The notes under the pieces: generated by a model
Database searches by the model: none
What the model saw: the letters and a program-made list of their open reading frames with translations, nothing else
Told to the model about the DNA's origin: nothing
In this document: positions 1-54,566 of the stretch, piece after piece
Numbering within the stretch: position 1 is the stretch's first letter
Layout: the number at the start of each line of letters is the position of its first letter
Source of the DNA: Patescibacteria group bacterium
GTDB taxonomy: Bacteria; Patescibacteriota; Minisyncoccia; UBA6257; 02-FULL-45-10c
Assembly: GCA_018969615.1 (NCBI GenBank)
Contig: JAGWYA010000001.1
Location: forward strand, 1-54,566
DNA: 54,566 nt
Reading direction: 5' to 3'
Translations under genes and position numbers: made by a program

Positions 1-1
1 G

Positions 2-76
2 CTGGCGCGGGTAAAGAATAAGAAAGCTGACGAGCGGGGGAAGTTTGTTAAGCGTATTATCCTTGATGAGTCCTAA
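2..76 (+). CDS. 3' end of a CDS truncated by window edge (...LARVKNKKADERGKFVKRIILDES*); possibly MazG-like NTP pyrophosphatase C-terminus
   Basis: Open frame from base 2 to TAA at 74-76, followed by a terminator; the RGxFxKRIxL ending resembles MazG-like house-cleaning proteins, weak evidence. Confidence 0.5.
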   Translation: MARVKNKKADERGKFVKRIILDES

Positions 77-78
77 TA

Positions 79-107
79 CAAAAACCGCCTTGAAGGCGGT
101 TTTTGTA
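79..107. terminator. Rho-independent terminator, probably bidirectional
   Basis: aaaaaccgcc-ttga-aggcggttttt hairpin with T tract. Confidence 0.85.
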
Positions 108-119
108 TAGATTTTCAAT

Positions 120-2144
120 CTATTGGTATTCGGTCCAGGTAGCCGGGCAGCTTCCATAGCCGGATGCCGCGTTTATTTGATAGGCATATCCCGGCGGGAC
201 AATAAAGAATGCAGATGCGTAAGATCCGGATGCACCGCCATTATTTACAGTAACCGACGCTTGAACAAGATACGTAGGGTTTGTCTTGGCGCTTGGAGTT
301 CCGAGATAGGAAAAGAAACCGGCTACAACGTTTCCGTTGCTCAAGAGCCCGGACTGTGCCGCGACGAAGATCGGCTTCGAGGTGTTGTTGGTATAAACGG
401 TGCTGCATGCCCGGCTTGTGCTGACCGGGCTTGAGAAATAAGTACTCCCATTTTCCGCGATCGAAGAGCCGGGAGCGCCGGTAAGCATAGAGCCGTCGGG
501 GAATTTAATGCCGTCCACACCCGGTGTGCCGCCGATGGTGAGCTTTGCGGACGGGCTGGTCGTTCCGATGCCGACATTTTGCGTCGTGTCTTGAACATAG
601 GTGCTGCTTCCGGACGTTCCCCAGATGGAGTTTGAGGTTGCGGAATCGGCGGTTGTTTTCATGCAGTAAGTTAAAGCAATGTTCGCCGGGCGGGTTTCTG
701 CTCCAGTGCGTGGAGTGCCGTTCGCCCCGTCTGCGCGGAAACCTATTGTTCCTACGCTGCCCCCCGTAGGTGAACTTCCCTGAACTAAGCTTTGATATCC
801 GCTCGCAGAAACTCCTATAGGCACACTCATCTCGAATCCTTGGAGTTGATCGTTTTGTTCTGCGTCAAGTGTTCCTGAGAAAAATGCTCCGTTTGCGTTG
901 GTATAGGTTCCGTTCGTTCCTGCGCCGCGGACGAACATACCGCGAAGGTCGGGGGTTCCGCTGGTGCCGTCGGCAAGGATCCAGCCGGTCGGGCAGGTTG
1001 ACTGATTGAAGGCTGCGATCGTATTTGCCGGGATGCCGCTTCCCAATGAGGCAGTTGATTGTACCGTCCCATCCGGGAATTTAAAACCTCCGGTCTCGGA
1101 GTAGATCGTTCCGTTCGCGTCGAGCGCCGAATTTGGCGTAGAGGTTCCGATCCCGACATATCCCTGGTTGCCGTCCACCTCAAGGATATTTGCGTGCTTA
1201 TAATTCCCCGCATCATCAGTCGAGCTGAATTCGAGTTTTTGGTTCGCCTGGCGGAGGAAGATCTGCTTGGTATTTGCCGCGCCGCCGGAGTGGATGAAGT
1301 CGAGCTCGGCGCTGTTCGCGCCCGCGATCGCAATGACCGCACCGATCGAGCCGGTTCCATTTACTTCCAGCGCCGGGCTGTAAGTGTAAGAAAGCCCGGT
1401 CGCACCGATCGCGCCCGGATTCGCCGTTCCGATGCCGACCTGTCCGGAAACAATGAGTCCGCCGGTCGGAGCGGTATTCGCTCCAGCGAATGTCCCAAAT
1501 GCCGCACCGCCATTGACGTCGAGGCTATTGGCCAGAGAGGTGACTCCAATCCCGGCGCCGCCGCTCAAAAGCAGGTTCTGCCAGCGGGCGCTGGTCTGGC
1601 CGACGCTGTAGGTGTTGTCGGTTCCCGGGACGATGTCGGAATCGAAGGTTGCGGCGCTTACCCGCGCGACGGCGGAGGTGAGCGTCTTCGTAAACGCGCT
1701 TTGTGTATTGGTGGTGTTATAGCTCAGAGAAATGTTCACCTGGACGGAGTCATGGCCCGGATAGGCAGTGACTTTTGTGAACTGCAATTGATCCGCATTC
1801 ACTTTACTATTCGTCAGAGCAAGAGGGCTCGCCGTGCCTTTTTTCATATAGATCGTTGTCCCGGAGGTATAGATCGTGGTCGGATCTAATGCCGGGTCCG
1901 CCATCCGAAGCTTCAAAGTCGTTGTCGCCACATTTGCATCGGTATCGATCTCGCTTGAATCGCGCACCTCGGTTTGGATGTTCTTTAAGACGAAGTCGAT
2001 CTGCTGATTCACTTCGGTCGAGGCATCCTGTGAATTTTGGAGTTTTAAAACGCTCAGAAGCGTTTGGTTCAAAAAAACACCCGCGACTCCGACGAGGGCG
2101 GTGTAGATCATAACCTCAGCTAATGAAAAGCCTTTTCTGTGCAT
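120..2144 (-). CDS. Pilin-like N-terminus fused to VGIGT-repeat stalk and phage tail-collar-like domain
   Basis: N-term GFSLAEVMIYTALVGVAGVFLNQTLLS (type IV prepilin signature); repeated VGIGTxxP/FPDGT motifs; IPANTIAAFNQSTCPTGWILADGTSGTPDLRGMFVRG collar-like motif. Confidence 0.8.
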   Translation of the reverse strand: MHRKGFSLAEVMIYTALVGVAGVFLNQTLLSVLKLQNSQDASTEVNQQIDFVLKNIQTEVRDSSEIDTDANVATTTLKLRMADPALDPTTIYTSGTTIYMKKGTASPLALTNSKVNADQLQFTKVTAYPGHDSVQVNISLSYNTTNTQSAFTKTLTSAVARVSAATFDSDIVPGTDNTYSVGQTSARWQNLLLSGGAGIGVTSLANSLDVNGGAAFGTFAGANTAPTGGLIVSGQVGIGTANPGAIGATGLSYTYSPALEVNGTGSIGAVIAIAGANSAELDFIHSGGAANTKQIFLRQANQKLEFSSTDDAGNYKHANILEVDGNQGYVGIGTSTPNSALDANGTIYSETGGFKFPDGTVQSTASLGSGIPANTIAAFNQSTCPTGWILADGTSGTPDLRGMFVRGAGTNGTYTNANGAFFSGTLDAEQNDQLQGFEMSVPIGVSASGYQSLVQGSSPTGGSVGTIGFRADGANGTPRTGAETRPANIALTYCMKTTADSATSNSIWGTSGSSTYVQDTTQNVGIGTTSPSAKLTIGGTPGVDGIKFPDGSMLTGAPGSSIAENGSTYFSSPVSTSRACSTVYTNNTSKPIFVAAQSGLLSNGNVVAGFFSYLGTPSAKTNPTYLVQASVTVNNGGASGSYASAFFIVPPGYAYQINAASGYGSCPATWTEYQ

Positions 2145-2247
2145 AGGATGCGATAGATTAATTAAAATATACCTTTAGTATACCACAAACTGAAAGCCTA
2201 AAGCCTATTGAGCATCCGACATTTAACTTTTGACATTCGACTATTGT

Positions 2248-2856
2248 CTATACTGCCGTCGGATCGAAGAATAAGATCAGAAGGGTTCGGGCAACGATCT
2301 TCATATCCAGTGAAGGGGACTGATGTTTCACATAGAAGTCATCAAGCGAGAGTTCTTTCAGGAAAGGAAGGCTTGAGGCGCCTTGGACCTGCGAATAGCC
2401 GGTAATGCCGGCTTTTGCGAGCGGAAGGTGGCGGTACTCGGCAGGATAATGGGCTATTTCTTCAGGTTCATGCGGCCGCGGGCCAACCAGTGAAAGTTCG
2501 CCTTTGAGCACATTGATGAATTGAGGGAACTCATCGATCCGGAACTTTCGGAGCACTTTGCCGACGCGGGTTAGACGGGGATCGCGGCGCATCTTAAAGA
2601 ACGGGCCATCGTGGCGCTCGTTGAGCGGAGCAAGCTCGCCATATTTAAGCTGATGGGAGTTCGCGCGCATCGAACGGAACTTATAGACCTTGATCAGTTT
2701 TCCTTCGCTGACGCGGTCGAGGGCAACAATGACCGGTCCGCGGGAATCGATCAGGATCGCCAGGGCGACGAACGGGTAGAGGACGACCATGATCGCAACG
2801 CCGATCAGCGATCCGATGATATCCGCAGTTCGCTTTGCAATTTGATACGAAAGCAT
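2248..2856 (-). CDS. Undecaprenyl-phosphate sugar transferase (bacterial sugar transferase family)
   Basis: KRTADIIGSLIGV TM start, KVYKFRSM, LRKFRIDEFPQFINVLKGELSLVGPRPHEPEE motifs. Confidence 0.92.
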   Translation of the reverse strand: MLSYQIAKRTADIIGSLIGVAIMVVLYPFVALAILIDSRGPVIVALDRVSEGKLIKVYKFRSMRANSHQLKYGELAPLNERHDGPFFKMRRDPRLTRVGKVLRKFRIDEFPQFINVLKGELSLVGPRPHEPEEIAHYPAEYRHLPLAKAGITGYSQVQGASSLPFLKELSLDDFYVKHQSPSLDMKIVARTLLILFFDPTAV

Positions 2857-2877
2857 AGGATAATTATATAGTAATTA

Positions 2878-3013
2878 GCGCGTAGGCAGTAGCACGTAGG
2901 CAGTAAAAATAAAAAGTAGTGAGTAGGCAGTAGTACGTAGAGAATAAAAAACTCTACTATCCACTTCCTATTCGCTATCTCTACTGCCCACGTACTACTT
3001 CCTACTTACTATC
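2878..3013. repeat. Intergenic imperfect inverted-repeat element built on GTAGGCAGTAG / CTACTGCCCAC
   Basis: gtaggcagta repeated several times; left arm tagtgagtaggcagtagtacgtag is roughly inverse-complementary to ctactgcccacgtactacttcctacttacta. Confidence 0.75.
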
Positions 3014-4105
3014 ATGAGAATCGCACTTGTCCATGATTATCTGAACCAATACGGCGGAGCCGAACGCGTTTTAGAGGCGTTCAATGAGCTGTATCCGGAG
3101 GCGCCGATCTATACGCTGTTCTATGATCAGGAAGGAACGATGAACCGCTTCGAGCACAAACCGCGCATCACCAGTTTTTTGGACCATCCTTTGGTGACCA
3201 AGCATCATCGTCCGTTTATCCCGCTGATGCCGATGGCGGCAACATCGATCAATCTCGGAAAGGATTTTGATGTGATCCTTTCGTCGAGCGCAGGGTATGG
3301 AAAAGGAGTGCGATATGGCGGCGATGCGGTGCATATCGCGTATTGCCATACGCCGCTTCGGTACGCCTGGGAGCATACGAAATATTTCAACTGGCATCCG
3401 ATGCTCAAAACCGCGGCGATGCCGGCGTTCTGGTATTTGAAGCAATGGGATTATCGCGCCGGACAGAAGCCGGACCGCATGTTCGCGAACTCTTCGTTCA
3501 TCGCGGAGAAGATCAAGCGCTATTACGGCCGTTCCGCGGAAGTGTTGTTCCCGCCGGTTGATCTGAAAGTGTTCTATCGGGATAAGCGGATCCCGAAGCA
3601 GGGGTATTTTCTTGCGGTAGGCAGGATCCTGCATTATAAAAAGTTCGATCTGATCATCCAGGCGTTCAATAAGCTGAACCTGCCGCTGTATATCATCGGC
3701 GACGGCCCCGACCTCGAGCATTTGAAATCGTTAGTGCGCTCACCGCAGATCCGCTTCCTGTCATTTTTAGGCGAGGATGAACTGCGGGCGTATTACAACG
3801 GCGCGGAAGCGGTCATTTTCCCGCAGGAAGAGGATTTCGGATTGGTCGCCGCCGAAGCGCAGGCATGCGGCACGCCGGTTATCGCTTTTGCGCAGGGTGG
3901 AGCCCGCGAGATCGTGCTTGACGGCACGACCGGCGTTCTCTTTCATCACCAGTCTCCGGAGGACCTTATGATGGCCGTGAAGAAATTCCAGCTGATGGTC
4001 TTTGATCCGCAGGTGGTCAGAAATTCCGCGAAGCGGTTCTCAAAAACGCATTTTAAAAAAGTGATCGCAAAAGCGGTGAGTGAGGCGACTAAAAATAGGA
4101 AGTAG
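3014..4105 (+). CDS. Glycosyltransferase family 4 (group 1)
   Basis: MRIALVHDYLNQYGGAERVLE, EDFGLVAAEAQACGTPVIAFAQGGAREIV. Confidence 0.92.
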   Translation: MRIALVHDYLNQYGGAERVLEAFNELYPEAPIYTLFYDQEGTMNRFEHKPRITSFLDHPLVTKHHRPFIPLMPMAATSINLGKDFDVILSSSAGYGKGVRYGGDAVHIAYCHTPLRYAWEHTKYFNWHPMLKTAAMPAFWYLKQWDYRAGQKPDRMFANSSFIAEKIKRYYGRSAEVLFPPVDLKVFYRDKRIPKQGYFLAVGRILHYKKFDLIIQAFNKLNLPLYIIGDGPDLEHLKSLVRSPQIRFLSFLGEDELRAYYNGAEAVIFPQEEDFGLVAAEAQACGTPVIAFAQGGAREIVLDGTTGVLFHHQSPEDLMMAVKKFQLMVFDPQVVRNSAKRFSKTHFKKVIAKAVSEATKNRK

Positions 4106-4180
4106 GGAGTAGGCAGTAGCTCGTAGGGATTAAAGCCCTCTACTGCCCACGGGCTACTTACTACGCGCCATCTCTGCTGC
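4087..4180. repeat. Second copy of the GTAGGCAGTAG/CTACTGCCCAC inverted-repeat element; includes the stop of the preceding CDS
   Basis: ggaagtagggagtaggcagtagctcgtagggatt...agccctctactgcccacgggctacttactac. Confidence 0.75.
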
Positions 4181-4216
4181 CTTGGATTTGGTAATTCGGC
4201 GTGCTACCATCTCTGC

Positions 4217-6031
4217 ATGCAAGACATCCGCAACTTTTGTATCATTGCGCACGTCGACCACGGGAAGTCCACGCTGGCTGACCGTCTTTTGGAGATCACC
4301 GGAACCGTGGAGAAGCGCCGGATGAAAGCGCAGTATCTGGACCAGCTTGAGCTTGAGCGGGAGCGAGGGATCACGATCAAAATGGCGCCGGTACGCATGG
4401 CGTATACCTATCAGGGGCGTCCGTTCACACTGAACTTGATTGACACGCCGGGGCACACCGATTTTTCGTACGAAGTATCCCGCGCGCTCGCCGCGGTGGA
4501 CGGCGCGATCCTGCTGGTGGACGCCTCACAGGGGATCCAGGCGCAGACCTTGGCGAACTTTAATGCCGCCAAGCGCGCAGGCCTGACGATCGTCGGCGCA
4601 GTGAATAAAGTCGACCTTGCGCCGCTGATGGCGGATGAGGTCGTGAAGAGCACTGCCGAGCTGCTCGGCGTCGATCCGTCGGAGATCTTCCGCGTTTCCG
4701 GAAAGACCGGATTGGGCGTCGAAGAGCTTTTGCGCGCGGTCATTGAGAAAGTTCCTGCGCCGCGCCCGCGCCCCAGCCCCAGCGCAACTCCGCTGCCGTT
4801 CAGGGCATTGATCTTCGACTCTTTCTATCATGAACACAAAGGGATCGTTGCGACGGTCCGTGTTACGAACGGCAGCATCAAAAACGGCGATGCGGTCAAT
4901 TTGATCGCAACCAAGACGCCGTTCAAAGTGAAAGAGCTCGGACATTTTGCGCCGGAGATGCGGACCGATGCCGAGATCGGCGAAGGGCAGATCGGCTATG
5001 TCGCGACCGGGCTCAAGGACCCTGAGCTTCTGAAGATCGGCGATACGATGCTGGTCGCCCCGCTTGATGCCGCCGAGCAGCTGGCTCATGCGCTTCCGGG
5101 TTATAAGGACCCGCAGCCGGTCGTCTTCGTTTCATTCTATCCGGAAGAGAGCGATAACTATGACGATCTGAAGAGCGCGTTCGGAAAATTACGCTTGAAC
5201 GATTCGGCCCTCCGATTCGAGCCTGATGCGAACGAATTTTTGGGACGCGGTTTTAAGACCGGATTTCTGGGGAAGCTTCATTTCGAGATCACCGCCGAGC
5301 GGCTGGAAAAAGAGTTCCACATTCGCACCGTGCATAGTTTCCCGTCGGTATCGTACAAGGTGCATTTGCGGAACGGGGAGTGGCTTATGGTGACCAATCC
5401 GAAAGATTTTCCCGATGATCATCAGGAGGTGCTTGAGCCGATCGCGAAAGTGGACATTCTGACGCCGCCGGAGTACGTCGGAACCGTGCTGCGGTTGCAG
5501 GAAGTGTTCCGCCTCCGCAATATCACTACGAACACGCTGGGCGGCATTATGCTGATCTCAGCGAGCCTGCCGCTCTCGGATCTGATCCGCGATTTTGACG
5601 ATCAATTGAAATCGATCTCCGCCGGCTATGCGTCATTGAGCTATGAGATCGCTTCGTTCGAACCGGCTAATGTGGCGAAATTGGAAGTATTGGTCGCAAC
5701 TCATGACGTCGGCGGTTTGACGCGGATCGTGCATGCTGATGACGTGGAACGCGACGCGCGGAAGACCGTGGAGCGGCTGAAGGACCTTCTGCCGCAGCAG
5801 CAGTTCTCCCAGGCGATCCAGGCGGTCGTCAGCGGAAAAGTGGTCGCGCGCGAGACGATCCCGGCGATCAAGAAAGAGCTCGGTAATTTCGGGAAGAACG
5901 GGGGCGATATTACGCGAAAAATGAAGTTATGGAAGAAACAGCAGCGCGGAAAGGAGAACCTGAAGGAGCGCTCGCTGAAATCGAAGATCGATGTTCCCGC
6001 CAGCGTTTTTAAAGAGCTACTAAAGAAATAA
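4217..6031 (+). CDS. lepA: Elongation factor 4 (LepA)
   Basis: IRNFCIIAHVDHGKSTLADRLLEITGT, LERERGITIKMAPVRM, DTPGHTDFSYEVSRALAAVDGAILLVDA; 604 aa, full-length. Confidence 0.97.
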   Translation: MQDIRNFCIIAHVDHGKSTLADRLLEITGTVEKRRMKAQYLDQLELERERGITIKMAPVRMAYTYQGRPFTLNLIDTPGHTDFSYEVSRALAAVDGAILLVDASQGIQAQTLANFNAAKRAGLTIVGAVNKVDLAPLMADEVVKSTAELLGVDPSEIFRVSGKTGLGVEELLRAVIEKVPAPRPRPSPSATPLPFRALIFDSFYHEHKGIVATVRVTNGSIKNGDAVNLIATKTPFKVKELGHFAPEMRTDAEIGEGQIGYVATGLKDPELLKIGDTMLVAPLDAAEQLAHALPGYKDPQPVVFVSFYPEESDNYDDLKSAFGKLRLNDSALRFEPDANEFLGRGFKTGFLGKLHFEITAERLEKEFHIRTVHSFPSVSYKVHLRNGEWLMVTNPKDFPDDHQEVLEPIAKVDILTPPEYVGTVLRLQEVFRLRNITTNTLGGIMLISASLPLSDLIRDFDDQLKSISAGYASLSYEIASFEPANVAKLEVLVATHDVGGLTRIVHADDVERDARKTVERLKDLLPQQQFSQAIQAVVSGKVVARETIPAIKKELGNFGKNGGDITRKMKLWKKQQRGKENLKERSLKSKIDVPASVFKELLKK

Positions 6032-6090
6032 TGGGCGAGGCTCGCCTTCGGCGGCCGGCAAGCGTCTTTAAAGAGCTGCTGAAAAAATGA
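5999..6090 (+). repeat. Partial duplication of the lepA 3' end (ASVFKELLKK-stop twice) around a GC-rich hairpin
   Basis: 5999-6031 and 6058-6090 both encode ASVFKELLKK*; 27/33 nt identical; ggcgag-g-ctcgcc palindrome between. Confidence 0.9.
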
Positions 6091-6103
6091 TACGATAAAA
6101 GAA

Positions 6104-6427
6104 ATGAACTCCGGAATGAAACGGCTTCTCTTCGGTCTTATGCTTATCGTTACGGGCACGCTTTTGTACGGGACCGTAAAGCTTTATCTTGAGCACGAAA
6201 GTTTGGCCGCGGAATATTCGTCCGTGGAAGCGCATTTGAGGTCGCTGCAAACCGATACCGCGAACCTGTCGTCGGACATTCAGTATTATCAGGACCCTGC
6301 GAACCTGGAAAAAGAACTGCGGAGCAAGTTCAATTATAAAGCGCCCGGCGAGCATTTAGTGATCGTCGTTCCGGGAAGCGATGCGTCTTCGAGCGTTTCC
6401 TCGGCCACGTCTTCTTTAAGCAACTAA
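6104..6427 (+). CDS. FtsB/DivIC-like septum formation initiator
   Basis: Short N-terminal TM, coiled coil, YQDPANLEKELRSKFNYKAPGEHLVIVVPG. Confidence 0.8.
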   Translation: MNSGMKRLLFGLMLIVTGTLLYGTVKLYLEHESLAAEYSSVEAHLRSLQTDTANLSSDIQYYQDPANLEKELRSKFNYKAPGEHLVIVVPGSDASSSVSSATSSLSN

Positions 6428-6434
6428 TTCCACT

Positions 6435-7019
6435 ATGTCATTTAAACGTTCAGTCGCGATCTTCGGGATCATGATGGGATGCGGGCTCGGCGCTTATCTG
6501 ATCGCCTGGAACGGATGGTATCCGATCGCGATGGTCAATTACCACGTGATCTCCGCCGCCGCGCTTGAGCAGAACACGGGCATCGCCTATACGTACTATA
6601 AGAATGCGCTGTCGTTGTCCGGCGGCGATACGTCGGCGCTGAACGCTCCTCAGTCGTCGCAGGAACTTCACCGGGCGGCGCTTGATGAGCTTATTTCCCG
6701 TGCGCTCATTCTTCAGGAGCTTCAGCATCGCATGAGCTCGTCCGATCTCCAGGCGGTCGTAGACCGCAAGATCGCCGATCTGACCAGCGCGACGACCACC
6801 GACCTGAGCGCGGGCGTTGAAAAGCTGTACGGCATGACCCTTGATACGTTCAAGCAGGAAGTGCTTACGCCGGAGGCGTATACGGAGGTCCTCCAGGGAA
6901 GAATGAATTTTACGAGCCAGGATTTTACGACGTGGCTGGCAAGCGCGCGACAGAACGCCTCGGTGATCATTTTGTACCCCGGCCTTTCTTGGAACGGGAC
7001 CCGGGTCGCTGCGCAGTAG
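6435..7019 (+). CDS. Membrane-anchored protein with SurA/PrsA N-terminal-like helical region
   Basis: N-term TM; ALDELISRALILQELQHRMSS...GMTLDTFKQEVL resembles SurA_N; no PPIase domain seen. Confidence 0.5.
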   Translation: MSFKRSVAIFGIMMGCGLGAYLIAWNGWYPIAMVNYHVISAAALEQNTGIAYTYYKNALSLSGGDTSALNAPQSSQELHRAALDELISRALILQELQHRMSSSDLQAVVDRKIADLTSATTTDLSAGVEKLYGMTLDTFKQEVLTPEAYTEVLQGRMNFTSQDFTTWLASARQNASVIILYPGLSWNGTRVAAQ

Positions 7020-7040
7020 GCCGGTGGATATAGTATACTG

Positions 7041-7496
7041 ATGAGTATGGAAACTTCATCGCATCGTTCATCGCGGGAGCGGACCACGACCCCGATCCGA
7101 AATGTGAACATCGAACACAAAGAGAACCTGACCCGTCTGGAGCGGGTCGCTTTATGGATCACGGAACGCGTGGGGACGATGGGTTTTACGGCGATCGTGG
7201 TCGGATGGACCATCGGTTGGCTGCTCTGGAACACCTTTGCGCCGCACGGGATGCGGTTCGATCCGTATCCGGGATTTGTTTTGTGGTTGTTCATTTCGAA
7301 CGTGATCCAATTGTTCCTGACGCCGATGATCATGATCGGACAGAACCTTCAGTCCCGCCATTCTGAAGCGCGGGCGGAAGCGGATTTTGAAGTGAACGTC
7401 CATTCCGAGGAGCAGATCGAAATGATCTTGCAGCATCTCGAAGATCAAACGGATCTTATTTTGCAGATCGTCAAAAAACTTGAGGAACGGAAGTAG
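7041..7496 (+). CDS. DUF1003 family membrane protein (start may be 7047)
   Basis: WITERVGTMGFTAIVVGWTIGWLLWNTF...FDPYPGFVLWLFISNVIQLFLTPMIMIGQNLQ typical DUF1003. Confidence 0.88.
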   Translation: MSMETSSHRSSRERTTTPIRNVNIEHKENLTRLERVALWITERVGTMGFTAIVVGWTIGWLLWNTFAPHGMRFDPYPGFVLWLFISNVIQLFLTPMIMIGQNLQSRHSEARAEADFEVNVHSEEQIEMILQHLEDQTDLILQIVKKLEERK

Positions 7497-7507
7497 ACGG
7501 GATGGTG

Positions 7508-7578
7508 AGCAGGGCGTGGGCAGCCCCGACCGCAGTCGGGGAGCCGACAAGGGTCGGCTTAGGCAGTAAAAATAAAAA
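7508..7578. repeat. Intergenic tandem hairpins plus TAGGCAGTAAAAATAAAAA motif shared with 2897-2915
   Basis: ccccgac-cgca-gtcgggg and agccgac-aaggg-tcggct in tandem; 7560-7578 is identical to 2897-2915 (19 nt). Confidence 0.7.
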
Positions 7579-7602
7579 ATACCCTTAAGGGTATTTTTTA
7601 TT
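7570..7602. terminator. Rho-independent terminator
   Basis: aataaaaaatacccttaagggtattttttattt palindrome with A/T tracts. Confidence 0.85.
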
Positions 7603-7606
7603 TGGG

Positions 7607-7677
7607 AGCGGAATACCGGAATCGAACCGGCACCTCAACCTTGGGAAGGTTGCGTACTACCACTATACTAATTCCGC
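7607..7677 (-). tRNA. tRNA-Gly (anticodon CCC)
   Basis: Reverse complement GCGGAATTAGTATAGTGGTAGTACGCAACCTTCCCAAGGTTGAGGTGCCGGTTCGATTCCGGTATTCCGCT folds as a cloverleaf; anticodon loop TTCCCAA. Confidence 0.93.
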
Positions 7678-7683
7678 ATTATT

Positions 7684-7777
7684 GATCACCTTGGGAACCT
7701 GCCTGCTCGCCTCGCTGGCGCTTTGGCGAAGCGGGCCGGCAGGCAGGGGTCGCATACTACCACTGTACTATACCCGC
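7684..7777 (-). pseudogene. tRNA-Gly 5'-half remnant interrupted at the anticodon stem/loop junction by a palindromic element
   Basis: Reverse strand GCGGGTATAGTACAGTGGTAGTATGCGACC (7777-7748) then palindrome, then TTCCCAAGGTGATC (7697-7684); no T-arm or 3' acceptor. Confidence 0.85.
7698..7747. repeat. GC-rich palindromic element with cctgcctgc/gcaggcagg 9-bp ends
   Basis: 7698-7706 cctgcctgc is the exact reverse complement of 7739-7747 gcaggcagg. Confidence 0.88.
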
Positions 7778-7795
7778 AAAACTGCTATAGTTGAG

Positions 7796-7801
7796 TATAC
7801 T
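7796..7801 (+). promoter_or_regulatory. TATACT -10-like box 10 nt before ATG 7812
   Basis: gagTATACTtaaagatactATG. Confidence 0.5.
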
Positions 7802-7811
7802 TAAAGATACT

Positions 7812-8510
7812 ATGCATCTCGAGCAGCATGCAACAGGGTTGGGAAGTTATATCAAAGATATCGTCTACGGCGCGAACGACGGGATCATTACGACGTTTGC
7901 GATCATTGCCGGCTCCGTCGGCGCCAAGTTTCCGCTGAAGGTCATTGTGATCCTCGGCATTGCGAACCTGATCGCGGACGGTTTTTCGATGGCGGCGAGC
8001 AATTTCCTCGGGACGCGGTCCGAGAACGCGTTGTTCCGGAGCGAACAGAGGCGCGAGATCGACGAAGTGGAGCATAAGACCGAGATCGAAAAGCAGGAGA
8101 TCCGCGAGATCTTCGCCGAGAAAGGGTTCGATCAGGAAAAGACCGAACAGCTGGTCGGTCTGGTGAGCGGGAACAAGCCGTTTTGGATCGATTTCATGAT
8201 GCGCTATGAACTGGGCCTGACCGTTCCTGAAGAGGACAGCGAATGGAAGGCCGGTTTACTGACGTTCTTCTCGTTCGTGATCGCCGGATCGCTTCCGTTG
8301 CTTCCGTTCCTGATCCTCGGAACCGGCGGGCATACGTTCATCTATTCCATCATTTCCACGGCCGTTTCGCTGTTCATTGTCGGCGCTGCGCGGCAGATCA
8401 TTACCAAGGAGCATTGGCTGAAAGGAGGGCTTGAAATGCTCTTGGTCGGGGGGGTAGCGGCAATTGCGGCATATATGTTAGGATATTTTGTCGGCGGGAT
8501 CGCCGGTTGA
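7812..8510 (+). CDS. VIT1/CCC1 family iron/manganese transporter (ORF track start 7791)
   Basis: SYIKDIVYGANDGIITTFAIIAGSVGA, IADGFSMAASNFLGTRSE. Confidence 0.9.
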   Translation: MHLEQHATGLGSYIKDIVYGANDGIITTFAIIAGSVGAKFPLKVIVILGIANLIADGFSMAASNFLGTRSENALFRSEQRREIDEVEHKTEIEKQEIREIFAEKGFDQEKTEQLVGLVSGNKPFWIDFMMRYELGLTVPEEDSEWKAGLLTFFSFVIAGSLPLLPFLILGTGGHTFIYSIISTAVSLFIVGAARQIITKEHWLKGGLEMLLVGGVAAIAAYMLGYFVGGIAG

Positions 8511-8532
8511 CCGGCCGTTTTTCCTCCGCGCT

Positions 8533-8605
8533 GCCACTTTAGCTCAGCTGGTAGAGCAGTCCCTTCGTAAGGGAAAGGTCCCCGGTTCGAATCCGGGAAG
8601 TGGCT
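8533..8605 (+). tRNA. tRNA-Thr (anticodon CGT)
   Basis: GCCACTTTAGCTCAGCTGGTAGAGCAGTCCCTTCGTAAGGGAAAGGTCCCCGGTTCGAATCCGGGAAGTGGCT. Confidence 0.95.
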
Positions 8606-8618
8606 CACGTTTTGTATT

Positions 8619-9341
8619 ATGTTCAAACAACTCGACAAGAAATACGATCAGGGGCATGCGCATCTGTCCATTTATCCCGGCGTCGGCGGGGATGATGCGA
8701 AAGACTGGGCGAACATGCTTCTGAGCATGTATACGAAGTACGCGCAGAAGCGCGGCTGGAAAGTGGCGCTGATCGACGACCGCGCGATCGATATCCGGGG
8801 CGAGTATGCGTTCGGTACGCTGCGGAACGAAACCGGCGTGCACCGTCTGGTCCGCATTTCACCGTTCGATTCAAAAAAATTGAGGCACACCTCGTTCGCA
8901 CTTGTCGAGGTCCTTCCGGAACTGCCGGAGCTTGAAGCGCGGAACATGGTCATTCCTCCCGAGGACCTGAAAATGGAGCTTTCGCGCTCGAGCGGTCCCG
9001 GCGGGCAGAATGTGAACAAGCGCGAGACCGCGGTCAGGATCGTCCATCTTCCGACGGGTATCGCCGCGGCATCCCAAGCCGAACGCGGCCAGGCGCAGAA
9101 CCGGGAAAAGGCCCTCGCGCTCCTGAAGGCGAAATTGTTCACGGTCATGCAGCAGCGCCAGGAAAAAGAGCTGAAAAACCTTCGAACCCAGGTGAAGCCG
9201 GAATGGGGCCAGCAGATCCGTTCATACGTTCTGCATCCGTATCAGCAGGTCAAAGACCACCGGACGGGGGCGGTCAGCCATCAGCCGGACAAGGTTCTGA
9301 ACGGTGAACTTGATAAGTTCATTGATGCCGAGTTAAACTGA
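8619..9341 (+). CDS. prfB: Peptide chain release factor RF2-type, lacking N-terminal domain 1
   Basis: GVHRLVRISPFDS (SPF tripeptide), SSGPGGQNVNKRETAVRI (GGQ); 240 aa; next to ftsE-ftsX. Confidence 0.88.
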   Translation: MFKQLDKKYDQGHAHLSIYPGVGGDDAKDWANMLLSMYTKYAQKRGWKVALIDDRAIDIRGEYAFGTLRNETGVHRLVRISPFDSKKLRHTSFALVEVLPELPELEARNMVIPPEDLKMELSRSSGPGGQNVNKRETAVRIVHLPTGIAAASQAERGQAQNREKALALLKAKLFTVMQQRQEKELKNLRTQVKPEWGQQIRSYVLHPYQQVKDHRTGAVSHQPDKVLNGELDKFIDAELN

Positions 9342-9362
9342 TAGGGTAGTTTCGGGTGGTTC

Positions 9363-9383
9363 GCTCCGATCCTGTATCGGAGC
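9363..9383. repeat. 8-bp stem-loop in the prfB-ftsE spacer
   Basis: gctccgat-cctgt-atcggagc. Confidence 0.7.
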
Positions 9384-9395
9384 TTCACATTCACT

Positions 9396-10079
9396 ATGAT
9401 CTCATTTCAAAATGTATCGAAGGTGTATAACGACCGATCGGTCGCACTGGAGAACATCAATTTTTCCGTAAAACCAAACGAATTCATTTCGTTAGTGGGC
9501 AGGAACGGAGCAGGGAAATCAACGATCATAAAATTATTGATCGGCGAAGACCGGCCGACCAAGGGGCGGATCGTTTTCGGTCCGTATGAAGTGAATAAGC
9601 TTTCGCCGAAGGACCTGTCCATGCTGCGCCGTCAGATCGGCATCGTCTTCCAGGATTTTCGCCTGCTTCCGATGAAGAACACGTACGAGAACATTGCCTT
9701 CGCGCTCGAAGTGGAGGGGCGTCCGCAATCCGAGATCAATCAGTATGTTCCGCAGGTATTGGATATGGTCGGGCTTTCCCATCGCGCGTATAACTTCCCG
9801 CATGAGCTTTCCGGCGGCGAAAAGCAGCGGGCGGCCATCGCACGGGCTATGATCCATCGCCCGGCGGTGATCGTAGCGGATGAGCCGACGGGCAATCTCG
9901 ATCCGATCAATACCGCTGAGATCCTGAAGCTTCTGCTGAAGATCAATGAGCTCGGCACGACCGTGATCCTCGTCACCCATAATAAAGATATCGTGAACAG
10001 CATTGAACGCCGCGTGATCAGCCTGGACAACGGGAAGATCATCCGCGACGAAGAGAAAGGAAAATATATTCTTGCCTAA
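9396..10079 (+). CDS. ftsE: Cell division ATP-binding protein FtsE
   Basis: Walker A GRNGAGKST, LSGGEKQRAAIARA, adjacent FtsX. Confidence 0.95.
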   Translation: MISFQNVSKVYNDRSVALENINFSVKPNEFISLVGRNGAGKSTIIKLLIGEDRPTKGRIVFGPYEVNKLSPKDLSMLRRQIGIVFQDFRLLPMKNTYENIAFALEVEGRPQSEINQYVPQVLDMVGLSHRAYNFPHELSGGEKQRAAIARAMIHRPAVIVADEPTGNLDPINTAEILKLLLKINELGTTVILVTHNKDIVNSIERRVISLDNGKIIRDEEKGKYILA

Positions 10080-10088
10080 TACCAATCT

Positions 10089-10997
10089 ATGATCACCACG
10101 CTGTACCGCATCATCAAATACGGAGTTCAGGGATTCGTCCGGAACGGATGGCAGATATTGCCGACGCTTTCGGTCATGACGCTGACCCTGTTCGTGTTCC
10201 TGAACCTGATGCTTTTTAACGTATTGACGGGGAACGCCCTGTCCCTGTTGCGCGATAAGATCGATATCAGCGTGTATTTCCAGAATACGACCCAGGAATC
10301 TGACATTTTAAAATTGAAACAATCGCTTGAGAGCCTGGCGGAAGTAAAGAGCGTCGAATATATCTCCCAAGGAGAGGCCCTTGCGAACTTCCAGACGCGC
10401 CATCAGAACGATCCGACGATCACGCAGGCGCTGAATGTGCTTAATGATAACCCGCTTTCAGCTTCTTTGAATATCAAAGCGAACGATCCGAAAGACTATC
10501 CGATCATTGCGGCGTATTTGAACAATCCTTCGATCACGCCGTTGATCGATCAGGTGACCTATAATCAGAATCAGACGGTGATCGATAAGCTCGCTTCAAT
10601 GGTGGACACGGCCCAGAAGGCGGGTCTGGCGCTGACGATCATTCTTTCCATTATCGCGGTCCTCGTCACGCTGAACACGATCATTCTGACGATCTATTCG
10701 ACCCGCGATGAGATCGGCGTCATGCGCCTGGTGGGCGCCGGAAATAAGTTCATCCGCGGCCCGTATATTGTGCAGGGGATCCTCTATGGCATTCTTGCCG
10801 CAGTTGCGAGCCTTATCATCGCCGCTCCGCTTGTCTATGCCGCAGGGCCGTATGTCTCCGTGCTGATGCCCGAGCTCGACCTTGTCGCGTATTTTATGGC
10901 GAACCTCGCATCGCTTTTCGCCTATCAGATCCTGTTCGGCGTCGTGCTGGGAACCGTTTCCAGCGTGATCGCGGTGAGCCGGTATCTGACCATTTAG
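10089..10997 (+). CDS. ftsX: Cell division permease FtsX
   Basis: FtsX N-terminal TM + extracellular domain (IDISVYFQNTTQESDILKLKQSLESLAEVKSVEYISQGEAL), 4 TM, follows ftsE. Confidence 0.95.
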   Translation: MITTLYRIIKYGVQGFVRNGWQILPTLSVMTLTLFVFLNLMLFNVLTGNALSLLRDKIDISVYFQNTTQESDILKLKQSLESLAEVKSVEYISQGEALANFQTRHQNDPTITQALNVLNDNPLSASLNIKANDPKDYPIIAAYLNNPSITPLIDQVTYNQNQTVIDKLASMVDTAQKAGLALTIILSIIAVLVTLNTIILTIYSTRDEIGVMRLVGAGNKFIRGPYIVQGILYGILAAVASLIIAAPLVYAAGPYVSVLMPELDLVAYFMANLASLFAYQILFGVVLGTVSSVIAVSRYLTI

Positions 10998-11017
10998 CGA
11001 GTTTTTCCGAAGATGAA

Positions 11018-11048
11018 AAAGACCCCGTAATGAACGGGGCCTTTTTCT
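11018..11048 (+). terminator. Rho-independent terminator after ftsX
   Basis: aaagaccccgtaatgaacggggcctttttct. Confidence 0.85.
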
Positions 11049-11067
11049 TTGAGATGCGGAGATCCGG

Positions 11068-11172
11068 CTAGCGCCCTGCTCCGAAGATAAAGAGCATGCC
11101 GCTTCCGAGCATGCCGATCGTGACGATAAGGATGATGATGATCGTCATGATCTGAGAGAATCGTTTGTTCAT
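11068..11172 (-). CDS. 34-aa single-TM small protein MNKRFSQIMTIIIILIVTIGMLGSGMLFIFGAGR
   Basis: Hydrophobic short ORF; TATAGT box 7 nt upstream of ATG; below the ORF-track length cutoff. Confidence 0.55.
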   Translation of the reverse strand: MNKRFSQIMTIIIILIVTIGMLGSGMLFIFGAGR

Positions 11173-11187
11173 AAATATCACTATACG

Positions 11188-12162
11188 CTAGTGCGTTGGA
11201 AAAATAAACTGCGCGCTGAGGACGCGGGCAAGCGATTCCAAGCTGCCGACATCGGCGAAGGTCGGGATGCCGAGGTAGCAGTCCTTTTGCAATGCGATCG
11301 CGGCTCCTCCTGAATTCCCGCGTTCAACTTTTGCCGAAGTAATGAAGAAGTCCGAGTCGTAGCCGGAGATGATGCCTTCAGTGGCGGTGATGTCGTTCCG
11401 TGTTCCGATGCCGGGATAGCCGATGATCACAATGTTCGTTCCGATCGGCGGCGTGGTCGCGCAGACAGAGAACTTTTGCGCGGCAAGGGTGACGAGATGC
11501 TGATCGGTATTGGAAAGATCGAGCCGCGCCCAGTCATATCCTGCCGATGACCGGGAGATCTGGGAGACATTGACTGTCGTGGTCGCCGGATCATCCGGAA
11601 CATGAACGCGGCAGCCGGAGGTGGGGACGCCTGACGGGTCAACGACCAGGTGCGCGCTGGTCACGACCGCGGGGTTGCCGTTCGTCTGCTGTGTTATGAC
11701 GCCGGACCCGCTTTCGGTCTGATAAACAGCTCCGGTATTATCCGTCCAATCGCACTCCACATAAGCGATCCGCGGCCGCCATTCGGCAACGATGGCGGAA
11801 GTGTCATAGGTCTTTGCCGCGGCTGCGCTCAGAGCCGAAAGCTGCTGCTGGGTCTGCGTCGCATTCGCCTGCTGTTGCGCCTGGGTCTGGTCGAGCTTTT
11901 GGGTCAAGGTTGTCACTTCTTGGGTGGCGGTATTTTGCTGGACGCCGAGCTCTTTGCGCAGGGATGTGACATTGTCCTGCAGGACCTGGATCTGACGCTG
12001 CTGGATGCTTACCTGGGTCTGATTTTGCTCGCTTTGGCGGATCACATCCAGTTTTGAGAAAAGATACAGCGATGCGCCGAAAATGATCACTGAAACGAGA
12101 ATGATCACGTTAAAAACGACGAGCGTACTGAGGGTCAATTCTCCTCCTTTGAGAAAACGCAT
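11188..12162 (-). CDS. Membrane-anchored trypsin-like serine protease with coiled-coil stalk (ORF track start 12201)
   Basis: TM MRFLKGGELTLSTLVVFNVIILVS, coiled coil, VVTSAHLVV, YDWARLDL, VERGNSGGAAI; TATACT 6 nt before ATG 12162. Confidence 0.82.
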   Translation of the reverse strand: MRFLKGGELTLSTLVVFNVIILVSVIIFGASLYLFSKLDVIRQSEQNQTQVSIQQRQIQVLQDNVTSLRKELGVQQNTATQEVTTLTQKLDQTQAQQQANATQTQQQLSALSAAAAKTYDTSAIVAEWRPRIAYVECDWTDNTGAVYQTESGSGVITQQTNGNPAVVTSAHLVVDPSGVPTSGCRVHVPDDPATTTVNVSQISRSSAGYDWARLDLSNTDQHLVTLAAQKFSVCATTPPIGTNIVIIGYPGIGTRNDITATEGIISGYDSDFFITSAKVERGNSGGAAIALQKDCYLGIPTFADVGSLESLARVLSAQFIFPTH

Positions 12163-12168
12163 ATATTC

Positions 12169-12174
12169 AGTATA
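12169..12174 (-). promoter_or_regulatory. TATACT box 6 nt upstream of ATG 12162
   Basis: Reverse strand gctatactGAATATATGCG. Confidence 0.6.
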
Positions 12175-12203
12175 GCAAACATTCCACCCCTCTTTGTTCA
12201 TGG

Positions 12204-12209
12204 TATACT
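12204..12209 (+). promoter_or_regulatory. Extended -10 TGGTATACT, 6 nt upstream of ATG 12216
   Basis: tgTATACT-type box: atggTATACTgtacatATG. Confidence 0.65.
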
Positions 12210-12215
12210 GTACAT

Positions 12216-13250
12216 ATGCCCGAATCGACGAAGGTACAGCATTATTTCTTTCTCGGCCTGCTGACGCTGGTTCTGGCGCTCAATGCGCTCATCTTTTTGC
12301 CGTATCTGGGTCCGATCGTTTTCGCTTTGATGCTTGCGGTCGTCTGTACGCCGTGGCACCGGAAGATCTCCGCAGTGATGCCCCGGCTTCCGAATATCTC
12401 GGCCTTGATCACGCTTATTCTGGTGGCGGTCATTATTTTCGTTCCGCTGACCTTTGTGGGAGTCCTGGTCGTACATCAGGCGCAGAGCGTCTATACCACG
12501 ATGGCGAACAGCACCAGCGGCGCGCAGTTCTTGACCAGTATCTCCGATGCCATCGCTCAGAACTTTCCCTCATCCCAATCCCATTCCGTCAGCGCCTTTT
12601 TGTATAATTTGAATGAGAACACGAAGCTGGTCCTTCAATATGCGCTCGGGAACGCCTCGCTGGTCTTTTCAAGCGCGGCGAACATCGTGCTGCAGATCCT
12701 GCTCGTGCTACTCGCCCTTTTCTTCTTTTTGCGGGATGGCGACCGATTAAAGAAGGTCGTGATCCATATCAGCCCGCTCCACAATGACGACGACGAGATC
12801 ATTTTGGACCACTTGGAGCGCGCGGTTGACTCTATCGTACGGGGTTCCGTGGTAATGGGTTTGCTCCAGGCGATCGTCGCCAGTATCGGCTTTTTGATCT
12901 TTGGTGTGCCGAACGTCGCTCTCTTAGGCGCATTGACCTTTTTCGCTGCATTTATACCGGGAATCGGCAGCGCCCTGGTTGTCGTCCCGGTCGCGCTCTA
13001 CCTGCTGTTATTGGTTTCGCCGGCGGCGGGGATCGGCATGTTCTTATGGGCGTTCCTGGTGGGGATCGTGGATAATTTTGTCCGTCCGAAGATCATTTCC
13101 CGCGGGACCGGGATCCATCCGCTTCTGGTCCTATTGTCCGTGTTCGGCGGTATCGGCCTCTTGGGTCCGTACGGCATTTTGATCGGCCCGCTGCTTCTTA
13201 GTTTCTTGTTCGCACTGACCGACCTCTATAAGCGGGGGATCGTTGAGTAG
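12216..13250 (+). CDS. AI-2E family transporter
   Basis: Multi-TM; ALFFFLRDGDRLKK, AAFIPGIGSALVVVPVALYLLL, VDNFVRPKIISRGTGIHPLLVLLSVFGGIGLLGPYGILIGPLLL. Confidence 0.92.
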   Translation: MPESTKVQHYFFLGLLTLVLALNALIFLPYLGPIVFALMLAVVCTPWHRKISAVMPRLPNISALITLILVAVIIFVPLTFVGVLVVHQAQSVYTTMANSTSGAQFLTSISDAIAQNFPSSQSHSVSAFLYNLNENTKLVLQYALGNASLVFSSAANIVLQILLVLLALFFFLRDGDRLKKVVIHISPLHNDDDEIILDHLERAVDSIVRGSVVMGLLQAIVASIGFLIFGVPNVALLGALTFFAAFIPGIGSALVVVPVALYLLLLVSPAAGIGMFLWAFLVGIVDNFVRPKIISRGTGIHPLLVLLSVFGGIGLLGPYGILIGPLLLSFLFALTDLYKRGIVE

Positions 13251-13252
13251 CG

Positions 13253-13762
13253 TTAGTGAACGAACGCGTTTGCGAGCATGATCGCCAGCGCAGCGATCGC
13301 CGCCTGCATGGCGATGCCGCTGAGATGATAGGCATCGATATCGGTCTTTGAATGGATCCAGAGATGAAAACGCTGCAATGCGCGGAGGACGCGGTCTGGG
13401 AGTTTCCAGAAAACGAATTGAAGCGCATCAGGCACGACCGCGCCGAGCGCACCGGCAAGGATCGAGATAAGCGATGAATCGATCGCCGCCTGCGGGTGCA
13501 AAAAAACAACCGCAACGATGATGCCGAGCAGGCAGTCGACGCCGATATTGAAAAGATCGACAATGAACCACTTATTGATCAGCATGTCGTTCTTCATCGG
13601 ATCGTTCCGGTCGATCTTCGCCGAGAAGAGCGGATAGTGCCAGTGCGGGATCGCATCGGCGACGAAATGGCTTGCGAAGCCGAGCGTAAAAGCGAGTATC
13701 GGATCGTTCGGAAAGAACTTTCCTATGGCGCCTCCGATGATCGCATGAGTTGCAAGTATCAT
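13253..13762 (-). CDS. Membrane protein, DUF457/metal-dependent hydrolase-like (N-terminal extension in ORF track rejected)
   Basis: MILATHAIIGGAIGKFFPNDPILAFTLGFASHFVADAIPHW. Confidence 0.7.
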   Translation of the reverse strand: MILATHAIIGGAIGKFFPNDPILAFTLGFASHFVADAIPHWHYPLFSAKIDRNDPMKNDMLINKWFIVDLFNIGVDCLLGIIVAVVFLHPQAAIDSSLISILAGALGAVVPDALQFVFWKLPDRVLRALQRFHLWIHSKTDIDAYHLSGIAMQAAIAALAIMLANAFVH

Positions 13763-13828
13763 ATAGGGGAATAGAACCACTCTAACGAAGATGGAGTAAC
13801 AATGCAAAAGAACCCGTAGGGAATATGG

Positions 13829-13834
13829 TATACT
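13829..13834 (+). promoter_or_regulatory. Extended -10 TGGTATACT, 6 nt upstream of ATG 13841
   Basis: atatggTATACTgaaaacATG. Confidence 0.65.
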
Positions 13835-13840
13835 GAAAAC

Positions 13841-14113
13841 ATGACTACTATGCTTATGTTCGCTCAGACGCTTTTTTATCTGACGGTCTCTTTGGCGATC
13901 ATCGGCCTCGGGATCCTGTTCGGCATGATCACGTATTATCTGATGAAGGTGGCGCGCGAGTTGAATCGGATCGCGAACAACGTCGGCGAAGCTTCCGACG
14001 ATCTCCGCGTCCAGCTTGAGGATATTCTGGAACAGCTCGCCTCGATCCCGTTCCTGTCCGCGTTCATCCGTCCCGCAGCTTTCCGGAAACATTCTAAGAA
14101 AGGTCGCGAATAG
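13841..14113 (+). CDS. Small membrane protein, hypothetical
   Basis: N-terminal TM then amphipathic helix; precedes YtxH-like gene. Confidence 0.65.
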   Translation: MTTMLMFAQTLFYLTVSLAIIGLGILFGMITYYLMKVARELNRIANNVGEASDDLRVQLEDILEQLASIPFLSAFIRPAAFRKHSKKGRE

Positions 14114-14138
14114 TATAAATAACGATAGCTTACTTTAT

Positions 14139-14471
14139 ATGAAAAAAACAAAGAAAAAGAAAGATGGTATGCGCGTAGCGAAGGGGGCATTGGTAGGCGC
14201 GGCGCTGGGCGCTGCGGCGGGGTTATTGCTTGCGCCGGAATCCGGCGATCGGCTTCGCAAGGATATGACCAAGCACGCGGCGCGGCTGTATAAGCATGCG
14301 GCGCCGAAGCTGAAGAAACTCTCGGCAATGGGCGAGAAGGAATACAAGGATGTTATGCAAAAAGCGCTTGCCGCATACGGCAAAGCTCAGGAACTTTCCG
14401 GTCCGGAGCTGAAAACGCTCCAGAAACACGCCGAAGATACGTGGAATATCGTGAAGAAAAATCTTCAATAG
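14139..14471 (+). CDS. YtxH-like protein (ORF-track extension to 14016 rejected)
   Basis: GALVGAALGAAAGLLLAPESGDRLRKDM. Confidence 0.85.
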   Translation: MKKTKKKKDGMRVAKGALVGAALGAAAGLLLAPESGDRLRKDMTKHAARLYKHAAPKLKKLSAMGEKEYKDVMQKALAAYGKAQELSGPELKTLQKHAEDTWNIVKKNLQ

Positions 14472-14503
14472 AAAACAGCCCCTTTGGGGCTGTTTTTGTT
14501 TTT
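14472..14503. terminator. Rho-independent terminator
   Basis: aaaacagccccttt-ggggctgtttttgttttt. Confidence 0.88.
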
Positions 14504-14654
14504 AAGAATGGAACGATCCTTTACGGGTGATCCCGTACAGGATCAGCATCGCGCCGAGCATCATCAGCAGGCAGATCGCGCTGTGCGTGACTGCGACGAC
14601 GATCCCGCCGCCGATCACCGCTGCGGCCATCCACGCCTTATCGTTTTTGGACAT
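14502..14654 (-). CDS. 50-aa small membrane protein MSKNDKAWMAAAVIGGGIVVAVTHSAICLLMMLGAMLILYGITRKGSFHS
   Basis: GAGGAGG Shine-Dalgarno upstream of ATG on minus strand; two hydrophobic segments. Confidence 0.65.
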   Translation of the reverse strand: MSKNDKAWMAAAVIGGGIVVAVTHSAICLLMMLGAMLILYGITRKGSFHS

Positions 14655-14780
14655 ACGGCCTCCTCGAGGGTTCTGTTGTCAGTAAACCACGGCGCTTATC
14701 TGAATACAATATCCCATTGTTTTCCGGCTCTTTTTTCGCTAAAATGGCTTCAGTACATTTCCAGCCGCAGAGGAGGAGGG

Positions 14781-15071
14781 ATGAGCCCATTACGCTCCTG
14801 GGCGAGGATCATGATCCGCGCATGTCCGAAGAAGCCGATCGATCCGTGTGATCGACGGCGCCGGATCTCCCGATGGACCGCATGGACCACCAGCTGCTTC
14901 ATCTCGTTATCGATCGACGGCGCCTATTTCACGCTCGACAAGGCATTGCCTGAATATAAAGCCGCATGGGCGATCCTTTTCCTAACCGTCGGCTTTCTCA
15001 TGTATTGGGTGTTTTTCAAACGATTCTGGGGCGTTCTGCGTTATAAAAAGCGGATCAAAACCCGCCGTTGA
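14781..15071 (+). CDS. 96-aa membrane protein, hypothetical (start inside ORF 14484..15071)
   Basis: AGGAGGAGGG directly upstream of ATG 14781; two hydrophobic helices; C-term KRIKTRR. Confidence 0.6.
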   Translation: MSPLRSWARIMIRACPKKPIDPCDRRRRISRWTAWTTSCFISLSIDGAYFTLDKALPEYKAAWAILFLTVGFLMYWVFFKRFWGVLRYKKRIKTRR

Positions 15072-15086
15072 TCGGCGGGTTTTTTA
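15056..15086 (+). terminator. Terminator-like hairpin
   Basis: aaaacccgccgttgatcggcgggttttttat. Confidence 0.8.
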
Positions 15087-15124
15087 TCCCCGAGTATGGG
15101 ATAATAGAAAGGAGGGATACGCTT

Positions 15125-15946
15125 ATGAAACCGGAGACGAAGATCATCCATCACCGCCATCACAGCGGCATCAGTTACGGCAGTACGCGCGGACAGCGGT
15201 TCTATTCCGCGTTTGTCATGCCGCTTGTTTTGTTCGGGGTTCTGTTTCTGGCGCTGAACTATTTTTCCAAGACGACCCTGAATGTCACCACGCTGACGTT
15301 CGCGAAGTTGTCGCTCGCGCTGGGCGCGACGTTCCTGCGCCTGTCGGTGGCGTATATTTTTTCGCTTGCCGCGGCGTTCTTTCTGGTGTTCCTTATTTAT
15401 TACAGTCCCCGGGCGGAAGAGATCCTGTTGCCGCTGTACGATATTACTGAATCCGTCCCGACGCTGGCTTTTTTCCCGGTCATTATTCTGCTGTTCATTC
15501 GATTTGGTTTTTTCAACGGAGCGGCGATCTTCATTTTGTTTTTAAGCATGCTGTGGAACATTGTTTTCAGCCTGGTCGGCGGGCTCAGTACGATCCCCGC
15601 GGACCTGAAGTCCGCGGCTGAAGTCTTCGGCATCCGCGGGTGGATGTTCGTTAAAAAGGTGCTGTTGCCGGCGCTGGTCCCGCAACTGGTGACCGGGTCG
15701 CTGCTTGCATGGGCGCAGGGATGGAACATCATCATCGTGGCCGAGGTCTTGCATACGTATATTCCTGGCGGAACGCCCGCGCAGGACGTCTTTGGCATCG
15801 GCAGCGCCCTGGTGAACGCCTCCGCCTCAGGACAGAGTAACGTATTTTTTGTCGCCATCCTGCTGATGATCCTCGCCATCGCCTTGCTCAACTTCCTGGT
15901 CTGGCAAAAACTTCTTCAATATGCCGAACGGTACAAATTCGATTAA
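15125..15946 (+). CDS. ABC transporter permease (SsuC/TauC/NitT-type)
   Basis: DITESVPTLAFFPVIILLF, EVFGIRGWMFVKKVLLPALVPQLVTGSLLAWAQGWNIIIVAE. Confidence 0.88.
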   Translation: MKPETKIIHHRHHSGISYGSTRGQRFYSAFVMPLVLFGVLFLALNYFSKTTLNVTTLTFAKLSLALGATFLRLSVAYIFSLAAAFFLVFLIYYSPRAEEILLPLYDITESVPTLAFFPVIILLFIRFGFFNGAAIFILFLSMLWNIVFSLVGGLSTIPADLKSAAEVFGIRGWMFVKKVLLPALVPQLVTGSLLAWAQGWNIIIVAEVLHTYIPGGTPAQDVFGIGSALVNASASGQSNVFFVAILLMILAIALLNFLVWQKLLQYAERYKFD

Positions 15947-16652
15947 AAATATCATCGTTTTCGACCATGTCGGCAAGGTGTTCGAGCCGGCCGGCGACGT
16001 GGCGCTCCGCGACGTCAGTTTTTCCGTGCGGCAAGGGGAGTTAGTGTCGCTGATCGGCGGCTCCGGCTGCGGGAAGTCGACAGTGCTGAAGATCATCGCC
16101 GGGCTCACCGAACCGTCCTCGGGCAGCGTGACGAAACCCGGCAAGGTTTCCATGGTGTTCCAGGCGGGCGCGCTGTTCCCGTGGCTGAGCGTGCTGGATA
16201 ACGTCGCTATCGCGCTGGAGGCGAAGGGCGCGGCGAAGGAGCACGCCCGGAAGGAAAGTTTGAAATATCTCGAAATGGTCCGGCTTGGCGATTTCATCGG
16301 GAAGTTTCCGCGGGAGCTGTCCGGCGGCCAGCGCCAGCGCGTCGGCATCGCCCGGGCGTTGAGCGTTGATCCGGAAGTGCTGCTCCTCGACGAGCCGTTT
16401 GCCGCGCTGGATCAGAAGACCGTCGACGAAATGCACCAGGACCTGCTGCGGATCTGGAAGGAAACCGGGACGACTATTATTCTGGTGTCGCATCTGATCG
16501 CCGAAGCGGTTGCGCTGTCGGAGCGGGTACTGCTGATGAAAGCCGGGGTGATCGCGGGGGAATTTCCGATCACGATCCCGCGTCCGCGCCGGGAACAGGG
16601 GGCTGAGTTTTCGGCCGAGGTCATGAAGATTCGCCGGGAGTTCTTTAAATAG
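15921..16652 (+). CDS. ABC transporter ATP-binding protein (NitT/TauT-type)
   Basis: GGSGCGKSTVLKII, LSGGQRQRVGIARAL, LLLDEPFAALD. Confidence 0.93.
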   Translation: MPNGTNSIKNIIVFDHVGKVFEPAGDVALRDVSFSVRQGELVSLIGGSGCGKSTVLKIIAGLTEPSSGSVTKPGKVSMVFQAGALFPWLSVLDNVAIALEAKGAAKEHARKESLKYLEMVRLGDFIGKFPRELSGGQRQRVGIARALSVDPEVLLLDEPFAALDQKTVDEMHQDLLRIWKETGTTIILVSHLIAEAVALSERVLLMKAGVIAGEFPITIPRPRREQGAEFSAEVMKIRREFFK

Positions 16653-16714
16653 ACCTTTGCTTTCAAGCCTCGTTTTGCTAGAGTAGGGAAGTATTTCATT
16701 GGGAGATCGTCTAA

Positions 16715-17095
16715 CTTGCCCCGCCAAACTGTACGCAGTATGGAATGCTATTTATACATACTTAAAAATGATTGGAATAGGTACTATACTGGTATTACAG
16801 AATTGGCGCCGCAAAAGAGGTTAGTGAAGCATAATAGAGGTGATGTTTTTTCAACAAAATTTGGAAGGCCATGGCAGATCGTCTATGTTGAGAAACATGT
16901 TGATATGGCATCTGCGCGCAAGCGCGAGAAGCAGATCAAAAGTTGGCATGGCGGAGAAACTTTAAAAAGATTTCTAGGCAAAGCTGCGGGATCGTCTAAT
17001 GGTAGGACATCGGCCTTTGGAGCCGAGTATCTTGGTTCGAATCCAAGTCCCGCAGCTTTGCCCGGAAAGAAAGGATCTAAGTTTGGCGGGGTGAA
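16715..17095 (+). mobile_element. Candidate element with 12-bp perfect inverted ends, carrying a GIY-YIG ORF and an intact tRNA-Gln
   Basis: ccccgccaaact (16719-16730) vs agtttggcgggg (17080-17091), exact reverse complements flanking the insertion in the split tRNA. Confidence 0.75.
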
Positions 17096-17099
17096 GTAG
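16740..17099 (+). CDS. GIY-YIG endonuclease domain protein; C-terminal tail reads through the tRNA-Gln gene
   Basis: CYLYILKNDWNRYYTGITELAPQKRLVKHNRGDVFSTKFGRPWQIVYVEKHVDMASARKREKQIKSW; tail SSNGRTSAFGAEYLGSNPSPA is tRNA sequence in translation. Confidence 0.85.
   Translation: MECYLYILKNDWNRYYTGITELAPQKRLVKHNRGDVFSTKFGRPWQIVYVEKHVDMASARKREKQIKSWHGGETLKRFLGKAAGSSNGRTSAFGAEYLGSNPSPAALPGKKGSKFGGVK
16985..17055 (+). tRNA. tRNA-Gln (anticodon TTG)
   Basis: TGCGGGATCGTCTAATGGTAGGACATCGGCCTTTGGAGCCGAGTATCTTGGTTCGAATCCAAGTCCCGCAG. Confidence 0.94.
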
Positions 17100-17200
17100 G
17101 ACAGCGGCCTTTGAAGCCGTCAATCATGGTTCGAATCCATGTCTCCCTAGCAAATTTGAAGTAGTTTCGAACGTCGAAGAGCTTCTAAAAATTACTTATT

Positions 17201-17878
17201 ATGGGAAAATATTCGGTTGATGACTTAAAAAAGATGATTCCAGGAGTGTCAGAAGAAAAATTTCTTGTAGTTATTTCAAAAGGAGTTTTAAAACTGAACG
17301 ACGAAGAAATAAATACTATAACTTTTGTTTTCTTTCTTTGTTTATTAGCAGAGCTTAATATGGGCGCAGTTCTAACTGAGCCCTGGAAGCAGATAGAAAA
17401 TATTTCTTCTTTTGAAAAAGTAAAAGAAGCAAAAAAGTTATTAAACGAATTTATAACTGATAAAAAATTTACTGAACCACCATTAGACGAAGTTCTTAAG
17501 GGTTTACCAAATGAAATTGCATCAAAAATTCGCGCAGTTGTTATCGACCGCTATCGAGATAAGTCAATACTTGATATGGATAATCTAAATACATTTGGTG
17601 ATAAAATACTAGCGTATCAAGCTATTAAATCAAAAAATAATGTTACAAAAATTCTTTGGATATTAAAAGGAATGCGAGATGATATAAGTCATGGCAGAAT
17701 TATGGAATTAAAATACGAAGGTCAATTGCTTGTTAATAGAAAAGTAAAAGAGAAGCTCCTTATTGATTACATGGAAGCTTTTAGTAATCCAGACCATACC
17801 AAGTCTAATTTAAGCAGTCATTTACAGTTTACAGAAGAGGAACATAGAGAGATACAAAGATTGCTTGGGATGTTATAG
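17201..17878 (+). CDS. AT-rich hypothetical protein with HEPN-like Rx4H motif
   Basis: All-helical composition; ILWILKGMRDDISHGRI; visibly lower GC than flanking genes. Confidence 0.65.
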   Translation: MGKYSVDDLKKMIPGVSEEKFLVVISKGVLKLNDEEINTITFVFFLCLLAELNMGAVLTEPWKQIENISSFEKVKEAKKLLNEFITDKKFTEPPLDEVLKGLPNEIASKIRAVVIDRYRDKSILDMDNLNTFGDKILAYQAIKSKNNVTKILWILKGMRDDISHGRIMELKYEGQLLVNRKVKEKLLIDYMEAFSNPDHTKSNLSSHLQFTEEEHREIQRLLGML

Positions 17879-18026
17879 ATTTTTAATCTCAAGTTATAGT
17901 CTTATTATAAGTCGACCGAGGTAACTCGATCAGGTGGGGCAAGTTTGAATTAGTATGGTACCGGCAGATTTTTATTCAATAGAAAATAGTTGTATAATTA
18001 TAGTAAATATTATCTTTATAAAATTT

Positions 18027-18479
18027 ATGACAACAATTCTTTTGGTGGGTATCGCGGGGGCGGTCATTAGTGCGATTACCGGAACGCTTTGGTATTCGAA
18101 CGCAACTCCTATGGGGAGGTGGCATATGCAATACCTTGGTTTTGACCGATTATCGAATGAAGAGAAGGAAAAAATGATCGCCGACGCAAAGCCGAGGATG
18201 TGGAAAAGCTATTCCGCGCAAATGCTCCTTTCGTTTCTCACTTCCTTTTTTATCGCGTTCGTGACGAGCTATACCGTTCAGAACGGCGGACCGGCGAGCG
18301 CTGTCTTTTTTTATGTTCCGATGATCTGGATCGCGTTTACGGTGCCGGTGATCGGACAGAATATCCTGTGGGGGAGATCTAAGGGAAGCCTTGCATGGAA
18401 AAGATTCATCTCCGAAAGTTCCTACAACTTGATCACGTTTCTTATCATCGCTTCCGTAGCGGCTGCGGTGATCAAATAG
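18027..18479 (+). CDS. DUF1761 family membrane protein
   Basis: GTLWYSNATPMGRWHMQYLGF, 4 TM. Confidence 0.8.
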   Translation: MTTILLVGIAGAVISAITGTLWYSNATPMGRWHMQYLGFDRLSNEEKEKMIADAKPRMWKSYSAQMLLSFLTSFFIAFVTSYTVQNGGPASAVFFYVPMIWIAFTVPVIGQNILWGRSKGSLAWKRFISESSYNLITFLIIASVAAAVIK

Positions 18480-18553
18480 AGGTTTTTTAGATCCGATACT
18501 CAGTGTGATATTAATTTGGGACGAAAGTTATCCGAGAAGGACGATTTTTACAT

Positions 18554-19069
18554 ATGAAGGCAAAAGTTGTACGAGTGAACGACACGATGCAAAAAGGATA
18601 CCGGTATACTTTGACTGAGCCGATGGGGAAGCATTTTGATCCGCGATTCAAACCCGAGCTCACCCCGAAGCAAATGCTCGCGCTCGGTGTTTTCGGCGGC
18701 GTCTATATGCGCGACTGTGTTAAAGAGTTTCCGCGGGATTGGTTTACCAAAGCAAAGCTTCAAAAGAAAGGTACCTTTGAACATGATCCAAGGATCAATC
18801 TCTTCGGCGTGAATGCCAGTCAGCCGCTTTCGGTTTGGCGCAAGAAGGGCTGGATCTATAAAGATGATCCGCGCGGATGGTTCCAATGGTATTGCCGGTA
18901 TTATTGCGGCCGCCGATCCGCTGATGACGACCGTCAGATCAAGCGATGGAGGGCTATAGCGCGCCATGTCGCGCAGCTCAAAAAGCATTGCCGGAAAGGG
19001 GACCGCTCCTGCCGGCCGGTGCAGCGCCAAGCGCTTTTGCACTGGGCATATGACAGCAGGAAAATATAG
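18554..19069 (+). CDS. Conserved hypothetical protein
   Basis: YTLTEPMGKHFDPRFKPELTPKQMLALGVFGGVYM...FGVNASQPLSVWRKKGWIYKDDPRGWFQWYCRYYCGRR...RQALLHWAYDSRKI. Confidence 0.8.
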   Translation: MKAKVVRVNDTMQKGYRYTLTEPMGKHFDPRFKPELTPKQMLALGVFGGVYMRDCVKEFPRDWFTKAKLQKKGTFEHDPRINLFGVNASQPLSVWRKKGWIYKDDPRGWFQWYCRYYCGRRSADDDRQIKRWRAIARHVAQLKKHCRKGDRSCRPVQRQALLHWAYDSRKI

Positions 19070-19115
19070 CTTTTTGAGCCTATAAGGCGCGGGCGTGTGT
19101 TACTATAAAAGGACT

Positions 19116-20582
19116 ATGGCGAAGACGTCCCAGCATCAGCACATTGATCTTCAGGAGATCGCGCGGCAGGTTATGCGGGCGCGGGGGTTCGATCCGGATT
19201 TCCCTCCTCAGGTTCGCCGTCAGGTAAAGGGATTAAAAGCGCATGCATCGCGGGTTTCGCCGAATGTAGACATCCAAGATCTGCGCAAGCTTCCGTGGTC
19301 TTCAATCGACAATGACACATCGCGTGATCTGGACCAGATCGAAGTGGCTGAGCGATCGCGGAATGGCGATGTGAAAGTCAGGGTTGCGATCGCTGATCTC
19401 GATGTGTTCGTGGGCAAAGAGACGCCGATTGACGCTTACGCCGGCTTTGAGACCACGACGGTCTATGCGGGCGTCACAAATTTTCCGATGCTTCCGGAAG
19501 AGCTCTGTTACGATGCGTCTTCGCTGGTCGAGAATGCCGACCGGTTTGCGATCGTGACTGAGTTCGTTGTCCGGTCTGACGGCACGCTCCGTTCCGGAGA
19601 TATTTATCGCGCGATCGTGCGGAATCATGCTCAGCTGACCTATGTCGCCGTGGGAAGGTGGCTTGAAGGAAAGGGACCGGTCCCGCCGAAGGCGAGCTCG
19701 CCGGCCATCCAGGCTCAGTTGAAGCTGCAGGATGCGGTTGCACAAAAACTGAAGCAGCGGCGCTATGAGCAGGGCGCGCTTTATGTGGAATCGATCGAGA
19801 TCAGTCCGGTGTTCCAGCGAAATAAGATCGTTGATATTGTGAACCAGGAAAAGAGCCGCGCGACTGATCTTATCGAAGATTTTATGATCGCCGCGAACGG
19901 CGTTGTCGCTCGCAGATTGGAAGGGGTCTCTTCGATCCGCCGCGTAGTAAAAACGCCGCAACGCTGGGACCGAATCGTGAGCCTTGCCGCCGCTAACGGC
20001 AGCAAGCTTCCCGCCGCTCCCTCAAGCAAAGCGCTGAACCAATTCTTGTTAAAACGGAAAGCCGCCGACCCTGATCATTTTGCCGATCTTTCGTTGGCGG
20101 TGATCAAGCTGATCGGCCGGGGAGAATATGTCTTAGAACAAAAAGGAGGAAAGCGGCAGGGGCATTTTGGGCTTGCAGTGCAGGATTATGCGCACTCCAC
20201 CGCACCGAACCGCCGCTTCGCCGATATGGTGACGCAGCGGCTGATCAAAGCGATGCTTGCCGGTAATCCCGCTCCGTATACGGATAGTGAACTTGCTGCG
20301 ATCGCCCAGGACTGCACATTGAAAGAAGACCAGGCGAATCGCGTTGAGCGTGATATGTCAAAGCGGATCGCCGCGGTCGCGATGAGCCGGAGGATCGGCG
20401 AGGTTTTCAGCGCCGTGGTCACCGGCGTGAAGCCGCAGGGAACGTTCGTGCGCATCCTTCATCCTCACGTGGAGGGCATGTTGGTACAAGGCGGGGCAAG
20501 GCTTGATGTCGGCGATCGGTTGCAGGTGAAGCTGGTGCATACCGATATCGCGCGGGGATACATCGATTTTGCGGCGGTATAA
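19116..20582 (+). CDS. RNase II/R family 3'-5' exoribonuclease (RNB domain; ORF track start 19095)
   Basis: IDNDTSRDLDQIEVAERS, VRVAIADLDVFV, YAHSTAPNRRFADMVTQRLI. Confidence 0.9.
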   Translation: MAKTSQHQHIDLQEIARQVMRARGFDPDFPPQVRRQVKGLKAHASRVSPNVDIQDLRKLPWSSIDNDTSRDLDQIEVAERSRNGDVKVRVAIADLDVFVGKETPIDAYAGFETTTVYAGVTNFPMLPEELCYDASSLVENADRFAIVTEFVVRSDGTLRSGDIYRAIVRNHAQLTYVAVGRWLEGKGPVPPKASSPAIQAQLKLQDAVAQKLKQRRYEQGALYVESIEISPVFQRNKIVDIVNQEKSRATDLIEDFMIAANGVVARRLEGVSSIRRVVKTPQRWDRIVSLAAANGSKLPAAPSSKALNQFLLKRKAADPDHFADLSLAVIKLIGRGEYVLEQKGGKRQGHFGLAVQDYAHSTAPNRRFADMVTQRLIKAMLAGNPAPYTDSELAAIAQDCTLKEDQANRVERDMSKRIAAVAMSRRIGEVFSAVVTGVKPQGTFVRILHPHVEGMLVQGGARLDVGDRLQVKLVHTDIARGYIDFAAV

Positions 20583-20627
20583 GTTAGCACTCCGGTCCCA
20601 TGACGGACGTTGTAAGGATATGATACG

Positions 20628-21212
20628 ATGTTATTTATGGATGCACTTATTTTCGATAAAACAAAGACGGCATTAGTGGTGATCGATCTCCAGAAAGGGA
20701 TCGTGAACCGGAATGTCGGGCCGCATACCTCGGCTGAGGTGGTAAAGAATGCGGCGTCGCTCGCCGACGTATTCCGGAAGAATGCCATGCCGGTGTTTTT
20801 GGTTCGTGTCACGCCTTCGTTTGACCGGAAAGATGCGTTGCATCCTGATGCGGACGCGCCGATGCCGGCGCATATGCCTCCGGCGGATTGGGCGGAGATC
20901 GTTCCCGAGATGGGACCGAAGGAAGGCGACTTTATCATCACCAAGCGTCAGTGGGGTGCATTTTATGGGACCGAGCTGGATCTCCAGATGCGCCGGCGCG
21001 GGATCACGACGATCGTGCTGTGCGGGATCTCGACGAACATCGGCGTTGAAAGCACGGCGCGAGCGGCGTACGAGCTTGGGTATCATCAGGTCTTCGCCGA
21101 AGATGCGACCGCGGCGTTATCCGCCGAAGAGCATTCTTTCACCATGGCGCATATCTTTCCGCGCATGGGCAAAGTTCGTTCCACGGCGGATATTCTAACG
21201 GCCATTCACTAA
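20628..21212 (+). CDS. Isochorismatase-family cysteine hydrolase
   Basis: LVVIDLQKGIV, KRQWGAFYGTELDLQMRRRGITTIVLCGISTNIGVESTARAAYELGY. Confidence 0.92.
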   Translation: MLFMDALIFDKTKTALVVIDLQKGIVNRNVGPHTSAEVVKNAASLADVFRKNAMPVFLVRVTPSFDRKDALHPDADAPMPAHMPPADWAEIVPEMGPKEGDFIITKRQWGAFYGTELDLQMRRRGITTIVLCGISTNIGVESTARAAYELGYHQVFAEDATAALSAEEHSFTMAHIFPRMGKVRSTADILTAIH

Positions 21213-21213
21213 A

Positions 21214-22353
21214 ATGTTCAGCGCATTCTTTAAAAGTAAATTCACGCTGGTAACCTTTGGTCTTGCGGCGGTTGTCGCAGGGACTCTTTTTTTGGCTCAA
21301 GGAGCTCATATTACGGTTCTGACCGCCGACGAGTATCCTCAGACGGGGATCGTGAATCCCGATCTCGCGGCTTTGGCCGCGGCATCGATCACGCCGATGT
21401 ATCTGGTTCCAATGACGCCGGTCGACAAAGTTTCCTATGATGCGAACATGCTGTCCCTTGCGAACCTTTCCCGGTCAGAGCTCAAAGCCTATTACGCGAC
21501 CGCAACCTCGACCGCGACGACCACGGTGCAAAAGCCGTTATGGCCGGTGACGACCGCACCTTACCCGCTCGCGGGAGCGCTTCTGCCGTCCCATCGTATC
21601 GTGGCGTATTATGGAAATTTGGCGACGACGCAGCTGGGGGTCCTGGGGCGTTATCCGGTCCCGCAGATGCTCGATATGCTCGCAAGCACGACCGCGCAGT
21701 GGGCTGCCGCTGATCCGTCAACGCCGGTCATCCCCGCGTTCGATTATATTGTGGTGACCGCGCAGGGGCAGCCGGGAGCGGACGGGAAATACCGGCTCCG
21801 CATGCCTGATTCAGAGATTGACAAAGTTCTTCGCCTTGCCGGGCAGGCACATGCCATTGTGATCCTCGACATCCAGGTCGGACTGAGCACGGTCCAGGAT
21901 GAGCTGCCGCTGTTAAAAAAGTATCTGGAACTGCCGCAGGTGCATGTGGCGCTTGACCCGGAATTTGCGATGCATAACGGCATGGCGCCTGAGACCGTCA
22001 TCGGAACGTTGGATGCGTCCGATATCAATTATGCGGCGAACTACCTTGCGCAGATCGTTCAGGAATATCACCTGCCGCCGAAGGTGCTGATCGTTCATCG
22101 GTTCACTGAACATATGATAACGAACCCCGAAAAGATCACGCCGCTGCCGGAAGTGCAGATCGTTGTGGATATGGATGGCTTCGGCTCGCCGGCGAAGAAA
22201 GAAGGGACCTATGATTCAGTGATCGTCCCCGAACCGATCCAGTTCACCGGTTTTAAACTTTTCTACATCAACGATGTTGATGCCGGTCATATGATGAACC
22301 CTTCGGAAGTGCTGAAATTGAGCCCGCAGCCGAGCTTCATCCAGTATCAATAG
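21214..22353 (+). CDS. Secreted/membrane-anchored hypothetical protein
   Basis: N-terminal hydrophobic segment; single long ORF with HRIVAYYGNL...AIVILDIQVG...VHVALDPEF...VLIVHRF. Confidence 0.75.
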   Translation: MFSAFFKSKFTLVTFGLAAVVAGTLFLAQGAHITVLTADEYPQTGIVNPDLAALAAASITPMYLVPMTPVDKVSYDANMLSLANLSRSELKAYYATATSTATTTVQKPLWPVTTAPYPLAGALLPSHRIVAYYGNLATTQLGVLGRYPVPQMLDMLASTTAQWAAADPSTPVIPAFDYIVVTAQGQPGADGKYRLRMPDSEIDKVLRLAGQAHAIVILDIQVGLSTVQDELPLLKKYLELPQVHVALDPEFAMHNGMAPETVIGTLDASDINYAANYLAQIVQEYHLPPKVLIVHRFTEHMITNPEKITPLPEVQIVVDMDGFGSPAKKEGTYDSVIVPEPIQFTGFKLFYINDVDAGHMMNPSEVLKLSPQPSFIQYQ

Positions 22354-22365
22354 CGGAAGAGGTTA

Positions 22366-23646
22366 TTAGGCCTTGTTGATCACGACCTTCTCGACCGTGA
22401 ATACTTCGCCCAGGTTATAGCGGCTTGAAAAGCTGACGTCCTTGCTGTTGATGAAGTACGGATCGCGCATGATATACCCGTTCGCGTCGCGGCCGGTCAG
22501 GACGATAAAGTGCGTTCCGCCGAAGACGTTCAGGCCGAGGATCACCGGATTGCCGGTTGCAAGCGTTGCATTAATGGTCGCGCCGACCCGGGATGCGGTG
22601 ACGCCGTCCACATTGATGGTATAGAGAAGATAGGCCGGATAATAGGATGCGAAATTGTTCGGATCGGCATCGATCGTCGCCGGCGTGACATCCCGGTAGC
22701 CGTAATGGGTCATGACCATCGCCATTGAGGTGACCAGGCACCCGGCGTCGGCAAGCGTATATTTTGTTCCGTTGAGCGATTGATCGCCCCACGCCGCATC
22801 GCGCTGATTGTAGTAGCATCCCCATGAATCGCAATTCGTTTGGTCGAGGAGAAGGCCTTTCGCGCCGGCGTTGGCGGCGAATGCAGAAAAGCTCGCGAGC
22901 TGCGCTTTTGCCTCAGAGAGGAGGGCTTGGTATTTTGATTCCTGACTGTTCGTTTGGACTAAGAGCTGGTCTTTGGCGCTTTTATTTGCGACGAGGTCGG
23001 CCTGCTGATTGATCAGGGCCTGTTTTTGATAGGAGAGCGTTGCCTGTTTTTGTTTGCTTGCCGTCTGGGAGTCCGCAAGCTGCGTGCCGAGGTTTTGCAG
23101 GGTCTGTACTTTGTTTTGGATCGCCCCCTGGATCTTGATCAATGCGTCGATGTTATTCCATGCGTCGGAAAGCGACCCCGAGATAAGGAGCTGTTCAAGC
23201 GGGGATTGCTCATCAGCTTTTTGAAGGCTGCGGATATAAACGGCGAGCGCCTGCTGATCGGTCTCGATCGTTTGCTGGGTGTCGGCGATGTCGGCGCTGT
23301 ATTGCTGGATCTGAATACTGGTGATATTGATCTGGCTTTGCGTGATGGAGATCTGAGCCTGTACCTTATTGCGCTGGATCGTCAGTGCGTTGATCGCATC
23401 CTGAAGCGTTTTTTTATCGGCGCCGATCTTGGTCAGCTGCGTTTCGTAATCGGCGATCTGCTGGTTCAGGGCCTGGACCTTCGCCGTATTCGCATCAAGC
23501 TGGCTTTGAAGCGTTGTGGTGCTCGTCGTGCTATCGGCATGAGCCTGCGGCACCTGCGGCCAGGGGGCTATACCGATGACGCCCGTGAGAATGCCGGCAA
23601 GAAGGAGCGTTATCCCGTGTTTATGCCGTTTTTGCATGCGATCCAT
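22366..23646 (-). CDS. Secreted coiled-coil protein with C-terminal C39-like peptidase domain
   Basis: Signal-like N-term, long coiled coil, DAGCLVTSMAMVMTHYGY, GTHFIVLTGRDANGYIMRDPY. Confidence 0.85.
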   Translation of the reverse strand: MDRMQKRHKHGITLLLAGILTGVIGIAPWPQVPQAHADSTTSTTTLQSQLDANTAKVQALNQQIADYETQLTKIGADKKTLQDAINALTIQRNKVQAQISITQSQINITSIQIQQYSADIADTQQTIETDQQALAVYIRSLQKADEQSPLEQLLISGSLSDAWNNIDALIKIQGAIQNKVQTLQNLGTQLADSQTASKQKQATLSYQKQALINQQADLVANKSAKDQLLVQTNSQESKYQALLSEAKAQLASFSAFAANAGAKGLLLDQTNCDSWGCYYNQRDAAWGDQSLNGTKYTLADAGCLVTSMAMVMTHYGYRDVTPATIDADPNNFASYYPAYLLYTINVDGVTASRVGATINATLATGNPVILGLNVFGGTHFIVLTGRDANGYIMRDPYFINSKDVSFSSRYNLGEVFTVEKVVINKA

Positions 23647-23787
23647 AATACCTTATTATACCAAACTTTTCCTCCCTTCCCGCAAGTAAAAAACAGACTC
23701 GCGCAAGCGCTGTGGATAGGCCCGTTCTTGACCGGCACCGCATACTTAGTTAAGATACTTATGTATTTATGCCAGTGCAGTCTTTTT

Positions 23788-24222
23788 ATGCCTGACCGGA
23801 AAAAGATCATTGAAGATATCGTGACGAACATCCATGTGATGAAGCATACGCTTCAGCCGCATCTGTTCCGTTCGGTCGGACAAACGCACGTTACCCCTTC
23901 TCAGCTTTTTGCGCTGATGCTGATCGAGCATGAAGAGGAAATAGGCGTCAAAGAGCTCGCGCAGCGGCTCGCCATATCTTCGAGCGCGGCAACGCAGCTC
24001 GTTGACGGGCTTGTGAAAGGAGGATATGCCCTGAGAAAAGCCGATCCCCGGGACGGCCGCGCGCTCCATATTGTGTTATCGCGAAAAGGGGAAAAACAGC
24101 TCTCGGTCCTGTGGAAAAAGCGCATGCAGCTCATGGGGGCTTTGTTCCGGGCGTTGAGCACTAGGGAATTGCTGGCCTATCGCTCGCTTCAGAAAAAAAT
24201 ACTTTCGCGCCTGACGTCCTAA
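23788..24222 (+). CDS. MarR family transcriptional regulator
   Basis: LTPSQL-type: VTPSQLFALMLIEHEEEIGVKELAQRLAISSSAATQLVDGLVKGGYALRKADPRDGRALHIVLSRKGEK; ORF-track N-term to 23026 rejected. Confidence 0.9.
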   Translation: MPDRKKIIEDIVTNIHVMKHTLQPHLFRSVGQTHVTPSQLFALMLIEHEEEIGVKELAQRLAISSSAATQLVDGLVKGGYALRKADPRDGRALHIVLSRKGEKQLSVLWKKRMQLMGALFRALSTRELLAYRSLQKKILSRLTS

Positions 24223-24226
24223 TACT

Positions 24227-25687
24227 ATGCATATCAATTCACGACAATTTACGCTTTTGGCGCTCATTGCTGCGACCGCGATCATCGCGGCCGCCTTCTG
24301 GGCTTTTTCAGGCGCGCTTCTTCCGTCGTCCGCCGTGCATACGGTGACGGTGACGCGCGGCGACCTCACTGAGGTGGTCACCGCAACCGGTCCCGTAACG
24401 CCGGTTCAGAGCGTTGATCTTGCATTTCAGATCGGCGGGAGCATCCGTACGGTAGACGCGAATGTCGGAATGCAGGTGGCGGCAGGTCAACAGGTCGCAA
24501 CGCTGGATAGCACTGATCTGCAGGCGCAGCTTGATAAGGCGAAAGCAGATCTTGCCACGCAGCAGGCGATCCTGCATACCGACCAGGTCACCTTGGCGAA
24601 CCATTATACGAGCGTGATCACCGCGTTGAACGATGCCTTTGCCAAAACGAACGACGCGGTCCGCAATCAGATTGATAATCTTTTCATCAACGGGGAAACC
24701 GATACGCCGAAATTGACGTTCATGACGTTCGATCTTTCCGCGCAGACGGCGGCTGAAGGCGGCAGATTGCACGCGCAATCCGAACTTGATACCTGGCGCT
24801 CTGAGCTCGACGCCCTTTCCGCCTCTCAGCCTGAGACTGCGCTCTATGCGGCGCTCCAGAACGGCCAAGAGCATATGCAAACGATCCGGGGCTTTCTCAG
24901 TTCTGTAAGCGATGCGTTGAACAAGTATTACGGGATCAGCCAGAGCCAAGCTGATACTGCGAAGGGCTATTTGGCGACGGCTACCAGCGAGGTGAACGCG
25001 GCGATCACAGAAACGATCGCGGAGCAGCAGGCGATCGATGCTCAGCAGGCCGCCATCGCGGCGCAGCAGGCGAATATCTCGTCATACGATGCGAACGTTC
25101 AGACGATCACGGCGCAGCTTTCGAAGACCGTGCTTGCTTCGCCGATCAGCGGCGTGGTATCCGTTCAGAATGCGAAAGTCGGCCAGATCGCGGCTCCGAA
25201 CGCGGTCATCGCCACGATCATCTCTTCGGCGCAGTTCCAGATCGAAGCCTATGTTCCCGAGACCGATATCGCCAAGGTTGCGGTCGGTGACGCCGCCTCA
25301 ACGACGCTTGACGCGTACGGGAACGGAGCTGTGTTTCCGGGAAGGATCGTGAAGGTCGATCCGGCGGCAACGATCGTGCAGGGCGTGTCGCAATATAAGA
25401 TCACAATGCTTTTTACCGCGTTCGATCCCCGCATTAAAGCTGGCATGAACGGCAACATCGCGATCACGACCGCCCATCGATCTCAGGTCTTGGTCATTCC
25501 TCAGGATTCCGTTATTTTAAAGAACGGTGCGCCGACCGTGCTCGTCGATGCCGGTCAAGGAACTATGGAGGAACGAGCGGTGCAGTTGGGAGTTTCAGGA
25601 AGCAATGGGATGGTCGAAGTGATCTCAGGACTGACCGAGGGCGAGCAGATCGCCGGTTTCGGTAATCCGCAATACGAACGAATGTAA
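24227..25687 (+). CDS. HlyD/RND-type efflux periplasmic adaptor (membrane fusion protein)
   Basis: TVTRGDLTEVVTATGPVTPVQSVDLAFQIGG, TVLASPISGVVSVQNAKVGQIAAPNAVIATI, long coiled coil. Confidence 0.9.
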   Translation: MHINSRQFTLLALIAATAIIAAAFWAFSGALLPSSAVHTVTVTRGDLTEVVTATGPVTPVQSVDLAFQIGGSIRTVDANVGMQVAAGQQVATLDSTDLQAQLDKAKADLATQQAILHTDQVTLANHYTSVITALNDAFAKTNDAVRNQIDNLFINGETDTPKLTFMTFDLSAQTAAEGGRLHAQSELDTWRSELDALSASQPETALYAALQNGQEHMQTIRGFLSSVSDALNKYYGISQSQADTAKGYLATATSEVNAAITETIAEQQAIDAQQAAIAAQQANISSYDANVQTITAQLSKTVLASPISGVVSVQNAKVGQIAAPNAVIATIISSAQFQIEAYVPETDIAKVAVGDAASTTLDAYGNGAVFPGRIVKVDPAATIVQGVSQYKITMLFTAFDPRIKAGMNGNIAITTAHRSQVLVIPQDSVILKNGAPTVLVDAGQGTMEERAVQLGVSGSNGMVEVISGLTEGEQIAGFGNPQYERM

Positions 25688-25694
25688 TAGTGAT

Positions 25695-26396
25695 ATGCCA
25701 CACGATCACACCACAACAGAAACGCTTCTTCGCGAAGAGAAAAAAGTTCTCTCGGAGATCAAGGCCGAAGAAAAGATGCTCGCACGGATCTTGCGCAACA
25801 TATGGGTTATCGCAGGGATCACGATCCTTGTATGCGCGGGGATCGTTGCCGGAGCCTTATATTGGAATGCGCTCCAGAGCCGGGTGTATATTGAGAACGC
25901 AGTGGTCACTGCGACCGAGACCGATCTTGCTCCGCAAGGGCCCGGCATTCTTCAGCAGATTTTTGTAAAAGAAGGGGACACGGTGCCGACCAATGCGGTA
26001 GTCGCGCGCGTCGGAAATGAGCTGATCAAGACCACTGAAGCGGGAACTATCATCAGCGTGAACGCCGCCATCGGGAAACTTTTTAATCCGGGGGAAACCG
26101 TTGTGGGCATGATCGGGAGCGAAGAGCTTCGGGTCGTGGGTCATTTGGATGAGGATAAGGGATTGCAGTATGTTCATGTCGGCCAGGCGGCGGTGTTTAC
26201 GGTCGACGCGTTCAGTTCCAAGGAATATTACGGCGTTGTCGACGAGGTGAGCCCGTCATCGCGGCAGGGCGATGTGGTCTTCAATATCTCCGATCAGCGG
26301 CAAACCAATCAATTCGATGTGAAGATCCGTTTTGACGCCGCTCAATATCCGGAACTGAAGAACGGCATGTCCGCAAAGATCTGGATCTATAAATGA
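25695..26396 (+). CDS. HlyD/EmrA-like adaptor
   Basis: TM + VYIENAVVTATETDLAPQGPGILQQIFVKEGDTV; adjacent to DHA2 MFS gene. Confidence 0.85.
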   Translation: MPHDHTTTETLLREEKKVLSEIKAEEKMLARILRNIWVIAGITILVCAGIVAGALYWNALQSRVYIENAVVTATETDLAPQGPGILQQIFVKEGDTVPTNAVVARVGNELIKTTEAGTIISVNAAIGKLFNPGETVVGMIGSEELRVVGHLDEDKGLQYVHVGQAAVFTVDAFSSKEYYGVVDEVSPSSRQGDVVFNISDQRQTNQFDVKIRFDAAQYPELKNGMSAKIWIYK

Positions 26397-27910
26397 GCAC
26401 CGAGCGGTCTCTCGCGCAGAATACGCAGGATTCGTCCGCCGACCGATCGCTTCGGTGGTGGGTTTTGGTTACGGTCATTCTCGGGACCTTTCTGGGGAGG
26501 CTTGATCAGACGATCGTAAACCTCGCCCTTCCGAAGATCATCATTGATTTCAATATTTCCGTTTCCGCGGCAGGGTGGATCGCGACCGCGTATATCCTTG
26601 CGAACGCGGTTTTTGTGCCGGTATGGGGCAAACTCGGCGATACGATCGGAAGGAAGAAGGTCTATGTGATGGGATTCATCGGATTTTTATTCGGATCTGC
26701 GTTGGCCGGATTTGCGTGGAACCTGACCTCCATGATCGGATTCCGGATCCTTCAGGCGATCGCCGGATCGGCAGATTATCCGACGGCGATGGCGATCCTG
26801 ACCATTACCTTTACCGATATGAAAGAGCGGGCGCAGGTATTGGGATTGTGGTCGTCTTCGTTCGCGGCCGCGTCCGTGTTCGGCCCGCTGATCGGCGGAT
26901 TTTTGATCGACTCATTCGGGTGGCGGTCGATCTTTCTCGTGAACATCCCCGTCGGCCTCCTCGGTCTTTTTATGGCGTTGAAATTCATCGACGAATCGGT
27001 GTCGGATAACGAGAGCCATTATTTCGATTGGTGGGGATCGCTTACGCTGGGCGGCTCATTAGCCACGCTGGTCCTGGTGCTTGACCAGGGAGCGACCTGG
27101 GGATGGCTCTCGACGAACAGCGTTCTATGTTACGCCTCCAGCATTCTTCTGTTTCTCGCGTTCCTGTATGTTGAACAGCGCGCTCCGGAGCCGATCATCG
27201 ACCTGAAGTTCTTTAAGATCAACGCCTTTGTTACGACCTTGGTGAACAGTTTCATTGTCTTTATGGGTATGATGGGAAGCGTTTTTTTGATCCCGATATT
27301 TGCGGAAACGTTTTTGGGATTCAATGCGACCCAAACCGGGTATCTTTTTATGCCGATGGCTTTTGCGATCATGATCGCGGCGCCGCTGGGAGGCAGTTTG
27401 ACCGGCAAGGTCCAGTCCCGGTTCGTGATCATGGGAAGCACGCTGGTCGCGGCGTTCGGCGTCTATCTCTTTTCCTATCTTGATCCGCGCTCGAGCGCGC
27501 TGGCGATCATTGTTCCGCTTGCGATCATGGCGTTCGGGATCGGCTTCGGCATGGCGCCGCGTACGAATATCGTGGCATCGTCGGTCCCTCCGCAGGAGAT
27601 CGGCAGCGCATCGGCGATCCTTGCCTTGGTCAGGAACATCGCCGGGGCGTTCGGGATCGCGTTATTCGGAACTTTATTGACCACGACGACCGGACAGAAT
27701 GTCTTGCGGATCGCCCAGAACAGTCAGCTGAACCTCATGACGCCGGAAACGTACAAACAGTTCATCGGCCTTATTATATTGAAAGCGCAAGTATCGGCCT
27801 ATGGGACGGTTTTTGCGGTGGCAGCCGCTCTGCTGGTTGTGGGTGCGATCTCTTCTTTGTGGATCAGAGTTGAAAAAGAGGAAAAAGGCGAGGATCTCTT
27901 TATGGAATGA
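26393..27910 (+). CDS. DHA2-family MFS drug transporter (EmrB/QacA-like)
   Basis: LGTFLGRLDQTIVNLALPKI, WIATAYILANAVFVPVWGKLGDTIGRKKVY, 14-TM-like length 505 aa. Confidence 0.93.
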   Translation: MSTERSLAQNTQDSSADRSLRWWVLVTVILGTFLGRLDQTIVNLALPKIIIDFNISVSAAGWIATAYILANAVFVPVWGKLGDTIGRKKVYVMGFIGFLFGSALAGFAWNLTSMIGFRILQAIAGSADYPTAMAILTITFTDMKERAQVLGLWSSSFAAASVFGPLIGGFLIDSFGWRSIFLVNIPVGLLGLFMALKFIDESVSDNESHYFDWWGSLTLGGSLATLVLVLDQGATWGWLSTNSVLCYASSILLFLAFLYVEQRAPEPIIDLKFFKINAFVTTLVNSFIVFMGMMGSVFLIPIFAETFLGFNATQTGYLFMPMAFAIMIAAPLGGSLTGKVQSRFVIMGSTLVAAFGVYLFSYLDPRSSALAIIVPLAIMAFGIGFGMAPRTNIVASSVPPQEIGSASAILALVRNIAGAFGIALFGTLLTTTTGQNVLRIAQNSQLNLMTPETYKQFIGLIILKAQVSAYGTVFAVAAALLVVGAISSLWIRVEKEEKGEDLFME

Positions 27911-28005
27911 CCGCCGGCCGGGCGGGTAGCCGGGCCGCGCTGTTTTTGCCCCGGATGTGCATCAGGTGTCCTTCTGTACTACAATAAAAAGGACGGTTAT
28001 TTTTT

Positions 28006-29292
28006 ATGCCTATGAAGAAGATCATTATTGCGGGAGCCGGGTTCGGCGGATTGAAGACGGCGCTGCTGCTGCATGCCGAACTTTTGCGTCTGGGCTTGTT
28101 GGAAAAATATGAGATCGTTCTGATTGACCGAAACCCGTATCACACGTATACGCCGCTTTTATATGAAGCCGCGACGACCTCGAAAGAGTTCGTTGATCTG
28201 GCGGGGCTTGAGTCGGTCGTCACCTTCCCGATCTCTATGATCCTGAAAGGGAAGAAGATCACGTTCTTGGAGCGATCGATGAGCCGTATTGATCTGGAAA
28301 AAGGAGTGATCTCTTTTGTAAATCACGGCGACCTTCTCTTCGACTACGCAGTCCTTGCGCTCGGATCCGAGACGAATTATTTCAATATTCCCGGCATGGC
28401 AGAACATGCATTAACTTTAAAATCGTTCCGCGATGCAGTAGAGATCCGCGATGCGCTTTGGAACAAGATGGAGCAGCATGTCCGCGGCCTGCGTGTAGTG
28501 ATCGGCGGCGGCGGATCGACCGGCGTGGAGCTTGCCGGTGAGGTGAGATTATGGCTGGAAGAGCTTGAACAGGAATTCAAAACCAACGGCAGCTCGGTGA
28601 CCATCATCGAAGGGATGCCCACGGTCCTCGGCGGTTTTGCGCCGAAGATCGTAGCGAAAGTGATGAGTCGTCTTCAAAAGATCGGCGTTACGCTGATGAC
28701 CCAAGAATTCATTCAGACCGTGAGTGCGACGGCCGCATCGTTGAAAAGCGGGAAAACCGTTCCGTTCGATGTTTTGATCTGGACCGGCGGCGTGAAGCCG
28801 TCCTCATTGACCGACCAGCTGCCGTTGCGCCGCGATAAGCGCGGGCACATTGATCCTTCGGACTCTATGGATTGCCCGGCCATATCTGACGGAATAAGCC
28901 TCCACGGGAGGATCTATGCCTTAGGGGATGCGACCTCTTTTTATCCGTCCGGCGCCGAGCGTCCGATCCCGATGACCGCGCAAACGGCCATCGGCCAGGC
29001 GAAAGTGGTTGCTCATAATCTTATTGAAGACATTGAGGCTGCGGAAGGAAGGCGCGCGAAGGGGTCATATGTTTCGTATACGCCGAAAGAATATCCCTAT
29101 GTCATCCCGGTCGGCGGGAAATACGCGGTCGCGAAGATCGGCCCCCTGGTCCTTTCCGGTATCGCAGGATGGATCGTCAAATGTTTCGTTGAGCTCTATT
29201 ATCTGCTGGGGGACGTTCTGCCGAACGGCCATGCCATGCGTATCTGGCTGAAGGGGCTCGGCATCTTTTTGCGCAACGATCGGCTGGGATAA
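28006..29292 (+). CDS. NAD(P)/FAD-dependent oxidoreductase, type II NADH dehydrogenase-like (NDH-2)
   Basis: KKIIIAGAGFGGLKTAL, RVVIGGGGSTGVELAGEV, YALGDATSF, TAQTAIGQAKVVAHNL, C-terminal amphipathic/membrane region. Confidence 0.88.
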   Translation: MPMKKIIIAGAGFGGLKTALLLHAELLRLGLLEKYEIVLIDRNPYHTYTPLLYEAATTSKEFVDLAGLESVVTFPISMILKGKKITFLERSMSRIDLEKGVISFVNHGDLLFDYAVLALGSETNYFNIPGMAEHALTLKSFRDAVEIRDALWNKMEQHVRGLRVVIGGGGSTGVELAGEVRLWLEELEQEFKTNGSSVTIIEGMPTVLGGFAPKIVAKVMSRLQKIGVTLMTQEFIQTVSATAASLKSGKTVPFDVLIWTGGVKPSSLTDQLPLRRDKRGHIDPSDSMDCPAISDGISLHGRIYALGDATSFYPSGAERPIPMTAQTAIGQAKVVAHNLIEDIEAAEGRRAKGSYVSYTPKEYPYVIPVGGKYAVAKIGPLVLSGIAGWIVKCFVELYYLLGDVLPNGHAMRIWLKGLGIFLRNDRLG

Positions 29293-29310
29293 CGATCTTT
29301 TGGATGCTTC

Positions 29311-29916
29311 TTAAGACTTTGCCATGCGCGCCAGGGCGGCAAAGTCTTTTTTAAGCGCAGCGATCCGGCGTGCGTCATAGACCGCGACCGCCGGGTGGTA
29401 TTGAATATTGATCAGGACCTCGCCGTATGGGAGCGAGGCTTTGAATGTTTTACCGTGGAGGGCGCCGATCGGTCCGCAGCGCTTTTCAAGCCCGTATTTT
29501 TCCATGATATAACGCATGGAAAAACGGCCCAGGGTCACGATGATCTTCGGCCGGATGATCGCGATCTGCCGGTCCAGGAACGGGGCATAGAGCGCAAGTT
29601 CTTTCGGCGTCGGATCGCGGTTGAACGGCGGGCGATCTTTGACGATATTGGTGATGTAAACGCCCGCGCGGTCGATCTTGGCGGATCGCAGAAGCTCGTC
29701 CAATACCTTTCCCGCCGCGCCGCAGAACGGACGGCCCGTTTTCGCTTCATTTCTGCCCGGCGCTTCGCCGATGAGCATGATCCGCGCATGATGGCTTCCT
29801 TCGCCGATCACGGGGAGGGTCTTATTTTTGATCCGTTCTTTATAGAGCGGTGACACGGTCAGATGGAGCACTTCATCGCGGATCTTTTTCAGGGATGCGG
29901 TTCGGTCGTTGGTCAT
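29311..29916 (-). CDS. Uracil-DNA glycosylase, type 4/5-like
   Basis: RIMLIGEAPGRNEAKTGRPFCGAAGKVLDELL, YITNIVKDRPPFNRDPTPKE, HPAV. Confidence 0.9.
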   Translation of the reverse strand: MTNDRTASLKKIRDEVLHLTVSPLYKERIKNKTLPVIGEGSHHARIMLIGEAPGRNEAKTGRPFCGAAGKVLDELLRSAKIDRAGVYITNIVKDRPPFNRDPTPKELALYAPFLDRQIAIIRPKIIVTLGRFSMRYIMEKYGLEKRCGPIGALHGKTFKASLPYGEVLINIQYHPAVAVYDARRIAALKKDFAALARMAKS

Positions 29917-30065
29917 GGTCTTTTTTTTGTTCGGACTGTCCGGTGCTTGAAGTATTCGACTTGCCGCAAGCGGCGCTGCGCCTCTTCTTTGGTCGCGTAG
30001 GCGCCGAAAGAGCGCTCTCCGGTCTCCGAAAGTACGACATATTTTCCTTTTATTTTCTTGATCAT
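29913..30065 (-). CDS. 50-aa small protein MIKKIKGKYVVLSETGERSFGAYATKEEAQRRLRQVEYFKHRTVRTKKRP
   Basis: Overlaps UDG start by ATGA (translational coupling); well-formed basic ORF. Confidence 0.7.
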   Translation of the reverse strand: MIKKIKGKYVVLSETGERSFGAYATKEEAQRRLRQVEYFKHRTVRTKKRP

Positions 30066-30173
30066 CGCAGTGGCGGGCTGAGGCCTTTGTCTTTAGTATA
30101 GGTTCTTTAAAAATTTCGCTCAATGCTTCGGTGAGGAAAGAGAAGGGGTCACGACGCTCCTGTCATTAAATGG

Positions 30174-30179
30174 TATATT
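30174..30179 (+). promoter_or_regulatory. TGGTATATT box 7 nt upstream of ATG 30187
   Basis: aaatggTATATTgaattatATG. Confidence 0.55.
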
Positions 30180-30186
30180 GAATTAT

Positions 30187-33100
30187 ATGGCAGCATCAGA
30201 CCCCGATCACATCATAGCTCCGCACACGCCGGAGCATCTGGGTAAAGAGCTCGCCGCGTCCGTGAAGCTTTCGTTCAATGAGCGGCAGGCCGCCGCCTTC
30301 ATGAAAAAGACGCGGGAGACGTTCGTTCGGACCCGGAAGGTCTATCGCAGCTTGGCGCGCAATATCGACGCACGGACCCAGTATAATCAGGGATTGGAGG
30401 TCCTTTTGGATAATTTTTATATCGTTGACGCCGCGATCACCCAGCTTGCGTCGCGGTGGAAGGAGAAAGAATCGTTGCGCGTTCCGCAGATCGTGGATGC
30501 GGACGGGAAAACGCAGCTTCGCGTCTATATGATCGCGCGCGCGCTAGTGAAGCAGACCAACGGCGCGGTCGGACGGGAAGCGATCCTTTCTTTCTTGAAG
30601 GCGTATCAGCGGACCGCTCCGCTTTCGATCCGGGAGCTGGACATCTTTCCGGACATGCTCCGTTTCGCCCTGACCGAATCGATCGCGCGCTTTATTGAGA
30701 CGAACCTCGCCACGCTGCAGGAAATGAAGGAGGCGGATCGCTGGTATGACCAGATCGTAAAGGCTGGCCGCCGCAAGAACGCCTTTGTGCATCTCAAGAA
30801 GATCACCTCGCGGCTTGCGGCGCAGTACAGTATCATCCCGCAGTCATTCGGTCTGCATTTACTGCATCGGCTTTCTCAGACGGGAAAGGAGGGCGGCATC
30901 CGTATCGTTAGCAAGTGGCTGAAGCTCTCCATTTCCAAGCACGGCGTCAGCCATGCACAGCTTGCGAGCATGAATTCGCGTACGGAGCGGGAACAGATGG
31001 CGATCATCGCCAGTGCGATCTCAAGCCTGCGGTACTTGGGGCAGGTGCGCTGGGACCGGGTTTCGCTCGAATTGAACATGATCGACGCGGTTCTTGCCAA
31101 GGACCCTGCCGGCGCATTTTTGCCGCTGACGGAGGAGACTCGTTCGTTCTACCGGCGGACGATCGTCAGGATCGCCGACCGGACCGGAACCCATGATATT
31201 GAAGTTGCGCGCGAAGCGGTGCGCCTTGCCCGGCATGCCGCGGATACGGTAGCGGGGAACAGCCCTCGGACCGGGCATGTCGGCTATTATCTCATTGATA
31301 CCGGCATCGCCGATCTTGAGGCCGCGCTTTCTTATGAGCCCACTCCGCTGGAACGCCTCAGAGCTTTTATTCTGCGGCATGGAACCCGTGTTTATTTCAG
31401 CTTCATCGGCATCGCGATGCTTTTTTCGTTAGGGGCTCTTTTGGAGGCAAGCGATACGCTCCGGCTTTCTCCCGCTCCTTTTATTGCGATGCTCATCGCG
31501 GGCCTTTTGCTTTCATCCGAGGTCGCGACGGCGCTTGCGCACTTTATTTTCACTCGTGTTTTGAAACCGCGGCCGCTTCCGGCGCTTGATCTTCGCAGGG
31601 GAGTGGGCGAGGAGCGCCGCACGATCGTGGTGGTTCCGTCGATGTTTCGGGGCGGCGGGTTCGCAGAGAAGATAACCCGTCGGCTGGAAACGAACTTTAT
31701 CGGAAATAACGATCCGAATATCTTTTATGCGCTGCTGATGGATTTTCGCGATGCCGATTCGGCTGACATGCCGGATGATGAGGATCGCGTCCGGGAGCTG
31801 GAAGAAGAGATCGCGGCGCTGAATAAACGGTATCCATCGGTTCCGCAGCGATTCTCTCTTTTTTACCGTTCCCGTAAATGGAACGCCGCTGAAGGATGTT
31901 TTATGGGGTGGGAGCGCAAGCGGGGTAAGCTCCGCGAGTTCAATGCGCTGTTGCGGGGGAAGACAACGACCTATAGCGGTGATGCCGCTGCGCGCGCCCG
32001 GGCATACGGGAATGTCCCGTATATCCTTACGCTTGATGAGGATACCGAACTGGTCCGTGATTCCGGAAAGATGCTGATCGGCACGATCGATCATCCGCTG
32101 AACCGTCCGGTCATTGATCCGGTGCGCGCGGTGGTGACGGAGGGATACGGTATCGTCCAGCCGCGTTCAGCGCTGCGGTTCCGCGACGGGAACGCTTCGG
32201 TCTTTTCGAGGCTTTTCGGAAATTTCCCCGGCGTGGATACTTATTCGTTGCTTATCTCCGATCTCCATCAAGATCTGTTCGGCGAAGGGATCTTCCACGG
32301 AAAAGGAGTGTATAACATTGATGCGATCGAAGCGACGATGGGAGACCGTATTCCGGAGAACACCGTTCTTTCGCATGATCTTTTAGAAGGATTATATGCG
32401 CGGGTGGGCATTGCAAGCGATGCACGTATCTTCGAGGGGTTTCCGGCGAATTACCGCGAGTATATGCAGCGTTCGCATCGATGGATCAGGGGTGATTGGC
32501 AGATCATCTCGTGGCTTTTCGGTTCCCGAGGGAGCGTATTTTCGCCGATCGGCCGCTATCGGATCTTCGATAATCTTCGCCGGAGCGTGCTTCCGATCGC
32601 GGCGGTAGGCGGGATCATCGGTGCCGCATGGACCGCGGCGTATGTATCGACGTGGAGCATTCTTATTTTTCTTGCCCTGGGATCAGGCCAGCTCATCTCG
32701 TCATTCCTGACCATCACTGAGCGGACGATCAACTGGCAAAGTTCCATGAGCGCTTTCGCCCGTTTTGAATCTATGGTGAGCGGATTCGTCATCGCACTGA
32801 TCAAAACGGCCTTTCTCGGCATTTTTCTTTTGAATTATGCGGTTATCGCATTCGATGCGATCGTCCGCAGTATGTACCGTCTTTTTGTCTCCAAGCGGAG
32901 ACTGCTCGAATGGCAGACCGCTTATGAGGCGCTCGCCCAGCGGAAGAACTCGCTTTTGGGATTCGTGCGGTTCATGTGGCGGAGCCTCTTTTTCACCGCA
33001 GCATTTTTCTTTATTGAAGTGCATGTCAGCGCATTGAGCGATCCGGCAGCGCTTGCATGGGTGGCGGCATGGCTTGCCGCTCCGTTCTTTGCCGTTTTGA

Positions 33101-36100
33101 TCAGCGCAGAGCCGCGGCAGAAAGATCCGCTTTCAAAGCGTGAACGCCTTTATCTGCGGAAGATCGCGGCACGGACCCATTGGTTCTTTACCGATCTGGT
33201 GACGGAGCAGGACCATTGGCTTGTTCCGGACCATCTCCAGGAGGATCCTCCGAGCAAGCAGCATTCTCACGGCCCCGGCATGTCGCCGACCAATCTGGGC
33301 ATGTATCTTCTCGGCATGTCCTGCGGCCGCGAGCTTGGATTTCTGTCGCTGGAGGAGTATCGCGATCGAATCGAACGGGCGTTCACAAGCCTGGAAAAGC
33401 TCGAGCTGTATCGCGGACATTTCTTTAACTGGTATGAATTGAAGGAACTGACCCCGCTGGCGCCCAAATATGTATCATCGGTCGACAGCGCAAACCTCGC
33501 CCTGTCCCTTCTGTCAGTGCATGCCGCTTTAAAGAGCAGTACTGCGGCTCCGGTCATCGATACGGAAACCTTCGAGGGGTTCCGCGCGCAGCTGATGGTC
33601 TTGCGGGATGGATGCGATACGGCATTGGCGGGGCCATTGGACCGGAACGAGCGCCCCCTGATCGAAGAGATCAAGGCGGCGAGCGGGGAATCCCTTTCAT
33701 TGATCGGCAGGGCTTTTACCGAGGAGATCACGCCGCGCGGAAGCGATTTTATTTGGAGCGGAGTCGTGCATCGCTCCATTCAAATTCGGAATGCGCTTGA
33801 GACCTTGCGTCTTGAGGGGAAAAGCGAACGTTTTGAAGAGATATTCCTTGCGGTGCGCCATATGGAGGTCATTGCGGTCGCGCACCGCGATACCCTAGCG
33901 CATTATGTGGGATATGCGATGGTTCCCGTCGTTTCTTCGGTGGTCAGCAACAGCCGTTTGCATTCTTTGTATCTGAAACTGGCGGCATTCTTACAGAAGG
34001 TTCCGACGATCGATGCCCTGACCGACGGGCGCGTGCGGCGTGAGATCGAAGCGCTTGGCATGGATGAAGCGATCGCGCTTTCCGAACTTCCCCCTCCGGA
34101 GAAGGAACATGCGCGGGCATGGTATGCCGAAGTTCTGGAGCGCTTAGCTCTTGCCGAGCATAATGCCCGGGAGACCGCATACTCTCTTCATACGTCTGCG
34201 GAGAAGGCCGCTGCTTACGCGTACCGGATGGATTTTCGCTTCCTATATAACAAGGAGCGCGGATTGTTCCACATCGGATATAACCATACGACCGGCCGGC
34301 TCGACGAAGCGTTCTATGACCTCTTTGCCTCTGAGGCGAATTCGGCAAGCATCGTCAGTATCGCGAAAAACGATGTTTCGGAAAAACATTGGGGGTATCT
34401 GGGAAGAACGGTTGTAAAGAGCAGCGCCGGCGAAGCGGTGGTCGCCTCATGGGCAGGATCGCTTTTTGAATACCTGGGGACGCTGATCTATTTCGACGTC
34501 CCGGCCGAAAGCTTCTGGGGGACCTCGGCGCGGCATGCGATCGCCGCCCATCAATGGTTCGCGCGACGATACCGTATTCCATGGGGAATGGGCGAATCCG
34601 CATCCTCCCGCCAAGACGCCGAGCAGAATTACCATTATCAGGCATTTGGAGAGCCCTCGCTCGGATATAAGCGGGACCTTTCCGAATCGATCGTGGTTGC
34701 GCCGTATACCAGCGCGCTCGCCCTTTCGTTCGTTCCGCGCGCCGCGCTGATGAATTTCAAGCACCTGGAGCGCGCGGGCGGGTTTGGAAGATACGGATTT
34801 TATGACGCGATCGATTTTACGTTCGCGGAGCATCCCGCGAACCGGGAAGGAGGCGGCCGCCCTGCGCGGGTTTATTATGCGCATCATCAGGGCTTTATCC
34901 TTTCGTCGATCACGAACGTCCTTCGCGATAATTGGGTGCGGAAAATGATAGCCCGGGACCCAAGCATGGATGTCGCTTCGCAGTTATTTGAAGAAAAAAT
35001 GCCGGAGAATATTCCGTTGGAACGCATCAGCGTTGTCGTGCCGCGCGTGACCAAAACCGCGGAGGCGCCGCCGGTCGTTGAAGCGCGTCGCCAGTATCTT
35101 CCTTGGCACACGAAGGAAACCGCGTCGATCTTTATTTCTTCCGATAAGTATCGGTCCCGGATCACGTCTGCCGGCGCGGGGGAGAGCTGTTTTGATGACG
35201 TCTATATTACCCGGCCATCCCGCGATATGCTGCGCGAATCGACCGGAACGTTCTTTTATCTGTATGACAAGGCTAAGAACCGGATCTGGTCGCCGACGTT
35301 CATGCCGACGAAAGATCCCGGCGAGAAACTCTCGGTTTCGGCGGGGGAGCAGCTTATGGTATTTGACCGCCATGCCGATCCGGTTACGTCGTCGCTTGTG
35401 GCGACTCCGCTCCCTCGTGAGAATGGCGAACTGCGTGAACTGACCGTTCTGAACACAGGCGATTCCGACCGGACGCTGACATTCGGGGTTTGCGCGGAGC
35501 TTTCGCTGTCCCGGATCTCTGACGGTGCGGCGAACGAGAACTATGAGCGCCTTTTTGTATCGACTGAAACACAGTGGGACGGTCAGGCGATCATCGCTTC
35601 GCGGCCTGACCCGCATGATCGAAGCCGCACGATCGTCGCCGGATTTCTTCTGGCGAGCGATGCGAAAATTTCCGATCTCCGTACGATCCGCGAGAAGGAG
35701 GTATTCTATGGTTCGCCCCGCCGCATTGCCGCGCCTCCGGTGCTTGCCGATCTGAGCCGCGCCGATCACGCATTCCCTGTACATACGCTCGACAGCGTTG
35801 CCGCATTCGCCGGAAGCGTCCGTTTGCGCCCGCATGAGTCCCGCCGCATTACGCTGGTGTCCGCCGCAGGATACTCAAAGGAGCAGGTTCTTGCGACCCT
35901 GCGGCGATACCGTGACCAAAAGAGCATCCGAAGAGTCATTGAAAATGCCGATCAGGAAGGTTCGCGCTTCTTATCTGACCTCGGGATCGTTTCACAGCAG
36001 GGGTCGGTCTATGGAACGCTTGCGTCGCTCGCGATCGCACGCATGCTGCATAACCGCGATCTGTCGCCCGCAGGGAAGCCGACGCGGCCTTGGGTCTCTC

Positions 36101-38970
36101 CGTTATGGAAAATGGGCATTTCGGGAGTGCGCCCGATCATCCTGCTCTCGGTGGGCGGGGTGACCGATCTTCCTATGGTCCGTCAGCTGCTGGGATGCCA
36201 TGCGTATTTTGCGAAAAAAGGCATCCCGGTCGATATCGTGATCTTCAATACGCATGCGGGCGGCTATTTGAAAACATTTGAAGACGAGATCGAATTTCTT
36301 TTGAACGCGCAGACGCCGCCCGATCCGGCGACCGCAACGAGCAAGGTCTATCATGCCCGTGCCGAACAGCTTCGCGAAGATGAACGCACTGCGCTATTAA
36401 GCGCGGCGGCGATCCGCATCGATGCGAAAAAAGGATTTTTGACCGATGTGGTCGCTCAATTGCAGCGGGAGCACAACAAGGCGATCCCGCCTCAGCGCTT
36501 TGAGCCGCAGCGGGTTTCTTCGGGGAGCGTCTACGAGCCGATCATGCGCACTGATGTTTCAGCGCTTCAGTCGTTCAATGGGATCGGCGGTTATGATCCA
36601 AAGACCCGTGAATATGTGATCGAGCATACCCGCAAAGTACGCCCTCCACGCCCGTGGTCCAATATCATTTCGAATGACCGGATCGGGTTCATCGCGACCG
36701 ATCGCGGCATGTCATTTACCTGGGCGCGGAACAGCCACGACAATAAACTGACCGTTGCTTATAATGATCCGCTTTCCGAATCAAGCGCTGAAGCCTTTTA
36801 TGTGCGCGATGATGCATCGGGAGCATCGGCAAGCCTTACGCCGCTGTTCGGCCCTTCGAATGCGGAATACGAGGTGCGTTTCGGTGAGCAGACCTGCGCC
36901 TATCGGACGAGAGCGCTGGGGATCGATATGGAATTGACGATGTATCTTGATCCGGCCGAGGCCGTGAAATATTATCGCATCGCTTTCACGAATACCGGCG
37001 GCGTTGAAAAGCGCTTGTCCGTGTTCGGATATTTCGAGCTTTTATTGGGAAGTATGCCGAATGAAACGAAGAAACTTTTCTCGCTGACGGCGCATGCCGG
37101 AAAATCGATCGCCGCCGTCCAGAACTATCGCCATACATTCCTTGAAAGCCGGGCGGTTGCCGGAATTGTCGGCGGAGCCGATGTGATCAGCGGCAGCAGG
37201 GAGGAGTTCTTGGGCCGGTTCGGTGACGGGAGCGCCCCCGCTGCGTTAGCGAAAGCAACTCTGAGCGATGCGATCGATACCGGCGATGAGGCTGCCGCCT
37301 CATTCCAAAAGAAGCTCGTGATCCCGGCGGGCGGATCGGCGGTTACTACATTCTTCCTCGGGGAAACGACCGAACCGAATATCGATCATTTTATCCGTTC
37401 CGTTGCCGATGTTTTCGCAGCGGACCGTGCGCTTCGGGATGTCCGAACCGTTCCGGTTGCCCTGGCGCTTCCGGCGTTCGATCTGCCTGATAAGACATTG
37501 ACGACGCTTATGAACCGTTTTCTGCCGCATCAGACCGTTATGTCGCGTATCCATGCGCGGCTCGGATTCTCTCAGATCGGCGGTGCGTTCGGATTCCGCG
37601 ATCAGTTACAGGATGCGCTGGCGGCGCTTTGGTATGATCCGCAGTGGGCGCGGGAGCATATCCTCGCCTGTGCCGCCCATCAGTTCAGGGAGGGCGATGT
37701 CTTATCGTGGTGGATGCCGTATAACAATTTTGGAGCCCGTACGCTTCTGTCCGATCCGCAGTTGTGGCTTCCGTATGTGGCCCTGTCCTATGTCTCGTTT
37801 ACCGGCGACCAGGCGATCCTTGATGAGGTCGTTCCGTATTTGGTCGGCGAGATCCCCGACTGGGAAGAAAGACCGAGCGTCACGAATGTGTTCGAAATAA
37901 GTTCTGAAAAAAGTTCGCTCTATGAGCATCTGATCCGCGCGGTTGAACACTCGCTAACCGCCGGTTCCCATGGATTGCCGCTGATGGGAACGGCCGATTG
38001 GAATGACTCCATGAATCGGGTAGGCAGCGAAGGCGCCGGTGAAAGCGTCTGGCTTGCATGGCTTACTGTCGCCGTATTGGATACCATGAGCAAAGTAACC
38101 GACGAACGAAAGGATCCCGACCGCGCTGCCCGATACCGGTCCCACGCTGAACAGTATCGCGCTGCGCTCGAGCAGGCGGGATGGGATGGCCGCTGGTACC
38201 GGCGTGCTTTTACCGATACCGGCGCGCTGGTCGGCAGCAATGGTTCGCGGGCATTCCGCCTTGATTCGATCGCGCAATCATGGGCGTATTTCACGAACGG
38301 AGCTTCCGATAAAACAAAAGAAGCGCTCCGGTCAGCGAAAGAAGTGCTTGGGATCTATGAAGGCCAGGTGCCTTTGGGCTGGCCGCCGTTATCACGAACC
38401 ACGCTTGATCTGGGAACGATCTCCGATTATCCGCCGGGTGTCCGCGAGAATGCATCGCAGTATGATCATGCGGCGTTATGGCTTGCGCAGGCGCTGTTTG
38501 CGGTGGGCGATCCGGACGCCGGAAAACTGATCCTTGATGCGGTGAATCCTTTCCTTCGCAGTGAAACGCGCGAGAAAGCACTGGTCTATCAGGGAGAACC
38601 GTATGCGGTCGCTGCGGAGATCTATTCATCGCCGACCTATCCGGGCAGAGCGGGATGGACCTGGTATACCGCTTCGGCGGGTGCGTTCTATCGGACCGTG
38701 ATCGAGTATCTTTTGGGTATGATGCGAAGCGGCCAGGCGCTCTCATTCTCGCCGTCGTTTCCTTCCGATTGGCGTTCGGCGCATGTCATGCTTCCGTTCG
38801 GATCGGCCCGGTATTCCATCGAGTACTCAGTGGAGGGCGGAAGCGTTTCATCGGTGGAAGTCCATTGTGATAAAGTTCTTTGCTCGGACGGCGTGGTAAC
38901 GCTCGTCGATGATGCACAAGAGCATACGGTTCAGGTGAAGATCACGCACGCCTCGCAGGGAAAGAAGTGA
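30187..38970 (+). CDS. Cyclic beta-1,2-glucan synthase-like giant protein (GT84 + glycoamylase-like + GH94); ORF track start 30178
   Basis: YILTLDEDTELVRDSGKMLIGTIDHPLNRPV, FGEGIFHGKGVYNIDAI, QRSHRWIRGDWQI, FGFRDQLQDALAALWYDPQWAREHILACAAHQFREGDV, GTADWNDSMNRVGSEGAGESVWLAW. Confidence 0.92.
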   Translation: MAASDPDHIIAPHTPEHLGKELAASVKLSFNERQAAAFMKKTRETFVRTRKVYRSLARNIDARTQYNQGLEVLLDNFYIVDAAITQLASRWKEKESLRVPQIVDADGKTQLRVYMIARALVKQTNGAVGREAILSFLKAYQRTAPLSIRELDIFPDMLRFALTESIARFIETNLATLQEMKEADRWYDQIVKAGRRKNAFVHLKKITSRLAAQYSIIPQSFGLHLLHRLSQTGKEGGIRIVSKWLKLSISKHGVSHAQLASMNSRTEREQMAIIASAISSLRYLGQVRWDRVSLELNMIDAVLAKDPAGAFLPLTEETRSFYRRTIVRIADRTGTHDIEVAREAVRLARHAADTVAGNSPRTGHVGYYLIDTGIADLEAALSYEPTPLERLRAFILRHGTRVYFSFIGIAMLFSLGALLEASDTLRLSPAPFIAMLIAGLLLSSEVATALAHFIFTRVLKPRPLPALDLRRGVGEERRTIVVVPSMFRGGGFAEKITRRLETNFIGNNDPNIFYALLMDFRDADSADMPDDEDRVRELEEEIAALNKRYPSVPQRFSLFYRSRKWNAAEGCFMGWERKRGKLREFNALLRGKTTTYSGDAAARARAYGNVPYILTLDEDTELVRDSGKMLIGTIDHPLNRPVIDPVRAVVTEGYGIVQPRSALRFRDGNASVFSRLFGNFPGVDTYSLLISDLHQDLFGEGIFHGKGVYNIDAIEATMGDRIPENTVLSHDLLEGLYARVGIASDARIFEGFPANYREYMQRSHRWIRGDWQIISWLFGSRGSVFSPIGRYRIFDNLRRSVLPIAAVGGIIGAAWTAAYVSTWSILIFLALGSGQLISSFLTITERTINWQSSMSAFARFESMVSGFVIALIKTAFLGIFLLNYAVIAFDAIVRSMYRLFVSKRRLLEWQTAYEALAQRKNSLLGFVRFMWRSLFFTAAFFFIEVHVSALSDPAALAWVAAWLAAPFFAVLISAEPRQKDPLSKRERLYLRKIAARTHWFFTDLVTEQDHWLVPDHLQEDPPSKQHSHGPGMSPTNLGMYLLGMSCGRELGFLSLEEYRDRIERAFTSLEKLELYRGHFFNWYELKELTPLAPKYVSSVDSANLALSLLSVHAALKSSTAAPVIDTETFEGFRAQLMVLRDGCDTALAGPLDRNERPLIEEIKAASGESLSLIGRAFTEEITPRGSDFIWSGVVHRSIQIRNALETLRLEGKSERFEEIFLAVRHMEVIAVAHRDTLAHYVGYAMVPVVSSVVSNSRLHSLYLKLAAFLQKVPTIDALTDGRVRREIEALGMDEAIALSELPPPEKEHARAWYAEVLERLALAEHNARETAYSLHTSAEKAAAYAYRMDFRFLYNKERGLFHIGYNHTTGRLDEAFYDLFASEANSASIVSIAKNDVSEKHWGYLGRTVVKSSAGEAVVASWAGSLFEYLGTLIYFDVPAESFWGTSARHAIAAHQWFARRYRIPWGMGESASSRQDAEQNYHYQAFGEPSLGYKRDLSESIVVAPYTSALALSFVPRAALMNFKHLERAGGFGRYGFYDAIDFTFAEHPANREGGGRPARVYYAHHQGFILSSITNVLRDNWVRKMIARDPSMDVASQLFEEKMPENIPLERISVVVPRVTKTAEAPPVVEARRQYLPWHTKETASIFISSDKYRSRITSAGAGESCFDDVYITRPSRDMLRESTGTFFYLYDKAKNRIWSPTFMPTKDPGEKLSVSAGEQLMVFDRHADPVTSSLVATPLPRENGELRELTVLNTGDSDRTLTFGVCAELSLSRISDGAANENYERLFVSTETQWDGQAIIASRPDPHDRSRTIVAGFLLASDAKISDLRTIREKEVFYGSPRRIAAPPVLADLSRADHAFPVHTLDSVAAFAGSVRLRPHESRRITLVSAAGYSKEQVLATLRRYRDQKSIRRVIENADQEGSRFLSDLGIVSQQGSVYGTLASLAIARMLHNRDLSPAGKPTRPWVSPLWKMGISGVRPIILLSVGGVTDLPMVRQLLGCHAYFAKKGIPVDIVIFNTHAGGYLKTFEDEIEFLLNAQTPPDPATATSKVYHARAEQLREDERTALLSAAAIRIDAKKGFLTDVVAQLQREHNKAIPPQRFEPQRVSSGSVYEPIMRTDVSALQSFNGIGGYDPKTREYVIEHTRKVRPPRPWSNIISNDRIGFIATDRGMSFTWARNSHDNKLTVAYNDPLSESSAEAFYVRDDASGASASLTPLFGPSNAEYEVRFGEQTCAYRTRALGIDMELTMYLDPAEAVKYYRIAFTNTGGVEKRLSVFGYFELLLGSMPNETKKLFSLTAHAGKSIAAVQNYRHTFLESRAVAGIVGGADVISGSREEFLGRFGDGSAPAALAKATLSDAIDTGDEAAASFQKKLVIPAGGSAVTTFFLGETTEPNIDHFIRSVADVFAADRALRDVRTVPVALALPAFDLPDKTLTTLMNRFLPHQTVMSRIHARLGFSQIGGAFGFRDQLQDALAALWYDPQWAREHILACAAHQFREGDVLSWWMPYNNFGARTLLSDPQLWLPYVALSYVSFTGDQAILDEVVPYLVGEIPDWEERPSVTNVFEISSEKSSLYEHLIRAVEHSLTAGSHGLPLMGTADWNDSMNRVGSEGAGESVWLAWLTVAVLDTMSKVTDERKDPDRAARYRSHAEQYRAALEQAGWDGRWYRRAFTDTGALVGSNGSRAFRLDSIAQSWAYFTNGASDKTKEALRSAKEVLGIYEGQVPLGWPPLSRTTLDLGTISDYPPGVRENASQYDHAALWLAQALFAVGDPDAGKLILDAVNPFLRSETREKALVYQGEPYAVAAEIYSSPTYPGRAGWTWYTASAGAFYRTVIEYLLGMMRSGQALSFSPSFPSDWRSAHVMLPFGSARYSIEYSVEGGSVSSVEVHCDKVLCSDGVVTLVDDAQEHTVQVKITHASQGKK

Positions 38971-38977
38971 CGGCCGG

Positions 38978-39142
38978 TCAGCTGCTGATCCGATAGGCGA
39001 TCCAAATGCCTGCGACGCCGCCGACGCCCGAAAAGAAGATCGCGGAAAAAGAAAGCAGGTCTCCGCCCCACAGAAGCGGAAGATATCCGCCGATCGTCGC
39101 GCCGATCACCATCCCTCCCCAAATGATCGTTTTGCGTTCCAT
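38978..39142 (-). CDS. 54-aa two-TM small protein MERKTIIWGGMVIGATIGGYLPLLWGGDLLSFSAIFFSGVGGVAGIWIAYRISS
   Basis: Extended -10 TGGTATACT 6 nt upstream of ATG; glycine-rich TM helices; a different frame from the ORF-track 38931..39158 entry. Confidence 0.75.
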   Translation of the reverse strand: MERKTIIWGGMVIGATIGGYLPLLWGGDLLSFSAIFFSGVGGVAGIWIAYRISS

Positions 39143-39148
39143 GCACCC

Positions 39149-39154
39149 AGTATA
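39149..39154 (-). promoter_or_regulatory. TGGTATACT box 6 nt upstream of ATG 39142
   Basis: Reverse strand catggTATACTgggtgcATG. Confidence 0.65.
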
Positions 39155-39205
39155 CCATGCGCGGAATACCGGCCGTTCATTTTTTGAACGATCCGTTTTT
39201 GGGCG

Positions 39206-39211
39206 TATACT
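39206..39211 (+). promoter_or_regulatory. TATACT with TTGAAC -35 (16-nt spacer), 6 nt upstream of ATG 39218
   Basis: TTGAACgatccgtttttgggcgTATACTtacggtATG. Confidence 0.7.
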
Positions 39212-39217
39212 TACGGT

Positions 39218-40138
39218 ATGAAACGATCGGTATTCTTTTTTCTTATTGCCGCGGTCATGAGCGCGGGATATTTTGCATGGCTCTTTTTCTCTGCGCCCCG
39301 CATTTCCGTAACGGTTCCGATCGCCAGTGTTTCATATGTATGCGACGCCGGAAAAACGATCCAGGCGGATTATTATACGGGGGTTTCCCGGTCAGGCGCT
39401 CCCGGACAGCCTCCGGTCCCCGGCGGCAGCGTTCATATCGTTTTAAGCGACGGACGGGATCTGATACTGCCGCAGACGCTCTCCGCATCGGGCATCCGTT
39501 ATTCCGACGGCGATCCGTCGGTGCCGGGAAACGAATCGATCGTTTTCTGGTCAAAAGGGAATACCGCGTTCGTTTTGGAACACAATAGCGATATGACCTA
39601 TCGGGGATGTATTAAAGTCGTTCCTGACACGGGAGGAACGCCGCAGACCTATGAAAGCGGCTCGAATGGTTTTTCGATCAGGTATCCTGCGGGCTATACG
39701 GCCGATCAGACGTATGTGTATACGGAACTGGGCCCGAATACTTCGATCGCCGGCGTGAAGTTTACGATCCCTTCCGCTCTTGCCTCCGGAACGAACTTAA
39801 GTTCCGGATCATATATCTCAGTGGAAGAGATCCCGAATACGCACGAGTGTACCGCCGGTCTTTTTCTTCCGCCGGGCGTGAGATCGGGCGCTCCGCTCAC
39901 GATAACCGATCAGGGGACGACCTATTCGGTCGCCAGTTCGACGGATGCGGCGGTGGGAAACCGCTATGAAGAGGATGTGTATGCGATCCCGGGAACGGAT
40001 CCCTGCATCGCTGTCCGCTATTTCATTCATTGGAGCGTCCTTGAGAACTATCCGCAGGGGAGCGTCAATTCTTTCGATCGCGACTCGCTTCTTGCGCAAT
40101 TTGATGCGGTCCGCCGGACGCTGACGCTGGGGCAGTGA
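39218..40138 (+). CDS. Secreted/membrane-anchored hypothetical protein
   Basis: N-term TM MKRSVFFFLIAAVMSAGYFAWLFFS; strong promoter-like sequence. Confidence 0.7.
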   Translation: MKRSVFFFLIAAVMSAGYFAWLFFSAPRISVTVPIASVSYVCDAGKTIQADYYTGVSRSGAPGQPPVPGGSVHIVLSDGRDLILPQTLSASGIRYSDGDPSVPGNESIVFWSKGNTAFVLEHNSDMTYRGCIKVVPDTGGTPQTYESGSNGFSIRYPAGYTADQTYVYTELGPNTSIAGVKFTIPSALASGTNLSSGSYISVEEIPNTHECTAGLFLPPGVRSGAPLTITDQGTTYSVASSTDAAVGNRYEEDVYAIPGTDPCIAVRYFIHWSVLENYPQGSVNSFDRDSLLAQFDAVRRTLTLGQ

Positions 40139-40180
40139 GCTTTTTGCGCGCTCAGGGAAGGAGGACTATACTGGATACAT

Positions 40181-40735
40181 ATGTCCCGGAAATTCCTCAT
40201 ACGCTCCGCCGGCACGCTTCTTTTGATCGGAGCGGGGACGGTCCTTATTTTTGTGTTCCGCGCTTCAGCGCCATCCCGTTTCGCACCTGATTATCGCAAT
40301 GGAACGTATTATATCAATGACCAGGCAGTGACGCTGGTCAACGGAGTCTCCGCGGTTCCTGCGGCTCCGGGATCCGCGGCTCAGATCGTGACGCGGTACT
40401 TTGGCAACGGGGTCTCCGCCGATCTCAACGGCGACGGGCGTCCTGATGCCGCTTTCCTGATTACACAGGATACCGGCGGAAGCGGTACGTTCTATTATAT
40501 CGTTGCAGCGCTCAATACGCCGCAGGGCTATGAGGGATCCCGCGCTTTTTTCTTAGGAGATCGTATCGCTCCGCAACCGACCACGGTCACTGCGGACGGC
40601 ACTATCATTGTGAACTATGCCGACCGGGCGCCGGGAGAAAGCTTTGCGGTAGCGCCGTCAGTGGGGACGAGCATCTATCTCCGGTTCGATCCCTCCTCTC
40701 TTTCATTTGAAGAAATAACGCCCGCTCATTCCTGA
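40181..40735 (+). CDS. Membrane-anchored hypothetical protein
   Basis: N-term TM; DLNGDGRPDAAFLITQDTGGSGTFYYIVAALNT; TATACT 8 nt before ATG. Confidence 0.7.
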   Translation: MSRKFLIRSAGTLLLIGAGTVLIFVFRASAPSRFAPDYRNGTYYINDQAVTLVNGVSAVPAAPGSAAQIVTRYFGNGVSADLNGDGRPDAAFLITQDTGGSGTFYYIVAALNTPQGYEGSRAFFLGDRIAPQPTTVTADGTIIVNYADRAPGESFAVAPSVGTSIYLRFDPSSLSFEEITPAHS

Positions 40736-40751
40736 TCTTACTTTTATTTTT

Positions 40752-41009
40752 ATGCGATCACTTCGTACGATCTTACTTTCACTTTTCCTTATTTCTCTCG
40801 CCGGTCTGGCGTTCTCGGGCGTGCTGAGCTATCAGGAGCTCTGGGGCGGAACCGGGATCAGTTGTCCTGCGCCGGGGGCACCGGGAACGGTCGGGGGGTA
40901 TCCCGCATGCGTCTATGGATTTTTTATGTACCTTCTGCTTGCGTTGATCGCGGGGCGGGGAGTAATGCTCTCCCGCCGCTGGTCAGAAAAAGGCGAACCA
41001 CTTCCATGA
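40752..41009 (+). CDS. Small two-TM membrane protein with paired cysteines
   Basis: LAGLAFSGVLSYQELWGGTGISCPAPGAPGTVGGYPACVYGFFMYLLLAL; ATGA overlap with next gene. Confidence 0.75.
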   Translation: MRSLRTILLSLFLISLAGLAFSGVLSYQELWGGTGISCPAPGAPGTVGGYPACVYGFFMYLLLALIAGRGVMLSRRWSEKGEPLP

Positions 41010-42280
41010 GACGTTTCATTTTCAGTGCGCTGATCATAGCCATGATCGGCGGCGCGGGGTGGTATGGAGCCATGCTGCTTCAGACCACGTCATCCCTGAA
41101 CCTTGCCGCAACCGCGTCGACGGCAGCTTCCTCGACGCAAACCACTACGGTTTCTGAGGCTCCCGCTCCAGCGCCGGATCCTTCTCTTACCTTTGGTTCG
41201 CCTCAGGCTCCGGTGTTCACGCAGAAACCGCGCATTCTTATCATTCCCGGCCATGAGCCTGATTACGGCGGCGCACAGTTCGGCTCGCTCAATGAACGGG
41301 ATATGACGGCGGAATTAGGGGTTGATCTTCAGCAATTCTTGGACCAGGACCCGAACTATCAGGCGTTCATTACGCGAAGCGACACGGCATGGAACCCGAC
41401 GTTCGCGAATTATTTTACAACGGACTGGAATGCGATCGTCGCCTGGGAAGCGGCCGCCCGGAAGAACGGCACCATGCTTGCTGCGCTGAAAGATTCACCG
41501 ACACCGGCCATACAGCATAATGCCGCCGAAGCCGATGTGGCGCTCCGCTTGTACGGAGTTACAAAATGGGCGGACGAGAACAATATCGATCTGATGATCC
41601 ATATCCATTTCAATGACTATCCGGGTCATCCTGACGGCGTTCCCGGAGAGTATTCCGGTGTCGTGATCTACACTCCGGCTGCCCAATATGACAACAGTTC
41701 AAGCACTCAGCCGATCGCCCAGGCAATGCTCCGCCGGCTTGCTCTTTATAATCCCATTGATGATCTGCCGATCGAATCCACGGGGATCGTTCAGGATCCG
41801 GAGCTTATTGCCATCGGCGCGAACAATACCGCCAAACCCGCCAGCATGCTCATTGAATATAATTATATTTATGAGCCCCAGTTCGTGAATTCCGCGGTCC
41901 GCTCCGTTGCATTGAAAGACCTCGCCTATCAGACCTATCTGGGATTGCAGGATTTCTATACGAACGCGCAAAATGTATCCGCGCTCACGAACTATTTTCC
42001 TGCGAACGTCTACCGCTGGACGACGCCGGTCAGCGATAACTCGGGTGACCCGAACGATGTCTACGCATTGCAAACCGCTTTGATCATGGACGGCGATTTT
42101 CCGCCTGCGCCCTTAACCGGGTACGATTGCCCGCACAGCGGCTTCTTCGGTACATGCACGCAAAACGCGGTTCAGGCGCTTCAGGCGAAATACGGGATCA
42201 CCGGCGAGGACGCTTCAGGACCGCACACATTCGCATTGCTCCAAAAGATCTATAATGGAGAAATGACCCCGCGGTCATAA
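41006..42280 (+). CDS. N-acetylmuramoyl-L-alanine amidase-like (Amidase_3) with C-terminal peptidoglycan-binding-like domain
   Basis: RILIIPGHEPDYGGAQFGSLNERDM, IDLMIHIHFND, C-term CPHSGFFGTCTQNAVQALQAKYGI. Confidence 0.8.
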   Translation: MRRFIFSALIIAMIGGAGWYGAMLLQTTSSLNLAATASTAASSTQTTTVSEAPAPAPDPSLTFGSPQAPVFTQKPRILIIPGHEPDYGGAQFGSLNERDMTAELGVDLQQFLDQDPNYQAFITRSDTAWNPTFANYFTTDWNAIVAWEAAARKNGTMLAALKDSPTPAIQHNAAEADVALRLYGVTKWADENNIDLMIHIHFNDYPGHPDGVPGEYSGVVIYTPAAQYDNSSSTQPIAQAMLRRLALYNPIDDLPIESTGIVQDPELIAIGANNTAKPASMLIEYNYIYEPQFVNSAVRSVALKDLAYQTYLGLQDFYTNAQNVSALTNYFPANVYRWTTPVSDNSGDPNDVYALQTALIMDGDFPPAPLTGYDCPHSGFFGTCTQNAVQALQAKYGITGEDASGPHTFALLQKIYNGEMTPRS

Positions 42281-42297
42281 ATTAAAATATCATTTGT

Positions 42298-42999
42298 ATG
42301 GAAATTAAAGACAAGGTGATCGTTATTACGGGAGCATCACAGGGGATCGGCCGTGCGGCAGCGCTTCAGCTTGCCGAACAAGGCGCCCGGTTAGTTCTTG
42401 CCGCGCGTTCAGCGGATGCCTTGACCGAGCTTGCGAAGTCATTGCCGGATGCCATTGCGGTTCCGACGGATATGATCGATCCCGCTGCGATCCGCCGCCT
42501 CATTGAGAAAGCCGTGGAGCAGTATGGAAAGATCGACATTCTTATTAATAATGCAGGGAAGGGGATGTACGGCTCCTTGGAATCGATCCAACCGGACCAG
42601 TATCGGGAGATCATGGATCTGAATGTCTTTGGCCCCTTGATCGCCATGCAGGAAGTCATCCCGCATATGCGCGCAGCCGGCGGCGGGATGATCATCAATG
42701 TCAGCTCCCGTGTTTCCAAGAACTTCTTTCCGAACCTTTCGGCGTACGCCTCGACCAAATATGCCCTGAACGCTCTCTCATTGACCGCCCGCGAAGAATT
42801 AAAGCCCGATCATATCGTGGTCAGCGTTCTCCATCCGAAAATGACCGCGACTGATTTTGGGAAGAATGCGTTCCACGCAGAACCGTTCCGCGATGTCCGT
42901 CCCGGCGACCGGGCGCATATGCCGGTTGATACCGCTGAGGATGTCGCGAGAAAGCTCCTTGAGCTCATCCGGTCCGAAGACGCTGAGGCGGAACTGTAA
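42298..42999 (+). CDS. Short-chain dehydrogenase/reductase
   Basis: VIVITGASQGIGRAAALQLAEQGA, ILINNAGKGMYG, YASTKYALNALS. Confidence 0.95.
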   Translation: MEIKDKVIVITGASQGIGRAAALQLAEQGARLVLAARSADALTELAKSLPDAIAVPTDMIDPAAIRRLIEKAVEQYGKIDILINNAGKGMYGSLESIQPDQYREIMDLNVFGPLIAMQEVIPHMRAAGGGMIINVSSRVSKNFFPNLSAYASTKYALNALSLTAREELKPDHIVVSVLHPKMTATDFGKNAFHAEPFRDVRPGDRAHMPVDTAEDVARKLLELIRSEDAEAEL

Positions 43000-43097
43000 A
43001 AGTTATGCCCCGAAGAGCCGTTTTTCTTGCCGGAGGAAAGGCGTATTATAATGATAAAGGTCCTTTAAGAAGGATATAATAATTAAGGTAATTTCTT

Positions 43098-43403
43098 ATG
43101 AACGTACAAGAATTAAAAAAAGAGCTTGCCAAAGGCGAGCAGGTTGAGCTGATCGATGTTCGGGAAAAGGATGAGTTCGCGCAGGGCGACAAGATCCCGG
43201 GATCGAAGAACGTCCCGATGGGTCAGATGTTCGTGGATGCCGCCGGAGGGCGTCTTCCGAAAGACAAGAAGATCGTGACGATCTGCAAATCGGGGAAGCG
43301 GTGCGAGATCGTGGCCAATGAATTGAAGAAGAGCGGATACAACATTGAGCATCTCGAAGGCGGGGTCAATGCGTGGGAAACCGACGGTGCAGCTCACTCT
43401 TAA
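43098..43403 (+). CDS. Rhodanese-like domain protein
   Basis: ELIDVREKDEFAQGDKIPGSKNVPMGQM, IVTICKSGKRCEIVANELKKSGYNIEHLEGGVNAWE. Confidence 0.94.
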   Translation: MNVQELKKELAKGEQVELIDVREKDEFAQGDKIPGSKNVPMGQMFVDAAGGRLPKDKKIVTICKSGKRCEIVANELKKSGYNIEHLEGGVNAWETDGAAHS

Positions 43404-43445
43404 GGATCTTGGCGGCGCGGTACAAGAAATGTCTTGTTCTTATGA

Positions 43446-43919
43446 CTAAGCTTTTTGCCGGCTCAGATACCGGTATTCGTGCCATACCAATACGATAATA
43501 AAGGCATCAAATGCGCTGAGCGCAAGAAGCCCCCAAAGATGCGTAAACGTGTACTGATAGAGCTGGTAGACGATAAAGAGCGCGAGGACGCCGATGGACA
43601 AAGGATATGACCAGAGCCGTTTTGTGAGAAGTCCGGCAACGATCAGGACCTTAATGATCCCATGGCTGAGCAGATAGAGCGCCGCAAAGAGGCGCGTCGA
43701 TGAGGACAGGGTCGGAAGCAGGTGCCGGGCGAAATTGGCGACGAGGTCCTGCGGATCTTCCAGAAGTTCATGCTGCGTGAGAATGAGGATCAGGTGGTTC
43801 GTCGTGCCGTAAAAAACGAACGCAAGCCCGCCGATCAGCTCAAGGACGCCGTCGAGGGCCTTGAGGAGAACGCTGATCTCAAAGATGCGGTAGATGTTTT
43901 TTTCTTTCAGATGAAACAT
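43446..43919 (-). CDS. DUF2127 family membrane protein
   Basis: YRIFEISVLLKALDGVLELIGG, LYLLSHGIIKVLIVAGLLTKRLWSYPLSI. Confidence 0.85.
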   Translation of the reverse strand: MFHLKEKNIYRIFEISVLLKALDGVLELIGGLAFVFYGTTNHLILILTQHELLEDPQDLVANFARHLLPTLSSSTRLFAALYLLSHGIIKVLIVAGLLTKRLWSYPLSIGVLALFIVYQLYQYTFTHLWGLLALSAFDAFIIVLVWHEYRYLSRQKA

Positions 43920-43978
43920 AGCTCTTTCGAAGAAATGCTATACTGATGATATAGGCATTATAATTAATATTCATCTTA

Positions 43979-44188
43979 ATGACCATTGAAGGACTTATTT
44001 TTTACCTTTTGCTGCTCGACAGCCTGACCGCGAATGCGGTCGCCTGGTGGGGGGAGCAGTGGTATTCCCGCCATTTCCGCGTCAGTTCGCGGCTTTTCCC
44101 GGTAACGAAGGCATGGGCGCTGTACTATCTGATCCTGGTTTTGTGGGCCGGATCGTTGCTCTATCGCGCCGGGGCATTGGGATTCTAA
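43979..44188 (+). CDS. Small membrane protein
   Basis: 69 aa, two TM segments, terminator follows. Confidence 0.6.
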   Translation: MTIEGLIFYLLLLDSLTANAVAWWGEQWYSRHFRVSSRLFPVTKAWALYYLILVLWAGSLLYRAGALGF

Positions 44189-44189
44189 T

Positions 44190-44220
44190 AAAAATATCCG
44201 GCAAGACCGGATATTTTTAT
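44190..44220. terminator. Bidirectional terminator between convergent genes
   Basis: aaaaatatccggcaagaccggatatttttat. Confidence 0.88.
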
Positions 44221-44843
44221 TGCGCTTCTTGCTCTTCTTTTTCTCCCGCTTTTTCTTCGGCTTCTTGCAGCCGCCGGGTGACATATTTCTTGAAGAAGTA
44301 ATAGGCGGTGAAGATCAGGATGCCGCCGCCGACGATGTATTGGATCTTTTCAAGGATCGCTGAAGCGGTGCCGAATGCGCTTCCGAAGAAATAGCCGAGG
44401 AACAAAAGAGTGCCGTAGTGAGTGAGCGCGATCAATGATCCGTACAGAATGAAGGAATTGAACGGCATCTCTACCATGCCTGCGACGACGATCAGTCCCG
44501 CAGCGACGCCATAGGAGAGCTTGCTAAAGAACATCGTTTTGCCGGGATGATGGTTCCACAGCAGGCGGATATCTTCCATTTCAGCATCGGTAATGCCGAG
44601 GCGATGCAGTAATCGGCGAATGAAACTTGTTTTTGCGGTATATTTCCCGGTGACATAACACAGCACATCAACGGTGACATCGCGGAGCAGGAAAAAGACC
44701 AGAAGAATATACACATTAAAATACCCGAGTGACGCAAGGGTTCCCGCAATGAACGCGATGATCGGTCCTTCGACGAACGAAAGCGGCAGAAGGATCCAAT
44801 AGCGGTAGGCGATAATAAGCGTTGAAATTGATCCGAGAGACAT
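44217..44843 (-). CDS. DedA-family membrane protein
   Basis: LSFVEGPIIAFIAGTLASLGYFNVYILLVFFLLRDVTVDVLCYVTGKY, HPGKTMFFSKLSYGVAAGLIVVAGM; TATACT 6 nt before ATG 44843. Confidence 0.82.
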   Translation of the reverse strand: MSLGSISTLIIAYRYWILLPLSFVEGPIIAFIAGTLASLGYFNVYILLVFFLLRDVTVDVLCYVTGKYTAKTSFIRRLLHRLGITDAEMEDIRLLWNHHPGKTMFFSKLSYGVAAGLIVVAGMVEMPFNSFILYGSLIALTHYGTLLFLGYFFGSAFGTASAILEKIQYIVGGGILIFTAYYFFKKYVTRRLQEAEEKAGEKEEQEAQ

Positions 44844-44849
44844 AATTTC

Positions 44850-44855
44850 AGTATA
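44850..44855 (-). promoter_or_regulatory. TGGTATACT box 6 nt upstream of ATG 44843
   Basis: Reverse strand gatggTATACTgaaattATG. Confidence 0.65.
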
Positions 44856-44918
44856 CCATCGTAAAAAGATCCCGTCCCGGAGGTCGGGCATCCGCTCTTC
44901 AAAAATGGCAGTATTTGG

Positions 44919-44924
44919 TACACT
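44919..44924 (+). promoter_or_regulatory. TGGTACACT box 6 nt upstream of ATG 44931
   Basis: atttggTACACTggatacATG. Confidence 0.6.
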
Positions 44925-44930
44925 GGATAC

Positions 44931-45215
44931 ATGGTTAAGATCACCGGGAACGACATTTGGCGCGACGGACAGCGGATCGGCTGGATCGAGAACAATTATA
45001 TCCGCGCGCGGGACGGTAAAAGGCTCGGTTATTATTCGGGGAAATATATCTATGCCGAAAACGGGAGCAAGCTTGCCTTTATAGAGGGGGATTACCTTTG
45101 CTCCGAGACCGACCCCGCGAAAAAGGTCCGCCTTGAAACGATCAATGAAACCATCACCGGCGGTATTTTCCCGGAGATCTGCAAATGCACAGTGTATATT
45201 TTGCTTGGAAATTGA
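44931..45215 (+). CDS. Small beta-repeat protein (4-fold beta-flower-like)
   Basis: IWRDGQRIGWIENNYIRARDGKRLGYYSGKYIYAENGSKLAFIEGDYL short repeats. Confidence 0.65.
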   Translation: MVKITGNDIWRDGQRIGWIENNYIRARDGKRLGYYSGKYIYAENGSKLAFIEGDYLCSETDPAKKVRLETINETITGGIFPEICKCTVYILLGN

Positions 45216-45237
45216 TCTTCGGGTATACTATGGGCAT

Positions 45238-45804
45238 ATGAAAAAAACATCTTTTTTATTCGATGGCGCAATGGCGCTCGCGGTGATCACGACGCTTGTT
45301 TTCGTGACGATGTATGTGGCGTTTCAGCAGAATATTCGGCTTTCTGCGAACGATAATCAGGTGCAGCTTGCCGAATACTCGGCGAATTTACTTGCGCAGG
45401 GTCTTTCTCCGCAGGATGCGACCGGCCCGGCTCGCGTTGAGATCGCCCGCGATCTGGTCCCGTATATGATGGTCTATAGCGCGACCGATACGCTTCTTTC
45501 GACGGACGCAACTTTGAACGGCGCAGCACCTGTTCTTCCGAGCGGGGTTTTGGATGCGGCAAGTACGACCGGCGAGACGCGGATCACCTGGGAGCCTGAA
45601 CAGGGCGTCCGCAGTGCGATCGTGGTGGTTCCGTATAACGGCGTGAGCTCCGGTTTTGTCGTCGTCGGAAAATCGCTTCGGGAATCGGAAACGCGCGACA
45701 CCGAGATCTTCTCGATCATCTTCGTTGCATGGCTCCTTTCCCTCGGATATATCTTCGCACTCCCGTATCTGCTTCAATTCGTGAACGACATGCATAATCG
45801 CTAG
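45238..45804 (+). CDS. Membrane protein with extracytoplasmic sensor-like region
   Basis: N- and C-terminal TM segments flanking an about 130-aa domain; TATACT 8 nt upstream. Confidence 0.65.
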   Translation: MKKTSFLFDGAMALAVITTLVFVTMYVAFQQNIRLSANDNQVQLAEYSANLLAQGLSPQDATGPARVEIARDLVPYMMVYSATDTLLSTDATLNGAAPVLPSGVLDAASTTGETRITWEPEQGVRSAIVVVPYNGVSSGFVVVGKSLRESETRDTEIFSIIFVAWLLSLGYIFALPYLLQFVNDMHNR

Positions 45805-45833
45805 CAAATGAGTGACAGCGGGTATTCAGAAAA

Positions 45834-45862
45834 AGCATCGTGCACCTTTCGGCGCACGATGC
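45834..45862. repeat. 10-bp perfect hairpin upstream of FMN-binding gene (no T tract)
   Basis: agcatcgtgc-acctttcgg-gcacgatgct (arms 45834-45843 and 45853-45862). Confidence 0.75.
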
Positions 45863-45905
45863 TCGTAATAAGGTGTATACGTAATTAGCAGCAGCCTTTC
45901 ATCCT

Positions 45906-46508
45906 ATGCCTATGCCGTTCCGATCCGCAGCAAAGTTCGTTTGGTCCTTCTTTCTTATTGGTACTTTTGCGCTTTTTGCCTATTGGAACAGTTATCAGAG
46001 CAATCAGCTTGCCTACGTCGTCCCGAGCGCTACGACCGGAACCACGCCTGCGCCCGCCGCACAGCAAACACCCCCCGTTCCGGCGGCGTCAAATCCTCCT
46101 TCTCAGTCTCCGACGGCATCAACGCCGGCCGCTCCGGCTCAGTCAGCCCCGGTATCACAGCCGGCACCGGCTCCGACCCCTACGCCAGCTCCTCAACCCG
46201 CACCGGCCCCAAAACCTGCCGGAATGTATAAAGACGGCACTTATACCGGCCCCTCGGTCTATGTTTATTACGGCAATGTGCAAGTTCAGGCAACGATCAG
46301 CGGCGGCAAGCTTACGGATGTCCAATTCTTAGACCATCCGCAGGACCGCTATACGTCAATTGCGATCAATGATTATGCGATGCCGATCCTTCAGCAGGAG
46401 GCCCTGCAGGCGCAAAGTGCGAATGTGAACGGCGTTTCCGGTGCAAGCGAGACCAGCGGCGGCTTCGTTCAGTCGCTGGGAGCGGCACTGGCTCAGGCAA
46501 AAAATTAA
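45906..46508 (+). CDS. Membrane-anchored FMN-binding domain protein with Pro/Ala-rich linker
   Basis: TM, APAAQQTPPVPAASNPPSQ...PAPAPKPA linker, YKDGTYTGPSVYVYYGNVQVQATISGGKLTDVQFLDHP, VSGASETSGGF flavinylation-like motif. Confidence 0.88.
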   Translation: MPMPFRSAAKFVWSFFLIGTFALFAYWNSYQSNQLAYVVPSATTGTTPAPAAQQTPPVPAASNPPSQSPTASTPAAPAQSAPVSQPAPAPTPTPAPQPAPAPKPAGMYKDGTYTGPSVYVYYGNVQVQATISGGKLTDVQFLDHPQDRYTSIAINDYAMPILQQEALQAQSANVNGVSGASETSGGFVQSLGAALAQAKN

Positions 46509-46525
46509 TTTTTCTCCGTTTTATT

Positions 46526-48064
46526 ATGTGGGATGATCTCTCCGCCGCAATTGAACAGTTTCTGAACACAACGACCATGTACCGGGTGGTCTTGTACTAT
46601 CTTGCCTTTTTGCTGATCGCCGGCTTCGGCCTCAGTATGTTCGGTGTTCTTGCGTTTACGCCGGTCGCGCTCGTCGTTTCGACGATCCTGCTGCTGTTCA
46701 CTTGCTGGACCATCAATACGATCACGGCCTACATCTTTGGCGGACCCCAGAACGTTGAATCAGTGTTCATTACGGCGTTCATTCTTGCGCTCATTATTAC
46801 GCCGCCGGAAGCCTCTCATTACGCGACTGCACTTCCGATGCTTTTTTGGGCCGGAACGATCGCCATGGCCTCAAAGTTCATTTTTAGCATCGGAAAGAAG
46901 CATCTTTTCAATCCGGCAGCGTTCGCAGTCGCGACGACCGCCATTGTTCTGAACTTTACCGCAAGCTGGTGGGTAGGGAACCCGTGGATGCTTCCGTTCG
47001 TCCTGGTCGGCGTCCTCATTCTGCGGAAGATCCATCGCTGGGACCTGGGTACCGCTTTTTTCACCGCCGCTTTCCTGACCATCGTCGCATCAGGGGTTTT
47101 GCAGAATGCCTCACCGTTGGATATGCTTCCGCGCATCCTTTTGGAAACGCCGATCTTTTTCTTCACCTTCGTTATGATCACGGAGCCGCTGACGACGCCG
47201 CCGACGCGGCCGCTGCGGATCGCTTACGGCGTTTTGGTCGGCGTCTTGTTCGCCCCCGCGATGCATATCGGATCGCTGTATTCAACTCCTGAGCTGGCGC
47301 TTCTTGCCGGCAACCTTTTTTCCTATGCGGTAAGCCCGAAACAAAAACTCATCCTTAAATTAAAGGAACGGATCCCGATCGCGGGCTCGGTCTATGATTT
47401 TGTGTTCGAATCGCCGCAGCCCCTCCGCTTCGCTCCGGGGCAGTATATGGAATGGACCCTTGGCCATTATCATCCTGACAACCGCGGCATCCGCAGATAC
47501 TTCACGATCGCGTCATCTCCGGCTGACCGCGAAGTGCGGCTGGGCGTGAAGTTCTATCAGTCTCCGAGCAGCTTTAAAAAAGCGCTGGGCGCATTATATC
47601 CCGGTGACGAGATCATCGCCTCCCATGTCGCGGGGGACTTTACGCTGCCTAAGGACGCGGGGCAGAAGCTCGCTTTTATCGCCGGCGGGATCGGTGTTAC
47701 GCCGTTCCGGAGCATGATCAAGCATCTGATCGACCGGAATGAGCGGCGGAATATTGTCTTGCTCTATTCGAACCGTTCGCCGGCGGATATCGCCTATAAG
47801 GACATATTCGATCAGGCGCAGGAAAAACTGGGCATTGAAACGGTTTACGTCGTGAACGCGATTGATCCGAAATCGGTCCCTGCCTGGTGCAAAACGGGCA
47901 TGATCAACGCGCAAATGATCGCCGAGGAGGTTCCGGATTACCGGGAGCGTACGTTCTACATCTCGGGCCCGCAAGTGATGGTGGATGCGTTCCGTTCAAC
48001 GCTTCGCGCGATGGGGCTGAAGAAGCGGCAGATCAAGACCGATTTCTTCCCCGGTCTTGCATAA
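46526..48064 (+). CDS. NqrB/RnfD-like membrane domain fused to ferredoxin-NADP reductase-like FAD/NAD domain
   Basis: HLFNPAAFAVA, MITEPLTTPPTRPLRIAYGVLVG; RRYFTIASSPAD, FIAGGIGVTPFRSMIKHL, YISGPQVMVDAF. Confidence 0.88.
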   Translation: MWDDLSAAIEQFLNTTTMYRVVLYYLAFLLIAGFGLSMFGVLAFTPVALVVSTILLLFTCWTINTITAYIFGGPQNVESVFITAFILALIITPPEASHYATALPMLFWAGTIAMASKFIFSIGKKHLFNPAAFAVATTAIVLNFTASWWVGNPWMLPFVLVGVLILRKIHRWDLGTAFFTAAFLTIVASGVLQNASPLDMLPRILLETPIFFFTFVMITEPLTTPPTRPLRIAYGVLVGVLFAPAMHIGSLYSTPELALLAGNLFSYAVSPKQKLILKLKERIPIAGSVYDFVFESPQPLRFAPGQYMEWTLGHYHPDNRGIRRYFTIASSPADREVRLGVKFYQSPSSFKKALGALYPGDEIIASHVAGDFTLPKDAGQKLAFIAGGIGVTPFRSMIKHLIDRNERRNIVLLYSNRSPADIAYKDIFDQAQEKLGIETVYVVNAIDPKSVPAWCKTGMINAQMIAEEVPDYRERTFYISGPQVMVDAFRSTLRAMGLKKRQIKTDFFPGLA

Positions 48065-48112
48065 GGTCGTCCTGGCATTGGCGGTATCCGTTTGGTATAG
48101 TGAGGTATCATT

Positions 48113-48835
48113 ATGATCTTTCTTATCGCATGTGCGACTGCGGCGGCGACGCTCCTGGGAGGCATGTTCGCCCTTCGTTTTCGCGACAAACTGCATCTTA
48201 TCCTCGGGTTCAGCGCCGGAGCGCTTATCGGAGTCGCTTTTTTTGATCTTCTGCCGGAAGCGATCAATTTGGGATCGACCCAGTACGGCATCCCGACGGT
48301 CACCGCGACCGTCGCGCTCGGATTTCTGGTCTTTATGACGCTCGACCGTTCGGTGCACTTATATGCAAAGGATGATGAGTTCGATGCGCATAGCCATTCC
48401 CATCGGGGGAAATTGGGGGCGGGGAGCCTTTCCATTCACAGTTTTATGGACGGTCTTGCGATCGGTCTTGCATTCCATGTATCGGCTGCGATCGGCTGGA
48501 TCGTGGCGACCGCCGTGCTCGTTCATGATTTCTCCGACGGCATCAATACCGTAAATTTGATATTAAAAGACCACGGAACGCCGCGCCAGGCGTTCCAGTG
48601 GCTTCTTACTGACGCGATCGCACCCGTTCTCGGCGTTCTTTCCACGCTCTTTTTCACGCTCCCCGAGGCGTCCCTCGGCCTGGTATTGGCCCTTTTCTGC
48701 GGATTCTTCCTGTATATCGGGGCGAGCGACCTTCTTCCTGAAAGCTATCATCAGCACCAAACTCATTGGGCAACGGTCATGACCGCGCTTGGCATGGCGG
48801 TCTTATATCTTGCGGTCCATTTTGCAAGCCTCTAA
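48113..48835 (+). CDS. ZIP family metal transporter
   Basis: HSFMDGLAIGLAFHVSAAIGWIVATAVLVHDFSDGINTV, YIGASDLLPESYHQHQT. Confidence 0.92.
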   Translation: MIFLIACATAAATLLGGMFALRFRDKLHLILGFSAGALIGVAFFDLLPEAINLGSTQYGIPTVTATVALGFLVFMTLDRSVHLYAKDDEFDAHSHSHRGKLGAGSLSIHSFMDGLAIGLAFHVSAAIGWIVATAVLVHDFSDGINTVNLILKDHGTPRQAFQWLLTDAIAPVLGVLSTLFFTLPEASLGLVLALFCGFFLYIGASDLLPESYHQHQTHWATVMTALGMAVLYLAVHFASL

Positions 48836-48851
48836 ACGAGCCAAAAAGTGT

Positions 48852-49601
48852 TTACCGGGCAGTAAACCGCCGGAATCCTGATGTTTCGGTGCCCGTGCCC
48901 TGCTTATCGATCATATATCCCTCGAACCCTTTTAATCGTTCGATAAAATAGATCCCGCGTTCACCCATGGCAAAAGCCGCGGTCGCGAAACGATCGGCCT
49001 CATAAATGTTCTTTCCGATGACGGTCAGGCTTACGATCGCATTGGCGGGGGCATGCTGATGGACCGGATCATAGATATGCTCGCCGCGAACGTAGGTCCC
49101 GGACGTGGCGATGCCCTCATTTCCGCCCAGCAAGACCGTTTTGATGATCTGCGATCCGTCGAACGGATTCCTGATGCCGATCGACCAGGGGAGGATCTCT
49201 TTGTTCTTTCCGAATACCTGAATATCGCCGCCGACATCGACATAAAAGTTCGCATAGCCTTCCTTCCGCAGGATCTGCGCGGCGTTCCAGATCGCCCATC
49301 CTTTCACAAGACCTGAGGGGTCATATCCTTTTTGCGCAGTACGGATATCGAAGTAGCCCCCCGTTTCTCCCCGCGTTTGCTCCGAGAGAAGGAAGACGCG
49401 CCGCATATCATCGCTATAGTCGACTTCGGCGATCTCACCCCGATTGATCCTGGATATCTCGCTGGTCGTCTTATACGTGCTGAATTTCTCATCCACGTAA
49501 TGGAAATAGGAGATCACCTTTTTGATCGATTCGGCGCGTGCATCCGCATCGACGATCTCTATGATGATCGGCATTCCCATCATGACGAGTGATTCTTTCA
49601 T
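48852..49601 (-). CDS. apbE: FAD:protein FMN transferase (ApbE family)
   Basis: MMGMPIIIEI, YDPSGLVKGWAI, NFYVDVGGDIQVFG, GGNEGIATSGTYVRGEHIYDPVHQ, ADRFATAAFAMG. Confidence 0.9.
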   Translation of the reverse strand: MKESLVMMGMPIIIEIVDADARAESIKKVISYFHYVDEKFSTYKTTSEISRINRGEIAEVDYSDDMRRVFLLSEQTRGETGGYFDIRTAQKGYDPSGLVKGWAIWNAAQILRKEGYANFYVDVGGDIQVFGKNKEILPWSIGIRNPFDGSQIIKTVLLGGNEGIATSGTYVRGEHIYDPVHQHAPANAIVSLTVIGKNIYEADRFATAAFAMGERGIYFIERLKGFEGYMIDKQGTGTETSGFRRFTAR

Positions 49602-49653
49602 AAGGAGTGGTAAGTTTCGCTGCGGATATATCGTCCTGACAGCGAGGCTGATC

Positions 49654-50112
49654 CTACTGACCCGTTCCCGGAAGCGAGAGCGGCCGGATCTGAACGTCCT
49701 GCGCCTGGATACTGCCGTCGGTGTTTGTGGTACCGGTGATGACCACATGTGTTCCGACGCCGAGGTCCTGCAGCGTCCCGGCCGTCGTTTTCATGATCGG
49801 CGTCGCGGAATTCAGAAAAACGATCTTTGATCCCGTTGCCGCAGCCGGTGTCGTCGTGCTTCCATTCGAAAGCTGCACCGTGATGCTTTGCGACCCCGTC
49901 ACAATAACATCTCCTGCCACCAGAGTCGTAGGAGTTCCTGCGGCCTCGCCCGCAAAACGCGACCCGCGTGCTCCGGCGGTAAAATTCCCAAATCTGCCAG
50001 TGGGGGAGTTCGCCGCCGCGGCACTGGAGCGCCCATAGAGCATGCCTCCATAAAATGCACCTCCCGCGATCACGATCGCCCCGATGATCCCGATAACCCA
50101 TTTATTGTTCAT
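49654..50112 (-). CDS. Membrane-anchored hypothetical protein with DUF5666-like beta domain
   Basis: N-term TM, low-complexity linker, GDVIVTGSQSITVQLSNGST...GTHVVITGTTNTDGSIQAQDVQIR. Confidence 0.7.
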   Translation of the reverse strand: MNNKWVIGIIGAIVIAGGAFYGGMLYGRSSAAAANSPTGRFGNFTAGARGSRFAGEAAGTPTTLVAGDVIVTGSQSITVQLSNGSTTTPAAATGSKIVFLNSATPIMKTTAGTLQDLGVGTHVVITGTTNTDGSIQAQDVQIRPLSLPGTGQ

Positions 50113-50138
50113 AATATTAGTATTTTTATCTTTTTATA

Positions 50139-51362
50139 TTATTCGTACCTCAATGCCTCGATCGGATTGAGACCTGCCGCACGGCGCGCCGGATAGTATC
50201 CGAATACGATCCCGATCGCCGCCGATACGCCGAATGCAAGAAGGATCGAGGGGAGCGAGACCTGAGTTTGCAGAACGCCGAAATATTGTATGAGGAAGGA
50301 TATGCTCCATCCTAGCGCAATGCCTAGGGCGCCGCCGGTAAAGGTAAGCATGACCGCTTCCATCAGGAATTGCGTATTGATGTCCTTGCGTTTTGCGCCG
50401 ACGGCTTTCCGCAATCCGATCTCGCGGGTCCGCTCGGTGACCGTGGTCAGCATCATGTTCATAATGCCGATCCCGCCGACGATCAGAGAGATGCCGGCAA
50501 CCGCACCGAGGAGGATCGTGAGCGTCCCGGTCACATTGGAGGCGGTCGCCACGATATCCGACTGGTTCATGATGCTGAAATCAGCCAGGGTAGGATCGGC
50601 GATGGCGTGGCGCTGCAAAAGCAGGGTCGTGATCTGCTGCTGAACAGCGGTCATCACGCTCGTGTCCTGGGCTTGCACGCTGATCGTGCTGAGATATTGG
50701 TTGCCTGCCAGATAGCGCTGTGCGGTCGTAAGCGGGATGTAGATACGGTCATCCTGGCTTCCAAAGCCGGTTCCGCCTTTGGCGACCGTAACGCCGATAA
50801 CGGTAAAATCGATATTATTGATGCGGATCGTTTGTCCGATCGGATCGGCTCCGGCGCCGAAAAGATCGTCGCGGGTCGTCGGGCCCAGAACGGCAACCTT
50901 TGAAAGACCAGTGAGATTCTGTGTCGTAATGAAATTGCCGGTATCGATCTCTACGTTCCGGACGGTCGGGTAGTTTGGATCAACGCCGATAACGCTTGTA
51001 TTCGTGTTGGTACCCCGCGCATTGACCTGATAGCGTCCGTCTACTTCGGGAGCAACGGCGGCGACGCCGGGAACGCTTTGCGCGATCGCATCGGCATCCG
51101 CCTGCGTAAGCGATCGCGCACTGCCGCGTCCGGAGCTTACCTGAAATCCGGGTCCGCGCTGGGCGCCCGGCTGGATCAGGATCAGGTTCGAGCCGATCGA
51201 TTGAATGCTTTGCTGGATGGAGTTTTGCGCGCCCTGTCCGATCGAGATCATGGCGATCACCGAGCTGATACCGATAACAATGCCGAGCATCGTCAGGCCG
51301 GTGCGCACCTTATTCGCTGAAAGCGCCGCATAGGTCTCTTGGAGCATGTCGAGTGTGGTCAT
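50139..51362 (-). CDS. MacB-like ABC transporter permease
   Basis: ALSANKVRTGLTMLGIVIGISSVIAMISIGQGAQ, GGIGIMNMMLTTVTERTREIGLRKAVGAKR. Confidence 0.94.
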   Translation of the reverse strand: MTTLDMLQETYAALSANKVRTGLTMLGIVIGISSVIAMISIGQGAQNSIQQSIQSIGSNLILIQPGAQRGPGFQVSSGRGSARSLTQADADAIAQSVPGVAAVAPEVDGRYQVNARGTNTNTSVIGVDPNYPTVRNVEIDTGNFITTQNLTGLSKVAVLGPTTRDDLFGAGADPIGQTIRINNIDFTVIGVTVAKGGTGFGSQDDRIYIPLTTAQRYLAGNQYLSTISVQAQDTSVMTAVQQQITTLLLQRHAIADPTLADFSIMNQSDIVATASNVTGTLTILLGAVAGISLIVGGIGIMNMMLTTVTERTREIGLRKAVGAKRKDINTQFLMEAVMLTFTGGALGIALGWSISFLIQYFGVLQTQVSLPSILLAFGVSAAIGIVFGYYPARRAAGLNPIEALRYE

Positions 51363-51368
51363 GGATCT

Positions 51369-52079
51369 TTAGGAAATACTTGTTCGTTGTTTATGGTTCT
51401 TCGAATCTTCAAGGACTAAGCCGTCCCGGATATAAATGATCCGCTGGGCATATTCCGCAACATCCCGTTCGTGAGTGATCAGGACGATCGTCCGGCCGTA
51501 CTCCTTATTGAGCCGCTGGAATGTTCCCAGGACGATCTCACCGGTCTTCGTATCAAGGTTGCCGGTCGGCTCATCGGCGAGGATCAGCGAAGGATCGTTC
51601 ACGAGCGCTCGCGCGATCGCCACGCGCTGGATCTGGCCTCCGGACAGCTGATTTGAAAGGTTCGCATAATGCCCTTCATCCAGCCCCGCAGCATGCAGGG
51701 ATCCTTTTGCTCTTCGCTCGCGTTCTTCCGCCGGGATCTGATCGTCATAAATGAGCGGCAGCATGACGTTCCGGAGAACGGTTGTTCGCGGGAGAAGATT
51801 AAATGATTGAAAAACGAATCCGATCTTGTTCTTGCGGATGTCCGCAAGTTCATCATCGCTCAGGGTCGATACGTCCTTCCCGTCGAGAAGATATTTCCCG
51901 CCGGTCGGGGTATCAAGCGCCCCGAGGATATGCATCAGCGTTGATTTACCCGAACCGGACGGGCCCATGATCGCAACGAACTCTCCATCCTGAATGGTGA
52001 AGCTGACGCCTTTGAGCGCCCGGAACGCCATGGTCGTGCCGGCCTGGTATGTTTTTTCTACGTTTTGGACGTCGATCAT
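51369..52079 (-). CDS. MacB/LolD-like ABC transporter ATP-binding protein
   Basis: GPSGSGKSTLMHILGALDTPTGG, LSGGQIQRVAIARALVNDPSLILADEPTGNLD. Confidence 0.95.
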   Translation of the reverse strand: MIDVQNVEKTYQAGTTMAFRALKGVSFTIQDGEFVAIMGPSGSGKSTLMHILGALDTPTGGKYLLDGKDVSTLSDDELADIRKNKIGFVFQSFNLLPRTTVLRNVMLPLIYDDQIPAEERERRAKGSLHAAGLDEGHYANLSNQLSGGQIQRVAIARALVNDPSLILADEPTGNLDTKTGEIVLGTFQRLNKEYGRTIVLITHERDVAEYAQRIIYIRDGLVLEDSKNHKQRTSIS

Positions 52080-52085
52080 ATGGTG

Positions 52086-53771
52086 TTACCCTCCAGGGCC
52101 CCGGCCGGCAAATCGGCCGCCAATGCTTGAAAGAAGACTTGGCGCCGCCGTCGCCGATGCTGCTGCGGCTCCGGTGACCGTACGCGTCACCACGTTTTGC
52201 CCTTCGCTCAAACCCGAGACGACCTCGGTTGACGCATCGTTCGAGAGGCCGGTTTGGATCGGCGTTTGGACCGGCGCAGGGGACGCGCCCGGCTGGGCGG
52301 TCGCAGCGTCCAGAACATCAACATAGGTCTGAGTGCCGCTGGTCTTGATCGCGCTATTCGGAACCAAGAGGACATTTTGCTTGACCGCAGTAACGATCGA
52401 TGCGTTAACGCTCATGCTCGCTTTTACGCGCGTATCCTGAGTATCAAATGCGATCTCGATATTATACGTCACGACGCCCTGACTCACGGTGCCCAGGGCA
52501 TCAATCTGCGTTACTTTTCCGGCGATAGTGAGATCGGGGATCGCGTCGAACGTAAGCGTCACTTGCTGGCCGAGAGCGACTTTCGCCGCATCCACTTCGT
52601 TCAGGGAAATGTCGGCGAGTTTTTGGTTCGTAATGATCGTTGCCGCCGCGGAGCCTGATGAGGCCGTATCGCCGGGGATCACATCGACTTTTGCAACGAT
52701 CCCGCTCAGCGGCGCGGTGACTGTGTAATACGCAAGGTTGCTTTGCGCATCGGCAAGCGCGTTCTTACTTTGCTGCAGGGAAAGTTCCTGCGCCTGGATC
52801 GAAATGCCCGCATTTGTGATCGCATCCTTATCGCTTTGGATGCTGTTCGTAATGCCGAGCAGCGAGCTCACATGCGAATTGGTAAGTCCGGTATATGAGT
52901 TCAAGTTGCTCAAATAGGTATCCGCGAGCGCCTGCGGCTGAAGGTTTACATTCGTAAGGTTATCCTCGTACAGCTGGATCAAATTCGTAGAGCTTTTCAC
53001 CGCATCAGCGATCGTTTTCGTCGTTGCGTAGGTTTCAGTGATCAGCGCGTCGATCGTCGTGCTCGCGGAGAACCGGCTTGCGGCTTTGTAATCATTGAAC
53101 GCTTTGGTATATTCGGAGCGCGCTTCCTGGTATTTTGCCGCCGTGTCGGTACGGTACACATCGGCGGTCGTCGGGTCATATCGTTCGGATACGCTGGTAA
53201 AATAGTCGATGTTCAGCTGGTTCCCGCCGCCGAGGGTCCGGTCGCTGCCGTAGAGGATGTTTTGAAGGCCCGTCATGATCGTCGGCAGGTCAAGGAACGT
53301 GTTCGCAACATCGTTGAATCCGGTGTCGTAATCCTGGGCGAGGGTATTCTGGGCGGTCGCGGTGACGAGCGGAACCGAAGGATTCCCCGGACCGAGAAGC
53401 TTCTCAAGATTCAGTTCGGCATTGGAAAGGTTCAGCTGCGCGTCCCGAACGGTTTTGAGCGCGCTGGTGTTGTCGATCGTCATGATCACATCTCCGGTAT
53501 GGATCGTTTGACCCGGCTGGACGTTCACGGAAAGGATCGTTCCGGAAACCTGCGGTTTCACATCAAGCTGGTTCGCAACCGCAACCTGTCCGCTTCCGCT
53601 CACCGAAGTGATCAGCGTTCCTTTTTGGACCGGCGCTGTTATATATTGTGTTTGCGTAGGCGTAGCGGTCGCTGCGCTATACAGCCGATAGCCGCCCCAA
53701 AGCAGCACGAGTCCGAGAACGGTGCTTAAAAAAATATGCGCACGAAGGAACGAACGAAGGCGGGCGAGCAT
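52086..53771 (-). CDS. MacA/HlyD-like efflux adaptor protein
   Basis: APVQKGTLITSVSGSGQVAVANQLDVKPQVSGTILSVNVQPGQTIHTGDVIMTID, YTVTAPLSGIVAKVDVIPGD. Confidence 0.92.
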   Translation of the reverse strand: MLARLRSFLRAHIFLSTVLGLVLLWGGYRLYSAATATPTQTQYITAPVQKGTLITSVSGSGQVAVANQLDVKPQVSGTILSVNVQPGQTIHTGDVIMTIDNTSALKTVRDAQLNLSNAELNLEKLLGPGNPSVPLVTATAQNTLAQDYDTGFNDVANTFLDLPTIMTGLQNILYGSDRTLGGGNQLNIDYFTSVSERYDPTTADVYRTDTAAKYQEARSEYTKAFNDYKAASRFSASTTIDALITETYATTKTIADAVKSSTNLIQLYEDNLTNVNLQPQALADTYLSNLNSYTGLTNSHVSSLLGITNSIQSDKDAITNAGISIQAQELSLQQSKNALADAQSNLAYYTVTAPLSGIVAKVDVIPGDTASSGSAAATIITNQKLADISLNEVDAAKVALGQQVTLTFDAIPDLTIAGKVTQIDALGTVSQGVVTYNIEIAFDTQDTRVKASMSVNASIVTAVKQNVLLVPNSAIKTSGTQTYVDVLDAATAQPGASPAPVQTPIQTGLSNDASTEVVSGLSEGQNVVTRTVTGAAAASATAAPSLLSSIGGRFAGRGPGG

Positions 53772-53793
53772 AGGTGAGAGTATTACTTTTTAA

Positions 53794-54312
53794 TTAGTGA
53801 GTAAGAACGGTTGTCGTGGAAGATGCGGAAACAGATGCAGGCGGGGAGGGGATCACGCGGATCAATCGCGCCATGATCTGTCCCTGGCTGTTCGGGTCGC
53901 CGACCACGACGACGAAGTCGTTGAGCCGAAGATCGCCGGTGGTAAGATCGTTCCGATACTTCCGGACAGCGGTATCGTCATCCGTGAGGAGCGCTTTTTC
54001 CACGCCGTCTTGGCCTGCGATCACGATCGAAGGAAGATCGATCTTGATCACGGTTCCGATCGCGCCGTATGAATTGGTGAAGCTCTGAGCGCTCACCCCG
54101 GGAATGGCTTCGGTCGTTTCTTCCCCGAAGGCTTTGAAATAATTCTCGCCCCATTCGGATGAGAATTCCGCTTTCCGGTATCCGACGAACATGCCTGCCT
54201 GGAAAATAAGGAGAGCAACGATAAGACCGCCGAGACCGTACACGGTTATTCTCAAAGCGCGCGACCGAAGCGGTCCCTGCGATGGCGTCGATGAAGAAGG
54301 TTTGTTTTCCAT
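53794..54312 (-). CDS. Membrane-anchored hypothetical protein, first gene of the MacAB-like operon
   Basis: N-term TM LRITVYGLGGLIVALLIFQAGMFVGYRKAEF; close upstream of adaptor. Confidence 0.65.
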   Translation of the reverse strand: MENKPSSSTPSQGPLRSRALRITVYGLGGLIVALLIFQAGMFVGYRKAEFSSEWGENYFKAFGEETTEAIPGVSAQSFTNSYGAIGTVIKIDLPSIVIAGQDGVEKALLTDDDTAVRKYRNDLTTGDLRLNDFVVVVGDPNSQGQIMARLIRVIPSPPASVSASSTTTVLTH

Positions 54313-54327
54313 AGGGAGGAAGCGGTG

Positions 54328-54566
54328 TTAGTACCTATACTCTAGCATAACGATCCGCATGTTCTTAAGCGCGAGGATCATCGAGGCCAAAAAGGTTCCG
54401 ACCGCGGAGAGCATGAAGACAACGCCCAACACCGGGATCGATTCGATGACCGTCATCACGAATTCCCTCCAGTACGTCGCCATTAACGATCCGTCCGAGA
54501 ACAAAAGGGACGCATACTGGAAAACGCCTGTTCGCGCGAATTCCTGAGCGGTATAGTGGAACGCCG
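54328..54566 (-). CDS. Partial membrane protein CDS truncated by window edge
   Basis: Minus-strand open frame AFHYTAQEFARTGVFQYASLLFSDGSLMATYWREFVMTVIESIPVLGVVFMLSAVGTFLASMILALKNMRIVMLEYRY*. Confidence 0.7.
   Translation of the reverse strand, partial: AFHYTAQEFARTGVFQYASLLFSDGSLMATYWREFVMTVIESIPVLGVVFMLSAVGTFLASMILALKNMRIVMLEYRY

Follow-up and report, generated by a model that had tools for sequence, protein, structure and literature searches.

The window, which is the whole stretch of DNA that was analysed, comprises bases 1-54,566 of contig C4 from a genome of 0.81 Mb that is 97% complete. On its forward strand, a gene for tRNA-Gln(TTG) is split within the D-loop. The 5' half of this outer tRNA (TGGGAGATCGTCTAA, 16700-16714) ends inside the D-loop, and the 3' part (17096-17149; Rfam RF00005, and ARAGORN on the joined halves) lies beyond an inserted element of 381 bp (16715-17095; CTTGCCCCGCC ... 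GGCGGGGTGAA), the exact edge of which is uncertain by a few bases. Between two terminal inverted repeats, the insert carries an open reading frame for a GIY-YIG nuclease and a second, complete tRNA-Gln(TTG). An earlier note, made from the sequence alone, had described the split tRNA, the exact 12-bp repeats, the nuclease ORF and the nested tRNA, and each of these pieces was found in place.

Anatomy of the split tRNA-Gln locus

The left terminal repeat (CCCCGCCAAACT, 16719-16730) and the right terminal repeat (AGTTTGGCGGGG, 17080-17091), both given on the forward strand, are exact 12-bp partners. None of 20,000 pairs of random 20-mers drawn from the window matched equally well, which rules out an inverted repeat arising by chance. 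The arms are flanked by CTTG on the left and TGAAG on the right, which the earlier note had missed, with the insert opening on CTTG-CCCCGCCAAACT and closing on AGTTTGGCGGGG-TGAAG. No clean target duplication was found at the D-loop edges of this copy.

The nuclease ORF (16740-17099, forward strand) begins with an ATG at 16740 and stops at 17097-17099, and its GIY-YIG domain of about 80 residues occupies 16740-16979. It matches Pfam PF01541 (E 4.3e-13), and its AlphaFold2 model (mean pLDDT 92.5) has the GIY-YIG fold. In alignment A1, residues Y6, Y16, G18, R27, H31, E63 and K67 are invariant, and the catalytic Y, Y, R, H and E are present. The closest relatives in sequence and fold, and the nearest with solved structures, are UPF0213 proteins (PDB 1zg2 and 1ywl; profile match to 1zg2, E 4e-16) and Slx1. 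The protein belongs to a UPF0213-like clade of the GIY-YIG superfamily. The window nuclease had no match in NCBIfam or PHROGs, and its relatives gave only weak matches to homing endonucleases in these collections. The GIY-YIG frame is the sole sizeable ORF of the insert, so the element is not filed under any known IS family; no known type of transposase (DDE, HUH, serine or tyrosine recombinase) was detected in the insert. In a tree of 129 nuclease sequences and 82 columns, the window nuclease clustered with two other Gln copies, L082 and L085 (99% SH-aLRT). This tree is poorly resolved, and therefore only label statistics were taken from it. The nuclease frame stays open, in the sense direction, through the inner tRNA-Gln in all three Gln elements that were read (the window at 16740-17099, L005 and L050), with a read-through translation of the form ..AGSSNGRT....LGSNPS/LGSIPG.., so the nuclease of Gln elements may carry a tRNA-encoded tail.

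The inner tRNA-Gln(TTG) (16985-17056, forward strand) is called intact by ARAGORN and scores 64.8 bits in Rfam. Its acceptor stem is lengthened by a second inverted repeat that the earlier note had also missed (GGCAAAGC..GCTTTGCC; arms at 16971-16991 and 17048-17068), the tRNA and its complementary flanks together spanning 16971-17068.

ARAGORN called the joined halves of the outer tRNA as tRNA-Gln(ttg), an outcome that the earlier note would have taken the lack of as a refutation. The 3' half alone was not called as a tRNA by ARAGORN and scored 36.0 bits with the Rfam tRNA model (RF00005, over 17088-17149; cut-off 29 bits). The joined molecule has a T-T mismatch at pair 1-72 of the acceptor stem and has lost two or three bases (TG or TGG) of the D-loop, and for these reasons the outer copy is considered degenerate and most likely dead.

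Directly downstream of the broken tRNA lies a gene for a 225-aa protein (17201-17878). It contains an RxxxxH motif (RDDISH) and is possibly HEPN-like. No match was found in Pfam, NCBIfam or PHROGs, and the only PADLOC match was a weak one to a methyltransferase (E 0.0012).

The host tRNA set and recurrence of the insert

In the genome that carries the window, 46 intact tRNA genes were found. Two of these are for Gln, one with anticodon CTG at C4:90652 and the other the inner tRNA of the insert, which is the only intact Gln-TTG tRNA found. This fits the proposal of the earlier note that the insertion was not lethal because a spare was supplied. Loss of the element would remove the only Gln-UUG tRNA, and it is inferred that the host is bound to the element for this reason. 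The two other GIY-YIG copies of this genome lie directly upstream of its sole Cys-GCA and its sole Ser-GCT tRNA.

The earlier note had proposed a search for an empty site. Of 16 genomes in the same family, 13 have a single Gln-TTG tRNA that fits the search pattern, and in these the gene is uninterrupted. No syntenic sister genome lacking the insert was found for the window locus; the relatives of the adjoining permease are all distant and out of synteny, so the window has no direct empty-site partner, and the uninterrupted Gln-TTG genes of the family lie at other places. The acceptor sequence of the inner tRNA, TGCGGGA, occurs in none of the Gln-TTG tRNAs of the family genomes, and that of the outer tRNA, TGGGAGA, was found in one of these genomes (G010). 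The inner tRNA shares 59 of 72 positions with its own outer copy, as compared to 64-65 of 72 with the inner tRNAs that elements of other families carry. This closer likeness suggests that the inner tRNA arrived with the element, although such horizontal arrival is inferred from sequence comparison and remains unproven. A stretch just after tRNA-Gln(TTG), ACCAGTCARCG.AGTATCGAGGGACC, is conserved in several members of the family (L209-L212 and L216).

The insert recurs. Among 289 genomes of the class, seven, the present one among them, have the exact junction, in which the tRNA-Gln D-loop is followed by CTTGCCCC, as compared to a single match for the reversed control pattern. The junction is seen in loci L081-L086 and L088. 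L005 is a one-base variant of the junction, and L083 and L088, at the two ends of one contig, were read as the same sequence. Further copies of the ends, which the earlier note had suggested looking for, are thus present in other genomes. The left arm is kept as CCCCGCCAAAT(T) in L081, L082 and L086. An apparently complete nuclease and an inner tRNA are present in L082; the nuclease is damaged or internally deleted in L081, L086 and L005, and is missing altogether from L083/L088 and L084. The flanks of the inner tRNA add 8-14 contiguous pairs to the acceptor stem in L005, L081, L082, L083 and L086, with differing sequences. In L085, a bare palindrome (CTTGCCCCGCC..GGCGGGGTGAAG) occupies the D-loop of the 5' fragment and is followed by a nuclease and a complete tRNA, and the dead 3' halves of L082 and L083 hold further bare palindromes in their anticodon and T-loops.

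Mobility and target sites of the wider family

The window insert is one subtype of a much larger GIY-YIG family with palindromic ends that was not seen in the earlier note, and this family also targets start codons, promoters and other tRNAs. In a class-wide sample of 130 distinct GIY-YIG copies, 44 had an intact tRNA on the same strand 0-150 nt downstream and none had one on the opposite strand. In a hold-out sample drawn from other classes, the counts were 16 of 30 and none, respectively, so that the downstream tRNA was on the same strand in 60 of 60 cases in the two samples combined. At least 12 exact nt of the same tRNA were present on the upstream side in 24 of the 44 copies, as compared to 1 of 220 for tRNAs of other isotypes. 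These broken tRNA copies are often interrupted by palindromes, for example CCTGCCTGCCGGCAGGCAGG. For 23 of 43 tRNA-type copies, the amino acid served is the same as that of the closest nuclease from a different taxonomic family (shuffled mean 3.1, maximum 14 in 2000). On these label statistics, nuclease lineage tracks tRNA isotype, and the vertical inheritance of old pairs could add to the signal.

A flanking inverted repeat (score of at least 12) was detected at 50% of 126 copies, as compared to 2.6% of 387 control placements in the same loci. These repeats typically start with CCC and finish with GGG, and they are rarer outside the class (3 of 30 at the same threshold). Direct repeats of at least 4 bp mark the ends of 24 out of 49 repeat-bounded copies (7.5% with swapped flanks), and in 25 the right end coincides with the start codon of an ORF of at least 60 codons (as compared to 6.2%). 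Four repeat-bounded copies re-make a TTGAC -35 box. The elements sit where function can be re-made, at start codons, -35 boxes and tRNA genes with a spare. The limits of the elements are also visible in pairwise comparison: among 152 element pairs with at least 200 bp of DNA similarity, the similarity ran more than 20 bp past the repeat in 2.6% on the left and 0.7% on the right.

Mobility of the start-codon subtype is shown by empty sites. Within genus g74, the ruvB start of genome G127 is occupied by a 314-bp element, in which CCCAGTAAC...GTTAACTGGG lies between the flanks TTAATATG and TATGCTAAC; the element opens with CCCAG and closes with CTGGG. The same site is empty in G082 (TTAATATGCTAAC), the RuvB of which is 97% identical to that of G127, and likewise in G149 (RuvB 94%). 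At the start of pilB, it is G082 that carries an element, 89% identical to that of G127, and G127 that is empty. Both insertions show a TATG target duplication. This reciprocal presence and absence, together with the duplication, demonstrates that the family is mobile and that start codons are re-made at its insertion sites. It is important to note that this cleanest evidence, the TATG duplication and the empty sites, comes from the start-codon and not the tRNA subtype. The link between the two subtypes rests on their homologous nucleases, on the palindromic ends and on a graded series of intermediate forms, and it is from this resemblance that the mobility of the tRNA subtype is inferred.

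Palindromes also occur alone. The pair CCCGTTAGA..TCTAACGGG has 18 occurrences without a nuclease, spread over four of the seven genomes tested, and its reversed control had no match in the seven genomes. The sequence CCTGCCTGCCGGCAGGCAGG occurs 10 times in the present genome and 22-25 times in two relatives. Several of its copies lie inside dead tRNA fragments adjoining an intact tRNA of the same kind, namely Ser-CGA, Glu-CTC and Ser-GCT in the present genome and Lys, Thr and Val elsewhere. The solo palindromes look like nuclease-less derivatives.

Several further observations were made among the loci. In L185 (G354), an RNase P RNA (RF00010 match from 1738) directly adjoins the right terminal repeat of a GIY-YIG copy (AGAAAGTGGGGGG) and is thus another structured-RNA target. 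In L015 (G006:C19, 1468-1677, minus strand), the GIY-YIG ORF is directly followed by 16S rRNA sequence (GTGCCAGCAGCCGCGGTAA), which places this copy inside the 16S rRNA. Start-codon elements (L053, L058, L093, L027 and others) introduce, ahead of the real gene start, an in-frame start that is false (ATGAATCCCGTT.., MNPVR..), and such starts probably explain many odd annotated N-termini in these bacteria. Near the GIY-YIG genes of L019, L020, L024 and L025 lies a different repeat, with variants of CCTGAGCTTGTCGAAGG / CCTTCGACAAGCTCAGG, that may represent another end family. L042 and L043, at the ends of G004:C17 and C7, are two 95% identical elements that each terminate a contig. This is expected if recent copies break the assembly, and copy numbers from drafts may be underestimates.

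Origin of the nested tRNA and relation to known systems

The locus is probably a very small mobile element, made up of a GIY-YIG nuclease of about 80 residues and ends formed by the arms of a palindrome, that brought a replacement tRNA-Gln with it. Elements of the family measure about 270-480 bp, with GIY-YIG as their single protein and the two arms of a palindrome as their ends. In the mechanism proposed here, a tRNA would have been captured as cargo between the arms, and a copy with a spare tRNA-Gln(TTG) beside its nuclease would have inserted into the resident tRNA-Gln(TTG), within the D-loop, killing it and replacing its function. The nuclease would nick or cut both the target and the palindromic ends in their folded form. 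The element would then be pasted in, and in the start-codon and promoter subtypes this would leave a target duplication of 4 bp. The function of the target would be re-made at the right end (ATG or TTGACA) or brought as cargo (tRNA). The nuclease-free palindromes would be non-autonomous derivatives. Slx1 is a structure-specific nuclease that acts on branched DNA and works with Slx4. Its activity suits a role in hairpin processing, and the folded palindrome is perhaps recognised by the present nuclease in the same manner. We know of no mobility among UPF0213 proteins. That the GIY-YIG protein does the cutting is inferred, as is the order of events, and no evidence shows that it, rather than another enzyme, drives movement. 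The idea of the earlier note that an endonuclease element broke a tRNA while supplying an isoacceptor withstood every test applied to it and is supported, with the driving role of the nuclease an inference only.

The position of the nuclease beside tRNA genes resembles that of SegB. SegB of phages T4 and T6 is a free-standing GIY-YIG endonuclease of the tRNA region, enriched next to phage tRNAs, which cuts within tRNA genes, drives duplication of tRNA segments and promotes the spread or amplification of tRNA genes (PMC13096335). If the present nuclease acted in this way, it would cut tRNA genes and spread by recombination with the adjoining tRNA; the nested and duplicated pieces would be repair scars and the palindromes an unrelated REP-like repeat. 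The 44 of 130 copies directly upstream of a same-strand tRNA meet this expectation of adjacency, and many relatives consist of a broken 5' tRNA, a nuclease and a complete tRNA without clear terminal repeats. However, terminal inverted repeats are present in half of the copies and target duplications in half of those tested, and DNA homology stops at the repeats. Palindrome arms of the window type bracket nuclease and tRNA together, and the insertions at unrelated start codons with an empty-site partner resemble transposition and not allelic homing. Terminal inverted repeats, target duplication, palindromic derivatives and a nested rescue tRNA are not described for SegB in the part of the source available (PMC13096335), and the present nuclease differs in being a bare domain of about 80 residues. 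Homing of this kind is thus an unlikely account of the locus. Allelic gap-repair spread without ends or duplications was rejected for the repeat-bounded subtypes, but not for the tRNA copies that lack clear repeats.

It was also considered whether the outer tRNA is functional, the insert being removed at the RNA level, like an intron or as in a split tRNA, and the halves being joined. The halves fold as tRNA-Gln when joined, the terminal repeats could bring them together, and rRNA genes of these bacteria carry introns (PMC11270868). The lost D-loop bases and the T-T acceptor pair speak against function, as does further damage to the outer 3' half in relatives, where it is broken by palindromes or truncated (L082, L083, L084 and L086). 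Rfam detected neither a group I or group II intron nor any other ribozyme in the window, and a group I or II intron is ruled out, with no intron family in the scan of window or locus. A working outer tRNA is accordingly very improbable. A further alternative is that a tRNA array was duplicated in tandem and decayed, the nuclease gene and repeats being present by chance, or that the locus is misassembled. This would account for two Gln-TTG tRNAs with 59 of 72 positions in common but is strongly disfavoured and barely credible, given the same junction, ends and internal order in six other sampled genomes and the L005 variant, the greater likeness of the inner tRNA to element tRNAs of other families, and the strand-specific tRNA association in both samples.

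The mobile element favoured here was compared with other known systems. REPtrons and TIRtrons likewise have one small nuclease gene between palindromic or inverted repeats, many solo palindromes with the same ends and probable hairpin processing (PMC3733652). The RAYT protein is an HUH tyrosine transposase, whereas the only protein of the present elements is GIY-YIG, and REP elements are not described as nested tRNA-rescue insertions (PMC3733652). Membership of the REPtron/RAYT group was rejected, since the palindromes are present without an HUH Y1 transposase. Rickettsia palindromic elements are similar in being inserted in genes without destroying them and are described as lacking a transposase (PMC3733652); they differ in having no known dedicated nuclease. 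The rRNA genes of the same host group (CPR) hold insertions that encode GIY-YIG proteins and fit neither the group I nor the group II type of intron, and GIY-YIG was judged to lie outside the context of homing spread (PMC11270868). The main text of that study does not contain "tRNA", "inverted" or "palindrom" (PMC11270868). With a copy seen in 16S rRNA in L015, these insertions very probably belong to the same family.

Features of IS or MITE-like elements are met as well, in the terminal inverted repeats of the window and of half of the family and, for the family, in target duplications and the empty sites at ruvB and pilB. The element works like an insertion sequence and also like a homing endonuclease, yet every known family tested has a defining feature that it lacks. 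To our knowledge, no bacterial transposable element has a GIY-YIG nuclease as its only protein. No description of GIY-YIG elements of this family was found in the open-access literature searched, and the family is apparently widespread in these very small bacteria and undescribed. On balance, and with considerable reservation, we favour a new class of mobile element, in which a bare GIY-YIG domain of about 80 residues is the sole transposase acting on palindromic ends, with 4-bp duplications and solo-palindrome derivatives. Its targeting would follow a rule of doing no harm or replacing what is broken (start codons, -35 boxes and tRNA genes), with lineages specialised on one tRNA isotype that carry the host's only copy of that tRNA and so become indispensable.

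If this is true, GIY-YIG enzymes would join the short list of DNA transposition chemistries, and the smallest bounded elements (about 280 bp) would be among the smallest autonomous transposable elements. The family would explain the multi-copy GIY-YIG genes of Patescibacteria (CPR) genomes, the GC-rich palindromes in and beside their tRNA genes, the non-intron GIY-YIG insertions in their rRNA and, probably, many of their wrongly annotated N-termini (MNPVR..). These host genomes keep about one gene per tRNA, and the nested tRNA would represent selfish DNA that the host can no longer do without, since it brought a substitute for the essential gene that it broke.
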